From Streptomyces hundungensis (GTDB lineage Bacteria > Actinomycetota > Actinomycetes > Streptomycetales > Streptomycetaceae), in NCBI RefSeq assembly GCF_003627815.1, contig NZ_CP032698.1, positions 4,464,001 through 4,528,000 on the forward strand: 64,000 nt of DNA, given 5' to 3'. The notes beneath the pieces were generated by a model that saw only the letters and a list, made by a program, of their open reading frames with translations, ran no database searches and was not told the origin of the DNA. Numbering within the stretch: the stretch's first letter is position 1; every line of letters starts with the position of its first letter. A program made the translations under genes and the position numbers. Shown piece by piece: positions 1-64,000 of the stretch.

Positions 1-1
1 C

Positions 2-565
2 CGCATGTTGCTCGGCGACAAGGAGCGCGCCGAGGCCGCCGCCGACGAAGTGCTGCGCAGCGCACGGGAGTTGGGGGACCGCAGTACGCTGGGGCACGTC
101 CTGTACCAGATCGGTTGCGCGCTCCTCGCGGGCGGCCGCCCGGTGCGGGCCGCGGCCCATCTGCGCGAGTCCCGCCAGCACCACCAGTGGGTGGGCGACC
201 TGCGCTGGGAGGCTCTTGCCTGGGCCCGGCTCGCGCACTGTGCGCTGGCCAGGGAGCGGCCCGGGGAGGCGGCGGCCTGTGCGACGCAGGCCCTGTCCAT
301 CGAGGGCGACCTCGGGGACGCGTTCTGCCGGGGTCTCGCGCTCGCGGCCCGCGGCCGGGCGCTGCTCGCGCTCGGCGAGGCACCGGCGCTCTCCGCGCTG
401 GCCTCGCTGCGCACCGCGCACCGGCTGCTCAGCGCCCGGGGCGCGGCCGAGGCCGACGAGCTGACGTCGCTGCTGTGGACGGCGCCGCCCGCGCCGCGCC
501 GCCCGGGGGTCCCGCCGGGCAGCCCGTCGCGCGGGGCCGCGAGTGCAGCCCGGGCTGCCCTCTGA
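2..565 (+). CDS. C-terminal part of a TPR-containing (probably regulatory) protein
   Basis: The reading frame is open to the left edge of the window, so this is the 3' part of a longer gene. The 188 or so visible residues form repeated helical pairs rich in Ala, Leu and Arg (for example RAEAAADEVLRSARELGD and RPGEAAACATQALSIEGDLGD), typical of tetratricopeptide repeats. The tail from about residue 155 is Pro/Arg/Ala-rich and looks disordered. TPR arrays of this style form the C-terminal part of large Streptomyces LuxR or AfsR/SARP regulators, and a large regulator next to CIS genes would fit, but no DNA-binding or ATPase domain lies inside the window. The TPR nature is fairly clear; the regulatory role is inference. 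Confidence 0.6.
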   Translation, partial: RMLLGDKERAEAAADEVLRSARELGDRSTLGHVLYQIGCALLAGGRPVRAAAHLRESRQHHQWVGDLRWEALAWARLAHCALARERPGEAAACATQALSIEGDLGDAFCRGLALAARGRALLALGEAPALSALASLRTAHRLLSARGAAEADELTSLLWTAPPAPRRPGVPPGSPSRGAASAARAAL

Positions 566-615
566 CAGAGCCTTTTGGGCAGGGGGGCGCACGGCACGCC
601 CCCTAGCCTTTCCCC

Positions 616-2193
616 ATGACCATGTGGACGTCTCTGGACCCGGCCGCCGTCGCCGTCGAGCCCGGCGGGCGGGCCACCGCGCGACTGCGCGTGCGCAACA
701 CCGGGGACACCGTCGAGGAGTACCGGCTCTCGGTGGTGGGCGCCCCCGCCGGCTGGGCCCGGGTGGAACCCGACACCATGCGCCTGTACCCGGGCAGCGA
801 GGCCACGGCGGAGCTCTCCTTCGCCCCGCCGCGTTCGCCCGACGCGCCGGCCGGGCCGGCCTCGTACGGCATCCGGGTGGAACCGCGCCAACACCCCGAC
901 GTCCGCGAGGTGTTGGAGGGGCAGGTCACGGTCGCGCCCTTCACCGAGCTGCGCGCCGAAATGCTGCCGCCGAGCCTGGTGGGCCGCTTTCGCACCCGCG
1001 CCTCGGTCGCCGTCGACAACCTCGGCAACACCGCGCTCACGGCGTCCCTGACGCTGCGCGACGAGACCAACCGGCTCACTTACGAGATGGCGCCCAACTC
1101 GGTGCAGATCGCGCCCGGCCGGGCCGCGTTCGCCAAGCTCGTCATCCGGCCGCAGCAGGTCCGCTGGACCGGCGGCTCCGAACAGCACCGGCTGACCCTG
1201 ATGGTGCGCCGCTCCGGCGACGACACCGGTCTCGTCCTCAACGGCTCCTTCGACCAGCGCCCGGTGCTGCCGCGCTGGCTGTTCGTCGCGGGCAGCGCGC
1301 TGGTGGCGGCCTCGGTCGCGTTCGTCGCGCTGTGGATGGGCTTCCAGCCGAAGGTGAACACGGCGACGGGGGAGGCGCAGGCCGCTTCCAGCGCGCAGCC
1401 GGTGCCGCAGGGCGCCGAGTCCCCGCTGCCGTCGGCCCCCGCGTCCCCGCCGCCGGTCCAGCCCGGCGCCTCGACCCCGGCCGGTGACGGCGCGGGCGGC
1501 GCGGGAGGCGGCGGCGGTGGCGGGGGTGACGCGGCGGGCTCGGACCTCGGCGCCGGGCCGCCGGTCGTGCCGCCGCCCCCGAAGGCGGCTCCCAAGGCGG
1601 CGCCGAACGCGCCGCAGGGCCCCGTCTGGGACGTGGGCTACAAGCCGGACGACATCGTCACGTTCGCCCAGTACCGCCTGGCCACGCTCGGCAACGAGTG
1701 CACCCTCCAGCCGGGCTGGACCGCCGGCATCATCGACAAGGCCACCCAGACCTCGCTCGCCTGCTACCAGCGGCACGTCATGCGGGACCAGAAGAGCAGC
1801 CGCCAGCTCACGGCCACCGACAAGAAGCCGGGCACCCTGGGCCGCGCCACCCTCACCTCGATGTGGGCGCAGGGCATCAAGGCCGAGGACGTGAAGGCCG
1901 GCGCGAACAACTTCAAGGTCCGCCAGCTCGCCGCGGCCCTGTGGTGGGCCAACCAGTCCCGGATCTCGGACGCCGATCTCGACCGCGACCGTGGTTACGC
2001 CCGGCAGGGCATGGACTACTTCAAGGCCGGGCAGCAGGGTGGTGTGGCGATGAAGTCCGATGCCGGCCTGGCCAGTGCGATCAAGGACTACCAGTCCTAC
2101 GTCGGGCTGCCCGCGAACGGTGTCGCCGACCAGAAGACCATCAACTGGCTGGTCGGCGGCGATGTGAAGGACCGCGGTGTCCCGGGCCGTTAG
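616..2193 (+). CDS. CIS-associated membrane-anchored protein: NEW3-like domain, TM helix, Pro/Gly linker, peptidoglycan-binding-like domain
   Basis: 525 residues. Residues 1-215 contain two beta-rich Ig-like (COG1470/NEW3-type) segments, including VRNTGDTVEEYRLSVVG and GIRVEP. A single membrane helix lies at about 222-243 (LFVAGSALVAASVAFVALW). A long Pro/Gly/Ala linker follows to about 335. The C-terminal part (about 340-525) contains two segments resembling PG_binding_1 folds, ending near KDYQSYVGLPANGVADQKTINWL. With no signal peptide and one internal helix, the Ig-like part should be cytoplasmic and the C-terminus outside, facing the wall. Genes of this type lie beside the ATPase and DUF4255 genes of Streptomyces CIS clusters, and membrane proteins that dock the CIS to the membrane are known there. 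A docking role here is inference. The start has a second in-frame ATG two codons later. Confidence 0.7.
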   Translation: MTMWTSLDPAAVAVEPGGRATARLRVRNTGDTVEEYRLSVVGAPAGWARVEPDTMRLYPGSEATAELSFAPPRSPDAPAGPASYGIRVEPRQHPDVREVLEGQVTVAPFTELRAEMLPPSLVGRFRTRASVAVDNLGNTALTASLTLRDETNRLTYEMAPNSVQIAPGRAAFAKLVIRPQQVRWTGGSEQHRLTLMVRRSGDDTGLVLNGSFDQRPVLPRWLFVAGSALVAASVAFVALWMGFQPKVNTATGEAQAASSAQPVPQGAESPLPSAPASPPPVQPGASTPAGDGAGGAGGGGGGGGDAAGSDLGAGPPVVPPPPKAAPKAAPNAPQGPVWDVGYKPDDIVTFAQYRLATLGNECTLQPGWTAGIIDKATQTSLACYQRHVMRDQKSSRQLTATDKKPGTLGRATLTSMWAQGIKAEDVKAGANNFKVRQLAAALWWANQSRISDADLDRDRGYARQGMDYFKAGQQGGVAMKSDAGLASAIKDYQSYVGLPANGVADQKTINWLVGGDVKDRGVPGR

Positions 2194-2258
2194 CGCGGAC
2201 GTTAGCGGGCGTTAGGCGCTGCTGATCGCGGCCTGAGAGGCTGCTCGCACCACAGACT

Positions 2259-2290
2259 CCCGGGCGGTTGTTCCCCCGCAACCGTCCGGG
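2259..2290 (+). terminator. Hairpin terminator after the first NEW3-like gene
   Basis: A 12-bp stem (arms 2259-2270 and 2279-2290, one G-T pair) encloses the 8-base loop TTCCCCCG. It sits 65 bases after the stop codon and is followed by TTCAG rather than a long T-run, as is usual for Streptomyces terminators. Confidence 0.6.
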
Positions 2291-2428
2291 TTCAGCTCCC
2301 TTCGGCCGCCCCCGCCCGGGGCCGCCGGACCAGCGGAGATGGCCGGTCGGGCAGTGAGTGCTGCCCCCGGAACTGCCCCTTGGGGCCCTGTACTTCACCC
2401 CCCGTGGCACTTGACTCGGGGGGTGAGT

Positions 2429-3846
2429 ATGTGGACTGCCCTGGAGCCCCCCGCCACCACCGTCGCCCCCGGTGACAGTGCCGTCGTACGGCTGCGGGTG
2501 CGCAATACCGGGGACACCGTCGAGGAGTACCGGCTCTCGCCGGTCGGTGATGCCGCCGGGTGGGCGAGCGTCGAGCCGACCGTGCTGCGGCTCTACCCCG
2601 GGACGGAGGCGACGGCCGAGGTCACCTTCGCGCCGCCCCGCACTCCGGACGCGGTGGCGGGCCCGAGCCCCTTCGGCATCCGGGTGGAGCCGCGCGAGCA
2701 CCCGAACGAGGCCGATGTCGTCGAGGGCCGTCTCACCATCAGTCCCTTCGCCGAGCTGCGCGCCGAGCTGGTCCCGCGCACCGTGCGGGGCCGGCGCCGG
2801 GCGCGTGGCCGGCTTGCCGTCGACAACCTGGGCAACCAGCCGCTGACCGCCTCCTTCTCCACCCGCGACAACGGCGACTCGGTCACCGTCGAGGCCAACC
2901 CCACCGCGATCCAGGTCGACCCGGGCCGGGCCGGTTTCGCCGAGGTGCAGCTCACCTCGGTGAACGTGAGCTGGATCGGCGGCGTACGCCAACACCCGTT
3001 CACCGTCTCGGTGTTGAGGTCGGGCGACGCGACCCCGCAGGAGCTGCGCGGCACCTATGTCCAGCCGTCGGTGTTCCCGCGCTGGGTCGTCACCGTGGGC
3101 TCGCTCCTGGTGGCGGCGCTCGTGGCGTTCATGGTGATCTGGTTCCAGCACGACCTGGGCGTCAAGACCCAGGCGTCGGAGCAGCCGCCGGCCAAGGAGG
3201 AACCGCTCCCGCAGGGTTCCAAGAGTCCCCTGCCGTCCGCGCCGCCGCCCCCTCGGACCCGCCGAAGGCCCCGTCCACGGTGCCCTCACCCGCGGCTCCC
3301 GCAGCCGAGCAGCCCAAGCCCAAGAACCCCGGTGGCGGCAAGCCGGCCGGCGGCGGCGGCGGTCCGAAGAAGCCCCAGTACGACCCCAACAAGCTGGTGC
3401 GCATCCAGTCCGGGCTCGGCATGTATCTGACGACGGCCACCGACCAGAAGCCCGAGGGCCGCTACGTCTACACCGCGAACGAGATCCGCAACCAGCCCGT
3501 CTGGGACCAGTACTGGTACGTCCGGCCGCTGCCGCAGGACGAGTTCGCGTTCAGCTCGTCGTCCGAGGACTGGGCCGTCGCGGACAACACCAGGGAGGGC
3601 AACCAGATCCAGATGTGGGGTGCCTCCGGAGGCAAGGCGAGTCTCACCACCGGGCAGATGACCAGCAACCAGAAGTGGTCGATCCAGCCGATCGAGGGGG
3701 CGGACGGGTTCGTGCGCCTGGTCAGCAAGGACGGCGGCTGGTGCCTGTCCGACCTCTCGCCCAACGACAAGGTGCTCCAGGTCTCGGAGGTCCGCCCCTG
3801 CGGCGCCCTCCCCGCCGACCAGCAGCGCTGGCGCATCGTTTCGTAA
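2429..3846 (+). CDS. Second CIS-associated NEW3-like membrane protein with beta-trefoil-like C-terminus, interrupted by a frameshift
   Basis: The N-terminal part is a clear paralogue of the upstream gene: both begin MWT(S/A)L(D/E)P and share RVRNTGDTVEEYRLS, and a single TM helix follows at about residue 217-236 (VVTVGSLLVAALVAFMVIWF). The first frame ends at 3430, but after SPLPSAP in the Pro-rich linker the sensible reading continues in another frame from about 3240. That frame encodes PKAPSTVPSP, a Gly-rich stretch and a 150-residue domain. The C-terminal domain has the spacing and Q-x-W-like motifs (NQKWSIQP, QQRWRIVS) of a ricin-type beta-trefoil. The shift lies in a C-rich run near 3241-3256 and equals one extra or two missing bases: a sequencing error, a real mutation or recoding. 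Start chosen at ATG 2429 behind GGGGGTGAG and by match to the paralogue. Confidence 0.6.
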
Positions 3847-3860
3847 GCGTCGACTCGTAA

Positions 3861-3885
3861 GGCCTCCTCCGCATCGGAGGGGGCC
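3861..3885 (+). terminator. Hairpin terminator after the frameshifted NEW3-like gene
   Basis: An 11-bp stem (GGCCTCCTCCG pairing with CGGAGGGGGCC, one G-T pair) has a 3-base loop CAT. It starts 15 bases after the stop codon. Confidence 0.7.
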
Positions 3886-3914
3886 GAACGCGTTGCGGGG
3901 CTCAAACGCGTTGA

Positions 3915-3946
3915 GGGGCCCGGGTGCCATGCGGCACCCGGGCCCC
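3915..3946 (+). terminator. Second strong hairpin, 14-bp perfect stem
   Basis: The arms GGGGCCCGGGTGCC (3915-3928) and GGCACCCGGGCCCC (3933-3946) pair perfectly around the loop ATGC. With the hairpin at 3861 it makes a tandem terminator, probably serving the plus-strand CIS-associated genes. Confidence 0.7.
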
Positions 3947-3949
3947 GAA

Positions 3950-4511
3950 GGAACTGCTACACCATCTGCCGACCGTGTTCCTGCGTCGGCCTACTGTTTT
4001 CCGCCGACCCGGCCTGGGAGCTGTCGGGCGTGCGGGGATCGCGGATGCGTGACCGGAGACCACCTCGCTATCGATGTCCTGCGGTACCCGGGCCGATCTT
4101 CCGCCCGGGCGATCCTGATGGCGCTCAACTCCTCCGTTCTTTCCCTCTGATCCTGCTGAGCCGATACTGCGTACTGCGATGTTGCGAACTACTGGTACTG
4201 CGACTTTCTGTACTGCGATGGCGGCCCCTGATCACTGCGGGCCACCCGGTCCGGTCGTCAGTCCCGTCGCCGTCCTGCAACTGCTCTGGCTTCGACACTC
4301 CACGACCGCACCGCACTGCGACTGCATCCCGCATGAGCGGGTCCTGCTGCCCGGCAGTTCGTCTCTGCCGGGCCTTGTTTGATCTCGGCTACAAGAGAAA
4401 CCATAGCCATGTGGCACCGCAATGTCTACTGCGGCCGGGATAGATTTCCGGATGTCGACAAGAGAGCTGGTGGGCAGCCGGTCAGGACCGGACTGTCGGT
4501 CAGGACCGGCC
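3950..4511. other. About 560 bp without a recognised gene; less GC-rich, with repeated TACTGCG words and a terminator-like hairpin
   Basis: This gap lies between convergent genes. It has lower GC than its surroundings and repeats of TACTGCG/ACTGCGA between about 4166 and 4320. There is a CCCGGGC...GCCCGGG inverted repeat near 4087-4110. Short open frames in several registers have poor codon bias, Cys- and Arg-rich translations and no convincing start. The last part carries an independent plus-strand terminator-like hairpin (4349-4380). It may hold a small RNA or a decayed gene; neither is established. Confidence 0.35.
4349..4380 (+). terminator. Intrinsic-terminator-like hairpin with T-rich tail
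   Basis: The 9-bp stem GCCCGGCAG (4349-4357) pairs with CTGCCGGGC (4365-4373) around the loop TTCGTCT and is followed by CTTGTTT. No plus-strand coding gene ends here, so it may terminate an unannotated transcript in 3950-4348. Confidence 0.5.
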
Positions 4512-6494
4512 CTAGGGCGCCCAGGCCGTGCCCGCGCCCGGAACGAGCCGGCCGGACTTCACGTACTCGCGGCGCGCCCCGGCGCGTACGTCCGCGGCGG
4601 TCACCGCGGAGCCCCGGCCCGCCGCCAGATAGCCCGCCGTCACCGCCGCGGAGCGGATCGCCCCGCCCGCGAGCTCGAACTCCTTGGCGCAGGCGTCGAG
4701 TTCGGCGTCCAGACCGTCCTCCTGCGGCACCCCCGCCAGGCAGCCGCGCCACAGCGTCGCGCGCAGCGCCACATCGGGGAAGGGGAAGTCCACGACGAGG
4801 TCGAGCCGGCGGGTGAAGGCCTCGTCGATGTTGGCCCGCAGGTTCGTGGTCAGGACCGCGATCCCGTCGAAGGCTTCGAGGCGCTGGAGCAGATACGCGC
4901 TCTCCAGGTTGGCGTACCGGTCGTGCGAGCTCTTGACCTCGGACCGCTTGCCGAACACCGCGTCCGCCTCGTCGAAGAGCAGCACCGAGTCGGTCCGGTC
5001 GGCCTCGACGAAGATCTTCTCCAGGTTCTTCTCGGTCTCGCCGACGTACTTGTCGACCACCGACGACAGGTCCACGACGTACATGTCCAGGCCGAGCTCG
5101 CCCGCGACGACCTCCGCCGCGAGCGTCTTGCCCGTGCCGGAGTCGCCCGCGAACAGCGCGACCACACCCCGGCCGCGCCCCCCGCCGGTCCGCAGCCGCC
5201 ACTCGCCAAGCACCCGGTCGCGGTGCCTGGCCCGGCCCGCGAGCTCGTGCAGCATCGCGAGGGGCTCCTCGGGCAGCACCAGGTCCTGGAAGCCGACGGC
5301 GGGCCGGACCCGGCGGGCGTGCCGGTCGAGCAGCGGCGCCGACAGGAGCCGGGCGCTTTTCTGCACATGGCCGAGCCCCACCGGAACGCCGTCGAACCCG
5401 GCGAGCGCGAGTGCCCCGCGCGCGGCCCGCCGCACCTGTCCGGCGCCGAGCCGGTAGGGCCCGACGGCCTCCGCCAAGTCGCCCTCGTAGCCGGGGAGTT
5501 CCTCGGTCCAGGCGGTGAGCGGGTCGGTCTCGGCGGCGGTGTCCTCCAGGGCGAGCAGGCCCGCGGCGGGGGCCCAGGTCGGGTCGTACGGGAGGGTCCC
5601 GGCGAACACCACGGTCACGTCCGGCGCCGCGAGCTCCCGGACCAGCGGCCCGGGCTGCTCCTCGGGCAGCTCGACGACGACAGCGGTCCCGGCCCCGCGC
5701 AGCCGGGCCTCGCGCAGCAGGGCGCGCGCGGCGGCGGGGTCGGTGCGTTCGGGACGGTGGCGCAGGACGGCCCGCCCGGCGCCGCGCAGGGCGGCGGTCA
5801 CCGCGTCCGCGCCGCTGCCGGCCCGGCGCTCGCGCAGATGGACGCGGACGGGGGCCGGGGCGAGGGCGATCCGCGCGGCGAGTCCGGTCTCGGGGGCGGC
5901 GCCGCCCGGAGCGAGCAACTCGACGACGGCGCCGTCGAGTTGACCGTCCAGGGTGTCGTCGCCCAGGAGGTGGGCGACCACGCGCTCGGGGACCCGCAGC
6001 GCCCGCCCCGGCAGCGGCCGGTCCTCGTCCTCCAGGACCAGCAGCCCGCCGCTGATCAGCGGCGCCGCCGGATGCAGCCGGGCGCGTGCGGCGGGGTCGT
6101 GCGGTCCGGTCCCGGCGAGTTCCAGGGCGAGCGCGACCGAGGCCCTGCGCCGGCCCACGTCGTCGTTGAGGTAGCCGTACAGCGGCTCGAAGCGCCGGTC
6201 CACATCGGGGGCGAGCGCCGCCACCAGGAGCCGTACGTCGAGGGCGGTCAGCCCGAAGCCGCCGGTCAGCGCGGTGACCCGGTCGCCCGGCGCGGGCGCG
6301 AACGAGTCGTCCGGGGCCGGGGGCGGGGGCGCGGGGGAGTCGGCGAGGCGGGCCGCGGTCTCGGCGGAGACGTACAGGCCCCGCAGCGGGTCCTGGGCGG
6401 TGGGATCGTCGGCGGAACGGGCCGCGACCAGGGAAGCGACCGTGGCCCGCAGGTGGTCGAGCCGGAGCAGCAGGGCGACAGCGGCCTCGTTCAC
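4512..6494 (-). CDS. AAA+ ATPase of the contractile injection system type
   Basis: 660 residues. The C-terminal third is a complete AAA+ module: Walker A GDSGTGKT (about 450-457), Walker B VLLFDEADAVFGKR (from about 504), sensor-1 TTN (549-551) and the arginine pair in FTRRLD (about 561-565). The N-terminal 400 residues, Ala/Arg/Leu-rich, resemble the N-terminal region of CIS ATPases (Afp15/Pvc15 family), which act in late assembly or remodelling of phage-tail-like particles. The start is GTG at 6494, chosen because it overlaps the upstream DUF4255 stop as GTGA, implying translational coupling. It is the last gene of a minus-strand unit with the DUF4255 gene. Sheath, tube and baseplate genes are not in this window. 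Confidence 0.85.
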   Translation of the reverse strand: MNEAAVALLLRLDHLRATVASLVAARSADDPTAQDPLRGLYVSAETAARLADSPAPPPPAPDDSFAPAPGDRVTALTGGFGLTALDVRLLVAALAPDVDRRFEPLYGYLNDDVGRRRASVALALELAGTGPHDPAARARLHPAAPLISGGLLVLEDEDRPLPGRALRVPERVVAHLLGDDTLDGQLDGAVVELLAPGGAAPETGLAARIALAPAPVRVHLRERRAGSGADAVTAALRGAGRAVLRHRPERTDPAAARALLREARLRGAGTAVVVELPEEQPGPLVRELAAPDVTVVFAGTLPYDPTWAPAAGLLALEDTAAETDPLTAWTEELPGYEGDLAEAVGPYRLGAGQVRRAARGALALAGFDGVPVGLGHVQKSARLLSAPLLDRHARRVRPAVGFQDLVLPEEPLAMLHELAGRARHRDRVLGEWRLRTGGGRGRGVVALFAGDSGTGKTLAAEVVAGELGLDMYVVDLSSVVDKYVGETEKNLEKIFVEADRTDSVLLFDEADAVFGKRSEVKSSHDRYANLESAYLLQRLEAFDGIAVLTTNLRANIDEAFTRRLDLVVDFPFPDVALRATLWRGCLAGVPQEDGLDAELDACAKEFELAGGAIRSAAVTAGYLAAGRGSAVTAADVRAGARREYVKSGRLVPGAGTAWAP

Positions 6495-7123
6495 CGGGAC
6501 CCACCCTCCTGCGGGGTCCGCATCAGGCGGGGCTTCGCGTCGTCGGGCACGCCGTCGCGGCCGCGTACGGTGATCACGCCCTCGGTGACCGGCGGCGCGA
6601 CCGGGTACACCGGGGTGACCGGGAACGGCGTGGTGATCACCACGTCGAGCGAGGGCTTCAGCTCGCCGCCGAGCGCCGACCAGATGTCGGCCAGCGAACG
6701 CGACTCCGCCGGCGGCACCGCGACGGTGATCGGGAGCGCCACCTTGTAGGCGTCGAGCGCCCGCGGCACGTGCTCCTGCGGCAGCATCTCGTGCGGCAGC
6801 AGACACGCCAACACCCCCGAAAGCAGGCGGTGTTCGTCCTCGGGGCGGCTGGTCCACGCGGTGAGCAGATAGGAGAGCCGGAACCAGCGCGGGGGCTGCC
6901 GCCTGCGCAGGACCACCCCGTTGGCGTCGCGTTCCGCGTACGAGCCGCGCTCGCGGCGGGCCACGTCCTCGCGGATGTCGTAGAGGTAGGCGTTGAGGGT
7001 GGGGGTGTTGCGCCGGGCCGCCCAGTCCCGGGTGGGCGCCTCGAAGACGACCTCCCCCGTTCCCTCGGGCAGCGCCCCGCCGCGCAGGATGCGCCGCAGC
7101 GCCTCGTCGATTTCGTGGATCAT
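6491..7123 (-). CDS. DUF4255 (Pvc16/Cis16-type) contractile injection system protein
   Basis: 210 residues, matching the DUF4255 family found beside CIS ATPases. The N-terminal block begins IHEIDEALRRIL; a middle segment (TPTLNAYLYDIREDVARR, then RLSYLLTAWTSRPEDEHRLL) is characteristic; and PHEMLPQE is followed by a beta-rich C-terminal part. In CIS particles this family is thought to cap or terminate the inner tube or sheath end. It overlaps the ATPase start by four bases (GTGA), a strong operon signature, and lies about 110 bp after the response regulator gene. Start ATG at 7123. Confidence 0.85.
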   Translation of the reverse strand: MIHEIDEALRRILRGGALPEGTGEVVFEAPTRDWAARRNTPTLNAYLYDIREDVARRERGSYAERDANGVVLRRRQPPRWFRLSYLLTAWTSRPEDEHRLLSGVLACLLPHEMLPQEHVPRALDAYKVALPITVAVPPAESRSLADIWSALGGELKPSLDVVITTPFPVTPVYPVAPPVTEGVITVRGRDGVPDDAKPRLMRTPQEGGSR

Positions 7124-7231
7124 TGAGCCAGTTTCCCGAGTTCCCGGACCCGCCGCGCCGAACGGGCGCGACGGTGAGTGAGCGGTGCGGGCCCGCGGCG
7201 GCCGACGTCGTGACGGCGCGGGCCGTCGCGG

Positions 7232-7909
7232 CTAGATGTAGCCCTCGCGCAGCGCGTAGGCGACGGCGTGCGCGCGGTTGGTGAGCTGGAGGCGGGTCAT
7301 GAGCGCGTGCAGGATGTTCTTGACGGTCCGCTCCGAGTAGGCGAGCTTCTCGGAGATCTGCCGGGTGTCGAGGCCCTCGGCGACCAGACGCAGCACGTCG
7401 ACCTCGCGCGGCGCCATCCCGAAGAGCGGGGCCGCCGACGAGGAACCGGCGGACGCGGAGGTGGTCTCCGAGCGGCGCAGCCGTCCGACCTGCACGAGCA
7501 GCCGGCTGATCAGGTCCGGCGGCAGCTCCCCCTCGCCGCGCGCCGCACTGTGCACGGCCTTCAACAGGCGCTGTTCGGTGGCCTGGTGGCGCCACAGGAT
7601 GGCCCGCACCCCGTATTCGACCACCGTCAGCAGATCGGGCTCGCGCAGTTCGCGGGCTATGAGCACCACGCGCTGCTCACCGCCGCGCACCACGCGGCGC
7701 AGCTCCGCGGAGGCCGTGTCGTCGACCTGGTCGACGAGCATGACGGCCACCGCGGGATCGGCCGGGCGGCCGTCCGTCTCGCGGCTCTCCCGGGTGTCCC
7801 GCAGGACCTCTACCGTCGGCTGATGCTGGAGGTGGCTGATGACCCCGGCCCGGCTCAGCGGATCGGAGGCGTGAACGGTCACCGTGACACGATTCGCGAG
7901 CAATGGCAT
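7232..7909 (-). CDS. LuxR-family response regulator with atypical receiver, CIS-linked
   Basis: 225 residues. Residues about 5-130 have the pattern of a response-regulator receiver (VHASDPLSRAGVISHL, then VMLVDQVDD, VVLIARE and GVRAILWRHQ). The conserved Lys usually found in the final motif (LLKD-like) is replaced, so classical phosphorylation is doubtful. Residues about 160-225 are a full LuxR/GerE helix-turn-helix (TPREV-like MAPREVDVLRLVAEGLDTRQ, then YSERTVKNIL). It is oriented like the DUF4255-ATPase pair and probably precedes them in the same unit, suggesting local control of CIS genes. The cognate kinase is not in the window. Start ATG 7909. Confidence 0.8.
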   Translation of the reverse strand: MPLLANRVTVTVHASDPLSRAGVISHLQHQPTVEVLRDTRESRETDGRPADPAVAVMLVDQVDDTASAELRRVVRGGEQRVVLIARELREPDLLTVVEYGVRAILWRHQATEQRLLKAVHSAARGEGELPPDLISRLLVQVGRLRRSETTSASAGSSSAAPLFGMAPREVDVLRLVAEGLDTRQISEKLAYSERTVKNILHALMTRLQLTNRAHAVAYALREGYI

Positions 7910-8057
7910 TCCCTGTCCTTTCCTTCCCCGTGCGTACCGACCCGCACAGCTTGGGCGGCCCCGATCAACAGCGAATCAACAACCGTTGAATGGGCCACGG
8001 ATCCTGCCGACAGGGAGGAAAGACGTCAGAAAAAGAGGTGTCTGCGCGCGCAGGGCA

Positions 8058-8475
8058 CGGGGGTCTCCTGGGGCTCCGCCCCAGACCCCGTTCGCGCCTC
8101 AACGGCGCTCGTCCTCAATCTCCCCCAAGGCCTTAAGGGCCAGGGGGGACCCCCATGACGGGCTGAGGTGGCCGATGCTGGCCAGCACCGAGCATTTAAG
8201 GGGCGCGGGGAACTGCGCGACCAGCCACCCACGGCCCGCAGCCGAGAGGGGGTTTAGGGGCGCGGGGAACTGCGCGACCAGCCACGCACGGCCCGCAGCT
8301 GAAGACGGGTTTTCAGGGGCACGAGGAACTGCGCGAGAAGCGGGCACGGCTCGCAGCCGAGAGCGGGTTTCAGGGGCGCGGGGAACTGCGCGAGAAGCGG
8401 GCACGGTCCGCAGGGGAGAGGGGGTTACAGGGGCGCGGGGAACTGCGCAAGGATCGGGCACCTTGCGCAACCCGC
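8058..8475 (+). repeat. Dispersed GC-rich repeat array A: five tandem copies of about 57 bp
   Basis: The array starts with the hairpin CTGGGGCTCCGCCCCAG (near 8068), then the CGTTCGCGCCT...GGACGGGCTGA-like block. Five copies of the core GGGGCGCGGGGAACTGCGCG follow, beginning near 8200, 8257, 8316, 8372 and 8430. Each is followed by about 20 variable bases and a CACGGYYCGCAG-like end, giving a 56-58 bp period. It fills the gap between the 3' end of metG and the upstream side of the response regulator. No gene is supported here. Confidence 0.85.
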
Positions 8476-8492
8476 CCCCCCCGCGTTACGCG

Positions 8493-10073
8493 TTACGCGG
8501 GCTTCTCCTCCAGGCGCGGGAAGAGCACCGCACCCTTGGTGACCTTCGCGCCCGGCGTCAACGCGCCCCAGACGCCTGCCTCTTGGACCCGCTGATCGGC
8601 CAGCGAACCCAGCGCGGCCTCGGCGCCGAGCGAGTCCCACAGCTGCTGAGAGGTGTCCGGCATCACCGGGTTGAGCAGTACCGCGACCCCGCGCAGCGCC
8701 TCGGCGGCGGTGTACAGGATCGTCGCGAGCCGCGCCCGGCCCGCGTCGGACTCGTCCTTGGCGACCTTCCACGGCTCCTGTTCCGTGAGGTAGCCGTTGA
8801 CCTGCTTCACGAAGTCGAAGACGGCCAGGATGCCGCCCTGGAAGTCGAGTTCGTCGCCGATGCGCCGGTCCGCCTCGGCCGCGGCCCGCGCCAGGCCCTC
8901 CTGGACGGCCGCCTCGGCGGCGCCGTCGGCGGCCGCCGCGGGCAGCTCGCCCCCGAAGTACTTGCCGACCATCGCCGCGACCCGGGACGCCAAGTTGCCG
9001 TAGTCGTTGGCGAGTTCGGAGGTGTAGCGGGCGGTGAAGTCCTCCCAGGAGAACGAGCCGTCCTGCCCGAAGGCGATGGCCCGCAGGAAGTACCAGCGGT
9101 AGGCGTCCACGCCGAAGTGGGAGGTCAGGTCCTGGGGCTTGATGCCGGTCAGGTTGGACTTCGACATCTTCTCGCCGCCCACCATCAGCCAGCCGTTGGC
9201 CGCCACCTTCCCCGGCACCGGAAGCCCGTTGGCCATCAGCATGGCGGGCCAGATGATCGCGTGGAAGCGCAGGATGTCCTTGCCGACGAGGTGCACGTCG
9301 GCCGGGAAGACCTCCTCGAAGCGGGCCTGGTCGGCGCCGTACCCGACGGCCGTCGCGTAGTTGAGGAGCGCGTCCACCCACACGTAGATCACGTGCTGGG
9401 GGTCCCACGGCACCGGGACGCCCCAGTCGAAGGTCGACCGCGAGATGGACAGGTCCTGGAGGCCCTGGCGCACGAAGTTGAGCACCTCGTTGCGGGCCGA
9501 CTCGGGCTGGATGAAGCCGGTGTTCGCCTCGTAGAACTCCAGGAGCTTCGGGCCGTACTCGCTCAGCTTGAAGAAGTAGTTCTCCTCCTTGAGCAGCTCC
9601 ACCGGCTTCTTGTGGATGGCGCACAGCTCGGTGCCGTCCTCGGCCCTGATCAGGTCGCCCGGGAGCTTGTACTCCTCGCAGCCCACGCAGTACGGCCCCT
9701 CGTAACCGCCCTTGTAGATCTCGCCCTTGTCGTACAGGTCCTGCACGAACTCCTGCACCCGGTCGGTGTGCCGCTTCTGGGTGGTGCGGATGAAGTCGTC
9801 GTTCGCGATGTTCAGGTGTTCCCACAGGGGCTGCCACGCCTCGCCGACGAGCTTGTCGCACCACTCCTGCGGGGTGACGCCGTTCGCCTCGGCCGTCCGC
9901 ATGATCTTCTGGCCGTGCTCGTCGGTGCCCGTCAGGTACCAGACCTTCTCGCCGCGTTGGCGGTGCCAGCGGGTGAGCACGTCACCGGCGACGGTGGTGT
10001 AGGCGTGGCCCAGATGCGGGGCGTCGTTGACGTAGTAGATGGGCGTCGAAACGTAGTACGTCGGCGAAGGCAT
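8493..10073 (-). CDS. metG: Methionyl-tRNA synthetase
   Basis: 526 residues, a class I aminoacyl-tRNA synthetase that charges tRNA-Met in the cytoplasm. The HIGH signature is HLGH at residues 20-23 and the KMSKS loop is exact at 302-306. The connective-peptide zinc knuckle shows C129, C132, C151 and H154 (YCVGCEEY, then CAIHKK). The anticodon-binding helical domain follows (YGNLASRVAAMVGKYF onwards). There is no C-terminal tRNA-binding (EMAP-like) extension, the short form usual in actinobacteria. Start ATG 10073. The 3' end abuts repeat array A. Confidence 0.95.
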   Translation of the reverse strand: MPSPTYYVSTPIYYVNDAPHLGHAYTTVAGDVLTRWHRQRGEKVWYLTGTDEHGQKIMRTAEANGVTPQEWCDKLVGEAWQPLWEHLNIANDDFIRTTQKRHTDRVQEFVQDLYDKGEIYKGGYEGPYCVGCEEYKLPGDLIRAEDGTELCAIHKKPVELLKEENYFFKLSEYGPKLLEFYEANTGFIQPESARNEVLNFVRQGLQDLSISRSTFDWGVPVPWDPQHVIYVWVDALLNYATAVGYGADQARFEEVFPADVHLVGKDILRFHAIIWPAMLMANGLPVPGKVAANGWLMVGGEKMSKSNLTGIKPQDLTSHFGVDAYRWYFLRAIAFGQDGSFSWEDFTARYTSELANDYGNLASRVAAMVGKYFGGELPAAAADGAAEAAVQEGLARAAAEADRRIGDELDFQGGILAVFDFVKQVNGYLTEQEPWKVAKDESDAGRARLATILYTAAEALRGVAVLLNPVMPDTSQQLWDSLGAEAALGSLADQRVQEAGVWGALTPGAKVTKGAVLFPRLEEKPA

Positions 10074-10155
10074 GCGCGAAATCCTATCCGCCGGGGTTGC
10101 CGCGACCGCCCGGGATGTCCGGATGGCGGACGGGCGAGGGCCCTCGGGCGAACGA

Positions 10156-10196
10156 CGGAGCCCGCCCCCGACAGAGCAGAACGGGGACGGGCTCCG
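10156..10196 (-). terminator. Terminator hairpin between the VWA gene and metG
   Basis: CGGAGCCCG (10156-10164) pairs with CGGGCTCCG (10188-10196). The stem continues with CCCCG/CGGGG after one mismatch, leaving an 11-base loop. It lies 20 bases past the stop of the VWA gene on the minus strand. Confidence 0.65.
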
Positions 10197-10215
10197 TGAT
10201 GTGCGGCGCGGTGCC

Positions 10216-11580
10216 TCAGGGGCGGTAGGAGCTGAGCAGCCCCCGGTAGACCTCGGCGTCGCTCAGCTCGCGCGGGGCGGGACCGGCGTGGAAGAAGCCG
10301 ACGTGGTCGTGTTCGCCCTCGGCCGTGCGCAGGAAGTCGAAGGCCTTCGAGTCGTCCTCGCCGAACGCCACGAACTGCCAGTACAGCGGCTTGTCGGCGA
10401 CGTCCGCGAGCGCCTGGCGGGCGGGCAGCTTGGCGTGCGGGGCGCCGTCGGTCTGGAACACGACGAGCACCGGCCCCTCGTGCCCGGACTTCTCGACGTG
10501 CTCGACGACCTCCTCGACGGCCCGGTGGTAGCTGGTGCGGCCCAGACGCCCGAGCCCGGCGTGCGTCTCGTCGACGAGACCCTCGTACGCGTCGAGGCCG
10601 AGCTCGACCGACCCGTCGATGTCGGTGGAGAAGAACACGGTGTGCACGGTGGCGTCCGCGTCGAGGTGCGCCGCGAGGGCGAGCACCTGCTCGGCGAGGC
10701 CCTGCGCGCTGCCGTCCTTGTAGTACGGGCGCATCGACCCGGACCGGTCGAGCACGAGGTACACCTTGGCCCGCGCCCCGGCGATCCCCGCCTTCTTCAG
10801 CGCGGCCCCCGCCGCCTTGTAGGCCCCCGCGAGCCCCGGGGCCCGCGACTTGACCTTGGCGGCGGACAACGCGGACTGCGCGACCGGAGCGGGCTCCGCC
10901 TTGACGGGCTCGGGCTCGCGGTCCGCCTTGACGGGCTCGGGCTCGGGCTCGGCCTGAACGGGCTCCGGCTCGGGCTCCGGCTCCGCGACGGGCGCGACGT
11001 CGGCCTCCACCTTCGCGGGCTCGGGCTCGGCCTTGACGGGCTCGGGCTCGGCCTTGACGGGCTCGGGCTCGGCCTGAACGGGCTCGGGCTCCGGCTCGGC
11101 GACCTTCTCCGTCACCTCAGCCTTCTCCGGCACCGCGGCCTTCTCCGGCACCTCGGCCTGCTCCGGCTCCGCCGCCTTCTCCGGCTTCGCCTCGGTACGG
11201 GGCTGCGGTACCTCGGCGACGACGGGCTCGGGAGCCGTGTCGGCGCGGGAGGAATCCGCGGAGGAAGAGGAGTCCGTGGTCGAGGGGGAGGACGGGGAGG
11301 GAGACGGGTGGGAGGGAGCGGACGGCTCCGAGGGGCGGGACGAGTCGGCCGGGGCCGGCCCGTCGAACGCGGCGGCCACCAGCGCCTCCGCCGGGGACAG
11401 ATCGCGCCGCCCCGGCGCCGGAACGGACGGCGCGGCGGTGGCTCCGTCCGTCGTGGTGGCCGGTGCCTCGACCGCCTCGGGGGCGCGTTCCGTCTGGGGC
11501 GGTACGGAAGCCGCCGTCTGCTCGGCACGCTCCGTGCGATCGCGTCCGAACACCTTGCGCAGCAAGCTCCGAATGCCCAT
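10216..11580 (-). CDS. VWA-domain protein with long acidic Pro/Glu/Ala repeat region
   Basis: 454 residues. Residues about 1-15 are basic ([15 protein letters not shown]). A long disordered region (about 20-240) contains many [16 protein letters not shown] repeats. The C-terminal 210 residues form a von Willebrand factor A domain with a complete MIDAS start (DRSGS, in [18 protein letters not shown]), TSYHRA for the MIDAS Thr and QTDGAP for the later Asp. The domain resembles the C-terminal VWA unit of TerF-like proteins of tellurite-resistance/stress clusters. No Ter-like neighbour is present, so the role is unknown; metal-dependent protein binding is likely. Start at ATG 11580, where the conserved-looking basic N-terminus begins. 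Repeat number in the acidic region may vary among strains. Confidence 0.75.
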
Positions 11581-11710
11581 GGGCGAGGCCTTTCGCATGA
11601 GTTGGGTGCGATAAGTACCGCACTGCGCCACAGATCCGGGAGGAGACCCCTGGCCAGCGCAGACACGTAAGGTTAGCGACCCCGTGGGGGGTTTCCCGGA
11701 AAGGGGCGGG

Positions 11711-12697
11711 TCAAGTCCGCCGGGGGCTCCGGTCGCCGGCCCGGCCGCGCCAGCGCAGGATCTGCTGGGCGGGGTCGCCGGTGTACACCCAGGGTACGGT
11801 CGCGACGCGCTCCCCGAGCAGTCCGACCAGCGCCCCCGCCTCGGGGGCGAGGCCCGCACAACTGGCCGCGTGCGCAAGGTAGTTGAGTTCTGCGGCCTCC
11901 TCGGCGCGGGCCGGGCCCGGGGGGCGTCCGCCGAGCCAGCGGTCGTAGGTGCGGTGCAGTTCGGTCACGGCGAGTTCATGGGTCCAGTGCTGTCCGAAGC
12001 CCCGCACCGGCCGCCCCTTCGCCGCGTCGGACACATAGCGGTACTCCTCCACCCGGGCGATCTGCACCAGTACGGGCAGCGGGGAGCCGGCCGGTGCCGC
12101 GCCCGCCGCGTCCCGCGCGAAGTCGTACATCGACCCGTGCGTGCCGTGCCAGCGCGCCGAGAAGTAGCGCAGCATCTGTATGTGCCCTTCGAGGTGGTAC
12201 GGGTCGCGCCGGCGCAGCTCGTCCCACCAGGTGCGCAGTTCGCGCCGGGCCACTCCGCCCTCGTACAGCCGCACCACGGTGAGCAGGGAGGCCCAGGGGG
12301 TGGGGTCGGTGGGGTGGGTGGCGGCGGCGCGGAGGCAGGCCCTGACGGCGGCGTCGACGCGGTCGCGGGGGGTCCCGGCGCCGCGTCCGGCCGCGATGGC
12401 GCCGTTGAAGACGCGGGTGACCTCGGTCGCGGCCCGCAGGACCGCCGCGTCCGGGCTGTTCGGCTCGGCGGCCCGCCAGGCCTCGACGACGGACGAGCCC
12501 GCGGCGGCGCCTGCCACGGCCCGGACGCGGTGGGAGCGCAGCGGCCAGTTCTCGCCGGTGGCGCGCAGCAGATCGCGGACGCCCTGCCAGCGGCCGATGG
12601 CGATGTCGTGCCGGGCCACGGTGAGCGCGCGGTCGCCGAGGTCGGGGTCGAACCGGGGGGCCGCCCTGCGGTCGGAGCGGCGGCGCAGTGCTGCCAT
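11711..12697 (-). CDS. DUF4034-like helical-repeat protein of unknown function
   Basis: 328 residues, mostly Ala/Arg-rich helices resembling TPR-like repeats. The segment [19 protein letters not shown], followed by [12 protein letters not shown] and [15 protein letters not shown], looks like the DUF4034 family common in Streptomyces. No catalytic motif or signal peptide is visible. The start, ATG 12697, lies 14 bases after the stop of the APC permease, so the two are probably cotranscribed. The function is not known and nothing in the sequence defines one. Confidence 0.65.
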
Positions 12698-12711
12698 GCG
12701 CGGACCGCCTC

Positions 12712-14199
12712 TCAGAAGTCGGTGGGGTGGCCGGCGTTGACGTAACCGGAACTGCGCGTCGGTGTGTTGGGGCGGCCGGCGCCGGCGTCGAAGGAGCGGG
12801 TGGCGTCGAGGCGGGCGGGGCGGTAGTAGGCGCTGCCCCGGCGCCAGTACCAGAGCATGGGGACGAGTCCGGCGAGCAGGCTGCCGATGCCGAGGGTGAG
12901 GGCGGCCGCGCTGAGCCGGGTGAGCGAGGCCGCGAAGACGCAGAACATGAAGAGCGAGCCGAGCAGCGGCCAGACCCCGCCGAGCAGGAAGGAGGCGACG
13001 GACTCGGTGAGCGTCTTGCGGTAGGCGACGACCGCGGCGAGTCCGGCCAGACCGTAGTAGAGGGTGGTCTGGAGGCCGATGGCGGCGAGCGCGTCGGACA
13101 TGATGTCCCGCACGGAGCCGAGCGCGTTGGAGGCGACGAACAACAGCAGCGCCACCGCTCCGACGACGACGATCGCCACCCACGGGGTGTTCCACCGCCG
13201 GTGCACGGTGCCGAGGGCGCCCGGCATCGTACGGTCGCGGCCCATCGCGAACAGGGACCGGGTGACCTGGATGAGGGTGGTCTCCAGGGTGGCGATGGTG
13301 GACAGGACCACGGCGAGCACCATGAGCTTGCCGCCGACGCCCGGCCAGATCCGGGCGCCGAGCAGGGCGAGCACATTGGACTGGCCGGATTCGATCTCGT
13401 CGCTGGTGAGCAGGGCGTTCATGGCGATGGTGAAGGCGAGGAAGAGGGCGAAGACGACGCCGACGCCGACCAGCGCGGCGAGCCCCGCGGTGCGCCGGCT
13501 GTCGCGGGTCTCCTCGCTGAGGTTGCTGGTGACGTCCCAGCCCCAGTAGTAGAACGCGGCGATCAGGGTGCCCACGGCGAATCCGGAGACCCCGTCGAAG
13601 TGTCCGAAGCCGAGCCACCCCCAGGAGAAGGGGACGACCCCGTCGCCCTCGGCGAGGTGGGCGAGCGCGGCGACGGAGAAACCGCCGAGGATCGCCAACT
13701 CCACGCCTGAGACGATGAGTTGGGCCCTGGCCGAAAGGCGGGCGCCGCCGAGCACCACGGCCAGCATCAGCAGGAACCAGCCGGCGCCGGTGGCGGTGGC
13801 GAGGGCGGTGTCGTGGGCGAGCGCGGGGTCGAAGAGGCCCAGGGTGAGCTGACCGGCGGGCAGCGATCCGGCCACCATGAACAAGGTGGCGGCGACGACG
13901 AGCGCCCACCCGCTGAGGAAGCCCAGAAAGGGGTGCAGCGTGCGCCCCACCCAGGAGTAGGCGGCGCCCGCGTTGACGTCGATCCGGCCCAGCCGCCCGA
14001 AGGCGAGCACGATGCCGAGCATGGGCAGCGCGCAGTAGAGCAGCGCCGCCGGGCTGGCTAGCCCGGCCGCCCCCACCAGCACGGAGGAGGTGGCGGCCAG
14101 CGAATAGGCGGGGGCGCTTCCCGCGATGGCCATGACAACGGTGTCGAACGTGGACAGCGCGTCGGACTGAAGCCCTCGGCCCCCGGTGGTGGTACGCAT
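12712..14199 (-). CDS. APC-superfamily amino-acid permease
   Basis: 495 residues with about twelve hydrophobic segments. TM1 carries the APC-type helix break (DTVVMAIAGSAPAYSLAATS), and TM6 and later contain FAVGTLIAAFYYWGWDVTSNLSEE, close to the substrate-site pattern of APC transporters. The likely role is uptake or exchange of an amino acid or amine. Start at ATG 14199 behind AAAGGA (minus strand); an upstream extension would be non-hydrophobic and unlike the family. The DUF4034-like gene follows 14 bases later. The upstream gap of about 200 bp contains no other gene. Confidence 0.85.
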   Translation of the reverse strand: MRTTTGGRGLQSDALSTFDTVVMAIAGSAPAYSLAATSSVLVGAAGLASPAALLYCALPMLGIVLAFGRLGRIDVNAGAAYSWVGRTLHPFLGFLSGWALVVAATLFMVAGSLPAGQLTLGLFDPALAHDTALATATGAGWFLLMLAVVLGGARLSARAQLIVSGVELAILGGFSVAALAHLAEGDGVVPFSWGWLGFGHFDGVSGFAVGTLIAAFYYWGWDVTSNLSEETRDSRRTAGLAALVGVGVVFALFLAFTIAMNALLTSDEIESGQSNVLALLGARIWPGVGGKLMVLAVVLSTIATLETTLIQVTRSLFAMGRDRTMPGALGTVHRRWNTPWVAIVVVGAVALLLFVASNALGSVRDIMSDALAAIGLQTTLYYGLAGLAAVVAYRKTLTESVASFLLGGVWPLLGSLFMFCVFAASLTRLSAAALTLGIGSLLAGLVPMLWYWRRGSAYYRPARLDATRSFDAGAGRPNTPTRSSGYVNAGHPTDF

Positions 14200-14403
14200 G
14201 GCCCGAACATCCTTTGACGGCACGACATATGGCGGTATGTCAAAGACTCCGGGCGGCGCCGTACCGCACCTGCGACAACCCGGAGTCGACCGCATCGTAA
14301 TCGCCGACTCGCCGATCCAGACCGCCGGAGAGCGTAATTCCGTTTCCAGTTTTCGGACGCTCCCGTGCCGCCGGGGTACGCCCCCCGTGTCCGCCGCCCG
14401 GCG

Positions 14404-15348
14404 CTACCGGCGGCCCCGCTCCTCCAGCCAGTCCCGGTACGCGGGCGAGTGCGAGGCCGCCTCCCAGTACGACGCCTCCAAGTCGGCGCCCGCACCGGCC
14501 AGTTCGCCCCGGTATTCACCGCTGCGTACCGCGAGGAAGAGGCGTACGCCCAGAGGGTCGTTCCGCAGGGGGCGGACGGCGAGGTCGGGGCGGGGGCGTG
14601 AGGTGGGCTGGCACAGGGTGACGACTTCACCGGTGGCGACCAGGCCCGCCGCCGTCAGATAGTCGCCGTGCAGAACGCGCGGGTTGAGGCCCGCCGCGTT
14701 GAGGACGCGGCGCAGGCCCTCCCACTCGCCGTCCACGCTCGGGTCGACCATCCACTGATCGGCGGCCAGGTCGGCCAGGTCCACGACCGGATGGCGGGCC
14801 GCGGGATGCTCGACGGCCAGGCACACGAACTGCGGCTCGCGCTCGACGAGGGTACGGATGTCGAGGCCGGGCGGCACCCGCAGCGGACAGCCCTCCACCT
14901 CGTGCACGAAGGCCATGTCGAGCTCGCCGGACGCCACCCGGCGCAGCAGCGCGGTGGCCGAAACCGCCACTTGGAGCTCCGTCTCGGTGGAGGGCAGGCG
15001 CTCGCGCAGCCGGCGCAGCCAGCCCGGGATGGCGCGGCTCGCGGTGGAGCCGATGCGCAGCCGCTCGCCCCCCGTGGTGCGGGCGGCCGCGGCCCGGGTC
15101 TCGGTGACCAGCGCGCTCAGCGAGGCGAGCAGCGGGCGGGCCCGGCCGACCACGCCCTGGCCCAGTGCCGTGGGCACACAGCCGGTGCGCTCGCGGGTGA
15201 AGAGGCGTCCGCCCAAGGTGTTCTCGATGCGCCGCAGTTGGGTGGTCAGGGCGGGCTGGCTGGTGCCGAGTGCCCGTGCGGCGCCGTGCAGACTGCCGGC
15301 GTCGGCGATGGCACACACCACCCGCAGATGTCTCACCTCCAGGTCCAT
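14404..15348 (-). CDS. LysR-type regulator divergent from snapalysin (SnpR-like)
   Basis: 314 residues. The N-terminal winged helix-turn-helix is standard for LysR (MDLEVRHLRVVCAIADAG, then SLHGAARALGTSQPALTTQLRRIE), followed by a periplasmic-binding-protein-like effector domain from about residue 90. Divergent LysR genes next to the small neutral protease gene are known in Streptomyces (snpR/snpA), and the regulator activates the protease gene. The position here matches exactly, so SnpR orthology is likely though inferred from synteny. Start at ATG 15348. The intergenic region carries a GATA-N9-TATC inverted repeat that could be its site. Confidence 0.85.
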   Translation of the reverse strand: MDLEVRHLRVVCAIADAGSLHGAARALGTSQPALTTQLRRIENTLGGRLFTRERTGCVPTALGQGVVGRARPLLASLSALVTETRAAAARTTGGERLRIGSTASRAIPGWLRRLRERLPSTETELQVAVSATALLRRVASGELDMAFVHEVEGCPLRVPPGLDIRTLVEREPQFVCLAVEHPAARHPVVDLADLAADQWMVDPSVDGEWEGLRRVLNAAGLNPRVLHGDYLTAAGLVATGEVVTLCQPTSRPRPDLAVRPLRNDPLGVRLFLAVRSGEYRGELAGAGADLEASYWEAASHSPAYRDWLEERGRR

Positions 15349-15402
15349 GCGGCAGACGTTAGGCCGCGTCGGGGCATCGCACCAGATGGCCAAAACCACT
15401 CT

Positions 15403-15419
15403 GATACACGGGAGTTATC
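15403..15419. promoter_or_regulatory. Candidate LysR operator between snpR-like gene and snpA
   Basis: GATA (15403-15406) and TATC (15416-15419) form an inverted repeat with 9 bases between them. This also fits the T-N11-A form of LysR boxes and lies in the 215-bp divergent promoter region. The role is inferred from position only. Confidence 0.4.
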
Positions 15420-15563
15420 GCAGATCGGCATCATTCCCGTGCGCCGCTTCGGCCCCCACAATCACCGGGACGACAACGCTGTCGCGTCGTCACGCAGTAC
15501 CCCCCCACCCGTGCCCGGCCCACCCAGCCGGACGCGGATCCCCCCGACGATAGGTAACCCCCC

Positions 15564-16220
15564 ATGAGACACCCCCGTACCTTCGCCGTGTCCGCAGCCC
15601 TGGGCCTGGCCCTCGCCGGCTTCGGCGCGATCCCCGCCACCGCCGCCGCCCCGGCCGCCGCCCCCGCCGCCGGCTCCACCGCGCACTACACCGCCGCCGG
15701 GAAGCACACCGCCGCCAACGACCGGGCGTTCTACGACGCCGTCATGAAGTCGGTCGCCAAGAAGCGTGCCGCCAATCCGCTGGCGGCCTCCGTGACCGTG
15801 TACTACAGCGCCTCCAACGCGCCGAGCTTCCGCTCCCAGATATCGCAGTCCGCGCAGATCTGGAACTCCTCGGTGCAGAACGTCCGCCTCGCCGAGAGCA
15901 GCTCCGGCGCGGACTTCCAGTACTACGAGGGCAACGACCCGCAGAACGGTTCGTACGCCTCGACCGACGGGCACGGCAACGGCTACATCTTCCTCGACTA
16001 CGGCCAGAACCAGCAGTACTACTCGGTGCGGGTCGTCGCGCACGAGACCGGGCACGTGCTCGGGCTTCCCGACCACTACTCGGGGCCGTGCAGTGAGCTG
16101 ATGTCCGGCGGCGGGCCGGGCACGTCGTGCCGCAACGCGTACCCGAACAGCACGGAGAAGTCCCGCGTGAACAGCCTGTGGCGCAACGGGCTCGCCTCCG
16201 CGTTCAAGCCGGCGGCGTAA
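15564..16220 (+). CDS. snpA: Snapalysin (secreted small neutral metalloprotease)
   Basis: 218 residues. A Sec signal peptide (about 1-28, core [21 protein letters not shown]) and short propeptide precede the mature enzyme. The zinc site [12 protein letters not shown] has His160, Glu161, His164 and Asp170, the HExxHxxGxxD pattern of M7 snapalysins, in which Asp is the third ligand. Two late cysteines (C176 in SGPC and C189 in GTSC) probably form the family disulphide. The enzyme is exported and degrades milk and other proteins. It is divergent from a LysR gene, the usual arrangement. Start ATG 15564. Confidence 0.93.
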
Positions 16221-16240
16221 GCCTCTGGCAGCATGGGGGG

Positions 16241-16456
16241 ATGGCCAGCGTCTCTCCTCGTCGTTCTTGCCCGTCCTGCGGTCGTGAGGTTGCCGTGGTG
16301 GCGGGCAAGTTCGTGCGCCACGATCCGCGTACGTGGGAGGGGGGTGAGCTGGCGCTCTGCCCCGGCTCCAAGCGGCGGGCGCCCCTGGACGCCACGCACC
16401 CCACCCTGGCCGCCTTCCCCCACCCGCCCTCCCCGGGCCAACTCCCCTTGTTCTAG
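16241..16456 (+). CDS. Small zinc-ribbon-like protein
   Basis: 71 residues. It begins MASVSPRRSCPSCGREVAVV, with a CxxC pair at residues 10-13, a following HDP (His at about 28) and one further Cys in ALCPGSK, a plausible single zinc site. The rest is Pro-rich, ending PLF. The ATG at 16241 follows snpA by 20 bases. Similar short proteins are frequent in Streptomyces but have no known function. Codon use is strongly GC3, supporting coding. The stop lies at the edge of repeat array B. Confidence 0.6.
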   Translation: MASVSPRRSCPSCGREVAVVAGKFVRHDPRTWEGGELALCPGSKRRAPLDATHPTLAAFPHPPSPGQLPLF

Positions 16457-16940
16457 GCCCCCTGGGGCTCCGCCCCAGCCCCCAGGCACGTCGCCCACCC
16501 ACCCGCCCGTGCAGCGCGTTGAAGGGTTCGGCCCCTGGGGCTCCGCCCCAGACCCCGACGCGTTTGCCCACCCGCCCGCCCGTAGGCGCAGGGTTGGATG
16601 GCCCGGGCCTCCTGGGGCTCTGCCCCAGACCCCGTTCGCGCCTTAAGGGCGCTCGTCCTCAATCGCCGGACGGGCTGAGGTGCTGGCCAGCACCGAGCAT
16701 TTAAGGGGCGCGGGGAACTGCGCGCCCAGCCACGCACGACCCGCAGACGAAAACGGGTTTAGGGGCGCGGGGAACTGCGCGAGAAGCGGGCACGGTCCGC
16801 AGGTTCGAGAGGGTTTAGGGGCGCGGGGAACTGCGCGCCCAGCCACGCACGGCCCGCAGACGAAAACGGGTTTTTTGGGGGCGCGGGGAACTGCGCAAAA
16901 AGTGGGCCCGGTTCGTGGTGGCGGGGGGCTAGGGGCGCGG
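16457..16940 (+). repeat. Dispersed repeat array B, overlapping the 3' end of the FUSC transporter gene
   Basis: Three CTGGGGCTCYGCCCCAG hairpins (near 16462, 16537 and 16612) are separated by CCCACCC-GCCCG-type spacers. The block CGCCTTAAGGGCGCTCG, the palindrome GTGCTGGCCAGCAC (near 16679) and four core copies of GGGGCGCGGGGAACTGCGCG (from near 16707, 16763, 16818 and 16878) follow, with a partial copy near 16931. The part from 16643 is read in the minus strand as the tail of the FUSC protein. Confidence 0.85.
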
Positions 16941-18886
16941 GGAGGTGATGGTTCGGGCGGCCAGGACCTCCTGGCGGAGGGGGCGAGGACCCCCTCCGCG
17001 TCGCCCGAGAGGCGCACCCGAACCGCCACCAGGTTCTCGCTCCGCCGCAACCCCCGAGCCAATTCGCGGAGCTGCTCCGCGACCTCCCGTACCTCCCCCG
17101 CCGCAGGCCAAGCCGCTCCGTGGTTGACCCGGACCCGCGCCGCCGTCGTCGCGTCCACGATGCGTTCGACGGCGACGACCAGCGGCCACCACGCGGCGGC
17201 CCGCGGCCCGGTGGGCGGGGGCTCGGTCAGGGCCCGCTGGAACTCGCTGCGTACCGTCGACAGGTCGCGGTACAACCGGCGCCGCCGACGCGCCCGTTCG
17301 GCCCGGTCGTCCTCGGAGCCGAACGCGTAGTCCACGTAGTCCGCCGTCGCCGCCACCGCGTCCGCGAGCCGGGTTCCGATGCGGGTGTGCCAGCTTTCGG
17401 GCCACAGCAGATAGCCCGCGACGAGTGCGATCGCGCAGCCGATGAGGCTGTCCCACAGGCGCGGCATGACCAGTTCGAAGCCCTGGTGGTTGAGGACGTC
17501 GGAGAGCAGCAGGATCACGGGGGTGATGGCGGCGGTCTGGAAGGCGTACCCCTTCGCGGAGAAGGCGGGGATGAGGGCGGCGAGCAGCAGCAGCACCGGC
17601 ACGTCCCACCAGCCGCGCGGCACCTCCGCGAGGACGGCGGCGGCGATGAGGAGGCCGCCCGCGGTGCCGACCGCCCGCATCAGGGCGCGGGCGAAGACCG
17701 AGCCGAAGTCGGGCTTGAGGACGAAGACGATGGTGAGCGCGACCCAGTACGAGCGCTCCACCGGAACCACCGACACCAGCACCTGCGCGAGCCCGATGCA
17801 GAGCGCGAGGCGCAGTCCGTAGCGCCAGGAGGCGCCGGAGAGCAGGACGTTGCGGGTGGCGCGGCGCAGCCGGATGCGCAGGGCGGCGGGCCGGCCGAGG
17901 CGGTCGTCGATGTTGGTCTGGTCGGGGTCGGGGTGGTGCACCACGGTGAAGGCGTGCCGCAGCGCGATGTCCAGGGCGCGCTCGGCGGGGGTGGTGGGCG
18001 CGGGCAGCTCGGGGTCGACGGGTGCGGTGCTGCCCGCGTCGACCGCGTCCGCCAACTGCCGTACGGCAGCCGGGATTTGGGGGTCCACGCCCCAGCCGCG
18101 CAGATGCACCGCGGGGGCCGCTTCCACGAGCGGGATCAGCGCGTTGAGCTGGGCCAGCAGCCGCACCAGCTCACCGCGTCTGCCGTGTTCGCGGGCGCGC
18201 CGGCCGAGGATCAGGTCGTAGGTGGTGTTGAGGGAGTGCGTGAGGTCCTGGCGCCGGGTGTCGTACGCCTCGGTCGCGGCGGCCTCGATGGCTTCGGCGG
18301 CGGCGCGGTAGCTCCCGGCGACGGCGGCCCGTTCGGGTTCGGTGCGCCGCAGCGGCCAGCCGAGCAGGCTCAGGAGCAGCACGAACAGGCCGCCGAGCGC
18401 CAGCAGGAGCGGGCCCTTCCACCAGGGGCCCGGCATGGGCAGGCCCGCGCCGACGACGGCGTTCAGGAGGAGCAGCAGCCCCGACACCGAGGCGACCGCG
18501 CCGATCGAGGAGATCATCCCGGAGGCCAGCGCGACCAGGGTCAGGGCGGCCACCGCGAGCCAGCCGTGCCCGAAGACGAGGCTGCCGACGGTCACACCGA
18601 GCGCGCCGAACAGCTGCGGTACGGCGATGTTGTAGATCCGCATGCGGTACGCGTCGGCCGTGTCGCCGATGACTCCGCTGAGCGCGCCCATGGAGGCCAG
18701 CGCGCCGTACGCGCTCTGCCCGGTGGCCAGACCCACGGCCAGCGGTGCGGCCAGGGCGATCCCCGCGCGGGCGACGGCCGGCCAGGGGATCGGCGCGGGA
18801 GTCGGCCGCAGCCCCCCGATGAGCCACTCCGGTGGCACGAGACGGCCCTGCCGCGTGCTGCCCTCCGCCCGCTTCTGATCAGCCAT
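16643..18886 (-). CDS. FUSC-family membrane protein (aromatic-acid exporter type) with repeat-derived C-terminal tail
   Basis: 747 residues. Two sets of membrane helices, about 35-190 and 390-510 (for example LLIAAAVLAEVP and ALIPAFSAKGYAFQTAAITPVILLL), are separated by a soluble helical region, the layout of FUSC/YccS/ArAE transporters. Helical cytoplasmic segments follow. The natural protein appears to end near residue 655. The remaining 90 or so residues (AQFPAPL repeated, RAVPRAPK, SARPAIEDERP) are translated dispersed repeat, with the stop supplied by the TTAA in the repeat block. Start at ATG 18886. The substrate is unknown; family members export aromatic acids or related compounds. Confidence 0.75.
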   Translation of the reverse strand: MADQKRAEGSTRQGRLVPPEWLIGGLRPTPAPIPWPAVARAGIALAAPLAVGLATGQSAYGALASMGALSGVIGDTADAYRMRIYNIAVPQLFGALGVTVGSLVFGHGWLAVAALTLVALASGMISSIGAVASVSGLLLLLNAVVGAGLPMPGPWWKGPLLLALGGLFVLLLSLLGWPLRRTEPERAAVAGSYRAAAEAIEAAATEAYDTRRQDLTHSLNTTYDLILGRRAREHGRRGELVRLLAQLNALIPLVEAAPAVHLRGWGVDPQIPAAVRQLADAVDAGSTAPVDPELPAPTTPAERALDIALRHAFTVVHHPDPDQTNIDDRLGRPAALRIRLRRATRNVLLSGASWRYGLRLALCIGLAQVLVSVVPVERSYWVALTIVFVLKPDFGSVFARALMRAVGTAGGLLIAAAVLAEVPRGWWDVPVLLLLAALIPAFSAKGYAFQTAAITPVILLLSDVLNHQGFELVMPRLWDSLIGCAIALVAGYLLWPESWHTRIGTRLADAVAATADYVDYAFGSEDDRAERARRRRRLYRDLSTVRSEFQRALTEPPPTGPRAAAWWPLVVAVERIVDATTAARVRVNHGAAWPAAGEVREVAEQLRELARGLRRSENLVAVRVRLSGDAEGVLAPSARRSWPPEPSPPRAPSPPPPRTGPTFCAVPRAPKKPVFVCGPCVAGRAVPRAPKPSRTCGPCPLLAQFPAPLNPFSSAGRAWLGAQFPAPLKCSVLASTSARPAIEDERP

Positions 18887-18970
18887 GAGCACACAACACC
18901 GCAGAAAGATCACTTGGCGCAAACGGGACGGTCACGATCACGGTCACGGGGACGGTTGAAAGCGCAAAAG

Positions 18971-18991
18971 TTGTCCACAGGCTGTGGATAA
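18971..18991. promoter_or_regulatory. Two facing DnaA boxes
   Basis: TTGTCCACA (18971-18979) matches the Streptomyces DnaA-box consensus. After three bases, TGTGGATAA (18983-18991) is a perfect box on the other strand (TTATCCACA). They lie about 85 bp upstream of the FUSC start, in a 195-bp gap. Binding by DnaA is likely from sequence; the role (expression control or titration) is unknown. Confidence 0.55.
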
Positions 18992-19081
18992 AATCTTCGG
19001 TTCTGATCACTTGGGTTACTTGGGGCGCCGCGACCGCCTCGCATCCTCCCGCAAGGAAGGCCGCCCACCCGGCACGGTTGC

Positions 19082-19447
19082 TCATCGGTCGCGCCGCGTC
19101 GCCGACCGCCCCGCCAGCCACGCCCCCAGGGCGAGCGCGAGGCCGAAGGCGAGGACGGCCCAGGCCGCTGTGGTGAGGGCGTCGGTGAGCGTGTCGTAGA
19201 CCGCCCCCGCCGCCGAGGGGTCCGCGTCCGGGGGGAGCCCGTCGAGCGTGCGGGACCTGCCGACGGCGACCACCACCCGCACCACCGCCGCGCCGACCGC
19301 GAGCCCGATCCCCGCCCCCGCGACGGCCCCCGCCCCGACGGGGGCGCGGCGGCGTACCGCGACGAGCGGGACCAGGGCGGCCGCCACGACGACCAGCACC
19401 GTCGACCAGAAGCTGCGCACCCGTCCACGACATCCCGGGTTGCCCAT
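19082..19447 (-). CDS. Small two-helix membrane protein, possibly a 5'-truncated remnant of a larger family
   Basis: 121 residues with a helix at about 13-30 (WSTVLVVVAAALVPLV), another at about 40-60 and a last one at about 95-115 (TAAWAVLAFGLALALGAWLAG). The end, SRTLDGLPPDADPSAAGAVYDTLTD onward, resembles the C-terminal part of a family of larger Streptomyces integral membrane proteins that finish with a DTL...LGAWLAG-type segment. If so, this gene is a shortened remnant. Start ATG 19447 is one choice; an earlier in-frame start (19567) would overlap the divergent gene. Confidence 0.45.
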   Translation of the reverse strand: MGNPGCRGRVRSFWSTVLVVVAAALVPLVAVRRRAPVGAGAVAGAGIGLAVGAAVVRVVVAVGRSRTLDGLPPDADPSAAGAVYDTLTDALTTAAWAVLAFGLALALGAWLAGRSATRRDR

Positions 19448-19538
19448 CGGCGCGCGCGGGTGTGCGCTGGATGGGGGACGCACCCGTGCCCGGGCAGGCG
19501 GAACACCCGTGTTCCGGGCGAGCCAAAGGAGTGCCGCC

Positions 19539-19937
19539 ATGGCCACACACGCTTCGGTACCCGTCACGAGCCGCAGCGCGGCTCCGCACCACCTGAGCAG
19601 GGCCGTCCTCGCGGTCCCCGTCGTCCTGGGTGTGGTGTACGGCTTCTACGCCGCCGCCATCCTGCGCGGCGGCGGCGCGGTCACGGGCGGCCAGATCGTC
19701 CTCGGCGTCGTGTCGGGCGCGGCCGTGATGGTCCTGGGCCTGTGCCTTCTGCGCTTCCAGTCCGCCCTGCCCCGCGAGCTGCGCGCGACGGCGTACGCCA
19801 CGCTGTTCGGCGGCGGGATGGGCTTCCTGTACAGCCTGGCCGGCCACAGCGTGCTGAGGTCGTCGGGGATCGGGGCGGTGCTCGGGGGCGGGATGTTCCT
19901 GGTGGCGTTCTACGTGTTCTACACGCACGAGGACTGA
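19539..19937 (+). CDS. Small integral membrane protein of unknown function
   Basis: 132 residues with four hydrophobic segments (for example AVLAVPVVLGVVYGFYAAAIL and ILRGGGAVTGGQIVLGVVSG). It ends FYVFYTHED. The start ATG 19539 is set by AAAGGAG (19525-19531) at good distance. No motif points to a function. It is divergent from the truncated membrane gene and upstream of the trpS leader. Confidence 0.6.
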   Translation: MATHASVPVTSRSAAPHHLSRAVLAVPVVLGVVYGFYAAAILRGGGAVTGGQIVLGVVSGAAVMVLGLCLLRFQSALPRELRATAYATLFGGGMGFLYSLAGHSVLRSSGIGAVLGGGMFLVAFYVFYTHED

Positions 19938-20013
19938 CGGCGGCGGGGCCGGGGCGCCCTGGGTGTCCGCGAAACCCTGGGCCCCGGACCCCTCCCCGGG
20001 CTACAGTGAAGCC

Positions 20014-20067
20014 ATGTCGTCCGCACCGCAGCACCGCTCTTCGCTCTGCTGGTGGCGCTCCTCCTAG
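20014..20067 (+). CDS. Trp-rich leader peptide of the trpS attenuator
   Basis: A 17-residue open frame, MSSAPQHRSSLCWWRSS, has tandem Trp codons (TGG TGG at 20050-20055) and its stop five codons after the start of that pair. TACAGT (20002-20007) is a good -10 element about seven bases before the ATG, so the mRNA may begin at or near the A of the start codon (leaderless). It is followed by a terminator hairpin and then the tryptophanyl-tRNA synthetase gene, the classic order for ribosome-mediated attenuation. In S. coelicolor the inducible trpRS1 gene is controlled this way. Confidence 0.8.
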   Translation: MSSAPQHRSSLCWWRSS

Positions 20068-20102
20068 GAGCGGCCACGACTTCCACGCGCGACATCGCCG
20101 AC

Positions 20103-20133
20103 GGGCCGTTCGAACCACGGACGGCCCCTTTTT
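20103..20133 (+). terminator. Attenuator terminator upstream of trpS
   Basis: GGGCCGTTCG (20103-20112) pairs with CGGACGGCCC (20118-20127, one T-G pair) around the loop AACCA and is followed by CTTTTT (20128-20133). A competing hairpin, CGCTCC...GGAGCG, spans the end of the leader frame (about 20056-20073). Ribosome stalling at the Trp codons should alter pairing and allow read-through into trpS. Confidence 0.8.
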
Positions 20134-20220
20134 GTTGCCCCCGCCCTCGCTGGGTCCCGCAGTGGGCGCCGTCCAGGCCCGTTCCCCCACTGCCCTGCCA
20201 CGGCCCACGAGGAGCCCACG

Positions 20221-21297
20221 ATGACCACCGCATCCACGACCGCGACGGCAACCACGACCGCAACCACGACCGCGACCGCAACCACGACCGCGACCACCCC
20301 CGCCCCCACCCACGCTCGGGGCACGGATCGCGTCCTGACCGGTGACCGCCCCACGGGACCCCTGCACCTGGGCCACTACTTCGGCACGCTCCACAACCGG
20401 GTCCGGCTCCAGAACGAGGGCGTGGACCTCTTCCTGGTGATCCCGGACTACCAGGTGCTCACCGACCGCGACGTGGCCGAGCGCCTCTCGGACCACGTGG
20501 AGGGCCTGGTCCTCGACTACCTGGGCGCGGGCGTCGACCCGTCCCGCGCGACGGTGTTCACGCACAGCGCCGTCCCGGCCCTCAACCAGCTGCTGCTGCC
20601 GTTCCTGAGTCTGGTGTCGGTCGCCGAGCTGGGTCGCAACCCCACGGTGAAGGACGAGATCGCGCACTCGCGCCAGTCGGCCGTCTCCGGCCTGATGTAC
20701 ACCTACCCGGCCCACCAGGCCGCCGACATCCTGTTCTGCAAGGCGAACCTCGTCCCGGTCGGCAAGGACCAGGAGCCGCACCTGGAGTTGACCCGCACCA
20801 TCGCGCGCCGCTTCAACGAGCGCTACGGCCCGGTCTTCCCCGAGCCGCGCACCCTGCTCTCCGAGGCCCCGCTGCTGCTCGGCACCGACGGCACCAAGAT
20901 GAGCAAGAGCCGCAACAACTCCCTTGCGCTGAAGGCGAGTTCGGACGAGACGGCACGTCTGATCCGGGGCGCGAAGACGGATGCGACCCGGCTGATCGCC
21001 TACGACCCCGAGCACCGCCCCGAGGTGAGCAACCTGGTGCTGCTGACCGCGCTGTGCGAGGGCCGTGACCCGCACGAGGTGGCCGCCGACATCGGCGACG
21101 GCGGCGCGTCCGCACTGAAGGCCGCCGCCACCGAGGCCGTCAACACCTACTTCGCTCCGCTGCGGGCCAGGCGCGCCGAGTACGCCCAGGACATGGGCTA
21201 CGTAAGGGAGTTGCTCCGGGCGGGCAACGCGAAGGCGAACGAGGTCGCCGAGGCGACGCTGGCCGAGGTGAGGGAGGCGATGGGCATGTTCCGCTAG
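20221..21297 (+). CDS. trpS: Tryptophanyl-tRNA synthetase (TrpRS1-like, attenuator-controlled)
   Basis: 358 residues, a class I synthetase charging tRNA-Trp. The HIGH motif is HLGH (in GPLHLGHYFG) and KMSKS is exact (TKMSKSRNNS). The first 33 residues are a low-complexity Thr/Ala tract built from ACGACCGC/ACCACG DNA repeats, unlike the compact family N-terminus. The start is nevertheless supported by GAGGAG eight bases before ATG 20221. The Trp-codon leader and terminator upstream suggest induction when charged tRNA-Trp is scarce. In Streptomyces such an inducible second TrpRS gives tolerance to tryptophan analogues such as indolmycin; whether this copy is the auxiliary form is inference. Confidence 0.9.
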   Translation: MTTASTTATATTTATTTATATTTATTPAPTHARGTDRVLTGDRPTGPLHLGHYFGTLHNRVRLQNEGVDLFLVIPDYQVLTDRDVAERLSDHVEGLVLDYLGAGVDPSRATVFTHSAVPALNQLLLPFLSLVSVAELGRNPTVKDEIAHSRQSAVSGLMYTYPAHQAADILFCKANLVPVGKDQEPHLELTRTIARRFNERYGPVFPEPRTLLSEAPLLLGTDGTKMSKSRNNSLALKASSDETARLIRGAKTDATRLIAYDPEHRPEVSNLVLLTALCEGRDPHEVAADIGDGGASALKAAATEAVNTYFAPLRARRAEYAQDMGYVRELLRAGNAKANEVAEATLAEVREAMGMFR

Positions 21298-21441
21298 GCC
21301 CGCCCTCCGTCCTGCCCTTCCGCCCCGCCCCCATCGCCCCGTCCCGCACCGCACCCGCCCCCATCGCCCCGCACCTTCCTAGACTGGGCCGTTCCCGGAC
21401 CGGGTGCGACGGACCCGGTCCCGACGGACGGCGGGGCGGCG

Positions 21442-22134
21442 ATGGCTGGGCAGCGCGGGCGGGGTGTGCGGAACGTGCGGGGGTGGTGGCTGGTGCTGCC
21501 GGTCGCCGCGCTGCTGGTGTCCGGGTGTACGGGGGGCTCGGGGGCAGGGGCGGAATCGGGGTCGGGCTCCGGGAGTGCGACGGGCAAGCCGTCGGCGGGG
21601 GCGTCCGCGTCCGCCGGGGTCTCGCCCGGCCCGTCGGCGTCGGCCGGCGCCTACGATCCCGCCACCTACGCGCCGCAGGTGCGCACGTACGCCAAGAAGG
21701 CGGGCGTCAGCGCGCAGCTGCTCATGGCCGTGCTCTACAACGAGGACTACAAGCCGCACGACCCGGCCTTCGAGCGGAGCTGGCAGAAGTACAAGCCGGA
21801 CGCCGCGTTCGGCATCGCCAACATGCACCGGGCCGCCTTCGACCAGACCAAGCGCGGTCGCCCCTTCGCCGCGCGCAAGTGGGAGGAGCTGCCCGACGAC
21901 CGTGCGCTGGCCGTGGAGGCGGCGGCCTGGTATCTGCACGACATGTCCGCGCAGCTGCCCGCGCACTGGGCCGGCGGGTACTCCCGCGACGAGTTGATGG
22001 CGCTCGGTTACAACGCGGGCGGCGGCAACATGGCGGCGTTCGCGCGCGGCGCCAAGCCGGGCAGCCAGGCCTCGGACTATCTGACCCGGCTGCGGGACAA
22101 CTGGAAGAAGGCCGGGGCCGCCGTCGCCGGATGA
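21442..22134 (+). CDS. Lysozyme-like (SLT-type) lipoprotein
   Basis: 230 residues. A lipoprotein signal peptide (hydrophobic WWLVLPVAALLVSGC, with lipobox Cys at about 29) is followed by a Gly/Ser/Ala linker to about residue 68. A transglycosylase-like helical domain then runs to the end (YAKKAGVSAQLLMAVLYNED with a candidate catalytic Glu, then AFGIANMHRAAFDQTK and LMALGYNAGGGNMAAFARG). The protein should be anchored outside the membrane and may cut or remodel peptidoglycan. Start ATG 21442; other in-frame starts are possible. Confidence 0.75.
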   Translation: MAGQRGRGVRNVRGWWLVLPVAALLVSGCTGGSGAGAESGSGSGSATGKPSAGASASAGVSPGPSASAGAYDPATYAPQVRTYAKKAGVSAQLLMAVLYNEDYKPHDPAFERSWQKYKPDAAFGIANMHRAAFDQTKRGRPFAARKWEELPDDRALAVEAAAWYLHDMSAQLPAHWAGGYSRDELMALGYNAGGGNMAAFARGAKPGSQASDYLTRLRDNWKKAGAAVAG

Positions 22135-22262
22135 GCCCCGAGCCACCCTCGCCGGGCGAGCCCGGGCGGCCCACCCCTCACTCGCGTGGCGGAACCGCTG
22201 TGCCTCACTTAGCGTGAGGAAGGGGCGATCACCAACGGGAGATCACCGAGGGAGACCGGCAC

Positions 22263-23891
22263 ATGGGCCGTCACACCAAGGACTCTGTCGAGGTCGGACG
22301 CGCCGAGCGCATAGCCGCCGCGTCCGACGGGCTTGCCGCCGACGGGCAGCCCCCACCGTCGACCGGCGCGCACCCGGCCGCCCCGCCGCCGCCCGCCGCG
22401 TACACCGGCGAGGGCGGCCCGCCGCCGCAGGCGCCGCACACCGGGGCCCGGCACGAGCACCGCTGGCTGGTGCTCGGCGTGATCGCGCTGGCCCAGCTCA
22501 TGGTCGTCCTGGACGCGACCATCGTGAACATCGCGCTGCCCTCCGCCCAGCAGGACCTCGGCTTCTCCGACGGCAACCGCCAGTGGATCGTCACCGCGTA
22601 CGCGCTCGCCTTCGGCTCGCTGCTCCTGCTCGGCGGCCGGATCGCCGACCTCGTCGGACGCAAGGTCGTCTTCCTGATCGGCCTCGTCGGCTTCGCCGTC
22701 GCCTCCGCGATCGGCGGGGCCGCCCCCAACTTCGAGGTGCTGGTCACCGCCCGCGCCCTCCAGGGCGTCTTCGGCGCGCTGCTCGCGCCCGCCGCGCTCT
22801 CGCTCCTGACGACGACCTTCACCGACCCCAAGGAACGCGCCAAGGCCTTCGGCATCTACGGCGCGGTCGCCGGTACGGGCGGCGCGGTGGGACTGCTGCT
22901 CGGCGGCATCCTCACCGAGTATCTCGACTGGCGCTGGTGCCTGTACGTCAACCTCCTCTTCGCCGCGCTCGCCTTCCTCGGCGCGCTGCGCCTGCTGCAC
23001 CCCGGAGCCCCCAGCGACCGGCCCAAGCTCGACATCCCCGGCACGGTGCTGGTGTCCGCCGGACTGTTCTGCATCGTGTACGGGTTCTCCAACGCCGAGA
23101 CGCACGCCTGGAGTTCGCCCAAGACCTGGGGATTCCTGGTGGTCGGCGGCGTCCTGCTGATCGCGTTCGCCTGGTGGCAGACCAGGGCCAAGCATCCGCT
23201 GCTGCCGCTGCGCGTCGTCCTCGACCGGGACCGGGGCGCGTCCTACCTCGCCATGTTCATCTCCGGCGCGGGCATGTTCGGCGTGTTCCTGTTCCTGACG
23301 TACTACCTCCAGCAGATCCTGCACTACACCCCGGTCAAGACCGGACTCGCCTTCCTGCCCATGGTGTTCGCGATGATCGTGAGTTCCGTCGTCGCGCAGA
23401 ACAAGCTGGTGCCACGCCTCGGCGCGAAGCCGATCGTGCCGCTCGGCATGGGACTTGGCGCGGCCGGGCTCGCCTGGATGACCGCCCTGGACGCGACGAG
23501 CGGGTACGCCGGGCATGTGCTGCCCCCGCTGCTCGTGATGGGCGTCGGCATGGGCCTGATCTTCGCGCCCGCGATGAGCATGGCCACGGCGGGCGTCGCC
23601 GCGCACGACGCGGGTGTCGCCTCCGCGATGGTCAACACCAGCCAGCAGGTGGGCGGTTCGATCGGTACGGCCCTGCTCAACACGCTCGCCACCAGCGCCG
23701 CCACCAGCTATCTGGTGGGCCGCCAACCCACCCCCGGCGCCAGAGTCCAGGCCCAGCTCCAGAGTTACTCCACGGCGTACTGGTGGTCGGCCGCCTTCTT
23801 CGCGCTCGGCCTGGTCGTGTCGGTGATCCTCTACCGCAAGGGCCCGCCGAGGCAGGCGGTCGGCCCCACCGAAGGCCCCGTCCACATGTGA
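22263..23891 (+). CDS. MFS drug:proton antiporter, DHA2 (EmrB/QacA) family
   Basis: 542 residues with a Pro-rich cytoplasmic N-terminus (about 1-65) and 14 predicted helices, the DHA2 layout. Family signatures are visible: LDATIVNIALPSAQQDLGFS (motif D1), GGRIADLVGRKVVFLIGL (motif A) and the loop GAVAGTGGAVGLLLGGILTE (antiporter motif C region). It probably exports drugs or metabolites with proton exchange. No local TetR/MarR gene is present. Start ATG 22263; a small CCTCAC...GTGAGG inverted repeat (22203-22219) lies upstream and may belong to the promoter region. Confidence 0.85.
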   Translation: MGRHTKDSVEVGRAERIAAASDGLAADGQPPPSTGAHPAAPPPPAAYTGEGGPPPQAPHTGARHEHRWLVLGVIALAQLMVVLDATIVNIALPSAQQDLGFSDGNRQWIVTAYALAFGSLLLLGGRIADLVGRKVVFLIGLVGFAVASAIGGAAPNFEVLVTARALQGVFGALLAPAALSLLTTTFTDPKERAKAFGIYGAVAGTGGAVGLLLGGILTEYLDWRWCLYVNLLFAALAFLGALRLLHPGAPSDRPKLDIPGTVLVSAGLFCIVYGFSNAETHAWSSPKTWGFLVVGGVLLIAFAWWQTRAKHPLLPLRVVLDRDRGASYLAMFISGAGMFGVFLFLTYYLQQILHYTPVKTGLAFLPMVFAMIVSSVVAQNKLVPRLGAKPIVPLGMGLGAAGLAWMTALDATSGYAGHVLPPLLVMGVGMGLIFAPAMSMATAGVAAHDAGVASAMVNTSQQVGGSIGTALLNTLATSAATSYLVGRQPTPGARVQAQLQSYSTAYWWSAAFFALGLVVSVILYRKGPPRQAVGPTEGPVHM

Positions 23892-24047
23892 ACGCACCCC
23901 TCGACGCCCCTCGACGCGCGGCGGCAATGACATTTGTCCTGCGGCACTCAGGACGCTTCACTCTGCCGCCGCCCCCGCCCCCCACGGGAGTATCAGTGAT
24001 GTCGGCAAGGGCCGACGGGTCACTGGGAACAAGGTGAGGGGAACGCC

Positions 24048-24515
24048 ATGAGCGCCACGGTCGCGATGGAGATGCCGGTTCAGGTCGTCGAGGGCCCGGC
24101 CAAGGCCACGAATGCCACCGAGATGCCGGTCCTGGGCCTGCCCACCTGGTACTTCCCGCTCGTCGGCCTCTTCGCCGGCCTCTTCGACATGGCCCCGGCC
24201 TACCCGGCCCTCTACGCCCTGATCCCGGTCGTCGCCGTCGTCCAGATCGTGCTCGCCTTCACCGTCCTGCGGCCCCGCATCCGCGCGATGAAGGCCCTGT
24301 GGAAGAACAAGCGCACCCGCTTCCTCGCCATCGGCCTCGTCGCGGTCCGCTTCGTCATCCGCTACGGCCTCGGCATGGCCGGCCTCGCCCTCGGCGCCGC
24401 CACCGGGCACCTCGTCCTCGGCATCGTCATGGCCGCCGTCGGCACCGCGATGGCCTGGGGCGACCAGTGGCTCATCCTGCGCACCCTGCGCCGCGCCCAG
24501 GCCCCGACCGTCTGA
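24048..24515 (+). CDS. Small multi-spanning membrane protein of unknown function
   Basis: 155 residues with about four hydrophobic segments: LGLPTWYFPLVGLFAGLFDM, ALYALIPVVAVVQIVLAF, FVIRYGLGMAGLALGAA and HLVLGIVMAAVGTAMAW. A basic loop (RPRIRAMKALWKNKRTR) lies between segments two and three. Start ATG 24048 follows GGTGAGGGG. No conserved catalytic residues were recognised. The gene has a clean GC3 codon pattern and is convergent with the zinc-finger gene that follows. Confidence 0.6.
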   Translation: MSATVAMEMPVQVVEGPAKATNATEMPVLGLPTWYFPLVGLFAGLFDMAPAYPALYALIPVVAVVQIVLAFTVLRPRIRAMKALWKNKRTRFLAIGLVAVRFVIRYGLGMAGLALGAATGHLVLGIVMAAVGTAMAWGDQWLILRTLRRAQAPTV

Positions 24516-24525
24516 CCTCGCCGAA

Positions 24526-24762
24526 CTACCCCTTCGGCGCCAGGATGCCCCGGTTCTCCAGGAACATCAGGACGTGACCGCACTCCCGGCAGGCCGACGC
24601 CATCACATAGCTCTTGCTCGCGAACATCTTCTCCGGACGGTAGAACTTCGCGATGAGGTGCGCGGTCGCGGCATTGGTCATACGCAGTTCGACCGTCTCA
24701 AGTCCCCCTTCACACAGAGGACATGACGCCGGTACCACCGGTGGAAGCTGCGGGATCGCCAT
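24526..24762 (-). CDS. Small zinc-ribbon protein
   Basis: 78 residues with two CxxC pairs: SCPLCEGG (C14, C17) and ACRECGHV (C58, C61), a classic zinc ribbon. The spacing between pairs is about 40 residues and includes FYRPEKMFASKSYVMAS. Likely cytoplasmic, binding nucleic acid or protein; function unknown. It ends 10 bases from the convergent membrane protein gene. Start ATG 24762. Confidence 0.7.
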   Translation of the reverse strand: MAIPQLPPVVPASCPLCEGGLETVELRMTNAATAHLIAKFYRPEKMFASKSYVMASACRECGHVLMFLENRGILAPKG

Positions 24763-24786
24763 GGCCAGATCCTATGTACGGGCCCT

Positions 24787-25050
24787 TCAGACCCCCTTGA
24801 CCGCCCCCACGAACCGCGTCCACGCGGTGGCGTCCACCAGCAGTACGGGCCCGCTCGGGACCTTGCTGTCCCTCACGGGGACGACGTCCCCGAACCCGTC
24901 GGCGACCTCGACGCAGTCCCCGCCTTCGTCATTGCTGTACGACGACTTACGCCACGCACCTTCCGCCACTTCCAGGCAGTCGCCGCCCTCCGCGTTGCTG
25001 TACGAGGACTTCCGCCAGCGGGCAGCGGCCAGGGAGCGCGTTATGTTCAT
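24787..25050 (-). CDS. DUF397 protein with duplicated motif
   Basis: 87 residues. The DUF397 signature WRKSSYSNxEGGDCxEVA occurs twice, at about residues 12-29 and 33-50, followed by the usual VPVRDSKVPSGPVLLVDATAW end. DUF397 proteins work with the XRE/DUF5753 regulator encoded just upstream (BldB/WhiJ-like pairs) in Streptomyces development or antibiotic control. ATG 25050 overlaps the regulator stop by four bases (ATGA). The duplicated segment suggests tandem duplication; one copy is the usual number. Confidence 0.9.
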   Translation of the reverse strand: MNITRSLAAARWRKSSYSNAEGGDCLEVAEGAWRKSSYSNDEGGDCVEVADGFGDVVPVRDSKVPSGPVLLVDATAWTRFVGAVKGV

Positions 25051-25877
25051 GGTGCGTAGTCCTCCATCGCCGCCTGGATCATGGCCAGGGACGCCGTCGG
25101 CGACAGTGCGACGGCCCTGGCGAGATCGTAGGTCTTGATGTAACTCGCTACCAGGGCCGGGGTGTCCAGCAGCTGGCCCGAACGAGCCGCCTCCAGGTAG
25201 ATGACTGGCGGGGCATCGACGAAGGTCATCACCTTGACCGAGCTGTGCATCAGCGGGAGCACCCCGGCCTCGCTGGGCAGCACCTGCACCACGATGCGTC
25301 CCGCTTGCGCCAACTCGCCTATGTGAGCCAGTTGTTCGCGCATCACGCCGGGATCACCTACGCGGATCCGCAGAGCGGCCTCGTGCAGGATGCACCAGAG
25401 CTCAGGCGCCTCCGGCCCATCGAGCAGCTTGGCCCGTTCCTTGCGGGTCGACACGTTCCGCTCCACGTCCTCGTCGGTGGCGAACGGGCGGCCCGCCCGC
25501 GTCAGGGCACGGGTGTATGCAGCGGTTTGCAGCAGCCCCGGCACCACCATGGGCGTCCAGTGGAAGATGGCGGAGGCCATGGACTCAAGCTCGGCCGCAA
25601 GCTGGAAGTACTCCGCATGTTGCGACGCCTGCTCCATCGCCTCGCACATCCGGGTCAGGATGCCGTCCGTGTGCAGCGCCGCATCGAGGAGCTTGGCCAT
25701 CTCCTTCGTCGGGCGCCGGGTCGCGGACTCCATCTGACCGATATACGTACCCGAGCAGAAGACGAGCGCGCCCAGCTCCTCCTGGGAGAGCCCGGCCGCT
25801 TCGCGATGGCGGCGCAGCTCCGTGCCGTAGAAGGCGCGGGGTGAGTCCCACGGGTTGAGGTCCTTGGGTCGCGTCAT
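25047..25877 (-). CDS. XRE-family regulator with DUF5753 domain (WhiJ-type)
   Basis: 276 residues. The N-terminal helix-turn-helix (ELRRHREAAGLSQEELGALV, then SGTYIGQMESATRRPTKEMA) is followed by a DUF5753 domain (VPGLLQTAAYTRALTRAG, then VQVLPSEAGVLPLMHSSVKV and YLEAARSGQLLDTP). This is the standard Streptomyces partner of DUF397 proteins. Start at ATG 25877, six bases after AAGGGAG; a TTG two codons upstream is less likely. It forms a coupled two-gene operon with the DUF397 gene. Confidence 0.9.
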   Translation of the reverse strand: MTRPKDLNPWDSPRAFYGTELRRHREAAGLSQEELGALVFCSGTYIGQMESATRRPTKEMAKLLDAALHTDGILTRMCEAMEQASQHAEYFQLAAELESMASAIFHWTPMVVPGLLQTAAYTRALTRAGRPFATDEDVERNVSTRKERAKLLDGPEAPELWCILHEAALRIRVGDPGVMREQLAHIGELAQAGRIVVQVLPSEAGVLPLMHSSVKVMTFVDAPPVIYLEAARSGQLLDTPALVASYIKTYDLARAVALSPTASLAMIQAAMEDYAP

Positions 25878-26045
25878 GAGCAACTCCCTTGTGCGCCAAC
25901 GTCGTTGTCGGAACGGGACGTACCGGGGCCGAGCCTAGCTGCGCACGGTGACCTTGCGCGTACGGAACGTGAAATCGGCGCGGCCGGTGACGGACCGGTG
26001 CGGCAAACAGCCACGTATGCGACGTTATGGATAGTTTCCCGGGTC

Positions 26046-27983
26046 ATGGGAGTTTCGAGTTCCGTGAAGCGGATGCTGGTCGGACGGCCGCTGGACACCA
26101 GTCGGCTGGGGGAGACGCTGCTGCCCAAGCGGCTCGCGCTGCCGATCTTCTGTAGCGACCCGCTGTCCTCGGTCGCGTACGCCACGGAGGAGATCCTGCT
26201 GATCCTCGCGCTGGGCGGGGTCGGTCTGCTGCATCTGGCCTGGTACGCGGCGGCGGCCATCGTCTTCCTGCTGGTGGTGGTGATCGCCTCGTACCGGCAG
26301 ACCTGTCACGCCTACCCGGGGGGTGGCGGCGCCTATGTGGTCAGCGCCGAGAACCTGGGGCCGACCGCCGCGCTCACCGCCGCCAGCGCGCTGCTGGTGG
26401 ACTACGTCCTGACCGTCGCGGTGTCGGTGGTGTCCGGTGTCGCGGCCATCACCTCGGCGGTGCCGTCGCTCGCACCCCACCAAGTCGCCCTGTCCGTGTG
26501 CTTCGTGGTGCTGCTGACCGTGATGAACCTGCGGGGGGTGCGCGAGTCGGGGCGGATCTTCGCCATCCCCACGTACGGGTTCGTGTGCGTCATCTACCTG
26601 ATGTTCGCGTTCGCCGCCGTACGGCTCGCGACCGGCGCGACCATCCGCGCCGAATCCGCCGACCTGCCCCTGCACGCGACCGGGACGTACGCGGGGATCG
26701 CGGTGGTGCTGCTCGCGCTGCGTGCCTTCGCGTCGGGGTGTACGGCCCTGACGGGCGTGGAGGCGATCAGCAACGGCGTACCGGCCTTTCAGAAGCCCAA
26801 GAGCCGCAACGCCGCCAACACGCTGGCCGCGATGGGGCTGCTGTCGGTGACGATGTTCGTCGGGATCACTGCGCTCGCGATGACCTACCGGGTCCATGTG
26901 GCAGCCGTTCCAACGCAGTTGGGGCTTCCGGCCGGCGCGACGCCGTCCACCGCGCTCGCGCAGATCGCCCGCGCCACCTTCGGCAACGCGGACCTGCTCT
27001 TCTATCTGGTGCAGGCGTTCACGGCGGGGGTGCTGGTGCTCGCGGCCAACACCGCGTTCAACGGGTTCCCGATGCTCGCCTCGATCCTCGCGCGTGACCG
27101 GTACGCGCCGCGTCAGCTCTACAACCGGGGCGACCGGCTCGTCTACTCCAACGGGGTCGTGCTGCTGGCGCTCGCCGCGGTCGCGCTGATCGTGGCGTTC
27201 GACGCGCAACTGACGCGGCTGATCCAGCTGTACATCATCGGCGTCTTCGTCTCGTTCACGCTGTCCCAGGCGGGCATGGTCAAGCACTGGCGCAAGGTGC
27301 TCGCGACGCCCGAGGGGCGGGACGACCGGCGGCGCATCCACCGCTCGCTCGCGATCAACGCGGTGGGGGCGACGCTGACCGGGCTCGTCCTCGTCATCGT
27401 GCTGATCACCAAGTTCACGCACGGCGCGTGGCTGGTGGTCATCGCGATGCCGGTGCTGTTCTTCGGCATGAAGGGGGTACGGCGCCACTACGACCAGGTG
27501 GCTCGGGAGATCGCCGTGGGCCCGGACGCCAGGCCGCCGCGGCCCTCGCGCCATCACGCCTTCGTCCTGGTCTCCCGTGTGCAGGCGCCCACGCTGAAGG
27601 CGATCGGCTTCGCGCAGGCGCTGCGGCCGGACACCCTGACCGCGCTCACAGTCGCCGCGGACGAGGACGCGGAGGGGTTGCGAGAGCAGTGGACGGCGTA
27701 CGACCTGGGGGTGCCGCTGACGATCATCGACTCGCCGTACCGGGAGGTTGTCGGGCCGGTCCTGGCGCATGTGAGGGAGACGGCGGAGGCGGATTCGGGG
27801 GCGATGGTGTCGGTGGTGATCCCCGAGTACATCGTGGGGCGGTGGTGGGAGGTGCCGCTGCACAACCAGAATGCGTTGCGGCTCAAGGCGCGGTTGTTGT
27901 TCATGCCCGGGGTGACGGTGATCGACGTCCCCTACCGCCTGCGCTCCGCCCGGCAGCCCGTCCTCAATCGCCGGACGGGCTGA
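26046..27983 (+). CDS. APC/KimA-like permease (probable potassium or amino-acid transporter)
   Basis: 645 residues. It begins MGVSSSVKRMLVGRPLDTSR and continues LGETLLPKRLALPIF, then SDPLSSVAYATEEILLILAL, close to KimA/YdaO-like proteins. Twelve membrane segments run to about residue 470, followed by a 175-residue soluble C-terminal domain (HHAFVLVSRVQAPTLKAIGF onwards). In Bacillus KimA imports potassium and is controlled by c-di-AMP; the substrate here is unproven. Start at ATG 26046, judged by family N-terminus; a longer open frame begins at 25905. The last residues (RSARQPVLNRRTG) and the stop come from the repeat block CCTCAATCGCCGGACGGGC, so the end may not be ancestral. Confidence 0.8.
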   Translation: MGVSSSVKRMLVGRPLDTSRLGETLLPKRLALPIFCSDPLSSVAYATEEILLILALGGVGLLHLAWYAAAAIVFLLVVVIASYRQTCHAYPGGGGAYVVSAENLGPTAALTAASALLVDYVLTVAVSVVSGVAAITSAVPSLAPHQVALSVCFVVLLTVMNLRGVRESGRIFAIPTYGFVCVIYLMFAFAAVRLATGATIRAESADLPLHATGTYAGIAVVLLALRAFASGCTALTGVEAISNGVPAFQKPKSRNAANTLAAMGLLSVTMFVGITALAMTYRVHVAAVPTQLGLPAGATPSTALAQIARATFGNADLLFYLVQAFTAGVLVLAANTAFNGFPMLASILARDRYAPRQLYNRGDRLVYSNGVVLLALAAVALIVAFDAQLTRLIQLYIIGVFVSFTLSQAGMVKHWRKVLATPEGRDDRRRIHRSLAINAVGATLTGLVLVIVLITKFTHGAWLVVIAMPVLFFGMKGVRRHYDQVAREIAVGPDARPPRPSRHHAFVLVSRVQAPTLKAIGFAQALRPDTLTALTVAADEDAEGLREQWTAYDLGVPLTIIDSPYREVVGPVLAHVRETAEADSGAMVSVVIPEYIVGRWWEVPLHNQNALRLKARLLFMPGVTVIDVPYRLRSARQPVLNRRTG

Positions 27984-28195
27984 GGTGCTGGCCGGCGCCG
28001 AGCAGTTAGGGGCGCGGGGAACTGCGCGAGAAGGGGGCACGGTCCGCAGCCAAAAGCCCCTGGGGCTCCGCCCCAGACCCCGTTCGCGCCTTAAGGGCGC
28101 TCGTCCTCAATCGCCGGACAGGCTGAGGTGCGGGCCAGAGCCGAGTAGCTAGGGGCGCGGGGAACTGCGCGACCAGCCACGCACGGCCCGCAGCG
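27957..28195 (+). repeat. Dispersed repeat array C at the 3' end of the KimA-like gene
   Basis: Contains two CCTCAATCGCCGGAC(G/A)GGCTGA blocks (near 27961 and 28106), the hairpin CTGGGGCTCCGCCCCAG (near 28059) and core copies starting near 28010 and 28152, with CACGGYCCGCAG ends. The first block codes for the last residues and stop of the permease. Confidence 0.8.
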
Positions 28196-28274
28196 TGGGC
28201 GGGGTTGGGGGTCGCTCGGGGGGGGTGGGTATCGGCCATGGCTCTGGCTGGGTAGCCAGTTCCTGTGGTACGCC

Positions 28275-28616
28275 ATGCGGACCTTCGAGAGGAAGACCGA
28301 TGCAGTGCACGAACTGCGGACAACAGATGACGAAGACACAGGACGGCTGGTGGATCTGCTACCCCTGCGGGACTTCCCAGCCTGCGTAGACGCGGTTGAC
28401 CCGGCCTGCCCCCGGTGTGCGGCTGATCTCACCCGGGCACGCGGCGACTGGCGCGCGTGTCCCGGGTGCGAGTACGAGATGGACGCCGACGCCGTCCGCC
28501 TCTATCAGCTCCTGTCGGCCGCGTACGAAGCACAACCGAAAGAGTTCTTCGCCTGGGTGGAGCGCCGGAGGGACAGGCTCCGGCACGAGGAACCGATCTG
28601 GCAACGGCGGCGGTGA
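28275..28616 (+). CDS. Possible zinc-ribbon protein overlapping the 29-residue gene in another frame
   Basis: 113 residues from ATG 28275. The first 40 residues overlap the small gene at 28300 in a different frame and are unremarkable. Residues 41-71 contain ACPRCAADLTRARGDWRACPGCEYEMD, two CxxC pairs, a convincing zinc ribbon, followed by a helical end (AYEAQPKEFFAWVERRRDRL). The true start may be later (for example an internal GTG), which would reduce the overlap. The coding quality of the second half is good; the start is uncertain. Confidence 0.5.
   Translation: MRTFERKTDAVHELRTTDDEDTGRLVDLLPLRDFPACVDAVDPACPRCAADLTRARGDWRACPGCEYEMDADAVRLYQLLSAAYEAQPKEFFAWVERRRDRLRHEEPIWQRRR
28300..28389 (+). 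CDS. 29-residue zinc-ribbon microprotein
   Basis: MQCTNCGQQM then TKTQDGWWICYPCGTSQPA: two CxxC pairs 19 residues apart on a tiny protein. ATG 28300 is preceded by GAGAGGAAG at good distance. It probably binds one zinc ion. It lies directly upstream of, and overlapping in another frame with, a second zinc-ribbon reading frame, so the two may be related or may have been one gene. Confidence 0.55.
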   Translation: MQCTNCGQQMTKTQDGWWICYPCGTSQPA

Positions 28617-28623
28617 CCCCCGC

Positions 28624-29517
28624 TCAGCCGCGGCGGCGGCGCAGGAGCAGGAAGCCGCCGCCCGCGACGCTCGCGGTGGAGGCGGCGGCCAGGGCCTGGG
28701 GACCGGCCGAGTGGTCCGAGCCGGAACCGGAACCGGAACCGGAGTCGGAGCCGGCTCCGGAGGAGGCGGGGGCGGTGGGGGCCGTCGGGTCGCCGCCGTG
28801 GCCGTGGTGGCTGACCGTGGAGCGGCCGGCCCCCGCGGCCATCTTCTGCTCGGTGGGCGCCGCCGCCGCGGCCTTGGCGCCGCCGCCGTACACCACGTCC
28901 GAGCAGCTGTAGAACGCCTCCGGGCTGTCGTTGCGCTGCCAGACCTTGTAGATGATGTGGCGCCCGGTGCGGGTGGGCAGCGTACCGGTGAAGTTGTAGT
29001 AGCCGTCCGTCGCGGTTCGGGGGGTCTGGTAGACGGCGACGGGCGTGGAGTCCAGGTCGGACCACTTCAGCGGCTTCGTCGGGTCGAAGCCGTCCTTGGT
29101 GATGTACAACGTCATCGTGCCCGAATGGGCCGCCGTGGCACGGAACTTGAAGGCGAAGGGGCCCGCCGAGACGCTGGTGGACGGCCAGTCGGTACGGGCC
29201 CAGTCCAGCGCCCGGTACTTGTCCCGGTTCGCCGAGCAGAGCTTGCCGTCGGGGATGAGCTGGCGGGACTGGCCGTTGGCGTTGGCGATGTTCACCTCGT
29301 TCCAGTCGTAGAGCGGCTGGGTGCCCGAGTCCGCGACGAGGTCCTTGCACACCTGCGACACCGGATGCTCGGGGCCCTCGGCGAAACAGGCGGCGATCCG
29401 GCTGACCGGATTGAACACGGCGCCGTGCGCGGAGGCGGCGCCGGGGGTGACGGCGAGGAGCGTAAGGGAGGCGGCGGCGAGGGTGGTCACGGTCGCTGCG
29501 GTGCGGCGGGGCGACAT
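28624..29517 (-). CDS. AA10 lytic polysaccharide monooxygenase with C-terminal membrane tail
   Basis: 297 residues. The signal peptide ends at ASA, leaving mature His1 (HGAVFNPVSR), the first copper-brace ligand. The second is the His in TAAHSGTMTLYI. Conserved AA10 segments follow (YKVWQRNDSPEAFYSCSDVV). The enzyme should oxidatively cleave chitin or cellulose outside the cell. After residue about 225 comes an Ala/Ser/Gly-rich linker, then a hydrophobic segment and RRRR end (SVAGGGFLLLRRRRG), the look of a wall- or membrane-anchoring tail, but no LAxTG sortase motif is seen. Start ATG 29517 after AAGGAG. Confidence 0.9.
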   Translation of the reverse strand: MSPRRTAATVTTLAAASLTLLAVTPGAASAHGAVFNPVSRIAACFAEGPEHPVSQVCKDLVADSGTQPLYDWNEVNIANANGQSRQLIPDGKLCSANRDKYRALDWARTDWPSTSVSAGPFAFKFRATAAHSGTMTLYITKDGFDPTKPLKWSDLDSTPVAVYQTPRTATDGYYNFTGTLPTRTGRHIIYKVWQRNDSPEAFYSCSDVVYGGGAKAAAAAPTEQKMAAGAGRSTVSHHGHGGDPTAPTAPASSGAGSDSGSGSGSGSDHSAGPQALAAASTASVAGGGFLLLRRRRG

Positions 29518-29649
29518 GGGGGGCTCCTTGGGTGGGAGGACGGGGAGGGGGCGGGGGCGGGCCCGGGCATGACGGTGTCCATGCCCAAGTGGCCGCGCCT
29601 GAGCGGTAGTTGGCAGACTGGCATTGGTCTGGACCAAGTGGCAAGAGGT

Positions 29650-30078
29650 CTACGCCAACCCGGCGAGGGGGCGGTCGTCGGCCGGACGGGTCCACCAGGC
29701 GGCCTCGCCATGGGTCAGCCCCGGCAGCCGCCGCTCGATTCCCGCCACCCGACGGGCCGCGACCGTGCCGCACAGCCGCCAGCTCCCGCCCGTGGCCGCA
29801 CGCCCGCCCTCCTCGATGAGCGCGCCGAGCGCCGTGAGCTGCCGGGTCACGGACGCGAGGCTGGCGACCGGAACCTCCAACTCGAAGGCCTGGTACGGCT
29901 CGTAAAGCAGCGTCCCGGCTTCCCGCAACGCCAGGTCCAGGACGATCCGGGTGAGGGCGCGGAAGTCGCCCGCCGTGCTGAGAATGCTGTTGAAACCCGA
30001 GCGCACCAGGGTGACCGCGCAGTCGGCGACGGCCCAGCCCCGGGGGCCGCCCGCGCGCAGCGCCTCGTACACGCTCTC
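29650..30078 (-). pseudogene. C-terminal remnant of a TetM/OtrA-like ribosomal protection (EF-G-like) gene
   Basis: About 143 residues matching the last quarter of ribosomal-protection proteins: SVYEALRAGGPRGWAVADCAV, then LVRSGFNSILSTAGDFRALT, REAGTLLYEPYQAFELEVP and VAARRVAGIERRLPGLTHGE, the domain IV-V region. Full-length proteins are about 640 residues with an N-terminal GTPase, absent here. Upstream, the frame runs straight into a dispersed-repeat block (the open frame starts at 30120 with [13 protein letters not shown], repeat-derived). The gene therefore appears cut by a deletion or recombination at the repeat. No promoter or start of its own is convincing. Confidence 0.7.
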
Positions 30079-30308
30079 CTCCCTGGGGCTCCGCCCCAGC
30101 CCCCGAGCCCCTTTGCCCACCCACCCGCCCGTAGGCGCAGGGTCGGATGGTCCGGGCCTTCCTGGGGCTCCGCCCCAGACCCCGTTCGCGCCTTAAGGGC
30201 GCTCGTCCTCAATCGCCGGACGGGCTGTAGGTGCCCCAGCACCGAGCAGTTAAGGGGCGCGGGGAACTGCGCGAGACGCGGGCACGGTTCGCGCATGGCC
30301 GGGGTTTA
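30079..30308 (+). repeat. Dispersed repeat array D, upstream of cobL and joined to the TetM-like remnant
   Basis: Contains two CTGGGGCTCCGCCCCAG hairpins (near 30084 and 30162), the GTTCGCGCCTTAAGGGCGC block, CCTCAATCGCCGGACGGGC and one core copy at about 30253. The left boundary falls within the coding frame of the TetM-like remnant. From 30309 to 30437 the sequence is G-rich without repeats or a clear gene. Confidence 0.8.
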
Positions 30309-30437
30309 GGGGGCGTGGGGAGTTGTGGGAAGAGGGTGGTGGACCCGGGAGGGGTGGGGAGGCGGGGGGACAGTACAGTGCGGGGGGCGGGGGGAAAATG
30401 GACCCGCGCACCGATCGCATTCCGAGGTACGCCCACC

Positions 30438-31694
30438 GTGAACCCCACCCCCCCAACCGTCACCGTCGTCGGACTCGGGGCCGACGGGTGGACCGGCCTC
30501 ACCCCGGCCGCACGGCACGCCCTCACCGCCGCCGGCGTGATCCTCGGCGGCCCCCGCCAGCTCGCGCTGCTCCCCCCGGAGTGCGAGGGCGAACGCATCG
30601 CCTGGCCCACACCGCTGCGACCCGCCGTACCGGGGCTGCTCAAGGCCCACGCCGGCCACCGCATCGCCGTGCTGGCCAGCGGCGACCCCATGTTCTACGG
30701 CATCGGACGCACCCTCACCGAGGTGCTCGGCGCCCCGCCCCGCATCCTCCCCCACCCCTCCTCCGTCGCGTACGCCTGCGCCCGGCTCGGCTGGGCCGTC
30801 GAGGACGTCGAGGTGGTCACCGTCGTCGGGCGGCCGCTCGCCCGTGTCGCCGCCGCGCTCCACGACGGGCGCCGTCTGATCGTGCTGAGCGCCGGCGCCG
30901 ACACCCCGCGCGACCTCGCGGCCCTGCTGCGCGAGCGCGGGTTCGGGCCCAGTTGCCTGCGGGTGCTCGAACAGCTCGGGTCGGGGGAGGAGAACGAAGT
31001 CGCGGGGACCGCCGATGGTTGGGGGGCCGCCCCCGGCGATCCCCTCAACGTCGTCGCCGTCGACTGCCGGCGCGCCCCCGACGCCCTCCGTCTCGGCGCC
31101 GTACCGGGACTGCCCGACACGGCGTACGAGCACGACGGACAGCTCACCAAGCGGCACATCCGCGCCGCCACCCTCGGCGCGCTCGCGCCCGCGCCCGGCG
31201 AACTGCTCTGGGACATCGGCGGCGGGTCGGGGTCGATCGCCGTGGAGTGGATGCGTACGCATCCCTCGTGCCAGGCCTTCACCGTCGAGCGGGACCCGGT
31301 GCGCGCCGAGCGCATCGCGCGCAACGCGGACCGGCTCGGCGTGCCCGGGCTGCGGGTCGTCACCGGTGCCGCGCCCGCCGCGCTCGCCCAACTCACCACG
31401 CCCGACGCCGTGTTCATCGGCGGCGGACTCACCGCGCCCGGGCTGCTCGACGCCTGCTGGGACGCGCTGCCGGCCGGGGGACGGCTCGTCGCCAACACCG
31501 TCACCCTGGAGTCGGAGGCGCTGCTCGCCGACTGGTACCGGCGCCACGGCGGCGAACTCGTCCGGCTCACGGTCGCGCACGCCGTGCCGGTCGGCACCTT
31601 CACGGGCTGGCGCCAGGCCATGCCGGTCACCCAGTGGGCGGTCGTCAAGGGCGGCCCCCTCAACCCCAACTCCCCTTCAGGAGACGCCATATGA
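30438..31694 (+). CDS. cobL: Precorrin-6Y C5,15-methyltransferase, decarboxylating (CbiE-CbiT fusion)
   Basis: 418 residues with two SAM-dependent parts. Residues about 1-215 are a CbiE-type tetrapyrrole methylase (VTVVGLGADGWTGLTPAARH at the start, VLASGDPMFYGIGRTL later). Residues about 220-400 are a CbiT-type Rossmann methyltransferase (LLWDIGGGSGSIAVEWMR). Together they add two methyl groups and remove a carboxyl in B12 ring formation. The start is GTG 30438, chosen because it begins the conserved N-terminus; no in-frame ATG is close. The stop overlaps the cobM start as ATGA, showing translational coupling. Confidence 0.92.
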   Translation: MNPTPPTVTVVGLGADGWTGLTPAARHALTAAGVILGGPRQLALLPPECEGERIAWPTPLRPAVPGLLKAHAGHRIAVLASGDPMFYGIGRTLTEVLGAPPRILPHPSSVAYACARLGWAVEDVEVVTVVGRPLARVAAALHDGRRLIVLSAGADTPRDLAALLRERGFGPSCLRVLEQLGSGEENEVAGTADGWGAAPGDPLNVVAVDCRRAPDALRLGAVPGLPDTAYEHDGQLTKRHIRAATLGALAPAPGELLWDIGGGSGSIAVEWMRTHPSCQAFTVERDPVRAERIARNADRLGVPGLRVVTGAAPAALAQLTTPDAVFIGGGLTAPGLLDACWDALPAGGRLVANTVTLESEALLADWYRRHGGELVRLTVAHAVPVGTFTGWRQAMPVTQWAVVKGGPLNPNSPSGDAI

Positions 31695-32434
31695 CCGTGT
31701 ACTTCATCGGTGCGGGGCCCGGCGCCGCCGACCTGATCACGGTGCGCGGCGCCCGTACGCTCGCCTCCTGCCAGGTGTGTCTGTACGCGGGCAGCCTCGT
31801 GCCGCGTGAACTCCTCGCGGAGTGCCCCGAGGGGGCCCGGCTGGTCGACACCGCGCAGCTCAACCTGGATGAGATCACCGGGGAGTTGGTACGTGCCCAC
31901 GAGGCCGGGCTGGACGTGGCGCGGCTGCACTCCGGTGACCCGTCGGTGTTCAGCGCCGTCGCCGAGCAGATGCGGCGGCTCGACGCGGCGGGGGTGCCCT
32001 ACGAGGTGGTGCCGGGGGTGCCCGCGTTCGCCGCGGCCGCGGCGGCCCTCAAGCGGGAGCTCACCGTGCCCACGGTCGGGCAGACCGTCATCCTGACCCG
32101 TGTCGCGCAGCGGGCCACGGCGATGCCCGAGGGCGAGGACCTCGCGACGCTCGGGCGCAGCGGGGCGCTGCTCGTCCTGCACCTTGCGGCGGGGTATGTC
32201 GACCGGGTCGTGGAGGAGCTGCTCCCGCACTACGGTGCCGACTGCCCTGCGGCTGTCGTGGCCTTCGCCTCCCGTCCCGAGGAGCTGATCCTGCGCGGCA
32301 CGTTGTCCGACATCGCGGGGCAGGTGAAGGGGGCGGGGGTGGTGCGGACGGCGGTCATTCTGGTGGGCCGTACGCTCGGGGCGGCCGGGTTCCGGGACAG
32401 CCATTTGTACTCGGCGGAGCGGCACCGCTGCTAG
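31691..32434 (+). CDS. cobM: Precorrin-4 C11-methyltransferase
   Basis: 247 residues of the tetrapyrrole methylase family. The start is typical (MTVYFIGAGPGAADLITVRG). Other blocks are CLYAGSLVP, ARLHSGDPSVFSAVAEQMRRL and VPGVPAFAAAAAALKRELTVP, the last two forming the SAM and substrate pocket. It methylates C11 of precorrin-4 (or cobalt-precorrin-4). ATG 31691 overlaps the cobL stop by four bases and GGAG of TTCAGGAGAC lies seven bases upstream. Repeat array E follows immediately. Confidence 0.93.
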   Translation: MTVYFIGAGPGAADLITVRGARTLASCQVCLYAGSLVPRELLAECPEGARLVDTAQLNLDEITGELVRAHEAGLDVARLHSGDPSVFSAVAEQMRRLDAAGVPYEVVPGVPAFAAAAAALKRELTVPTVGQTVILTRVAQRATAMPEGEDLATLGRSGALLVLHLAAGYVDRVVEELLPHYGADCPAAVVAFASRPEELILRGTLSDIAGQVKGAGVVRTAVILVGRTLGAAGFRDSHLYSAERHRC

Positions 32435-32439
32435 GGGCT

Positions 32440-32880
32440 GCGCCGCAGGTGGCTGGTTGCGCAGTTCCCCGCGCCCCTGAACCCCCTCGGCGCGCGCGGA
32501 CCGTGCCCGCTTCTCGCGCAGTTCCTCGCGCCCCTAAAAGCCCTTCGCTCTGCGGGCCGTGCTCGCCCCTGAAAACCCGCTTTCGCCTGCGGGCCGTAGG
32601 TGGCTGGTCGCGCAGTTCCCCGCGCCCCTAACTACTCGGTGCTGGCCGGCATCGGCCACCTCAGCCCGTCCGGCGATTGAGGACGAGCGCCCTTAAGGCG
32701 CGAACGGGGTCTGGGGCGGAGCCCCAGGGGCCGAGCCTTTCAACGCGCTGCACGGGCGGGTGGGTGGGCGAGGTGCCTGGGGTCTGGGGCGGAGCCCCAG
32801 GGGGCCCGGGACCGACCAACCCCCGGCACGGCGGGTGGGTGGGCGAGCGCGGCGGGGTTTGGGGCGGAGCCCCGGGCAGG
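32440..32880 (-). repeat. Dispersed repeat array E (reverse orientation) between cobM and cbiD
   Basis: Carries the complement of the core (CGCAGTTCCCCGCGCCCC) near 32460 and 32612 with a variant near 32517. The complementary block GCCCGTCCGGCGATTGAGGAC follows near 32665, then CTGGGGCGGAGCCCCAG hairpins near 32711 and 32785 and a related variant near 32860. It fills the convergent gap of 470 bp, where no gene is supported. Confidence 0.85.
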
Positions 32881-32904
32881 GGTGGGGCCGGGCAGCACCC
32901 CCCG

Positions 32905-34041
32905 TTACGGGCCGGTGGGGGTGGTGCGGCCTACTACCGTTCCTGCGCGGTCGATGCAGAGGACATCCACCGCCACCGGGGCGCCCCGCAACACCGCCAG
33001 CGCCTCGTCACGGGCCCGCGTGGCCACCAGGTCGCCCAGGGGGACACCTGCCGCCGTGCACAACTCAAGCGCCGCAAGGCCTGTGTTGGCGGTGGACACC
33101 TGCGCCGCCAGGGCCTCGCTCGCGCCGCCCTCGCGGGCCAGCGCCGCCAGGAACGCCTTGTCCACCTGGGAGCGGGCGGAGTGCAGGTCCAGATGGCCCG
33201 CGGCCAGTTTCGACAGTTTGGCGAAGCCGCCGCAGATGGTGAGGCGGTCCACCGGGTGACGGCGTACGTACTTCAGGACCGCGCCCGCGAAGTCGCCCAT
33301 GTCGAGCAGGGCGTCCTCGGGCAGCCCGTACTCGGCCACCACCGTCTTCTCCGACGTGGAACCCGTGCAGCCCGCCACATGCGTGCGGCCCGCCGCCCTC
33401 GCCACGTCCACGCCGCGCCGGATCGAGTCGATCCACGCCGAGCACGAGTACGGCACCACGATGCCGGTCGTGCCCAGGATGGACAGGCCGCCCAGGATGC
33501 CCAGGCGCGGGTTCCACGTGGAGCGGGCGATCTCGGCGCCGTGGTCGACGGAGATGGTGATTTCGACGTCGGCCGAGGCGCCGTGTTCGGCCGCCACCCG
33601 CGTCACGTGTTCCGTCATCATCTGGCGCGGCACCGGGTTGATCGCCGGTTCACCCACCGGCAGGGGCAGCCCGGGCAGCGTGATCGTGCCCACGCCCTCG
33701 CCCGCCCGGAACACCACACCGGAGCCGGGCGGCAGCAGCCGTACCGTCGAGCGGATCAGGGCGCCGTGGGTCACGTCGGGGTCGTCGCCCGCGTCCTTCA
33801 CCACGGCCGCCATCGCCCACCCGGCACCCGGTTCCTCAGCACCCAGTTCCTCGGCGGCCAGCGCGAACGCGGGTGTCTGGCCGCGCGGCAGCGTGATCGT
33901 CACCGGGTCGGGGAAGTCGCCGGAGAGCAGCGCGGTGTACGCGGCCGTCGTGGCGGCCGTCGCGCACGCCCCGGTCGTCCAGCCGGAGCGCAGACCGGTG
34001 TGCTTGAGTTGGGCGCCGCGCCCGCCCTTCGCCTCGCTCAT
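32905..34041 (-). CDS. cbiD: Cobalt-precorrin-5B C1-methyltransferase
   Basis: 378 residues, CbiD family. The N-terminal signature LRSGWTTGACATAATTAAYTAL is nearly diagnostic; later blocks are VGEPAINPVPRQMMTEHV and TGSTSEKTVVAEYG. It methylates C1 in the anaerobic-type corrin pathway. It is the only visible marker of the cobalt-early route in a cluster that also carries cobG, so the route used cannot be settled here. Start at ATG 34041; three codons upstream another ATG (34050) exists. The gene is divergent from cobK, with an 87-bp gap between them. Confidence 0.92.
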   Translation of the reverse strand: MSEAKGGRGAQLKHTGLRSGWTTGACATAATTAAYTALLSGDFPDPVTITLPRGQTPAFALAAEELGAEEPGAGWAMAAVVKDAGDDPDVTHGALIRSTVRLLPPGSGVVFRAGEGVGTITLPGLPLPVGEPAINPVPRQMMTEHVTRVAAEHGASADVEITISVDHGAEIARSTWNPRLGILGGLSILGTTGIVVPYSCSAWIDSIRRGVDVARAAGRTHVAGCTGSTSEKTVVAEYGLPEDALLDMGDFAGAVLKYVRRHPVDRLTICGGFAKLSKLAAGHLDLHSARSQVDKAFLAALAREGGASEALAAQVSTANTGLAALELCTAAGVPLGDLVATRARDEALAVLRGAPVAVDVLCIDRAGTVVGRTTPTGP

Positions 34042-34128
34042 GCCCCACACCCCCGGCCGCGTACGGCCTCGGCCTCACTCGCCACACTCATGACCTCGGC
34101 CTCACACTCACGAACGGAACCGGAACCT

Positions 34129-34887
34129 GTGCACATCTTGATTCTGGGGGGTACGGGCGAGGCCCGTCGGCTGGCGGGCCTGCTGCACGAGGCGCAGGGC
34201 CCCGCCGTGCGCGTGACGAGTTCGCTCGCGGGACGGGTCGCCGAGCCCCGGCTGCCGCCCGGCGAGGTCCGCGTCGGCGGGTTCGGCGGCGCCGAGGGGC
34301 TCGCGCGGTGGCTGCGTACGCACCAGGTGGACGCCCTCATCGACGCCACCCACCCCTTCGCCCGGACGATCAGTTTCAACGCGGCGCACGCCGCGACCGC
34401 CGCCCATGTTCCCCTGCTCGCGCTGCGCAGGCCCGGCTGGGTCCCCGGCGAGGGCGACCGCTGGCACCCGGCGGACTCCCTCGACGAGGCCGCCGCCCTG
34501 CTTCCCGCGCTGGGCCGCCGCGTCTTCCTCACCACCGGACGCATGGGTCTCGCCGCCTTCGCGGGCCTGGACGCCCTGTGGTTCCTCATGCGGTCCGTGG
34601 ACGCGCCGGAGCCGCCGTACCCCGCCCGCATGGAGGTGCTGCTCGACCGGGGCCCCTTCACCCTCGAAGGGGAGCGGGAGGTGCTGCGGACGCACCGGAT
34701 CGACGTGCTGGTCACCAAGGACAGCGGCGGGGCCGCGACCGCGCCCAAGCTCACCGCCGCCCGCGAGGCCGGGATCCCCGTCGTCGTGGTGCGGCGCCCG
34801 CCCGTCCCGGACGGGGTGAGCGTGGCGGCCACCCCCGAGGAGGCGGCCGCCTGGGTGGGTCACTGGGTGGGTCAGCTCTCCGGGTAG
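34129..34887 (+). CDS. cobK: Precorrin-6A reductase
   Basis: 252 residues. It starts VHILILGGTGEARRLAGLLHE, the NAD(P)-binding glycine motif of CobK/CbiJ, and continues VDALIDATHPFARTISFNAA (family signature), LTTGRMGLAAFAG and DVLVTKDSGGAATAPKL. It reduces precorrin-6A to 6B in the corrin pathway. The start is GTG 34129. The open frame extends far upstream, through the antisense of cbiD and repeat array E, which is not coding. The 3' end overlaps the convergent cobIJ end by 16 bases. Confidence 0.92.
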   Translation: MHILILGGTGEARRLAGLLHEAQGPAVRVTSSLAGRVAEPRLPPGEVRVGGFGGAEGLARWLRTHQVDALIDATHPFARTISFNAAHAATAAHVPLLALRRPGWVPGEGDRWHPADSLDEAAALLPALGRRVFLTTGRMGLAAFAGLDALWFLMRSVDAPEPPYPARMEVLLDRGPFTLEGEREVLRTHRIDVLVTKDSGGAATAPKLTAAREAGIPVVVVRRPPVPDGVSVAATPEEAAAWVGHWVGQLSG

Positions 34888-36458
34888 CGGCGCGGAGTCC
34901 AGACGATCTCCTCGCCGACAGCGCAGTCACCGCCGACAGCACAGTCACCGCCGCCGTCGCCGCTGCCCCGGCGTACCACCTGGGTCTGCGAGGATCCGAC
35001 CAGCAGGATCGTGCGCATGTCGACCTCGGCCGGGTCGAGATCGCCCAGGCGCACGATGCGGACGCGCTCGCCGGGGCCGCCCACATCGCGGGCGACCACC
35101 ACCGGGGTCTCCGGCGCCCGGTGTTCGAGGAGCAGCTCACGGGCCTTGGCCACCTGCCAGGTGCGGCTGGCGGAGCCGGGGTTGTAGAGCGCCAGGACGA
35201 GATCGGCGGAGGCCGCCGCGTGCAGGCGCTCCGCGATGACGTCCCAGGGCTTGAGCCGGTCGGAGAGCGAGATCGTGGCGTAGTCGTGGCCGAGCGGCGC
35301 GCCCGCGCGGGCGGCGGCCGCGTTCGCCGCCGTCACCCCCGGCAGGACCCGCACCGGCACCTGCGCGTACTCGGGTTGCGAGGCCACCTCCAGGACGGCG
35401 GTGGCCATCGCGAAGATGCCCGGGTCGCCACCCGACACCACGGCAACTCGCCTTCCGCGCATGGCCAGTTGGAGAGCGAACTCGGCGCGCTCGGACTCCA
35501 CCTTGTTGTCCGAACCGTGCCGCTGCTGCCCCGGCCGCTCGGGCACCCGGTCCACGTACGTGGTGTAGCCGACGATGTCGTCGGCGGCGGCGAGCGCGCC
35601 CCGCGACTCGGGGGTCAGCCACAGCGGCCCGGCGGGACCGGTGCCGACGACCACGACCTCGCCCCGCTCGCGCACGGGCGGGACGGCGTCGATCCGGCTG
35701 GGCAGCACCGCGACGGAGAAGTACGGCACCGACTCCGGGTCCACGTCGGCGAGATGACCGGTGCGCTCGCCCGCCATGGTGGCGCGCTCCACATACCGCG
35801 CCTCCTCCAGCCGCCCCGAACGCTCCAGCGCCCGGCGCACCTTGGTGAACGTACGCCCCAGCTTCATCACCACCGCCGAGTCGGTGGCGGCCAGGCGCGC
35901 GGTCAGCTCCTCCTCGGGCAGGGTGCCGGGCAGGATCGTGAGCACCTCCTCGGCCTCCACCAAAGGCTCCCCGAGCCGGGCGGCCGCGGCGCTCACCGAG
36001 GTCACGCCGGGGATCACCTCGGTGGGGTAGCGGTGCGCGAGCCGCTTGTGCATGTGCTGGTACGAGCCGTAGAACAGCGGGTCGCCCTCGGCGAGCACGG
36101 CGACCGTGCGGCCCGCGTCGAGGTGCTCGGCGAGGCGGGCCGAGGCCTCCTCGTAGAAGTCGTTGAGCGCGCCCCGGTAGCCGCCGGGGTGATCGGTGGT
36201 CTCCACGGTCAGCGGGTAGACCAGCTTCTCCTCGATGTGGTCGGCACGGATGTGCTTCGCCGCGATCGAGCGCGCTATGGAGCGGCCGTGCCGCGCCGAG
36301 TGGTAGGCGACCACATCGGCCTGCGCGATCGCCTCGACCGCGCGCACCGTCATCAGGGACGGATCGCCGGGCCCGAGCCCGACCCCGTACAGCCGGCCGA
36401 CGGCGGCGCCGCCGCCCGTCTCGTCGCTGTTCTCGTCGTTCATCGCGCTCTCGTTCAT
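34872..36458 (-). CDS. cobIJ: Precorrin-2 C20-methyltransferase / precorrin-3B C17-methyltransferase fusion
   Basis: 528 residues with two fused tetrapyrrole methylases. Residues about 15-250 are CobI-like ([37 protein letters not shown] and [19 protein letters not shown]). Residues about 268-500 are CobJ-like ([39 protein letters not shown] and [19 protein letters not shown]). Both add SAM-derived methyl groups early in corrin formation. Start ATG 36458 overlaps the cobH stop (ATGA). Near the C-terminus there is a small duplicated tract ([13 protein letters not shown]) from a short DNA tandem repeat. Confidence 0.93.
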
Positions 36459-37123
36459 TCCGCCTCGCTCGCGATCGCGTTGAGTGCGGCGGCGGCGATC
36501 GCGCTGCCGCCCCGCCGGCCCCGTACCACCAGGTGTTCCAGGCCCGAAGGGTGCGCGGCGAGCGCGTCCTTGGACTCGGCGGCGCCGATGAAGCCCACCG
36601 GCACACCGATCACGGCCGCCGGGCGGGGAGCGCCCTCCTCGATCATTTCGAGCAGCCGGAACAGTGCGGTGGGCGCGTTCCCGACGGCCACGACGGCGCC
36701 GTCGAGCCGGTCGCGCCACAGTTCCAGGGCGGCGGCGCTGCGCGTGGTGCCCATCTTCGCGGCGAGCTCGGCGACCGAGGGGTCGGCCAGGGTGCACAGC
36801 ACCTCGTTGTCGGCGGGCAGCCGCTTGCGGGTGACCCCGCTGGCCACCATCCGCGCGTCGCACAGGATCGGCGCCCCGGCGCGCAGCGCCTCGCGGGCGC
36901 GGGCCACGACGCCGGGCGTGAAGCCGAGGTCGCGGGGCAGGTCCGTCATGCCGCAGGCGTGGATCATGCGGACCGCGACCTGGCTGACGTCGGCGGGCAG
37001 ACCGGTGAGGTCCGCCTCGGCGCGGATCGTGGCAAAGGACTGGCGGTAGATCTCCGCGCCGTCCTTCTCGTAGTCGAACACTGTGCTCTCGCTCATCTCG
37101 TCGTTGTCCCCGGGGGTGGTCAT
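36455..37123 (-). CDS. cobH: Precorrin-8X methylmutase
   Basis: 222 residues. Family blocks are [38 protein letters not shown] with the catalytic-site region, and [18 protein letters not shown], then [18 protein letters not shown]. It moves a methyl group from C11 to C12 to form hydrogenobyrinate. Start ATG 37123 overlaps the cobG stop (ATGA), so it was preferred over an ATG nine codons later. It is the middle gene of the coupled cobG-cobH-cobIJ operon. Confidence 0.94.
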
Positions 37124-38469
37124 ATGGTTCGTGGGGGCGCCTGGGGTGCCCTCCGTGCGGCGGCCACCGCTTGCGCCAACTCGCCTTCCTCCAGCGGTAC
37201 TTGACGTTCCCGCGCGCCCCGTACCGCGAGCGTGTAGACGCCGTCGGCGGTCGCGGTCACGTCCACCCAGTCGCCGTGCGGGTGTCCGCAGCGGCGTTCG
37301 CACCCGGACCAGTGGACCGGGAGTCCGCCCGTTCCCGACAGGGCGTCCCGGCGCACGTCGGCCAGCGCCTTGGCGCAGCCGGGCCGCCCGGTGCACGCCC
37401 CGACCCCGGCCCACGGTGCGTCGGGCGCGGTGACGAACCCGGCGTCGCCGAGCTCCCGCAGCCGCTCGCGAGCGCCGCGCTCGTCGAACCCGGGGACGAC
37501 GAAGCCGCGCCAGGGGGTGACCCTGACCTCGCCACCGGGGCCGGCGAGCGCCCGCAGCTGCGCGGCGGTGACCCGGCCGAGGACGGGGGTCACGACGACG
37601 GTGTACGTGCCGTCGGGGCCGGCGACGACGCCGGGGGTGGGTGTGGATACGGGCTTGGGCGTGGGCGGGGGTGTTACGGAGGTGGGGGCGGCCGGGATGT
37701 TCGCCTGGGCCAGGGCGGTCGTGAGGTCGACGGTGTGGCCCGGGGGGAGGTCGCGTACGCGCCAGGCGCCGGTGCCGGCGGCGGCCGCGGTGGCGAGGAA
37801 GGCGCGGGCGGCTTCCAAGGCCGCGCGGGGTGCATCGGATGCCGCCACCTCCACCGCGCTTTCCCCCACCCGTACGGCCACCGTGTCCCTCTCCTGTGCG
37901 AGCAAGGTCACATCGGCGCCGAGGCCGGCGATGTCGCCGCGGCCGTCGTCCAGGGCGAACAGGAAGCGGCCGGACAGGGCGGCGGTCCACTCCTCCGCGC
38001 ACAGCAGGGCGTCCAGGGCGCGCAGCCGGGGGAGCAGGGTGCCGTGGCCGAGGCCGTCGAGTCCGGCGAGCGGGGACGCCACGATGTTGCGGACGCGCTC
38101 GTGCCGCTCCGAGGGCAGGAGGTGGGTGTGGCGCAGGAGTTCGGCGAGTCCGGTGCCGCAGCTTTCGCCGATGCCGCGCAACTCGGCGTTGCCGCGGGAG
38201 GTGATGGTGAGGTGGCCGTCTCCGTAGCGCTCGGCGGCGGCCGCGAGTGCCCCCACCTGACGGTTCGTCAAGATGCCGCCGGGCAGGCGCAGTCGGGCGA
38301 GGCGGCCGTCGTCGGCGGCGTGCAGGCGGAGGGCGCCGGGGCAGGCGTCGTCGCGGTCCCGCGTAGGGGGGAGTGCGGCGGGGGTGGGGGGGTTCGGGGC
38401 GGCGGGTGTCGCGGGTTCGCCCTGTTGGGGGGTGGTGGGGGTGGGGGGCGGCGGCATGGCGGCGAGCAT
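37120..38469 (-). CDS. cobG: Precorrin-3B synthase (nitrite/sulfite reductase-like)
   Basis: 449 residues. After a Pro/Thr-rich N-terminus, residues about 43-110 carry the ferredoxin-like half ([20 protein letters not shown], then [15 protein letters not shown]). The C-terminal half contains the siroheme/[4Fe-4S] ligands: [14 protein letters not shown] and [16 protein letters not shown] supply four cysteines (CTGRPGC and CERRC). This oxygen-dependent ring hydroxylase belongs to the aerobic corrin route. Start set at ATG 38469; ATG 38457 is an alternative. First gene of the cobGHIJ operon; repeat array F lies directly upstream. Confidence 0.88.
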
Positions 38470-38489
38470 ACCCACGCGGCGCCGGGGGC

Positions 38490-39085
38490 CGCCCGACCCC
38501 CTGAGCTCCGCCCCGGCCCCCTGGGGCGTTCGCCCACCCGCCCGCCCGTGCGGGGGGTTGGTCGGTTCCGGGCCCCCTGGGGCTCCGCCCCAGCCCCCGA
38601 CGCGTCTGCCCACCCACCCACCCGTGCAGCGGGTTGAAGGGTTCGGCCCCTGGGGCTCCGCCCCAGCCCCCGAGCCCCTTTGCCCACCCACCCGCCCGTG
38701 CAGGGGGTTGGCTGGTCCCGGGCCCCTGGGGCTCCGCCCCAGACCCCGACGCGTTTGCCCACCCACCCGCCCGTGCAGCGCGTTGAACCAGCTGAGCCCC
38801 TGGGGCTCCGCCCCAGACCCCGTTCGCGCCTTAAGGGCGCTCGTCCTCAATCGCCGGACGGGCTGTAGGTGCTGGCCAGCGCCGAGCAGTTAAGGGGCGC
38901 GGGGAACTGCGCGACCAGCCACCCACGGCCCGCAGACGAAGACGGGTTTGGGGGCGCGAGGAACTGCGCGAGAAGCGAGCACGGTCCGCACACGACAGCG
39001 GGTTTTCAGGGGCGCGGGGAACTGCGCGACCAGCCACGCACGGTCCGCAGGATCGAGAGGGTTTAGGGGCGCGGGGAACTGCGCG
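38490..39085 (+). repeat. Dispersed repeat array F between cobG and the cobN riboswitch
   Basis: Four CTGGGGCTCCGCCCCAG hairpins (near 38576, 38650, 38727 and 38800), spaced about 75 bp, are separated by GCCCACCCACCCGCCCGTGC units. The CCTTAAGGGCGCTCG block (near 38830), CCTCAATCGCCGGACGGGC and four core copies (near 38896, 38950, 39008 and 39067) follow. It occupies most of the 735-bp divergent gap before the riboswitch. No gene is supported here. Confidence 0.85.
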
Positions 39086-39204
39086 GCCGCCCCCCCCCGC
39101 GGCCAAGCGGGACAGGGAAGCCCGGGCCGGGCCCCCGCGCGGCCGAGCGGGACGGGGAAGCCGGGGCCGGGGCCGGGCGGGGTCGGGAGGGCGGGGGGCG
39201 GGGT

Positions 39205-39385
39205 CGCTACTATGCAGGACGACGGGCCGCCCGGCCCGCCACGCCGGCGACGGCGACAGGGGGAGGAAGCCCGGTGTGATTCCGGCGCGGTCCCGCCACT
39301 GTGAGCCCGGCCCCAACCCCTCGCGGACCTCGGCCGAGCGAGTCAGGAACTCCCCTTCCCAGCTCGGGCCTCCGCCCGGACGGGG
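39205..39385 (+). promoter_or_regulatory. Cobalamin (B12) riboswitch upstream of cobN
   Basis: Shows the conserved order of a cobalamin riboswitch: GGAAGCCCGGTGTGATTCCG (from about 39264), the B12 box GCCACTG (39295-39301) followed by TGAGCCCGG, and GAGTCAGGAACTCC (about 39340-39353) closing the core. It ends about 55-90 bases before cobN, whose ribosome site is CCGAGGAAGG. High cobalamin should lower cobN expression. The exact outer helix limits were not determined. Confidence 0.9.
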
Positions 39386-39441
39386 AGACCCATTCCGACA
39401 CCACCCGGGGCGCGGACACCCCGAGGAAGGCCTGACGCCGC

Positions 39442-42400
39442 ATGCTGCACTCGTCCGGGGAGCCCGTCGAGGACCCCCGCCCCATCCTGCTTCTGTCGAC
39501 GTCCGACACCGACCTCCTCAGCGCCCGCGCCGCGAACGGCCCGGTGCCCTACCGGTTCGCCAACCCCTCCCGCCTCGCGCTGAGCCCGCTGAACACCCCG
39601 CCCACCGGCGCGAGCCAGGACGCCCAGGGCGCCCCGCGCGACCCGGACCTCCTCGACGCCCTCCTCGACGGCGTCGGCCTCGTCGTCGTCCGGCTGCTCG
39701 GCGGCGTACGCGCATGGCAGGACGGGCTCGACCGGCTCACGGCGAGCGGGCTGCCCGTCGTCGTGCTCACCGGTGAACAGGCCCCGGACGCCCAGCTCAT
39801 GGCCGCCTCCACCGTGCCGGTCGGCATCGCCGCCGAGGCGCACGCCTACCTCGCGCACGGCGGTCCTGCCAACCTCGACCAGCTCGCCCGGTTCCTCTCC
39901 GACACCGTGCTGCTCACCGGCCACGGCTTCGAGCCGCCCGCGCCCGCCCCGTCCTGGGGGCCGCTGGAGCGTACGGGCAAGGCCGTTCAGGGGCCGACCG
40001 TCGCCGTGCTCTACTACCGCGCCCATCACATGAGCGGCAACACCGCCTTCGTGGACACCCTGTGCGGGGCGATCGAGGACGCCGGGGGCCGCCCGCTCCC
40101 GCTGTACGTGTCCTCGCTGCGCGACCCCGAGCCCGCGCTCATCGAGGAGCTGCGCGCCGCCGACGCCATCGTGACCACCGTCCTCGCGGCCGGCGGCACC
40201 AAGCCCGCCACCGCCTCCGCCGGCGGCGACGACGAGTCGTGGGACGCGGGCGCGCTCAGCGGCCTCGACGTACCGATCCTCCAGGCGCTCTGCCTCACCG
40301 GCTCCCGCACCGCCTGGGAGGAGAACGACGAGGGCGTCTCCCCGCTCGACGCGGCGAGCCAGATCGCCGTGCCCGAGTTCGACGGGCGCCTGATCACCGT
40401 TCCGTTCTCGTTCAAGGAGATCGACGAGGACGGGCTGCCCTCCTACGTCGCCGACGCCGAGCGTTCGGCCCGCGTCGCCGGGATCGCCGTACGCCACGCC
40501 AAGCTCAGGCACATCGCCGCCGCCGACAAGCGGCTCGCGCTCGTCCTCTCCGCGTACCCCACCAAGCACTCCCGCATCGGCAACGCGGTCGGCCTCGACA
40601 CCCCCGCCAGCGCCGTCGCACTGCTGCGCCGGCTGCGCGCCGAGGGGTACGACTTCGGGCCCGAGGAGGAGATCCCGGGTCTCGTCTCCGGTGACGGCGA
40701 CGAGCTGATCCGCGCGCTCATCGACGCCGGCGGTCACGACCAGGAGTGGCTCACCGAGGAGCAGCTCGCCGCCAACCCGGTCCGTATCCCCGCCGCCGAC
40801 TACAAGCGCTGGTACGCCACCCTGCCCGAGGAGCTGCGCGAGAACGTCGAGCGGCACTGGGGGCCGCCGCCCGGCGAGATGTTCCTCGACCGGTCCCGCG
40901 TGGGCAACGGCGGTGACCCCGAGGGGGACATCGTGCTGGCGGCGCTGCGCCGCGGCAATCTGCTGATCCTCATCCAGCCGCCGCGCGGCTTCGGCGAGAA
41001 CCCGATCGCGATCTACCACGACCCCGATCTGCCGCCCTCCCACCACTACTTGGCGGCCTACCGATGGATCGCGGCGAGCGCCGCAGACGGCGGGTTCGGC
41101 GCCGACGCGATGATCCACCTGGGCAAGCACGGCAACCTGGAGTGGCTGCCCGGCAAGAACGCGGGCCTCTCCGCCGCCTGCGGCCCCGACGCCGCGCTCG
41201 GCGACCTTCCGCTGGTCTACCCGTTCCTGGTCAACGACCCGGGCGAGGGCACCCAGGCCAAGCGCCGCGTGCACGCCACCCTCATCGACCACCTGGTGCC
41301 GCCGATGGCCCGCGCCGACTCCTACGGCGACATCGCGCGCCTTGAGCAACTCCTGGACGAGCACGCCCAGATCGCGGCGATGGACCCGGCGAAGCTGCCC
41401 GCCATCCGCGCCCAGATCTGGACGCTGATCCAGGCCGCCAAGCTCGACCACGACCTGGGGCTCGAAGACCGCCCCGAGGACGAGGGCTTCGACGAGTTCA
41501 TCATGCATCTCGACGGCTGGCTCTGCGAGATCAAGGACGTCCAGATCCGCGACGGCCTGCACGTCCTCGGCAACGCCCCGGCCGGCGCCGACCGCGTCAA
41601 CCTGGTCCTGGCGATCCTGCGCGCCCGCCAGATCTGGGGCGGCACCACCGCCCTGCCCGGACTGCGCGAGGCCCTCGGTCTCGACGAGTCCGCCGCCACC
41701 CGCACCTCCGCCGACGAGGCCGAGGAACAGGCCCGCGCGCTCGTGCAGTTGATGGACGACGCCGGTTGGGACCTCGCGGCGATCCCCGCCGACCAGCCCC
41801 AACAGGTGCGCGCCATCCTGGAGTTCGCGGCCCGCGAGGTCGTGCCGCGCCTGGCCGCCACCACCGCCGAACTCGACCACACCGTCCACGCCCTCAACGG
41901 CGGCTTCGTCCCGGCAGGACCCTCCGGCTCGCCCCTGCGCGGACTCGTCAACGTCCTGCCGACCGGCCGCAACTTCTACTCCGTCGACCCCAAGGCCGTC
42001 CCCTCCCGGCTCGCCTGGGAGACCGGCCAGGCGCTCGCCGAGTCGCTGGCCGGGCGCTACCGCGCCGACAACGGCGACTGGCCGACCTCGGTCGGGCTCT
42101 CCCTGTGGGGCACGAGCGCGATGCGCACCGCGGGCGACGACGTGGCCGAGGCGATGGCGCTGCTCGGCGTGCGCCCGGTCTGGGACGACGCCTCGCGCCG
42201 TGTCACCGGCCTGGAGCCGATCCCGCTCGACGAACTCGGCCGCCCCCGCATCGACGTGACGCTGCGCATCTCGGGCTTCTTCCGCGACGCGTTCCCGCAC
42301 ACCATCGGCCTGCTCGACGACGCGGTACGCCTCGCGGCCTCCCTGGACGAGCCCGCCGACGTCAACTACGTACGCGCCCACACCCAGGCCGACCTCGCCG

Positions 42401-43149
42401 AGCACGGCGACGAACGCCGCGCCACCACCCGCATCTTCGGCTCACGGCCCGGCACCTACGGCGCGGGTCTGCTCCAGCTCATCGACTCCCGCGACTGGCG
42501 CACCGACGCCGACCTCGCCGAGGTCTACACGGTGTGGGGCGGCTACGCGTACGGCCGTGAACTCGACGGGCGTCCGGCCCGGGACGAGATGGAGACGGCG
42601 TACAAGCGGATCGCGGTCGCGGCGAAGAACACCGACACCCGCGAGCACGACATCGCCGACTCGGACGACTACTTCCAGTACCACGGCGGCATGGTGGCCA
42701 CCGTACGTGCCCTGCGCGGCACGGCGCCCGAGGCCTACATCGGCGACTCGACGCGTCCGGAGACCGTCAAGACGCGCACCCTGGTCGAGGAGACCTCGCG
42801 GGTCTTCCGGGCCCGCGTCGTCAACCCCAAGTGGATCGAGGCGATGCGCCGCCACGGCTACAAGGGCGCCTTCGAACTCGCCGCCACCGTGGACTACTTG
42901 TTCGGCTACGACGCCACCACGGGCGTGGTCGCCGACTGGATGTACGACAAGTTGACCGAGACGTACGTCCTGGACCCGGCCAACCGTGAGTTCCTCCAGA
43001 ACGCCAACCCCTGGGCGCTGCACGGCATCGCGGAGCGCCTGTTGGAGGCCGAGTCGCGCGGCATGTGGGCCAAGCCCGACCCGGCGGTCCTCGAAGCCCT
43101 GCGCCAGGTGTACCTGGAGACCGAGGGCGACCTGGAGGACGAGGGCTGA
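39442..43149 (+). CDS. cobN: Cobaltochelatase subunit CobN
   Basis: 1235 residues, the usual length of actinobacterial CobN. Recognisable blocks: VAVLYYRAHHMSGNTAFVDT (N-terminal), LVLSAYPTKHSRIGNAVGLD, AYRWIAASAADGGFGADAMI with HLGKHGNLEWLPGKNAGLSA (metal/tetrapyrrole region), and GLVNVLPTGRNFYSVDPKAV, then YFQYHGGMVATVRAL near the end. With partner subunits encoded elsewhere it inserts cobalt into hydrogenobyrinate a,c-diamide, using ATP. It is preceded by a cobalamin riboswitch, so it is repressed by the end product. Start ATG 39442. Confidence 0.95.
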   Translation: MLHSSGEPVEDPRPILLLSTSDTDLLSARAANGPVPYRFANPSRLALSPLNTPPTGASQDAQGAPRDPDLLDALLDGVGLVVVRLLGGVRAWQDGLDRLTASGLPVVVLTGEQAPDAQLMAASTVPVGIAAEAHAYLAHGGPANLDQLARFLSDTVLLTGHGFEPPAPAPSWGPLERTGKAVQGPTVAVLYYRAHHMSGNTAFVDTLCGAIEDAGGRPLPLYVSSLRDPEPALIEELRAADAIVTTVLAAGGTKPATASAGGDDESWDAGALSGLDVPILQALCLTGSRTAWEENDEGVSPLDAASQIAVPEFDGRLITVPFSFKEIDEDGLPSYVADAERSARVAGIAVRHAKLRHIAAADKRLALVLSAYPTKHSRIGNAVGLDTPASAVALLRRLRAEGYDFGPEEEIPGLVSGDGDELIRALIDAGGHDQEWLTEEQLAANPVRIPAADYKRWYATLPEELRENVERHWGPPPGEMFLDRSRVGNGGDPEGDIVLAALRRGNLLILIQPPRGFGENPIAIYHDPDLPPSHHYLAAYRWIAASAADGGFGADAMIHLGKHGNLEWLPGKNAGLSAACGPDAALGDLPLVYPFLVNDPGEGTQAKRRVHATLIDHLVPPMARADSYGDIARLEQLLDEHAQIAAMDPAKLPAIRAQIWTLIQAAKLDHDLGLEDRPEDEGFDEFIMHLDGWLCEIKDVQIRDGLHVLGNAPAGADRVNLVLAILRARQIWGGTTALPGLREALGLDESAATRTSADEAEEQARALVQLMDDAGWDLAAIPADQPQQVRAILEFAAREVVPRLAATTAELDHTVHALNGGFVPAGPSGSPLRGLVNVLPTGRNFYSVDPKAVPSRLAWETGQALAESLAGRYRADNGDWPTSVGLSLWGTSAMRTAGDDVAEAMALLGVRPVWDDASRRVTGLEPIPLDELGRPRIDVTLRISGFFRDAFPHTIGLLDDAVRLAASLDEPADVNYVRAHTQADLAEHGDERRATTRIFGSRPGTYGAGLLQLIDSRDWRTDADLAEVYTVWGGYAYGRELDGRPARDEMETAYKRIAVAAKNTDTREHDIADSDDYFQYHGGMVATVRALRGTAPEAYIGDSTRPETVKTRTLVEETSRVFRARVVNPKWIEAMRRHGYKGAFELAATVDYLFGYDATTGVVADWMYDKLTETYVLDPANREFLQNANPWALHGIAERLLEAESRGMWAKPDPAVLEALRQVYLETEGDLEDEG

Positions 43150-43165
43150 GCCCTCGGGTGAACGG

Positions 43166-43195
43166 CGGGCCCGGGTCCTTGAGGACCCGGGCCCG
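43166..43195. terminator. Bidirectional terminator between cobN and the sigma/CAP gene
   Basis: A perfect 13-bp stem, CGGGCCCGGGTCC and its complement, surrounds the loop TTGA. It lies 16 bases past the cobN stop and 18 bases past the stop of the convergent gene, so it can serve both strands. Confidence 0.8.
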
Positions 43196-43213
43196 TTCTC
43201 CATCCCGTGGGCG

Positions 43214-44887
43214 TCAGCTCTGCGTGCCGAAGTCCTGGGTCCACCAGGGGCCGCCGGAGCCGTGGTGCACCCCGATGCCGATCTCCTTGAACGCGCAGTT
43301 CAGGATGTTGGCGCGGTGGCCGGAGCTGTGCATCCAGGAGTCCATGACCGCGGCGGCGTCGGCCTGGCCGCGGGCGATGTTCTCGCCGTACGTACTCCAC
43401 CTGTAGCCGGCCGCGGTGATCCGCTCGCCGGGGCCCGCGCCGCTCGGGTCGGTGTGGTCGAAGAAGTTCTGCGCGGCCATGTTCTCGGAGTGCTTGAGCG
43501 CCGCCTCGTACAGCTTGGAGTTGGTGGTGAGCGCCGAGCAACCGGCCTTGGCGCGCTCGGAGTTGACCAGGTCGAGCACCTGCTGGACATCGGCCGGGAC
43601 GCTGGTGTCCACGGTGCGGGGCGTGGCACGCCGGGTGCTGGGGGTGGCCTTCGGCGGGGTGGGGCGCGCGGCCGACTTCGTCGGTGACGCGGAGCTCTTG
43701 GAGGGGCTCGGCGACGGCGAACTCGTGGGCGCCTTGGGTGAGTTGGTGGCCGAGGGGGTCGGCGGCAGCGGTCGCGTACTGCCGTCGGCGGCGGCCGCGT
43801 CGGTGAGGGTGGCCGGGGCGTCCGCGACGGAGCGGGAGGGGGCCTGCCCTGCGTCCGTCATGAAGTGGTACGCCCCGCCGAGCGTGGCGACGGCGGCGAG
43901 CGCGGCGATGACGGCGGCGCCCCGGCGCCGGCGCCGCGCCCGCTGATCGCGCCGGTCGCGCCGCGAGGCGGGGGCCCGCCGCCGGCCCGCGGCGTGCGAA
44001 CCGTGGGCGGCGCGCGGGGCGGTCTGGGCCGCGGTCATGGGCTGGGTGGATGCGGTGGCGGTGGCGTGCGCGGCGCTCTGGAGCGCCGGGTCCGCGCCGT
44101 GCAGGGCGGCGAGCAGACCGGCGGAGGCGCCCGCCACCGGAACGAGGGCGAGCCCCACGAGCAGGCCCTCGGCGGGTATGAGCCCGCTCCAGTGCCCGGA
44201 GCAGACCGCGCAGGTACGGGCGTGGCGGGCTATGCGCTTGCGCCACAGGGCGGAGGGCACGCCGTCCCAGGACAGCGCGAGCCCGGACAGCTCGCCGCAC
44301 CGTTCGATCCCGGCGAGCGCGCGCACGACGACCCGGGCGGTCTCCAGTTGGCCCTTCATGCGCTGGACGCGTACGGCGGCGTGTTCGGCGGAGAGGTCGA
44401 GCGCCGAGGCGACCTCGCCCCGGGTGAGCACGCCGGCCGCCTCCAGCCACCACAGCGAGAGCAGCGCCCGGTCGTCGGTCTCCAGCCAGCGGGTGGCCTC
44501 GGTGACCTCCTTGCGCTGCCCGGACAGGCCGAGCCGCACGATGGTGAGGTCGACGAAGTCGGCCCCGGGGTCGGCGACGTCGTGGGCGTCCTGGAGCCCG
44601 CCGGTCACGGTGGCCCGGCGGTGGCCCTGCCAGTACCGGCGTATCTCGTTCATGGTGACGGCGACCAGCCAGGACCGGAACGCCTCCGGCTCCCGCAGCG
44701 AGCCGAGCCCGTCGAGCATCCGCAGCAAGCTCTCCTGCACGACGTCGTCGACGTCCGCGTGCCCGTCGAGCGCGCGGCCGACGATGTTGTACACGAGCGG
44801 CAGATACCCGGCGACGAGCTCGTCCCGCGCCCGCTGATCCCCGGCTCGGGCCGCGACGACCACCGCGGCTACCTGTTCACTGATCAC
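43214..44887 (-). CDS. ECF sigma factor fused to zinc-finger segment, membrane segments and extracellular CAP/SCP domain
   Basis: 557 residues in clear order. Sigma region 2 (about 20-87) includes DELVAGYLPLVYNIVGRALDG, DVDDVVQESLLRMLDGL and AFRSWLVAVTMNEIRRYW. A divergent region 4 (about 128-190) includes RGEVASALDLSAEHAAVRV. A ZAS-like motif H222-x3-C226-x2-C229 (HARTCAVCSGHW) resembles that of anti-sigma factors. A hydrophobic segment lies at about 241-262, a basic patch at about 300-325 and a TM helix (AAVIAALAAVATLGG) at about 326-344. A Ser/Pro/Thr linker leads to a CAP/SCP domain (about 432-557; LDLVNSERAKAGCSALTTN, YGENIARGQ, SSGHRANILN). The predicted layout is sigma inside, CAP outside. 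Start ATG 44887. Confidence 0.8.
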   Translation of the reverse strand: MISEQVAAVVVAARAGDQRARDELVAGYLPLVYNIVGRALDGHADVDDVVQESLLRMLDGLGSLREPEAFRSWLVAVTMNEIRRYWQGHRRATVTGGLQDAHDVADPGADFVDLTIVRLGLSGQRKEVTEATRWLETDDRALLSLWWLEAAGVLTRGEVASALDLSAEHAAVRVQRMKGQLETARVVVRALAGIERCGELSGLALSWDGVPSALWRKRIARHARTCAVCSGHWSGLIPAEGLLVGLALVPVAGASAGLLAALHGADPALQSAAHATATASTQPMTAAQTAPRAAHGSHAAGRRRAPASRRDRRDQRARRRRRGAAVIAALAAVATLGGAYHFMTDAGQAPSRSVADAPATLTDAAAADGSTRPLPPTPSATNSPKAPTSSPSPSPSKSSASPTKSAARPTPPKATPSTRRATPRTVDTSVPADVQQVLDLVNSERAKAGCSALTTNSKLYEAALKHSENMAAQNFFDHTDPSGAGPGERITAAGYRWSTYGENIARGQADAAAVMDSWMHSSGHRANILNCAFKEIGIGVHHGSGGPWWTQDFGTQS

Positions 44888-45067
44888 GCCTCGTCCACTC
44901 TCCCCGGAGCACCGAACCTAACTGACCCGACACAGAGGAGACAGCCCGCGGGCGGTCGGATAACAGAAAACGGATGACGAATATCGACGGAGGACCAACC
45001 GATACCGCCAGGTCTCGGTCATCCGCGCCGCCGACCCATGGACTTCGTCCAGCCGCTATGGCCTTCG

Positions 45068-45901
45068 TCACGCCCCGCCCGGGCACCCGGGTGCGCGACC
45101 GACGGCGAGCATGTGGGAACTGGCGGAGAGAAGGTCGGGGTAGGGCTCGGCCAGCCGGGCGGCGGCGAGTGCGGCGCGGAACATCGCCGAGTCCCGCAAG
45201 GACTCCTCGGAGTGTGTCTCGGCCGCCTTCAGCGCGCCCCAGGACGGCCCCTCGATTCCGATCACCCGCACATCCGCGACACCGGCCTCCGTCAACTCCT
45301 CCGCCAGGGAAGCGGCGGTGTGGAAGTAGGCAGCGGTGAAGCCCTTGCGGCCCGGTTCGTGGCGACCGTTCACAAGGATGTCGGCCACGGCGTCGTGGAC
45401 GCGCTCGACGTCGAGCAGGGTGGTGGCGACGTGCTCGAACAGTGAGGCGTACCGTCCGATCGCGGCGGCGGCGATGAGCCCGCCCGGCTTCACGACACGC
45501 AGCGCCTCGGCGAGCGCCCGGTCCCGTTCCTCGCGCTCCAGGAGGTGGTAGAGCGGGCCCAGCAGAAGGACGACGTCCTGCGAGTGGTCGGACGCGGGTA
45601 GCTTGCGCGCATCGCCGACCTCGGCCGTGACGCCATCGGGTACCTGCTCCACATGACGGTGGACGGGGTCCACGATGTGCACCGTGTATCCGTCCTCGGC
45701 CAGCCACTTGGCGTGGATGCCGGGCCCGCCGCCGACATCGAGGACGTCGGCCGGAGCCGCCGGAAGGTACCGGCGGAGGATCTCCTGGGTGCGGATCAGC
45801 TCCAGTGCGCCGTCGGCGCTGGACGTCAGGCGGACCGACTCGTCGGTGGTCTCCGTGTAGAAGGCCAGGACTTCCGGAGCGACAACGGGGTCTGATGTCA
45901 T
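45068..45901 (-). CDS. Class I SAM-dependent methyltransferase
   Basis: 277 residues. SAM-binding motif I is VLDVGGGPGIHAKWLAEDGY (about 53-72); the acidic residue of motif II lies in VHIVDPVHRH, and VVLLLGPLYHLLEREERDRA matches motif IV of the UbiE/Methyltransf_11 group. The substrate is unknown. Start ATG 45901 faces the GntR gene at 45958. The 56-bp gap contains one copy of the operator-like palindrome also found at 46738, so the gene may be under the same regulator. Confidence 0.8.
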   Translation of the reverse strand: MTSDPVVAPEVLAFYTETTDESVRLTSSADGALELIRTQEILRRYLPAAPADVLDVGGGPGIHAKWLAEDGYTVHIVDPVHRHVEQVPDGVTAEVGDARKLPASDHSQDVVLLLGPLYHLLEREERDRALAEALRVVKPGGLIAAAAIGRYASLFEHVATTLLDVERVHDAVADILVNGRHEPGRKGFTAAYFHTAASLAEELTEAGVADVRVIGIEGPSWGALKAAETHSEESLRDSAMFRAALAAARLAEPYPDLLSASSHMLAVGRAPGCPGGA

Positions 45902-45918
45902 GGTCCGGATCGTCCACC

Positions 45919-45938
45919 CCGACCGGTCAACCTGTCCA
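45919..45938. promoter_or_regulatory. Imperfect operator-like palindrome between methyltransferase and GntR genes
   Basis: CCGACCGGTCAACCTGTCCA matches the perfect palindrome at 46738-46757 at 16 of 20 positions. It lies between the divergent starts (45901 minus, 45958 plus). The likely binder is the adjacent GntR protein; this is inference. Confidence 0.5.
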
Positions 45939-45957
45939 CCGTCCCAGGAGCGATGAC

Positions 45958-46686
45958 ATGGCCGTCCTGAAGTACGAGCAGATCGCCGACTCCCTGCGCG
46001 CTCGGATCGCCGAAGGGGAGTTCGGGGCTGACGACCTTCTCCCCTCCCAGCGTGACCTCTGCGCGCGGTGGGGCGTCAGCAGGGCCACCGTGATCAAGGC
46101 GTATGACACGCTCGTCGCCGACGGCCTGGTGAGTGCGCGCCAGGGCCAGGGCTTCCGGGTGACACGGCTTCCTCTGGCGCGTCCGGCCGGGGCCCGCAAG
46201 GCGGGCACGGACAGGACGACGGGGGGCCGCGCCTTCGAAATCCTGGGGGTGCCGGCCCGGGAAATCCCGCCGATACGGGTGGCCCGTGCCCTGGCAACGA
46301 GCGGTGACGCGTTGCCGTTGCGACGCGACCGCCTGATCCGTCTCGCGGACGGCGCTCCGCTGTCGGTGGTGCGCGCCTGGTTCCCTCCGGAGATCGCGGA
46401 TGAATGCCCGCGCCTGGAGCGGCCCGAGCCCATCGCCGAGGGGACGACGCGCTACGTCGCCCGGATGACCGGGCGCCACCCGGCGCGTGGAGTGGACGAG
46501 AAGACGGTCCGGCTGGCCACGGCCGAGGAGGCGCAACTCCTGGCAAAGGAGGCCCCGTTCGCGGTCCTGGTCGTCCTGCATGTCGCCTACGACGAGGACG
46601 ACAGGGCGATCGTCGTGGAGCAGGGCGTCACGCCGGGCGATCTCTGGGAGGACACGGAAGGCTATGTAATGGGCGACATCCGCTGA
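45958..46686 (+). CDS. GntR-family (HutC/UTRA) regulator
   Basis: 242 residues. The winged helix at about 1-70 (YEQIADSLRARIAEGEFGAD, LPSQRDLCARWGVSRATVIK and AYDTLVADGLVSARQGQGF) is followed by a UTRA effector domain (about 90-240). The UTRA shows RRDRLIRLADGAPLSVVRAW and ARGVDEKTVRLATAEEAQLL. Start ATG 45958 lies seven bases after CAGGAG. Two similar palindromes flank the gene, one before its start and one between it and the 29-residue peptide/isoaspartyl-methyltransferase genes. The simplest reading is self-control plus control of the downstream unit. Confidence 0.88.
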   Translation: MAVLKYEQIADSLRARIAEGEFGADDLLPSQRDLCARWGVSRATVIKAYDTLVADGLVSARQGQGFRVTRLPLARPAGARKAGTDRTTGGRAFEILGVPAREIPPIRVARALATSGDALPLRRDRLIRLADGAPLSVVRAWFPPEIADECPRLERPEPIAEGTTRYVARMTGRHPARGVDEKTVRLATAEEAQLLAKEAPFAVLVVLHVAYDEDDRAIVVEQGVTPGDLWEDTEGYVMGDIR

Positions 46687-46737
46687 TGCATCGTCAAGTG
46701 GCTCTCCTTCGAAGGAAGTTGAGCGCCCGTCCTTGAC

Positions 46738-46757
46738 TGGACCGGTCCACCGGTCCA
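46738..46757. promoter_or_regulatory. Perfect 9-bp inverted repeat, probable GntR operator, next to a -35-like element
   Basis: TGGACCGGT-CC-ACCGGTCCA is a perfect palindrome with a 2-base spacer. TTGACT (46733-46738) touches its left end and looks like a -35 hexamer, so a bound protein would block the promoter of the peptide/methyltransferase genes. A 16/20 match lies at 45919-45938. Confidence 0.65.
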
Positions 46758-46829
46758 ATGTGAGTGGGAGCGGCGTGGCCCTCGGCAGACCAGGGATGAG
46801 CGTCACGCACCCCGAGAAGGGAAGACGCC

Positions 46830-46919
46830 ATGGCTGGAAAGCACGGCGGCGAGACCGACGACAAGCCGTGGACACCTCCGCCGGAGCCGCCGAGTCCAGA
46901 TGGTCAGCGGCCCAAGTAG
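46830..46919 (+). CDS. 29-residue peptide preceding an isoaspartyl-methyltransferase-like gene (candidate peptide substrate)
   Basis: MAGKHGGETDDKPWTPPPEP then PSPDGQRPK. It has a good ribosome site, GAGAAGGGAAG, nine or fewer bases before ATG 46830, and a single TAG stop eight bases before the methyltransferase start. It is acidic in the middle (ETDD) and Pro-rich with one Trp, and carries a DG pair (Asp-Gly), the motif that most readily forms isoaspartate. Whether it is a modified peptide (RiPP-like) or a leader is not known. Too short for routine gene calling. Confidence 0.5.
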   Translation: MAGKHGGETDDKPWTPPPEPPSPDGQRPK

Positions 46920-46927
46920 GCGGCGCC

Positions 46928-48061
46928 ATGGACCACCGTGCGGTATGTCGAGGGGCGCTCGAGGCCAAGGGGGTCTTCCGTGAGCCCTGGCTGGCTCGGG
47001 CCTTCGACGCGGTCGACCGTGAGGACTACGTGCCGGACCGGGCCTGGGTGCCCGAGCGGGATGCACGGGGGACGTACCGGTTCATCGACCGGGGGGTCGA
47101 TCGGGAGGCATGGCGGCGGGCCGTGTGGGACCCCCACCGGTCCGTCGTCACGCAGATGGACGACGGGAAGACCCCGCCGACCGGCCCGGCCCTGGGCGAC
47201 TTCAGCTCGTCGGTGTCCGCACCGGACATCGTCTTCGAGAAACTGGGGCACCTCGAACTCGGGACGGGGCACACGGTCCTCGATGTCGGGTACGGGTCCG
47301 GCTGCCACACCGCGTACCTGTGTGAGCGCGTGGGCCAGGCGCGGGTCACCGGCGTCGAGGTCGATCACGATCTGGCGGAACGAGGCGCCACCAACCTGAA
47401 ACGGGCCGGTTTCGCCCCGCACCTCGTCTGTGGTGACGGCCTCGCCGGGGTGCCGGAGCGTGCCCCGTTCGACCGCGTCATCAGCACCGCGTCCCTGCAC
47501 GCCGTGCCGTCCGCGTGGGTGGAGCAGGTCGCCGAAGGCGGGCTGATCCTCACGCCCTTCGGCACCGCCTACGAGAACGCCGGCCTGCTGAGGCTCCGAG
47601 TGGCACGCGGGGTGGCGCGGGGACGGTTCGTGGGCTCGGCGTCGTACATGTGGCTCCGTGGCCAACGTCCACCACGGGTTCTGGACGTGGCGGGTGAGTG
47701 TGTGCGCCGACCGTCGCCGATCGACCCGGATCAGGTGCTGGGAGGCGGCTGTGCGCAGGCGTTCGCGATCGGGCTCCAGGTCCCCGACGCGTCGTACTCG
47801 CATCGCGGCGAGGGGAACGATCGCAAGGTCCAGTTCGTGGACGGGACCGGCACGTCCGTGGCGATCGTCCGCTACACCGACTGGTGGGCGGGGGACGCCG
47901 TGCGGGTCTGGGGGCCGCGCGATCTCTGGGACGAGGTGGTGCGGTCGTTCACCTGGTATCAGGCGCGGCGCCGGCCGGACATCACCCGGTTCGGCGTAAC
48001 CGTGGACTGCGAGGGGCAACGATTCTGGCTTGACGAGCCGGACCGGCCCGTGGCGCTGTGA
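46928..48061 (+). CDS. Protein-L-isoaspartate O-methyltransferase-like enzyme (RiPP-associated type)
   Basis: 377 residues. SAM motif I is HTVLDVGYGSGCHTAYLCER, with VTGVEVDHDL for the acidic residue of motif II, and FDRVISTASLHAVPSAWVEQ with GLILTPFGT match the later PCMT motifs. The N-terminal region (WLARAFDAVDREDYVPDRAW) is that of PCMT proteins. The C-terminal 150 residues are an extension seen in methyltransferases of the lanthipeptide and ATP-grasp peptide systems. No cyclase or ATP-grasp gene is in view. Start ATG 46928, coupled to the 29-residue peptide and under the palindrome at 46738. Confidence 0.8.
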   Translation: MDHRAVCRGALEAKGVFREPWLARAFDAVDREDYVPDRAWVPERDARGTYRFIDRGVDREAWRRAVWDPHRSVVTQMDDGKTPPTGPALGDFSSSVSAPDIVFEKLGHLELGTGHTVLDVGYGSGCHTAYLCERVGQARVTGVEVDHDLAERGATNLKRAGFAPHLVCGDGLAGVPERAPFDRVISTASLHAVPSAWVEQVAEGGLILTPFGTAYENAGLLRLRVARGVARGRFVGSASYMWLRGQRPPRVLDVAGECVRRPSPIDPDQVLGGGCAQAFAIGLQVPDASYSHRGEGNDRKVQFVDGTGTSVAIVRYTDWWAGDAVRVWGPRDLWDEVVRSFTWYQARRRPDITRFGVTVDCEGQRFWLDEPDRPVAL

Positions 48062-48143
48062 CGTGTGGCGGGCGTCGGCTTCGGTCAACCCCTGTGACCG
48101 CCGCCCCGCGCGGCCCCCCGCCGCGCTCGGTACGCTCCCGCAC

Positions 48144-48410
48144 ATGAATGACACCCCCGCTCCCGGGGCTGGACGGCGCCCGGAGGTCGAGCCGTTGGTG
48201 GCGCGCGGGTTCGGGCCCGCGCCGACGCCGGACATCACGTATACGCAGTGCAAGCGCTGCGGTACCGAGCTGGCCGGGCTCGACGGGCGGTATTCGTGCG
48301 GGGTGTGCGGGTGGTCCAACCACTGGTCGGAGGGGCACCGCCCGCTGCCGGCCGCCGAGGACGACCCGGATGCGCCGCCCTCGCCCGTCAATCCGCTCGG
48401 CGAGCAGTAG
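48144..48410 (+). CDS. Small zinc-ribbon protein
   Basis: 88 residues with two CxxC pairs: QCKRCGTELAG (C36, C39) and SCGVCGWSNHW (C51, C54), 11 residues apart. N- and C-termini are Pro-rich and disordered. ATG 48144 lies in GTACGCTCCCGCACATG without a strong ribosome site. Function unknown; it probably binds one zinc. Confidence 0.65.
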   Translation: MNDTPAPGAGRRPEVEPLVARGFGPAPTPDITYTQCKRCGTELAGLDGRYSCGVCGWSNHWSEGHRPLPAAEDDPDAPPSPVNPLGEQ

Positions 48411-48553
48411 GCGCGAGGGAGCGACGCCGGAGGGGCGGGGCGGGCCTTGCCCAGGGCCGGTGGGCCGGTGCGGCGTGGGTGCGGATCGCCGGGGTTCGGA
48501 AGCGGGGGCGCGGCGGGGCGCCGGTGTATCGTGCCGAACACCTCTCTCACGAA

Positions 48554-48572
48554 ATGTACTGTTTTGTACGAT
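48554..48572 (+). promoter_or_regulatory. Promoter/operator region of the DyP-like gene
   Basis: TGTAC occurs twice, ten bases apart (48555-48559 and 48565-48569). The second copy overlaps TACGAT (48567-48572), a good -10 hexamer. The -10 is only a few bases from the likely TTG start, so the mRNA may be leaderless. The TGTAC pair could be a repressor site. Inference from sequence only. Confidence 0.4.
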
Positions 48573-48575
48573 GAC

Positions 48576-49712
48576 TTGAGTGACCCCGGGTTCCGGCGCC
48601 GCACCCTTCTCGCCACCCTCCCCGCCGCCTTCGCGCTGAGCGGATGCGACACCCTCCTGCCGCGCCGTGAGCGCGACCGGCCGCCCGTTCAGGGGGCGCC
48701 GCCCGGCCCGGTCCGCCAGGACGGGGTGGTCGGGCCCCGCCAGCAGCACGTGCTCTTCGTCTCCTACGACCTCAACCCGGGCACCCGGGGCGCCCCGGGC
48801 CGGGACGCGGTGCGCCGGCTGCTCGCGCGGTGGAGCGAACTGCTCGCGGGCAGGCCGCCGGGGCCGACCGCCACCATCGGCATCGGGCCCGCCCTGCCGC
48901 CCCGGCTCGGCATCGGTGCGCCCGAGGGGCTGCGGGAGCTGCCCGCGTTCCCCGGCGAGCACCTCGACGCGGGTGCGGGCGGCGGCGAGATCGGCGTACA
49001 GATCTGCGCGCAGGACCCCTGGGCGTGCGAGACGCTGGCCGGGCTGCTCGCGGCCGCCGGCGCCGGGGTGTTGCGGCCGCGCTGGCGCCAGGCGGGGTTC
49101 TGGCCGCCCGAGCTGCCCGGGCCGCACTCCGGCCCGTTCACCCCGTCCCGGGACGGCGAGACACCGCGCGACCCCCTCGGCTTCAAGTTCGGCACGGCCA
49201 ACCCCTCGGAGGCCGAGAGCGAACGCTGGGTCTGGCTGTCCGGGCCGGGACCGTACGCCGACGGAACGTTCCTCGTCGTACGCCGCATCCGGCTGCGCGT
49301 CGAGGAGTTCGGGCGGCTGCCGGTGGCCCGGCAGGAACAGATCGTGGGACGCCGCAAGCGCGGGGGCGAGCCGCTGGGGGGCGGCGCCGAGCACGACGAC
49401 GTCGACCCGGACGCCCGCACCGCCGACGGCGGGGCCCTCCTGCCCGCCGACGCGCACGTGCGGCTCGCGCACCACCGGTTCGACGGGGGCGCCCGGATGC
49501 TGCGGCGCGGATACTCCTACGAGAACCACCCCGCCGACCGCGGCCTGCTCTTCCTCGCGTATCTGAAGGACCCCGCGCTGTTCGTGCGCGTCCAGGGTCG
49601 GCTGGCCGCGGGCGACGCGCTCAACCCCTTTGCCGAGCACTACGGTTCGGCCCTGTTCTACGTACTGCCGGGGGCCCGCCCCGACCGGCCCCTCGGCAGC
49701 ATGGTGCTGTAG
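48576..49712 (+). CDS. DyP-type peroxidase homologue with Tat/lipoprotein signal; catalytic Asp replaced
   Basis: 378 residues. The N-terminus SDPGFRRRTLLATLPAAFAL has a twin-arginine-like motif and then SGC, a lipobox. The body follows EfeB/DyP: an RQQHVLFVSYDLNP strand, DPLGFKFGTANPSEAESE and ADAHVRLAHHRFDGGARMLR with the proximal His, then RRGYSYEN. In DyP enzymes the GxxDG motif (for example GFKDGTANP in EfeB) provides the catalytic Asp; here it is GFKFG. Peroxidase activity is therefore doubtful; heme binding may remain. The start is TTG 48576, as there is no ATG or GTG in frame near the signal peptide. Confidence 0.7.
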   Translation: MSDPGFRRRTLLATLPAAFALSGCDTLLPRRERDRPPVQGAPPGPVRQDGVVGPRQQHVLFVSYDLNPGTRGAPGRDAVRRLLARWSELLAGRPPGPTATIGIGPALPPRLGIGAPEGLRELPAFPGEHLDAGAGGGEIGVQICAQDPWACETLAGLLAAAGAGVLRPRWRQAGFWPPELPGPHSGPFTPSRDGETPRDPLGFKFGTANPSEAESERWVWLSGPGPYADGTFLVVRRIRLRVEEFGRLPVARQEQIVGRRKRGGEPLGGGAEHDDVDPDARTADGGALLPADAHVRLAHHRFDGGARMLRRGYSYENHPADRGLLFLAYLKDPALFVRVQGRLAAGDALNPFAEHYGSALFYVLPGARPDRPLGSMVL

Positions 49713-49730
49713 CACCCTCAGCCCCGCCCC

Positions 49731-50738
49731 TCAGCCGCCCATCCGCGAGGCGGCGGGCTCCGCGCCAGGGAAGTGGCAGGCCACCTCCCGGCGCTCCCCG
49801 GTCGCCACGGCCCGCAGCACCGGCGCCTCCGTCCGGCAGACCGCCTGGGCCCGGCCGCAGCGGGGGTGGAAGGCGCAGCCGGGCGGGGGCGCGGCCGGGC
49901 TCGGGGGGTCGCCGAGCAGGGTGATGCGTTCGCGGGTCCGCTCGGCCGCCGGGTCCGGCAGGGGGACCGCGGACAGCAGGGCCTGCGTATAGGGGTGGGC
50001 CGGCGCCGCGTACACCCGCTCCTTGGCGCCGATCTCCACCACCCGGCCCAGATACATCACGGCCACCCGGTCGCAGACCCGCTTCACCACCGACAGGTCG
50101 TGCGCGATGAAGAGATAGGCCAGGCCCAGTTCCTTCTGGAGGCGTTCCATCAGGTTGACGATCTGGGCCTGTACGGAGACGTCGAGCGCGGAGACCGGTT
50201 CGTCCGCCACGACCAGCTTCGGGTCCAGGGCGAGTGCGCGGGCGATGCCGATGCGCTGGGCCTGCCCGCCGGAGAACTCGTGCGGATAGCGGTCCATGTG
50301 CTCGGGGATCAGGCCCACCAGGTCCATCAGTTCGGCGGCCCTGGTGCGCGCCGCCGACTCCGAACTGCCGTGGGCCAGAAGGGGATCGGCGATGACGCGG
50401 GCCACGGTCTGGCGCGGGTTGAGGGAGGAGTGCGGGTCCTGGAAGACCATCTGGAGGTCCTTGCGCACCGGACGCAGCTCGCGCCGGGACAGCCGGCTGA
50501 TGTCCTGGCCCTCGTAGGCGATGGTCCCGGAGGTGGGTTCCAGGAGGCGCACGATCATGCGGCCCGTGGTCGACTTGCCGCACCCCGATTCGCCGACCAG
50601 GCCCAGGGTCTCGCCGGCCGCCACGTCGAAGCTCACCCCGTCGACGGCCCGCACGGGCGCCGAGCGGGCGCGCCTGCCGGGGAAGTGCATCCTCAAGTCC
50701 CTTACGGAGAGCAGGGGTTGGGGGGCTGTGCCGTTCAT
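49731..50738 (-). CDS. oppF: Peptide ABC transporter ATP-binding protein (OppF/DppF type)
   Basis: 335 residues. Walker [11 protein letters not shown]-loop ([16 protein letters not shown]), signature [20 protein letters not shown] and Walker [14 protein letters not shown] are intact. The C-terminal oligopeptide ABC extension has a cysteine cluster ([14 protein letters not shown]) that can bind an Fe-S cluster in this family. ATG 50738 overlaps the oppD stop by four bases. Last gene of the five-gene transporter unit; the solute-binding gene is first. Confidence 0.93.
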
Positions 50739-51739
50739 GGGGCTACGCCTTCGTATGCGGGGAGGTGGCAGGCGACCGGGTGGTCCCGGGGGCCGTCGAG
50801 CTCGGGGCGTTGGCTCGCGCAGCGCTCGCGCACGGCGGCGCCGGCGGCCGCCGCCCTCGGGCAGCGGGGTGCGAAGGCGCAGCCGGGGGCGGGCTCCAGG
50901 AGGGAGGGCGGGCTGCCGGGGATGGCCCGCAGCGGCTGGTCGTCCTCGTCGTCGAGGCGGGGCAGCGAGTCGAGCAGGCCCCGGGTGTAGGGGTGGGCGG
51001 GCGTCGCGAACAGGGCGTCCACCGGAGCCTGTTCGGCGGCGCGGCCGCCGTACATGACGAGCACCTCGTGGGCGACCCGGGCCACCACCCCCAGATCGTG
51101 GGTGATCATCACGACGGCGAGTCCGCGCTCCTGCTGGAGGCGGGCGAGCAGCTCCAGGATCTGCGCCTGGACCGTGACGTCGAGGGCGGTGGTGGGCTCG
51201 TCCGCGATGAGCAGTTCCGGTTCGCAGGCCAGCGCCATCGCGATCATGGCGCGTTGGCGCATCCCGCCGGAGAACTGGTGCGGGTACTCACCGGCCCGGC
51301 GTCCCGGCTCGGGGATGCCGACCTCGGCGAGCATCTCCACGGCGAGCCTGCGGGCCTGTGCGCGACGGGAGTTGAAGTGGACGCGGTGGTGTTCGGCGAT
51401 CTGCTCGCCGACGGTGTAGTAGGGGTGGAGGCTGGACAGCGGGTCCTGGAAGATCATGGCGATGCGCCGGCCGCGCAGCCGGTTCAGGGCGCGCTCGGGC
51501 AGGCCCACCAGTTCGCGCCCTTCGAGGGCGATGGAGCCGGTGACCTCGGCGCCGGTGTGCAGGCCGAGCAGGGCCATCGAGGTGACGGACTTGCCGGAGC
51601 CGGACTCGCCGACGATGCCCAGGGTGCGGCCCCGGTGCACATCGAAGGAGAGGTGGTCCACGGCCCGCACCGGACCGCGCGGGGTGGTGAAGGTCACCGT
51701 CAACTCCCGTACGGCAAGCAGGGGTTGGGGGTCGGCCAT
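50735..51739 (-). CDS. oppD: Peptide ABC transporter ATP-binding protein (OppD/DppD type)
   Basis: 334 residues. Walker [11 protein letters not shown]-loop [15 protein letters not shown], signature [20 protein letters not shown] and Walker [14 protein letters not shown]. The C-terminal extension ends with [11 protein letters not shown], the usual cysteine pattern. It pairs with OppF to power import through OppBC. ATG 51739 shares one base with the oppB stop (TGATG). Context (FAD oxidases of amino or imino acids downstream) suggests peptides or amino-acid derivatives as cargo. Confidence 0.93.
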
Positions 51740-52725
51740 CAGAGCCTCACTCGCGGGTCGACGACGGCGTACAGGAGGTCGACGGCCAGGTTGGCGACGA
51801 CGATGAAGGCGGCGGCGAGCAGGGTCACGCCGAGGATGACGGGCTGGTCGCCGGTGGACAGGGCGCCGTAGAAGAGGCGTCCGATGCCGGGCAGTCCGAA
51901 GATGGACTCGGTGATGACCGCGCCCGCGAGCAGCCCGCCCAGATCCATGCCGAACAGGGTGAGGATCGGGGTCATCGCGGAGCGCAGGCCGTGTTTGACG
52001 ACGACGGTGCGGCGCGGCAGGCCCTTGGCGCGGGCGGTGCGGATGTAGGGCTCCGCCATCGTCTCGATCATCGAACTGCGGCTCTGGCGGGCGTACATGG
52101 CGGCGTACAGGACGGCGAGCGCGATCCAGGGCAGCAGCAGGTTGGACGCCCAGCTCACGGGGTCGCTGGTCAGGGAGGTGTACTGCGGGTAGGGCAGCAG
52201 TCCGGCGACCCGGATCAGGCCGTAGATCAGCATCACCGAGGTGAAGTAGACCGGCAGTGAGGCGGCGGCGACCGCGCCGACCATCAGGGCCCGGTCGGTG
52301 AAGGTGTCCTTGCGCAGGGCGGCGGCGACGCCGGCCGAGAGGCCGAGCGCCAGCCACAGCACGGCCGCGCCGAGCGCGAGGGAGGCCGAGACCGGCAGGC
52401 GGTCCATGAGCAGCGCCCAGACGGACTCGCTGTTCTCGTAGGAGTAGCCCAGGCACGGGAAGTCGCAGTGCAGGGCGTACTGGCCGGTGCCCATGGTGCG
52501 GCCGGTGAAGATCCCGGAGGCGAAGTCCCAGAACTGGCGCCACAGCGGCTGGTCCAGGCCCATGTGGGCGCGGATCGCCTCCAGCCGTTCGGCGCTGCAC
52601 GACTTGCCGCAGGCGGCGGCCGCCGGGTCGGAGGGCAGGACGTAGAAGATGGTGAAGGTGACGGCGGCGATCGCCAGGAGCACCCCGAGCACGCCGAGGA
52701 TCCGGCGGGCCAGATAGCGGGTCAT
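51739..52725 (-). CDS. oppB: Peptide ABC transporter permease (OppB/DppB type)
   Basis: 328 residues with six membrane helices. The N-terminal family segment is [20 protein letters not shown], and the EAA-type cytoplasmic loop is [20 protein letters not shown]. The periplasmic loop is unusually Cys-rich for this family (ACGKSC and CDFPC). ATG 52725 overlaps the oppC stop by four bases. Forms the membrane channel with OppC. Confidence 0.93.
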
Positions 52726-53678
52726 GTGCGGCTCCCCCTCGGGTCGAGGACGTCGCGCAGCGCGTCGCCGAGCAGGGTGAAGGCGAGCACGGTGAGGAAG
52801 AGGCAGCCGCTCGGGATGACGAAGTACATGGGGTCGGTGTCGTAGAACGACACGCTCTCGGCGATCATCTGGCCCCAGGACGGGGTGGGCGGGCGCACGC
52901 CGACGCCGAGGTAGCTGAGCGCGGCCTCGGTGGCGATCATGCCGGGGACGATGAGCGTGGTGTACGCGATGACGGGCCCGGCGACCCCGGGCAGGATGTC
53001 GCGGGTCAGGATGCGCCAGGGGCCGGAGCCGCCGACGCGGGCCGCGTCCACGTACTCGCGGTGTTTGAGCGAGAGGGTCTGGCCGCGCACCACCCGGGCG
53101 ATGCCGGGCCAGCCGAACAGGCCGATCACGGCGGTCATCAGGAGGATGCGGTTGACGTCCTTGGCCACCGACATCATCGCGATCATGAAGATGAGGGACG
53201 GGAAGGACATGGTGAGGTCCATCAGACGGGACAGGACCGTGTCGGTGCGGCCGCCGAAGTAGCCGGCCGCGATCCCGGCCGCCGTGCCCGCCACCACGAC
53301 GATCGCGGTCGCGGTCAGGGCGATGAGCAGCGAGACCTGGGCGCCGTACACGACGCGGGCGAACAGGTCGCGGCCGGTGACGGGCTCCACGCCGAGCCAG
53401 TGATCGGCGGAGATCCCGCCGAGCGCGCCGAGCGGCTGGCCGCCGAGGTAGGGGTCGATGGCGCTCTTGTCGAACGCGTCGGGCGACCAGCCGCCGAGCG
53501 CGCCGAGCACCGGGGCGCCCGCCGCCATGATCAGGAACAGGGCGACGACGGCGAGGGAGACCTTCACGGAGGTGCGGCGGCGCAGTTCGGCGCGGGCCAG
53601 CTGCCAGGGCCCCCGGCCGGTGTCCGGGGCCGGCGCGCCGGCCGGTGTCTTCAGGGGCGGGGTCAGGGGGATGGCCAT
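52722..53678 (-). CDS. oppC: Peptide ABC transporter permease (OppC/DppC type)
   Basis: 318 residues. The N-terminal cytoplasmic segment is [20 protein letters not shown], followed by an external loop ([20 protein letters not shown]) and six helices. The EAA loop is [20 protein letters not shown], and the C-terminus [15 protein letters not shown] is typical of OppC. Start ATG 53678; a longer frame upstream is antisense to the solute-binding gene. It lies 13 bases after that gene's stop. Confidence 0.92.
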
Positions 53679-53691
53679 GGCGTACGGGCCC

Positions 53692-55437
53692 TCAATTCCC
53701 GCTCTTGGCAGGGTCTTTGAGGCCGATCGTGGCGTAGTCGAGCTGCCCGCCGAAGGACGTCTGGCCGTAGCCGCCCGCGATGTTGGTGCCCAGCACCAGC
53801 GGCCAGCGCCGGACCAGGACCGGCAGGGCGGGCGCCTTGGCGAGGATCTCGCCGTCGAGGTGCTGCCAGGCCTGGTCGGCGGCCTTGGCATCGGTCATCG
53901 CGGAGATCTCGTCGATGCGCTTCATGGTGGCGTCGTCGCGGAAGATCGAGTGGTTGCCGGAGTTGCCCTTCTCCTTGAGGTAGCGGCCGTCGAAGACGAA
54001 CGGCAGGAACGTGGAGCCGGAGGGATAGTCGGGGCACCAGCCCGAGTACACGAGGTCGGTGCGGTTCTTGACGTCGCCGATGGTGGCGTAGAACGCGGAC
54101 GGGTCGACGGTCTCGATGGTGACCTTGACGCCGGCCTTGGCGAGCGACTGCTGGATGGCCTCGGCGCGGCCCTTGTCGCCGGTGGAGACGGTCATCTTCG
54201 TCGCGAAGCCGCCCTCCTTGCCCGCCTCCTTGAGCAGCTCCTTGGCCCGGGGCACATCGCCGGTGGCCGGGATCTTCAGGGTGTCGGGCTGCTTGCCGGC
54301 GAAGAGGGTGGCCGGCATGTAGGCGGTGGACAGGTCGTTGAAGGCGGGGCCGCCGGAGGAGGTGAGCACCGCGTCCTTGTCGAGCGCGTACATCATGGCC
54401 TGACGCACCCGGACATCGGTGAACGGCGGCCGCCCGGTGTGCATTTGGACCATGTCGGTGCAGTTGGTGGACTCGGCGACCAGGCGCGAGCGGACCTCGG
54501 CGCTGGGCAGCACCTTCGGCGCGCTCTCGGGGCGCAGCGCCCCCCAGGAGACGGCGGAGGCGTCCGCGCCCTGGCTGGCGATGAGCCGGTCGTCGATCTG
54601 GGTGGCCTTGAGCCCCATCGTCACCACGATGCGGTCCGGGTACGCCTTGCGCACCGGGTCGGTGGAGGCGTCCCAGTGGGTGTTGCGGACCAGGGTGAGC
54701 TGCTTGTTCCGGTCGTACGAGTCCACCTTGTACGGGCCGGACGAGAAGGGCCTGTTGTCGTACTTGGGGCCGGTGTCCTTGGCCTGGGGCACCGGCGCGA
54801 AGGTCGGCATGACGGTGGCGTTGGGGAACTCGGCGAAGGGCTTGCGCAGCTCGAAGACGATCGTGTGGTCGTCCGGGGTCACGATCGAGTCGAGGTGCTT
54901 GCCCTGGGCGGGGCCCTGATAGCCCTCGGCGCCGGTGAGGTAGCGGGCCGCGTAGTCGGCGCCGCCGGGCAGGTCCGGCGAGAAGGAGCGCTCCACGTTG
55001 TACTTGACGTCCTGCGCGGTGATGGGCGAGCCGTCCTCGTAGGTGAGCCCGGGTCTGAGGTGGAACGTCCAGGTGCGGGCCCCGTTGGAGGCGGTGCCGA
55101 GGTCGGTGGCGAGGTCGGGGACCAGCTCGCCGCCGGCGGTGCCGGGGGCCGCCTTGTAGGTCACCAGGGTGCGGTAGAGCAGCCGGGTGCCGAAGTCCAT
55201 GTCGTTCATGACCCAGTTGCGGGCCGGGTCGAGATGGGTGAAGTCCTGGTTGGACAGGACGGTGAGGGTGCCGCCCTTGACCGGCGTACCACCGACGATC
55301 TTGCCCACGTTCGCGGCGGCGGGGTTCTTGCCGCCCTGGCCCTGGCCCGCGCTCGGGTGCTTGGTGCCGGAGCAGCCGGCCGCGCCGAGGGTGAACGCCG
55401 CCACGACGGCGACGGCGATACAGGTGCGCTTGTTCAT
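53692..55437 (-). CDS. Peptide/solute-binding lipoprotein (SBP family 5)
   Basis: 581 residues. Lipoprotein signal peptide (AVAVVAAFTLGAAGC, lipobox Cys at about 22), then the family-5 fold: a start block with GGTLTVLSNQDFTHLDPARN, RTWTFHLRPGLTYEDGSPIT and SSGPYKVDSYDRNKQLTLVR, then VRQAMMYALDKDAVL. It delivers ligand to the OppBCDF complex outside the membrane. It is the first gene of the operon; its promoter region (55438-55679) is shared with the divergent oxidase and carries two copies of the GTGAAAT motif. Confidence 0.92.
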   Translation of the reverse strand: MNKRTCIAVAVVAAFTLGAAGCSGTKHPSAGQGQGGKNPAAANVGKIVGGTPVKGGTLTVLSNQDFTHLDPARNWVMNDMDFGTRLLYRTLVTYKAAPGTAGGELVPDLATDLGTASNGARTWTFHLRPGLTYEDGSPITAQDVKYNVERSFSPDLPGGADYAARYLTGAEGYQGPAQGKHLDSIVTPDDHTIVFELRKPFAEFPNATVMPTFAPVPQAKDTGPKYDNRPFSSGPYKVDSYDRNKQLTLVRNTHWDASTDPVRKAYPDRIVVTMGLKATQIDDRLIASQGADASAVSWGALRPESAPKVLPSAEVRSRLVAESTNCTDMVQMHTGRPPFTDVRVRQAMMYALDKDAVLTSSGGPAFNDLSTAYMPATLFAGKQPDTLKIPATGDVPRAKELLKEAGKEGGFATKMTVSTGDKGRAEAIQQSLAKAGVKVTIETVDPSAFYATIGDVKNRTDLVYSGWCPDYPSGSTFLPFVFDGRYLKEKGNSGNHSIFRDDATMKRIDEISAMTDAKAADQAWQHLDGEILAKAPALPVLVRRWPLVLGTNIAGGYGQTSFGGQLDYATIGLKDPAKSGN

Positions 55438-55503
55438 CAGTGGTCACTCCGTGAACAGTTCGGCCAGCCATGGGGCGGCTGGAATGTGACCCGTAACATA
55501 GTA

Positions 55504-55518
55504 ATGTGAAATTGCACT
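55504..55518. promoter_or_regulatory. Candidate FCD-GntR operator, site 1 (ABC transporter promoter)
   Basis: ATGTGAAATTGCACT lies 67 bp before the solute-binding gene start. It matches sites at 55656 and 59373 (consensus AYGTGAMATWKYACY) and has GTG...CAC symmetry. A half-matching ATGTGACCCGTAACAT lies at 55484-55499. Confidence 0.55.
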
Positions 55519-55655
55519 GACAAGGTGTCGGGAACTCTTTTATCCACCCTTGGTCCGTCGGGGCGCTGTGCGCGAGGGGGTTCAGGAAGGGGTGGTGCCC
55601 AGGTGGGGGGCTGATCGGGATGGATGTCGGCCGACTCCTTGGCAGGGACAGTGCC

Positions 55656-55670
55656 ATGTGAAATATTACC
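55656..55670. promoter_or_regulatory. Candidate FCD-GntR operator, site 2 (oxidase promoter)
   Basis: ATGTGAAATATTACC ends nine bases before the oxidase start ATG 55680. Same pattern as the site before the ABC transporter and the site before the GntR gene. A protein bound here would overlap the ribosome-binding region or the start of a short leader. Confidence 0.55.
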
Positions 55671-55679
55671 GAGGTGTCC

Positions 55680-56846
55680 ATGGGATCCAGGAGCTCCACC
55701 ACCAGCACCGCGGATGTCATCGTGGTGGGCGCGGGCGTCGTGGGGGCCGCCTGTGCCTACTACGCGGCCCGCGCCGGCCTCGCCGTCACCGTCCTCGACC
55801 GGGGCCCGGTGGCGGGCGGCACCACGGGGTCGGGCGAGGGCAACCTCCTCGTCTCCGACAAGGAACCCGGCCCCGAACTCGAACTCGCCCTGCATTCGGC
55901 CCGGTTGTGGCGTGAGCTCGCCGAACTGTTGCCGCGCGCGGTCGAGTACGAGCCCAAGGGTGGCCTCGTCGTCGCCGCCGACGAGGCGGGCCTGACCGCG
56001 CTGCGCGCCTTCGCGGCGGGCCAGGAGAAGGCGGGCGTGACCGCACGCGAAGTGCCGGCCGACCGGCTGCACGACCTGGAGCCGCACCTGGCGCCGGGTC
56101 TCGCGGGGGGCTTCCACTATCCCCAGGACGCCCAGGTCATGCCCGCCCTCGCCGCCGCCCATCTGCTGCGCGCCTCGGGCGCGGACGTCCGGCTCGGGCA
56201 GGAGGTCACCGGGCTGCTCATCGGGGACGGCGGCGCGGTGCGGGGGGTACGGACCGCCTCCGGCGTGCTGCACGCGCCGTACGTGGTGAACGCGGCGGGC
56301 ACCTGGGGCGGCGAACTCGCCCGCCTTGCGGGGGTGTTGCTGCCCGTCCTGCCCCGGCGCGGCTTCGTCCTGGTCACCGAGCCGCTGCCGCGCGTCGTAC
56401 GGCACAAGGTGTACGCGGCGGACTATGTCGCCGACGTCGCCAGCGGCTCGGCGGCGCTCCAGACCTCGGCGGTCGTCGAGGGCACCCCGGCGGGACCGGT
56501 CCTCATCGGCGCGAGCCGCGAACGTGTCGGGTTCGACCGGAGCCTCTCGGTGGAGGCGGTGGGCCGGCTCGCGGCGGGGGCGACCGCGCTCTTCCCCTTC
56601 CTCGCGGGGGTACGGGCGATCCGTACGTACGCGGGGTTCCGGCCGTATCTGCCCGACCACCTTCCGGCGATCGGGGCGGACGGGCGGGTGCCGGGGCTGT
56701 TGCACGCGTGCGGGCACGAGGGGGCGGGGATCGGGCTCGCGCCCGTGACGGGCCGGATCATCGCGGACTGCGTGCTCGGCCGCCAACCGCCCCTGGACAT
56801 CGCCCCGCTCGACCCGGCCCGCTTCGGCGCGGGTTCCGTTTCCTGA
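55680..56846 (+). CDS. FAD-dependent D-amino-acid/glycine oxidase-type oxidoreductase (DAO family)
   Basis: 388 residues. The N-terminal Rossmann motif is VIVVGAGVVGAACAYYAARA (GxGxxG), with VLDRG for the second strand and GTTGSGEGNLL for flavin contact. The C-terminal end contains RTYAGFRPYLPDHLPAIG and HACGHEGAGIGLAPVTGRII. Such proteins form the catalytic subunit of hydroxyproline/proline-type or opine dehydrogenases together with [2Fe-2S] and NAD-linked FAD subunits, as with the gene that follows by ten bases. The substrate is unknown. Start ATG 55680 behind GAGG; GTG 55674 is an alternative. Confidence 0.85.
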   Translation: MGSRSSTTSTADVIVVGAGVVGAACAYYAARAGLAVTVLDRGPVAGGTTGSGEGNLLVSDKEPGPELELALHSARLWRELAELLPRAVEYEPKGGLVVAADEAGLTALRAFAAGQEKAGVTAREVPADRLHDLEPHLAPGLAGGFHYPQDAQVMPALAAAHLLRASGADVRLGQEVTGLLIGDGGAVRGVRTASGVLHAPYVVNAAGTWGGELARLAGVLLPVLPRRGFVLVTEPLPRVVRHKVYAADYVADVASGSAALQTSAVVEGTPAGPVLIGASRERVGFDRSLSVEAVGRLAAGATALFPFLAGVRAIRTYAGFRPYLPDHLPAIGADGRVPGLLHACGHEGAGIGLAPVTGRIIADCVLGRQPPLDIAPLDPARFGAGSVS

Positions 56847-56856
56847 GGAGGCCTTC

Positions 56857-59373
56857 GTGGCACGCACCCCCGAGGAACTGGCCGGAGCCCGGCCCGGTCC
56901 CCCCTTCGAGATCACCCTCGACGGCCGCCCCATCCCGGCCCTGCCCGGCCAGAGCGTCGCGGCGGCGCTGTGGGCGGCGGGGGTCCTCGCCTGGCGCCGG
57001 ACGCGGGTGGGGGGCCGGGGCGGGGGTGCGTTCTGCGGGATCGGGGCGTGTTACGAGTGCCTCGCGACGGTGAACGGGGTGCCGAATCGGAGGGCCTGTC
57101 TTGTGCGGGCGGGGGCGGGTGATGCGGTGGTGACGCAGTCCGGGGCGGGGTGGGGGGCGGGGCCGTTCGCGCAGTTCCCCGCGCCCCTGGGGGGTGCGGC
57201 CTCGCCTTCGTCCGCGGACCGTGCGGGGCCGTTCGCGCAGTTCCCCGCGCCCCTGGGGGGTGCGGCCTCGCCTTCGTCCGCGGACCGTGCTGGGCTGGGC
57301 GCGCAGTTCCCCGCGCCCCTGGGTGGGTTGGGGGGAGAGGGTGTGGTTGCTTCGGGGGGTTCCGGCTGCAACCCCGCTGAGCTCTCCGGGGGCCCGGGCT
57401 CCAACGCCGCTGAGCACTCCGGGGGCCCGGACTGCAATCCCGCTAGGGGCGCGGGGAACTGCGCGAGTGCGCCAGCACGGTCCGCAGACGAAGGCGAAGG
57501 CGGGGACGCCGGTCCGGCTGAGGCCTTGGAGGGCCGGGGCTCCAGCCCCGCTAGGGGCGCGGGGAACTGCGCGAGTGCGCCAGCACGGTCTGCGGGCGAA
57601 GGCGGGGACGCCGGTCCGGCCGAGGTCTCGGAGGGCCGGGGCTGCAACGCCGCTAGGGGCGCGGGGAACTGCGCGAGTGCGCCAGCACGGTCCGCAGACG
57701 GAGGCGGGGACGCCGGTCCGGCTGAGGCCTCGGAGGGCCGGGGCTCCAGCCCCGCTAGGGGCGCGGGGAACTGCGCGGGTGCGCCAGCACGGTCCGCAGA
57801 CGAAGGCGAAGGCGGGGACGCCGGTCCGGCTGAGGCCTTGGAGGGCCGGGGCTCCAGCCCCGCTAGGGGCGCGGGGAACTGCGCGAGCGGCCCCGTACGG
57901 TCCGCAGGGGAGTACGACCTCGTGGTCGTGGGGGGCGGGCCCGCCGGGGTCGTGGGGGCCGCCACCGCAGCCGAGCTGGGGCTGCGGGTCGCCGTCGTGG
58001 ACCTGGGTCCACACGTCGGCGGCCAGTTCTACCGAACCCCCGCCGCCGAACTCAACGCCACCCGCCCGGACGCCCTGCACCACGACTGGCCCACCTTCGA
58101 AAGGTGGCACGAGCGGATGGACGCCCCCCGCGTCACACGCCTCGCCCGGCACCACGTCTGGGCGATCGAGCGCCACGCCGAGCAGGAGTGGACGGTCCAC
58201 GCCGTCACCGGCGCCGACGGCAACGACACGCGCCCGGTACGGATACCGGCCCGGGCCGTGCTGCTCGCCACCGGCGCGTACGAGCGTCAACTCCCCTTCA
58301 AGGGTTGGACGTTGCCCGGTGTCGTCGGGGCCGGCGGGGCGCAGGCCATGCTCAAGGGCGGGCTCGTGCTGCCCGGGAAGCGGGTCGTCGTCGCGGGAAG
58401 CGGACCGCTGCTGCTCGCCGTGGCCTCCTCACTCGCCGAGGCCGGCGCCGACGTTCCGGCCGTCATCGAGGCGTCCGGCTACCTCGGTTACGCCCGGCAC
58501 CCCCGCACGCTCGCCACCAACCCGCACAAGCTCATCGAGGCCGCCACGCACGGCACGACGCTGCTGCGCCACCGGGTGCCGCTGCGCACCCGCAGCGCGG
58601 TCACCGAGGTGCACGGCGCGGAACGCGTCGAGGCCGTCACCGTCACGCGGCTCGACGAGCGGTGGCGGCCGGTGCCGGGCACGTGGCGCGAGATCGCCTG
58701 CGACGCGCTGGCCGTCGGTCACGGACTGGTCCCCGCGATCGAGCTCGCCACCACCCTCGGCTGCGCCACCCGCGTCACCCCCGACCACACCCTCGCCCTC
58801 GCCCTGGACACCCGCCAGGAGACCTCGGTGCGCGGACTGTGGGCGGCGGGCGAGCCCGGGGGAGTGGGCGGGGTCCAAATGGCCCTCGCGGAAGGGGAGT
58901 TGGCGGCACGCGCCATCGCCGCCCGGCTGGGTGCGTACCCGGGCCCGGGTGGGCGCGTGCGGCGGTTGCGGTCCCGCCGCACCCGGCTGCGTACGTTCGC
59001 CGAAGCGATGGCCGCCCTGCACGCGCCGGGACCCGGCTGGAGCGAGTGGCTCGGCGACGACACCGAGGTGTGCCGCTGCGAGGAGGTCACGGCGGGCGCC
59101 ATCCGCGAGGCCGTGCGCGAGCAGGGCGCCCGCGACGCCCGTACGGTCAAACTCCTCACCCGGGCCGGCATGGGCTGGTGCCAGGGCCGCACCTGTGGAG
59201 CGGCGGTGGCGTGTCTGGCCGGAGACGGCCAACCACCCGCGCAGCGGCGCCCGTTCGCGGTGCCGGTCCCGCTCGGAGCCCTCGCCGCCCTGGCGCCGGC
59301 GGCGCCCGAGGACCCACCCCTCGCCGCCCCGGCCCCGGCGGCCGCCGTCACACCGGAGGAGTCCCAAACGTAA
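56857..59373 (+). CDS. [2Fe-2S]-FAD oxidoreductase fusion with an in-frame dispersed-repeat linker
   Basis: 838 residues. Residues 1-98 are a [2Fe-2S] domain (C60, C65, C68, C81: FCGIGACYEC and RACL). From residue 352 an FAD/NAD(P) domain begins (EYDLVVVGGGPAGVVGAATA) and continues with LLATGAYERQLPFKGWTLPG and VVVAGSGPLLLAVASSLAEA. Cys-rich EVCRCEEVTAGAIREAV and GWCQGRTCGAAVACL form a BFD-like [2Fe-2S] site. In relatives the two parts are usually separate genes or directly joined. Here residues about 104-351 are translated dispersed repeat: three inverted copies (AQFPAPL) and five direct copies (ARGAGNCA), with no stop and all in frame. It follows the DAO gene by 10 bases and probably forms one dehydrogenase with it. 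Confidence 0.75.
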   Translation: MARTPEELAGARPGPPFEITLDGRPIPALPGQSVAAALWAAGVLAWRRTRVGGRGGGAFCGIGACYECLATVNGVPNRRACLVRAGAGDAVVTQSGAGWGAGPFAQFPAPLGGAASPSSADRAGPFAQFPAPLGGAASPSSADRAGLGAQFPAPLGGLGGEGVVASGGSGCNPAELSGGPGSNAAEHSGGPDCNPARGAGNCASAPARSADEGEGGDAGPAEALEGRGSSPARGAGNCASAPARSAGEGGDAGPAEVSEGRGCNAARGAGNCASAPARSADGGGDAGPAEASEGRGSSPARGAGNCAGAPARSADEGEGGDAGPAEALEGRGSSPARGAGNCASGPVRSAGEYDLVVVGGGPAGVVGAATAAELGLRVAVVDLGPHVGGQFYRTPAAELNATRPDALHHDWPTFERWHERMDAPRVTRLARHHVWAIERHAEQEWTVHAVTGADGNDTRPVRIPARAVLLATGAYERQLPFKGWTLPGVVGAGGAQAMLKGGLVLPGKRVVVAGSGPLLLAVASSLAEAGADVPAVIEASGYLGYARHPRTLATNPHKLIEAATHGTTLLRHRVPLRTRSAVTEVHGAERVEAVTVTRLDERWRPVPGTWREIACDALAVGHGLVPAIELATTLGCATRVTPDHTLALALDTRQETSVRGLWAAGEPGGVGGVQMALAEGELAARAIAARLGAYPGPGGRVRRLRSRRTRLRTFAEAMAALHAPGPGWSEWLGDDTEVCRCEEVTAGAIREAVREQGARDARTVKLLTRAGMGWCQGRTCGAAVACLAGDGQPPAQRRPFAVPVPLGALAALAPAAPEDPPLAAPAPAAAVTPEESQT
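57165..57905. repeat. Dispersed repeat array G, inside a coding sequence (three inverted plus five direct copies)
   Basis: The inverted core (GCAGTTCCCCGCGCCCCTG) occurs near 57170, 57236 and 57302. Direct cores (GGGGCGCGGGGAACTGCGCG) begin at 57446, 57554, 57656, 57758 and 57866. Direct spacings are 108, 102, 102 and 108 bases, all multiples of three, so the frame is kept. The units end in TCCGCAG/CACGGTCYGC as in the intergenic arrays and add a GGAGGGCCGGGGCT-like segment. Confidence 0.9.
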
Positions 59374-59387
59374 CGTGACATTGTACT
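59373..59387. promoter_or_regulatory. Candidate FCD-GntR operator, site 3 (upstream of its own gene)
   Basis: ACGTGACATTGTACT starts at the last base of the preceding stop codon and lies 34 bp before the GntR start. It is the third member of the AYGTGAMATWKYACY set. Confidence 0.55.
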
Positions 59388-59420
59388 CTGGGTCTCCGCT
59401 CGGTACGGAGGAACAGCAGC

Positions 59421-60128
59421 ATGGGACACCTGAAGCAGAGCAAGGTCATCACCACCACCGAGCGGCTGCGCGACCAGGTCGCCCACGCGCTGCGTGCGGC
59501 GCTGATCTCCGGTGAACTGCGCCCCGGCCAGGTCTACTCGGCGCCCGGCCTCGCCGAGGACTTCGGCATCTCCGCGACCCCCGTGCGCGAGGCCATGCTC
59601 GACCTCGCGCGCGAAGGCCTCGTGGAGCCGGTCCGCAACAAGGGCTTCCGGGTCACCGAGGTCAACGAGCGCGACCTCGACCAGTACACCGAGATCCGCG
59701 CACTGATCGAGGTCCCGATGATCGGCCGGATCACCCGCTCCGCGGACCGCGCCGACCTGGAGGCGCTGCGGCCGGTCGCCGAGGAGATCGTGCGCGCGGC
59801 CCGCGACCACGACCTCATCGGCTATCTGGAGGCCGACCGCCGCTTCCATCTGTCCCTGCTCGCCCTGTCGGGCAACGAGCGCCTCGTGGAGACCGTCGGC
59901 GACCTGCGCAAGCGGTCCCGCCTGTACGGTCTGACCGCCCTGGACCAGCGGGACGAGCTGATCCCGTCCGCCGAGGAGCACATCGAACTCCTCGACCTGA
60001 TGCTGGCCGGGGACGCCCGGGGCGCCGAGAAGTGCATGACCCGCCACCTCGGCCACGTCCGCTCGCTGTGGGCGAGGAGCGAGGCCGCCGACGCCAAGCC
60101 CAAGCGCCGCCTGGGCGCGAGCCGCTGA
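59421..60128 (+). CDS. GntR-family regulator, FCD (FadR) type
   Basis: 235 residues. The winged helix at about 15-75 (LRDQVAHALRAALISGELRP, then GLAEDFGISATPVREAMLDL) is followed by an all-helical FCD domain (LDQYTEIRALIEVPMIGRIT, LEADRRFHLSLLALSGNERL and EEHIELLDLMLAGDARGAEK). The Asp/His pattern (EADRRFH, AEEHIELL) is that of metal-binding FCD domains. It sits at the end of the oxidase genes, and matching motifs occur before it, before the DAO gene and before the transporter. A local repressor responding to an imported substrate is the likely role. Confidence 0.9.
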   Translation: MGHLKQSKVITTTERLRDQVAHALRAALISGELRPGQVYSAPGLAEDFGISATPVREAMLDLAREGLVEPVRNKGFRVTEVNERDLDQYTEIRALIEVPMIGRITRSADRADLEALRPVAEEIVRAARDHDLIGYLEADRRFHLSLLALSGNERLVETVGDLRKRSRLYGLTALDQRDELIPSAEEHIELLDLMLAGDARGAEKCMTRHLGHVRSLWARSEAADAKPKRRLGASR

Positions 60129-60163
60129 ACGCTCACCCCCGGAGCCGCTGAACGCTCCCCCCG

Positions 60164-61030
60164 CTAGGGCTCCGCGCGCTCGACCGGGATCCACAGCGCC
60201 GCGTCCGTGGCGTCGCCGACCTCCGCCGGGCGGGTGCGCAGGATCTCCGGCCCCGGACGGCTCCGGTAGGGGTTGGACGGGAACCACTGCGTGAACACGT
60301 CCCGCCACAGCTCCTGGAGCGCCTGCGGGTAGGGCCCGGTGTTCTCGAAGACCGCCCAGGTGCCCGCGGGCACGAACAGGGCGTCCAGGTCCTCGGGCGG
60401 CTCCTGCCCGCTCAACGCGGCGTGCCAGTAGTCCAGTTGGGTCCCCTCGGCCCGGCTCGGGTCCAGGCCGTCGCAGGCCGAGACGATGCCCTCGGGCTCC
60501 TGGTCGGACAGCTGGTGGACCCGGAGCGAGATGTCCTGCCCGATGCTCTGGACGAACGCGGCGATCGTCGGGTTCACCCCCTCGTGCACGAGCGGAACCC
60601 GCGCCTTCCTGCCCACCAAGTGGAACGCTTCCTTCTCCACGACCCGGTACCGCATGCTGGTGCTCCCTTCGACGACGAGACGGAAGGACATCCGGGGCTG
60701 GGACCGCAGGGCCGCGCCGGTGCGCCGCGCCTCGCCGGGGCCGACGCCGTGCACGGCACGGAACGCCCGCGCGAACGCCTCCCCCGACGTGTAGCCGTAG
60801 CGGACCGCCACATCGAGCAGCGTGCCGGTCCCGGCGAGCACCTCGGCGCCCGCGACGGTCAGCCGTCGGCGCCGCACGTACTCCGACAGGGGCATCCCGG
60901 CGAGCGCGGAGAACAGCCGCCGCAAGTGGTACTCCGACGTCATCGCGGTGCGAGCCAGCTCGCCCACGTCGATCTCCCCGTCGAGGCACTCCTCGATCCG
61001 GTCCATGGCCTCGTTGAGCCGCTTCAGCAT
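60164..61030 (-). CDS. AraC-family regulator with GyrI-like effector domain
   Basis: 288 residues. Two helix-turn-helix units (about 22-110) are typical of AraC: GELARTAMTSEYHLRRLFSA and LDVAVRYGYTSGEAFARAFR. A GyrI-like/AraC_E_bind domain (about 130-288) follows (MRYRVVEKEAFHLVGRKARV, then VPAGTWAVFENTGPYPQALQ). This layout is that of Rob/SoxS-like multidrug-sensing regulators. Start ATG 61030, behind a purine-rich stretch (GGAAGGGGGGCC); an upstream ATG (61096) gives an unlikely N-terminus. No target gene is obvious. Confidence 0.87.
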   Translation of the reverse strand: MLKRLNEAMDRIEECLDGEIDVGELARTAMTSEYHLRRLFSALAGMPLSEYVRRRRLTVAGAEVLAGTGTLLDVAVRYGYTSGEAFARAFRAVHGVGPGEARRTGAALRSQPRMSFRLVVEGSTSMRYRVVEKEAFHLVGRKARVPLVHEGVNPTIAAFVQSIGQDISLRVHQLSDQEPEGIVSACDGLDPSRAEGTQLDYWHAALSGQEPPEDLDALFVPAGTWAVFENTGPYPQALQELWRDVFTQWFPSNPYRSRPGPEILRTRPAEVGDATDAALWIPVERAEP

Positions 61031-61247
61031 TCCCGGCCCCCCTTCCTTCCTTACGCCCTCCACGCTAGGAGCGCCCCGCCCCGCTCCACCCGACATTCTG
61101 TGCCCGCTCCTGTCGTATCCCGGCGGCGGCCACGGTGAGCGGGTCCGCGCCGGTCAACACGCTTGATCGGTACGGGGGTTAGCCCCCGGCGGGCGGGCCG
61201 GGGCAGCCGGATGGTTTCGGTCGCGCACCACGACGAGGCTGGGGCGC

Positions 61248-62741
61248 ATGACGAACTTCCTTCAGCGTGCGGCGCTGGTGCCCCTGTCCGGCGCGGCCCT
61301 GGCCGCCACCCTCCTGAACCCGGCGGCCGAGGCCGCTTCCCCTGCCGCCGGACCCGCCCTGGCCTGGCACGCCTGCGCCAAGGCCGGGGGTCCCCTCGAC
61401 CAGGAGTGCGCCGATCTGTCCGTCCCGCTCGACTACGGCGACCCGGCCGGGCCCCGGCTCACCCTCGCCGTGTCCCGGGTGCGCAGCGACCGTCCCGAGG
61501 CGCGGCGCGGCACCCTCGCGGTGATACCGGGCGGCCCCGGCGGCTCCGGGGTGCAGCGCCTGACCCAGAAGGGCGAGGCGCTGCGCAAGGAGACCAAGGG
61601 CGCGTACGACCTGGTCGCCTTCGATCCGCGCGGGGTGGGCGGCAGCACCCGGGCGAGCTGCCGACTGGCGCCCGACGACCGGAGATTGGTGAACCTGCGG
61701 CCCTGGCCGGACGCGGACGGCGCCATCACCGACAACGTCGCGCGGGCCCGCCGCACCGCAACGGAGTGCGCCGGCAACGGCGGCGCGGTCCTGCGCAGCT
61801 TCAGCACCGCCAACGAGGTGCGCGACCTGGACCTGCTGCGCCGGGCGCTGGGCGAGCGGAAACTGTCGGCCTGGGGCACCTCGTACGGAACGTATGTGGG
61901 CGCCCAGTACGCGCAGAAGTTCCCCGGCCGCACCGACCGCTTCGTGCTCGACAGCAGCGGGGACCCGGACCCCTCGCGCGTCGAGCGGGGCTGGCTCGCC
62001 AACATGGCCCAGGGCGTGGACGACCGCTTCCCCGACTTCGCGGCCTGGGCCGCCGACCCGGCACGCGGTGCGCTGCGGCTCGCCGAACGCGCAGATGGCG
62101 TAAGGCCGTTCTTCCTCGACCTGGCCGCACGGCTCGACCGCGCGCCCAAGGCGTCCACCACGCCGGGCGTCCCGCTCACCGGCAACGTGCTGCGCCAGGC
62201 CCTCCAGAACGCGCTGGTCGAGGACGCCGCGTTCCCGCAGCTCGCGCGGCTGATCGAGGAGGCCCGGGACCCGGCCGCGGTGCCGGTGCTGCCGCCTGCT
62301 CTCGCGGGCCCGCTGCCCGACGAGGACGCGGCGGTGATGCTCGGCGTGCTGTGCAACGACGTGACCTGGCCGTCGTCGATGGCCGCCTACCAGAGCGCGG
62401 TGAGCGCCGACCGGGCCCGGCACCCGCTGACGGCCGGGATGCCCGTGAACGTCACGCCGTGCTCGTTCTGGAAGGACGCCCCCGCGCACAAGCCGACCCG
62501 GATCACCGACGAGGGACCGTCCAACGTCCTGATGATCCAGAACCTGCGGGATCCCGCGGTGCCGTACTCCGGCGCCCTCAAGATGCGCGCCGCGTTCGGC
62601 GACCGGGCCCGCCTGGTCAGCGTCGACCACGGCGGCCACGGCGTCTATCTGGCCAACGGCAACACATGCGGCGACCGCGCGGTCACCCGCTTCCTGACCA
62701 CGGGCGAGCGGCCGGGGCGCGATCTGTACTGCGCCGCGTGA
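61248..62741 (+). CDS. Exported alpha/beta-hydrolase peptidase (TAP/Slp-type tripeptidyl aminopeptidase family)
   Basis: 497 residues. A Sec signal peptide (about 1-30, ALVPLSGAALAATLLNPAAEA) precedes the hydrolase. The oxyanion-hole segment is LAVIPGGPGGSGVQR. The nucleophile is Ser212 in WGTSYGTYVGAQ, the Asp lies in LMIQNLRDPAVPYSGAL, and the His in DHGGHGVYL. The C-terminal TAP-like domain ends with the CGDRAVTRFLTTGERP and CAA cysteines. It probably cleaves short peptides outside the cell. Start ATG 61248. Confidence 0.88.
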   Translation: MTNFLQRAALVPLSGAALAATLLNPAAEAASPAAGPALAWHACAKAGGPLDQECADLSVPLDYGDPAGPRLTLAVSRVRSDRPEARRGTLAVIPGGPGGSGVQRLTQKGEALRKETKGAYDLVAFDPRGVGGSTRASCRLAPDDRRLVNLRPWPDADGAITDNVARARRTATECAGNGGAVLRSFSTANEVRDLDLLRRALGERKLSAWGTSYGTYVGAQYAQKFPGRTDRFVLDSSGDPDPSRVERGWLANMAQGVDDRFPDFAAWAADPARGALRLAERADGVRPFFLDLAARLDRAPKASTTPGVPLTGNVLRQALQNALVEDAAFPQLARLIEEARDPAAVPVLPPALAGPLPDEDAAVMLGVLCNDVTWPSSMAAYQSAVSADRARHPLTAGMPVNVTPCSFWKDAPAHKPTRITDEGPSNVLMIQNLRDPAVPYSGALKMRAAFGDRARLVSVDHGGHGVYLANGNTCGDRAVTRFLTTGERPGRDLYCAA

Positions 62742-62759
62742 GGAGGCCGGCGGCCGGGC

Positions 62760-63095
62760 TCAGTGAGCGCGGTCGCCGTTGCCGGCCGCGCTGCGGTACC
62801 GCTCGTTGAGGCGCTGGGCCTCCTCCAGTTGGTCCTCCAGGATCACGATGCGACAGGCCGCTTCGACGGGGGTGCCCTGGTCGACGAGTTCGCGGGCGCG
62901 GGCGGCGATCCTCAGTTGGTAGCGGGAGTAACGCCGGTGGCCGCCTTCGGAGCGCAACGGAGTGATCAGCCGGGCCTCGCCGAGGGCACGCAGGAAGCCC
63001 GGGGTCGTGCCGATCATCTCGGCGGCGCGGCCCATCGTGTAGGCCGGGTAGTCGTCGTCGTCCAGCCGGTCACTGAGCGGGCGGTCTGCTGTCAT
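62760..63095 (-). CDS. MerR-family transcriptional regulator
   Basis: 111 residues. The HTH region is YTMGRAAEMIGTTPGFLRAL, followed by LITPLRSEGGHRRYSRYQLR (MerR wing) and a dimerisation helix (VILEDQLEEAQRLNERY). Short MerR proteins without an effector domain act as HspR-like or BldC-like regulators; this one cannot be assigned further. Start ATG 63095 preceded by GAGGTGAC. It lies upstream of the TAP gene in convergent orientation. Confidence 0.87.
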   Translation of the reverse strand: MTADRPLSDRLDDDDYPAYTMGRAAEMIGTTPGFLRALGEARLITPLRSEGGHRRYSRYQLRIAARARELVDQGTPVEAACRIVILEDQLEEAQRLNERYRSAAGNGDRAH

Positions 63096-63228
63096 GTCAC
63101 CTCTTGCGCAACGCGTCCAAGGACCCCGGACGTGCGGGGACCGGAGTTCCGAGGGGAAATTCAACACCATCGGTCCCTCCGGCCGTCGCGCCGACCCGGT
63201 CAGGGCGGTGCGCGGCCCCGTACGACAA

Positions 63229-63254
63229 GGGCCCCGCCGGTGTCGGCGGGGCCC
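63229..63254 (-). terminator. Terminator hairpin after the small conserved gene
   Basis: GGGCCCCGCCG and CGGCGGGGCCC form a perfect 11-bp stem with the loop GTGT. It lies 35 bases after the stop (minus strand) of the 102-residue gene and before the MerR gene. Confidence 0.75.
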
Positions 63255-63288
63255 TCGTCGTGGTCGCGGTGCGGTGGTCCGCCCGGCC

Positions 63289-63597
63289 CTAGGCGAGCGT
63301 GGTCGCGCCGAACAGCGCGGACGCCTCCTGCATCGGGGTCAGGGGGCGGACGGGCGCGGCCTGGGAGATTCCCTGGCAGGTGAAGCCCAGACGGGTCATG
63401 GCCCGGGTCACCTCCTGCGCGCTGAAGTCGCGCCGGTCCTGGCGGGTGATGACCTCGCCGACCTGCTTGACCGGGTAGTGACGGCGTCCGATGAGCACGG
63501 ACTCACCCACGACGGGCTCGGGCTTGATGCCCTTCATCGAGGCCACCACCCCGCTCTTGGAGAGGTCGAACGGGAAGCGGGCGATGACGCAGCGCAT
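63289..63597 (-). CDS. Small conserved protein downstream of a DEAD-box helicase gene
   Basis: 102 residues, beginning MRCVIARFPFDLSKSGVVAS, with GESVLIGRRHYPVKQVGEVI and FSAQEVTRAMTRLGFTCQGI in the middle. No known catalytic motif is visible. The same small gene is commonly found beside DEAD-box RNA helicase genes in Streptomyces, and here it follows one by 79 bases on the same strand. A role with RNA or cold response is only a guess. Start ATG 63597. Confidence 0.7.
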   Translation of the reverse strand: MRCVIARFPFDLSKSGVVASMKGIKPEPVVGESVLIGRRHYPVKQVGEVITRQDRRDFSAQEVTRAMTRLGFTCQGISQAAPVRPLTPMQEASALFGATTLA

Positions 63598-63676
63598 GAT
63601 GCCTCACAAGGCTCGGGGGGTGGACCGACCGGGATGTCCCGGTCGGCGGAAGGGCGGAAGGGCCCGAAGCGAATGG

Positions 63677-64000
63677 TCAGGCGACGGCGGTGCCGGACTG
63701 GCGGGATTCCGTGCTGCGGGCGGCGGGGCGCCCGGAGCGCTGGCCCGGGCGGCCGCGACGGCCACGCGACGAGGCCGAGGGGCCGCGCCGGGACCGCTCC
63801 ACGACCGGGGCGCTGATGGTGACCGGGATGCCGGAGGGGGTCTGGGCGCCGGTGATGCGCGTCAGCTCCTCGTCGCCGGAGCTGACCTGGGTGGTCTGCG
63901 GCACGATGCGGGCGCTGACCATGAGACGGCTCATCTCGCGGCGCTGGTTGGGCGTGACGAGGGTGACGACGCTGCCGGACTCGCCGGCCCGGGCGGTACG
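63677..64000 (-). CDS. DEAD-box RNA helicase, C-terminal end (partial)
   Basis: 108 residues up to the window edge; the 5' part lies outside. The first visible residues RTARAGESGSVVTLVTPNQ are the end of helicase motif VI and the following strand. A disordered basic tail follows (RSRRGPSASSRGRRGRPGQR), common in actinobacterial DEAD-box helicases that bind RNA. The assignment rests on motif VI alone but is strong. It probably shares a transcript with the downstream small conserved gene. Confidence 0.8.
   Translation of the reverse strand, partial: RTARAGESGSVVTLVTPNQRREMSRLMVSARIVPQTTQVSSGDEELTRITGAQTPSGIPVTISAPVVERSRRGPSASSRGRRGRPGQRSGRPAARSTESRQSGTAVA

Follow-up and report, generated by a model that had tools for sequence, protein, structure and literature searches.

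Dispersed repeats that lie in frame inside genuine protein genes are described for the Rickettsia palindromic elements (RPE; PMC10969869). REP clusters also occur inside ORFs in several genera, the larger encoded regions reported being of 43-82 amino acids in Thauera and R. conorii; the GTAG and CGTC superfamilies of REP are defined by a tag at one end of the palindrome, and RAYTs are given as the drivers of REPs (PMC3733652). The locus described here, in a 64-kb window (64,000 nucleotides, the whole stretch of DNA analysed) of the Streptomyces hundungensis genome, carries eight copies of a dispersed repeat within one open frame, between a [2Fe-2S] domain and an FAD domain. The reading we favour, at a probability of roughly 0.7, is that the repeat built a fusion of the [2Fe-2S] and FAD subunit genes, so that one chain with a predicted disordered linker would be encoded. 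The organization of the locus is as follows.

55674 to 56846, plus strand: upstream partner, a DAO-family FAD oxidoreductase gene (PF01266, 229.6 bits against a cutoff of 27.9)
56857 to 59373, plus strand: fused ORF of 838 codons, GTG start 5 nt downstream of GAGGAGG
56857 to 57144, plus strand: [2Fe-2S] (Fer2_4) part (PF13510, residues 16-95, 71.9 bits against a cutoff of 22.8)
57145 to 57906, plus strand: repeat-array linker, about residues 97-350, eight elements, pLDDT below 50 at residues 96-349
57907 to 59373, plus strand: FAD and BFD-type [2Fe-2S] part (Pyr_redox_2 at residues 353-680, BFD at 738-785)
57922 to 57924, plus strand: possible internal GTG start (residue 356), AGGGGAG upstream; record P0001 starts at the equivalent residue
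59421 to 60128, plus strand: downstream GntR/FCD regulator gene (PF00392 and PF07729, both above cutoffs)

Only 10 bases separate the DAO-family oxidoreductase gene from the fused ORF. Within the ORF, the Pyr_redox_2 and Fer2_BFD parts scored 87.8 and 41.5 bits against Pfam cutoffs of 26.1 and 26, respectively, and the Pyr_redox_2 match lies 257 residues from that of Fer2_4. The BFD cysteines 739, 741, 775 and 780 are invariant in a 42-sequence alignment, and four cysteines of the Fer2 part are found at 60, 65, 68 and 81, which we take to be cluster-binding. The trio of genes presumably resembles flavoenzymes of the HcnABC or the hydroxyproline/proline dehydrogenase type. Neither a promoter nor a terminator was detected in scans of 56840-58100, and an Rfam scan of 56000-60000 gave no match at E up to 1. 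In an AlphaFold2 run on the 42-sequence alignment, the FAD part was predicted at high confidence, its first strand being residues 353-358, and the Fer2 part mostly well (ten-residue means of 64-93 over residues 11-90). Residues 96-349 gave pLDDT below 50 and no secondary structure; this is consistent with a disordered linker, and low confidence is also expected there because the alignment has almost no depth. The closest folds by Foldseek were 1vrq_A, 2gag_A and 1y56_A, at about 20% identity.

The element was searched for throughout the window as the 18-mer GCGCGGGGAACTGCGCGA with up to 3 mismatches, with 100 shuffles as control. A total of 29 matches were obtained, against a shuffle mean of 0.60 (largest 3), and eight of the 29 fall inside the fused ORF at the following positions, each identified as an 18-mer match.

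57167 to 57184, minus strand: copy 1, inverted, read AQFPAPLGG
57233 to 57250, minus strand: copy 2, inverted
57299 to 57316, minus strand: copy 3, inverted
57449 to 57466, plus strand: copy 4, direct, read ARGAGNCA
57557 to 57574, plus strand: copy 5, direct
57659 to 57676, plus strand: copy 6, direct
57761 to 57778, plus strand: copy 7, direct
57869 to 57886, plus strand: copy 8, direct

The search thus confirmed the three inverted and five direct copies that the original prediction had placed between the [2Fe-2S] and FAD domains, together with its spacings of 108, 102, 102 and 108 bases between direct copies, all multiples of three. The inverted copies are spaced at 66 and 66 bases.

The same repeat is abundant in the genome, a single contig of 8,393,044 bases: an exact 17-mer of it gave 598 copies (318 + 280), against 0 for the reversed control. 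Among 120 genomes searched, its own included, the repeat was present in 38 of the 73 of the same genus, at up to 743 copies, and in 2 of the 47 outside the genus, at one copy each. A scan of 2.464 Mb (2.4-4.4 and 4.6-5.0 Mb plus the window) detected 328 cores in 117 clusters, and most of the sampled copies fall outside called genes. The consensus of 314 copies shows the conserved core TTTAGGGGCGCGGGGAACTGCGCGA, after which comes a weaker, GC-rich stretch. These 314 copies, and the 190 same-strand spacings used below, are sampled controls from outside three gene-borne arrays and need not all be intergenic. Neighbouring copies on the same strand are spaced 55-61 or 114-117 bases apart in 143 of the 190 cases. 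All three single copies tried had as their minimum-energy fold a six-pair stem closed by a GGAA loop, hardly more stable than shuffled sequence (z = -0.35, -1.51 and -0.47).

Neither a GTAG nor a CGTC tag is present in the consensus of the 314 copies. A search of the window genome for RAYT (Y1_Tnp, PF01797) gave 0 matches, with 5 of 14 control genomes positive; since no Y1 transposase was found, the repeat is not established as a RAYT-driven REP. No paper containing the 12-mer GGGGAACTGCGC was found in the literature searched, most subscription journals being outside its reach, and among papers on Streptomyces intergenic repeats or repeat-made fusions, likewise with subscription journals mostly uncovered, none was recognised as being about this element; PMC1590033 names Streptomyces in its reference list only. 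Against a plasmid collection, matches cover 8-17% of the array in three Streptomyces records. The largest sampled array (genome 3,795,309-3,796,179) holds 14 copies in 871 bases; one of its six frames is stop-free, and one copy lies within the 3' end of what may be a coding frame. A second dispersed-looking repeat, of the GGGCGCTCGTCCTCAATCGCCGGACGGGCTGAGG type, adjoins the element at window positions around 16600-16680 and in the linker of an ABC ATPase gene described below (L144), where it likewise lies in frame.

Comparison with orthologues had been proposed beforehand as a check. We classified 115 distinct loci, a subset of the homologue matches, after removal of 9 duplicates; two without Fer2 in the piece were left out, and the remaining 113 include some distant ones (FAD identity near 50%) and two loci from each of two genomes. 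In 111 of the 113, Fer2 ends at its own stop and FAD is encoded by a separate gene in another frame, and no fused locus without repeats was observed. Relative to Fer2, the FAD frame is +1 in 109 and +2 in 2 of the unfused loci. The genes nearly abut or overlap, the FAD alignment beginning a median of 8 nt after the Fer2 stop. The exact 14-base core of the element was detected between the two genes in none of the 111, a test that decayed copies at the junction would escape because it used the exact core. The nearest unfused relative sampled, G343 (L082; 82% DNA identity), has overlapping genes at the junction, and the repeat copies in its examined piece sit downstream of the GntR gene.

The two fused loci are that of the window strain and that of Streptomyces sp. 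ASQP_92 (L046), with eight elements each. The ASQP_92 array consists of four inverted and four direct copies, compared with three and five in the window strain, and its frame is open throughout, giving a predicted chain of 832 residues; the FAD part, without stops, is 88% identical between the two strains. As the fused loci are related, their insertions are not independent. The fused frame is present in 2 of 113 loci, originates from the repeat, and is shared by both strains despite turnover of the array. Its occurrence in an independent strain whose copies are arranged otherwise makes a sequencing error or a linker unrelated to the repeats unlikely. Repeat arrays are hard to assemble, and an assembly or sequencing artefact in this region would on that ground be a concern; we consider it highly improbable, as ASQP_92, which was assembled separately, shows the same architecture with a different arrangement of copies, and the window genome is a single 8.39 Mb contig.

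These comparisons support the repeat-built fusion of the original prediction, through the shared frame and the rearranged array in ASQP_92, but not, as stated, its proposed route, in which an intergenic array lost its stops. The unfused relatives examined show no such array, their genes nearly abutting or overlapping in different frames, and on either strand of the element one frame is stop-poor to begin with. Among the 314 copies, stops occur in 11 and 14 in these two frames and in 47, 99, 124 and 165 in the other four. The stop-poor frame of its own strand is used by every one of the 16 copies in the window strain (8) and ASQP_92 (8).

The absence of stops had been taken as evidence of a coding frame. 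The frame is indeed open over the 838 codons, but it carries little weight as evidence, since other arrays of the repeat are often open too: among overlapping stretches in other arrays, 663 of 1456 were open at 300 nt, 228 of 494 at 450 nt, 90 of 126 at 600 nt (two arrays) and 29 of 50 at 750 nt (one array). Within the array of the fused ORF itself, one more of the forward frames and two of the reverse ones are likewise open. An open frame as proof of coding was accordingly rejected. A coding-like composition was also absent from the array, in which GC is flat across the three codon positions (0.77/0.78/0.80, compared with 0.80/0.59/0.91 in the FAD part). Differences between array units by codon position were 6, 19 and 9 within the window strain (no third-position excess), 8, 8 and 12 within ASQP_92 (little excess) and 69, 143 and 129 between the strains (no clear excess). 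The changed codons were mostly non-synonymous (25 of 34, 17 of 23 and 192 of 254, respectively), and no selection on the amino acids of the linker was seen. A database search with the linker only gave no match at E <= 0.001 among 7990 candidates scored. If the linker is translated, it would therefore be the frame alone that is kept, given the lack of amino-acid constraint and the flat GC by codon position.

The original interpretation is largely right, but the better argument for it lies in the keeping of frame and in the stop-poor frames, and not in the lack of stops. Of the 12 same-strand spacings in the two fused genes, all 12 are multiples of three, those of ASQP_92 being 102 six times; of the 190 outside gene-borne arrays, 62 are, and it is because just 62 fit that the rule is informative. 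As tandem copies are not independent, distinct spacing values were counted. All 5 distinct spacings in the fused gene are multiples of three (Fisher p = 0.004), as are all 8 when those of the ABC gene are included (Fisher p = 0.0002). The turn from inverted to direct copies measures 148 in the window strain and 58 in ASQP_92, leaving the same remainder, and the distance from codon 97 to the FAD motif is 768 nt in the former and 774 nt in the latter.

These results bear on a decaying locus, in which the array would have broken up the operon and a frame would be open simply because the repeats are GC-rich and stop-poor. The frequent openness of other arrays, the composition of the array codons and the unconstrained linker all agree with decay. 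We nevertheless regard it as quite improbable: the Fer2 and FAD parts both score above their family cutoffs, the BFD cysteines are invariant and the four Fer2 cysteines present, the FAD part is stop-free at 88% identity to ASQP_92, and the spacings keep the frame in both strains.

A second way to account for the locus is continued production of two proteins: the FAD subunit would start internally, at GTG 57922 or at some other start codon in frame within the array, and the Fer2 frame would simply run on. The AGGGGAG before this GTG, the gene called from it by a simple gene finder, the several in-frame GTG and TTG codons within the array, and the NCBI-sourced records P0001 and P0002, which start the FAD protein in its first-strand motif, are all in its favour. 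The GTG is not conserved, however, ASQP_92 having GTT at the equivalent codon. The recorded start in ASQP_92 lies two codons later (equivalent to residue 358), so that only the final residue of the predicted first FAD strand would be retained, and by eye a nearer upstream GTG in that strain has no obvious ribosome site. The fused chain should also appear under this scheme, because a ribosome starting at Fer2 meets no stop, and the keeping of frame across array turnover is left unexplained. Internal initiation in place of a fusion is therefore judged unlikely, though less so than decay. The RNA of the array is predicted to fold strongly (-600 kcal/mol, z -16.5, 20 shuffles), and such a fold might impede translation.

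Annotated records give a different picture of these proteins. The 120 database homologues listed of 1119 all have lengths of 470-558 residues, and none of these records shows the fusion. The ASQP_92 protein itself is recorded as a 473-residue FAD protein, although no stop interrupts its frame as far back as the start of Fer2. P0001, a Streptomyces hundungensis FAD protein, shows 95% identity over 435 residues. Like P0001 and P0002, another two FAD proteins from Streptomyces, P0009 and P0012, are recorded with starts inside the FAD motif, and their junctions could hide the same arrangement. In P0003 (538 aa), the peptide AQFAAPL at residues 51-57, just before the FAD motif, is one residue off the inverted reading AQFPAPL of the element, possibly an older or intermediate insertion. 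The FAD protein of L099 (G342) carries an unrelated in-frame tandem repeat, of GEREGRTGAGTD-type units, inside the FAD domain.

Other genes carrying the repeat were sought by a strict criterion, namely a strong coding signal in one frame on both flanks together with Pfam domains on both flanks. Two of the 117 clusters (10 cores) showed this combination, one in the fused oxidoreductase and the other in a double ABC ATPase (L144:11162-13153, minus strand, genome about 3,071,162-3,073,153). The linker between the ATPase domains contains two in-frame elements in the window strain and three, differently arranged, in ASQP_92 (L171); the element is absent from the linker, which is shorter, in all seven other genomes searched. 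The ATPase ORF is continuous in all nine genomes compared, and the five copies in the two ABC genes all use stop-poor frames. This one-chain ATPase supports the view that the element may be able to serve as a linker, a role that it would suit by virtue of one stop-poor frame on each strand. In a FUSC-family gene (window 16643-18892, minus strand), the C-terminal tail runs through four inverted copies in two different frames, stop-poor frames being used by 2 of the 4. Other candidates of the scan lie at genome 2496712, 3796126 and 3818712, the first and third with a weaker signal on both flanks.

For the repeat-built fusion, we propose the following course of events. An array of the dispersed repeat would have entered the junction of neighbouring [2Fe-2S] and FAD subunit genes of an amino-acid dehydrogenase-type flavoenzyme, probably in an ancestor that the window strain shares with ASQP_92. 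By displacing the Fer2 stop and the FAD start, it would have aligned both genes in one frame, and the operon would now encode a single polypeptide with a disordered linker of roughly 255 residues. The array would have turned over since, with the same frame kept in both strains. The separate state is presumably ancestral, and one insertion probably founded the array. The single chain is probably translated, and it probably keeps enzyme activity as well, because both domains are intact and an unstructured tether should tolerate any length that keeps the frame.

More broadly, and with confidence only slightly better than even, we suggest that the repeat supplies Streptomyces with disordered linkers ready for use, lengthening linkers and welding neighbouring genes, with selection on frame rather than on sequence and with copy number free to change so long as it does so in multiples of three. 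Most gene fusions are inferred only when they are already old; in this case relatives allow the unfused state, the fused state and the probable causal repeat to be set side by side. A single stop-poor frame on each strand is suggested as the rule that makes a repeat tolerable inside genes. Database records can hide such fusions, as seen for ASQP_92 at 473 residues, and chains of this kind would serve as natural experiments on redox domains connected by very long, flexible linkers.

Among solved structures, the nearest folds to the fused protein are those of the alpha subunits of heterotetrameric sarcosine oxidase and L-proline dehydrogenase; against the sarcosine oxidase alpha model (TIGR01372, SoxA) it scored 126.7 bits, below the NCBIfam cutoff of 1164. 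Directly fused Fer2-FAD proteins were found as nine hits at E <= 2.7e-19 and one at 3.3e-4, with domain order checked in five, and their existence makes a single chain compatible with the fold. These proteins, named from Micromonosporaceae, Kribbella and Phytohabitans, have the same domain order in one chain of 555-607 residues, with 20-42 residues between the Pfam matches in the five examined, compared with 257 here; element-derived peptides were detected in none of the ten hits. Compared with the intragenic GTAG/CGTC REPs, the present repeat has no tag in its core, and no Y1 transposase was found in its genome; the stretch is far longer, and it occupies the junction of two genes instead of an insertion within one. 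The repeat is like RPE in the way it works, since in the 2.464 Mb scan it was found both between genes and in frame within genes; this likeness concerns the mode of use. Unlike RPE, the repeat belongs to another phylum, and its array of eight, about 255 residues long, joins genes that are separate in relatives. What seems to be new is the size, the genus and, above all, the joining of two genes.
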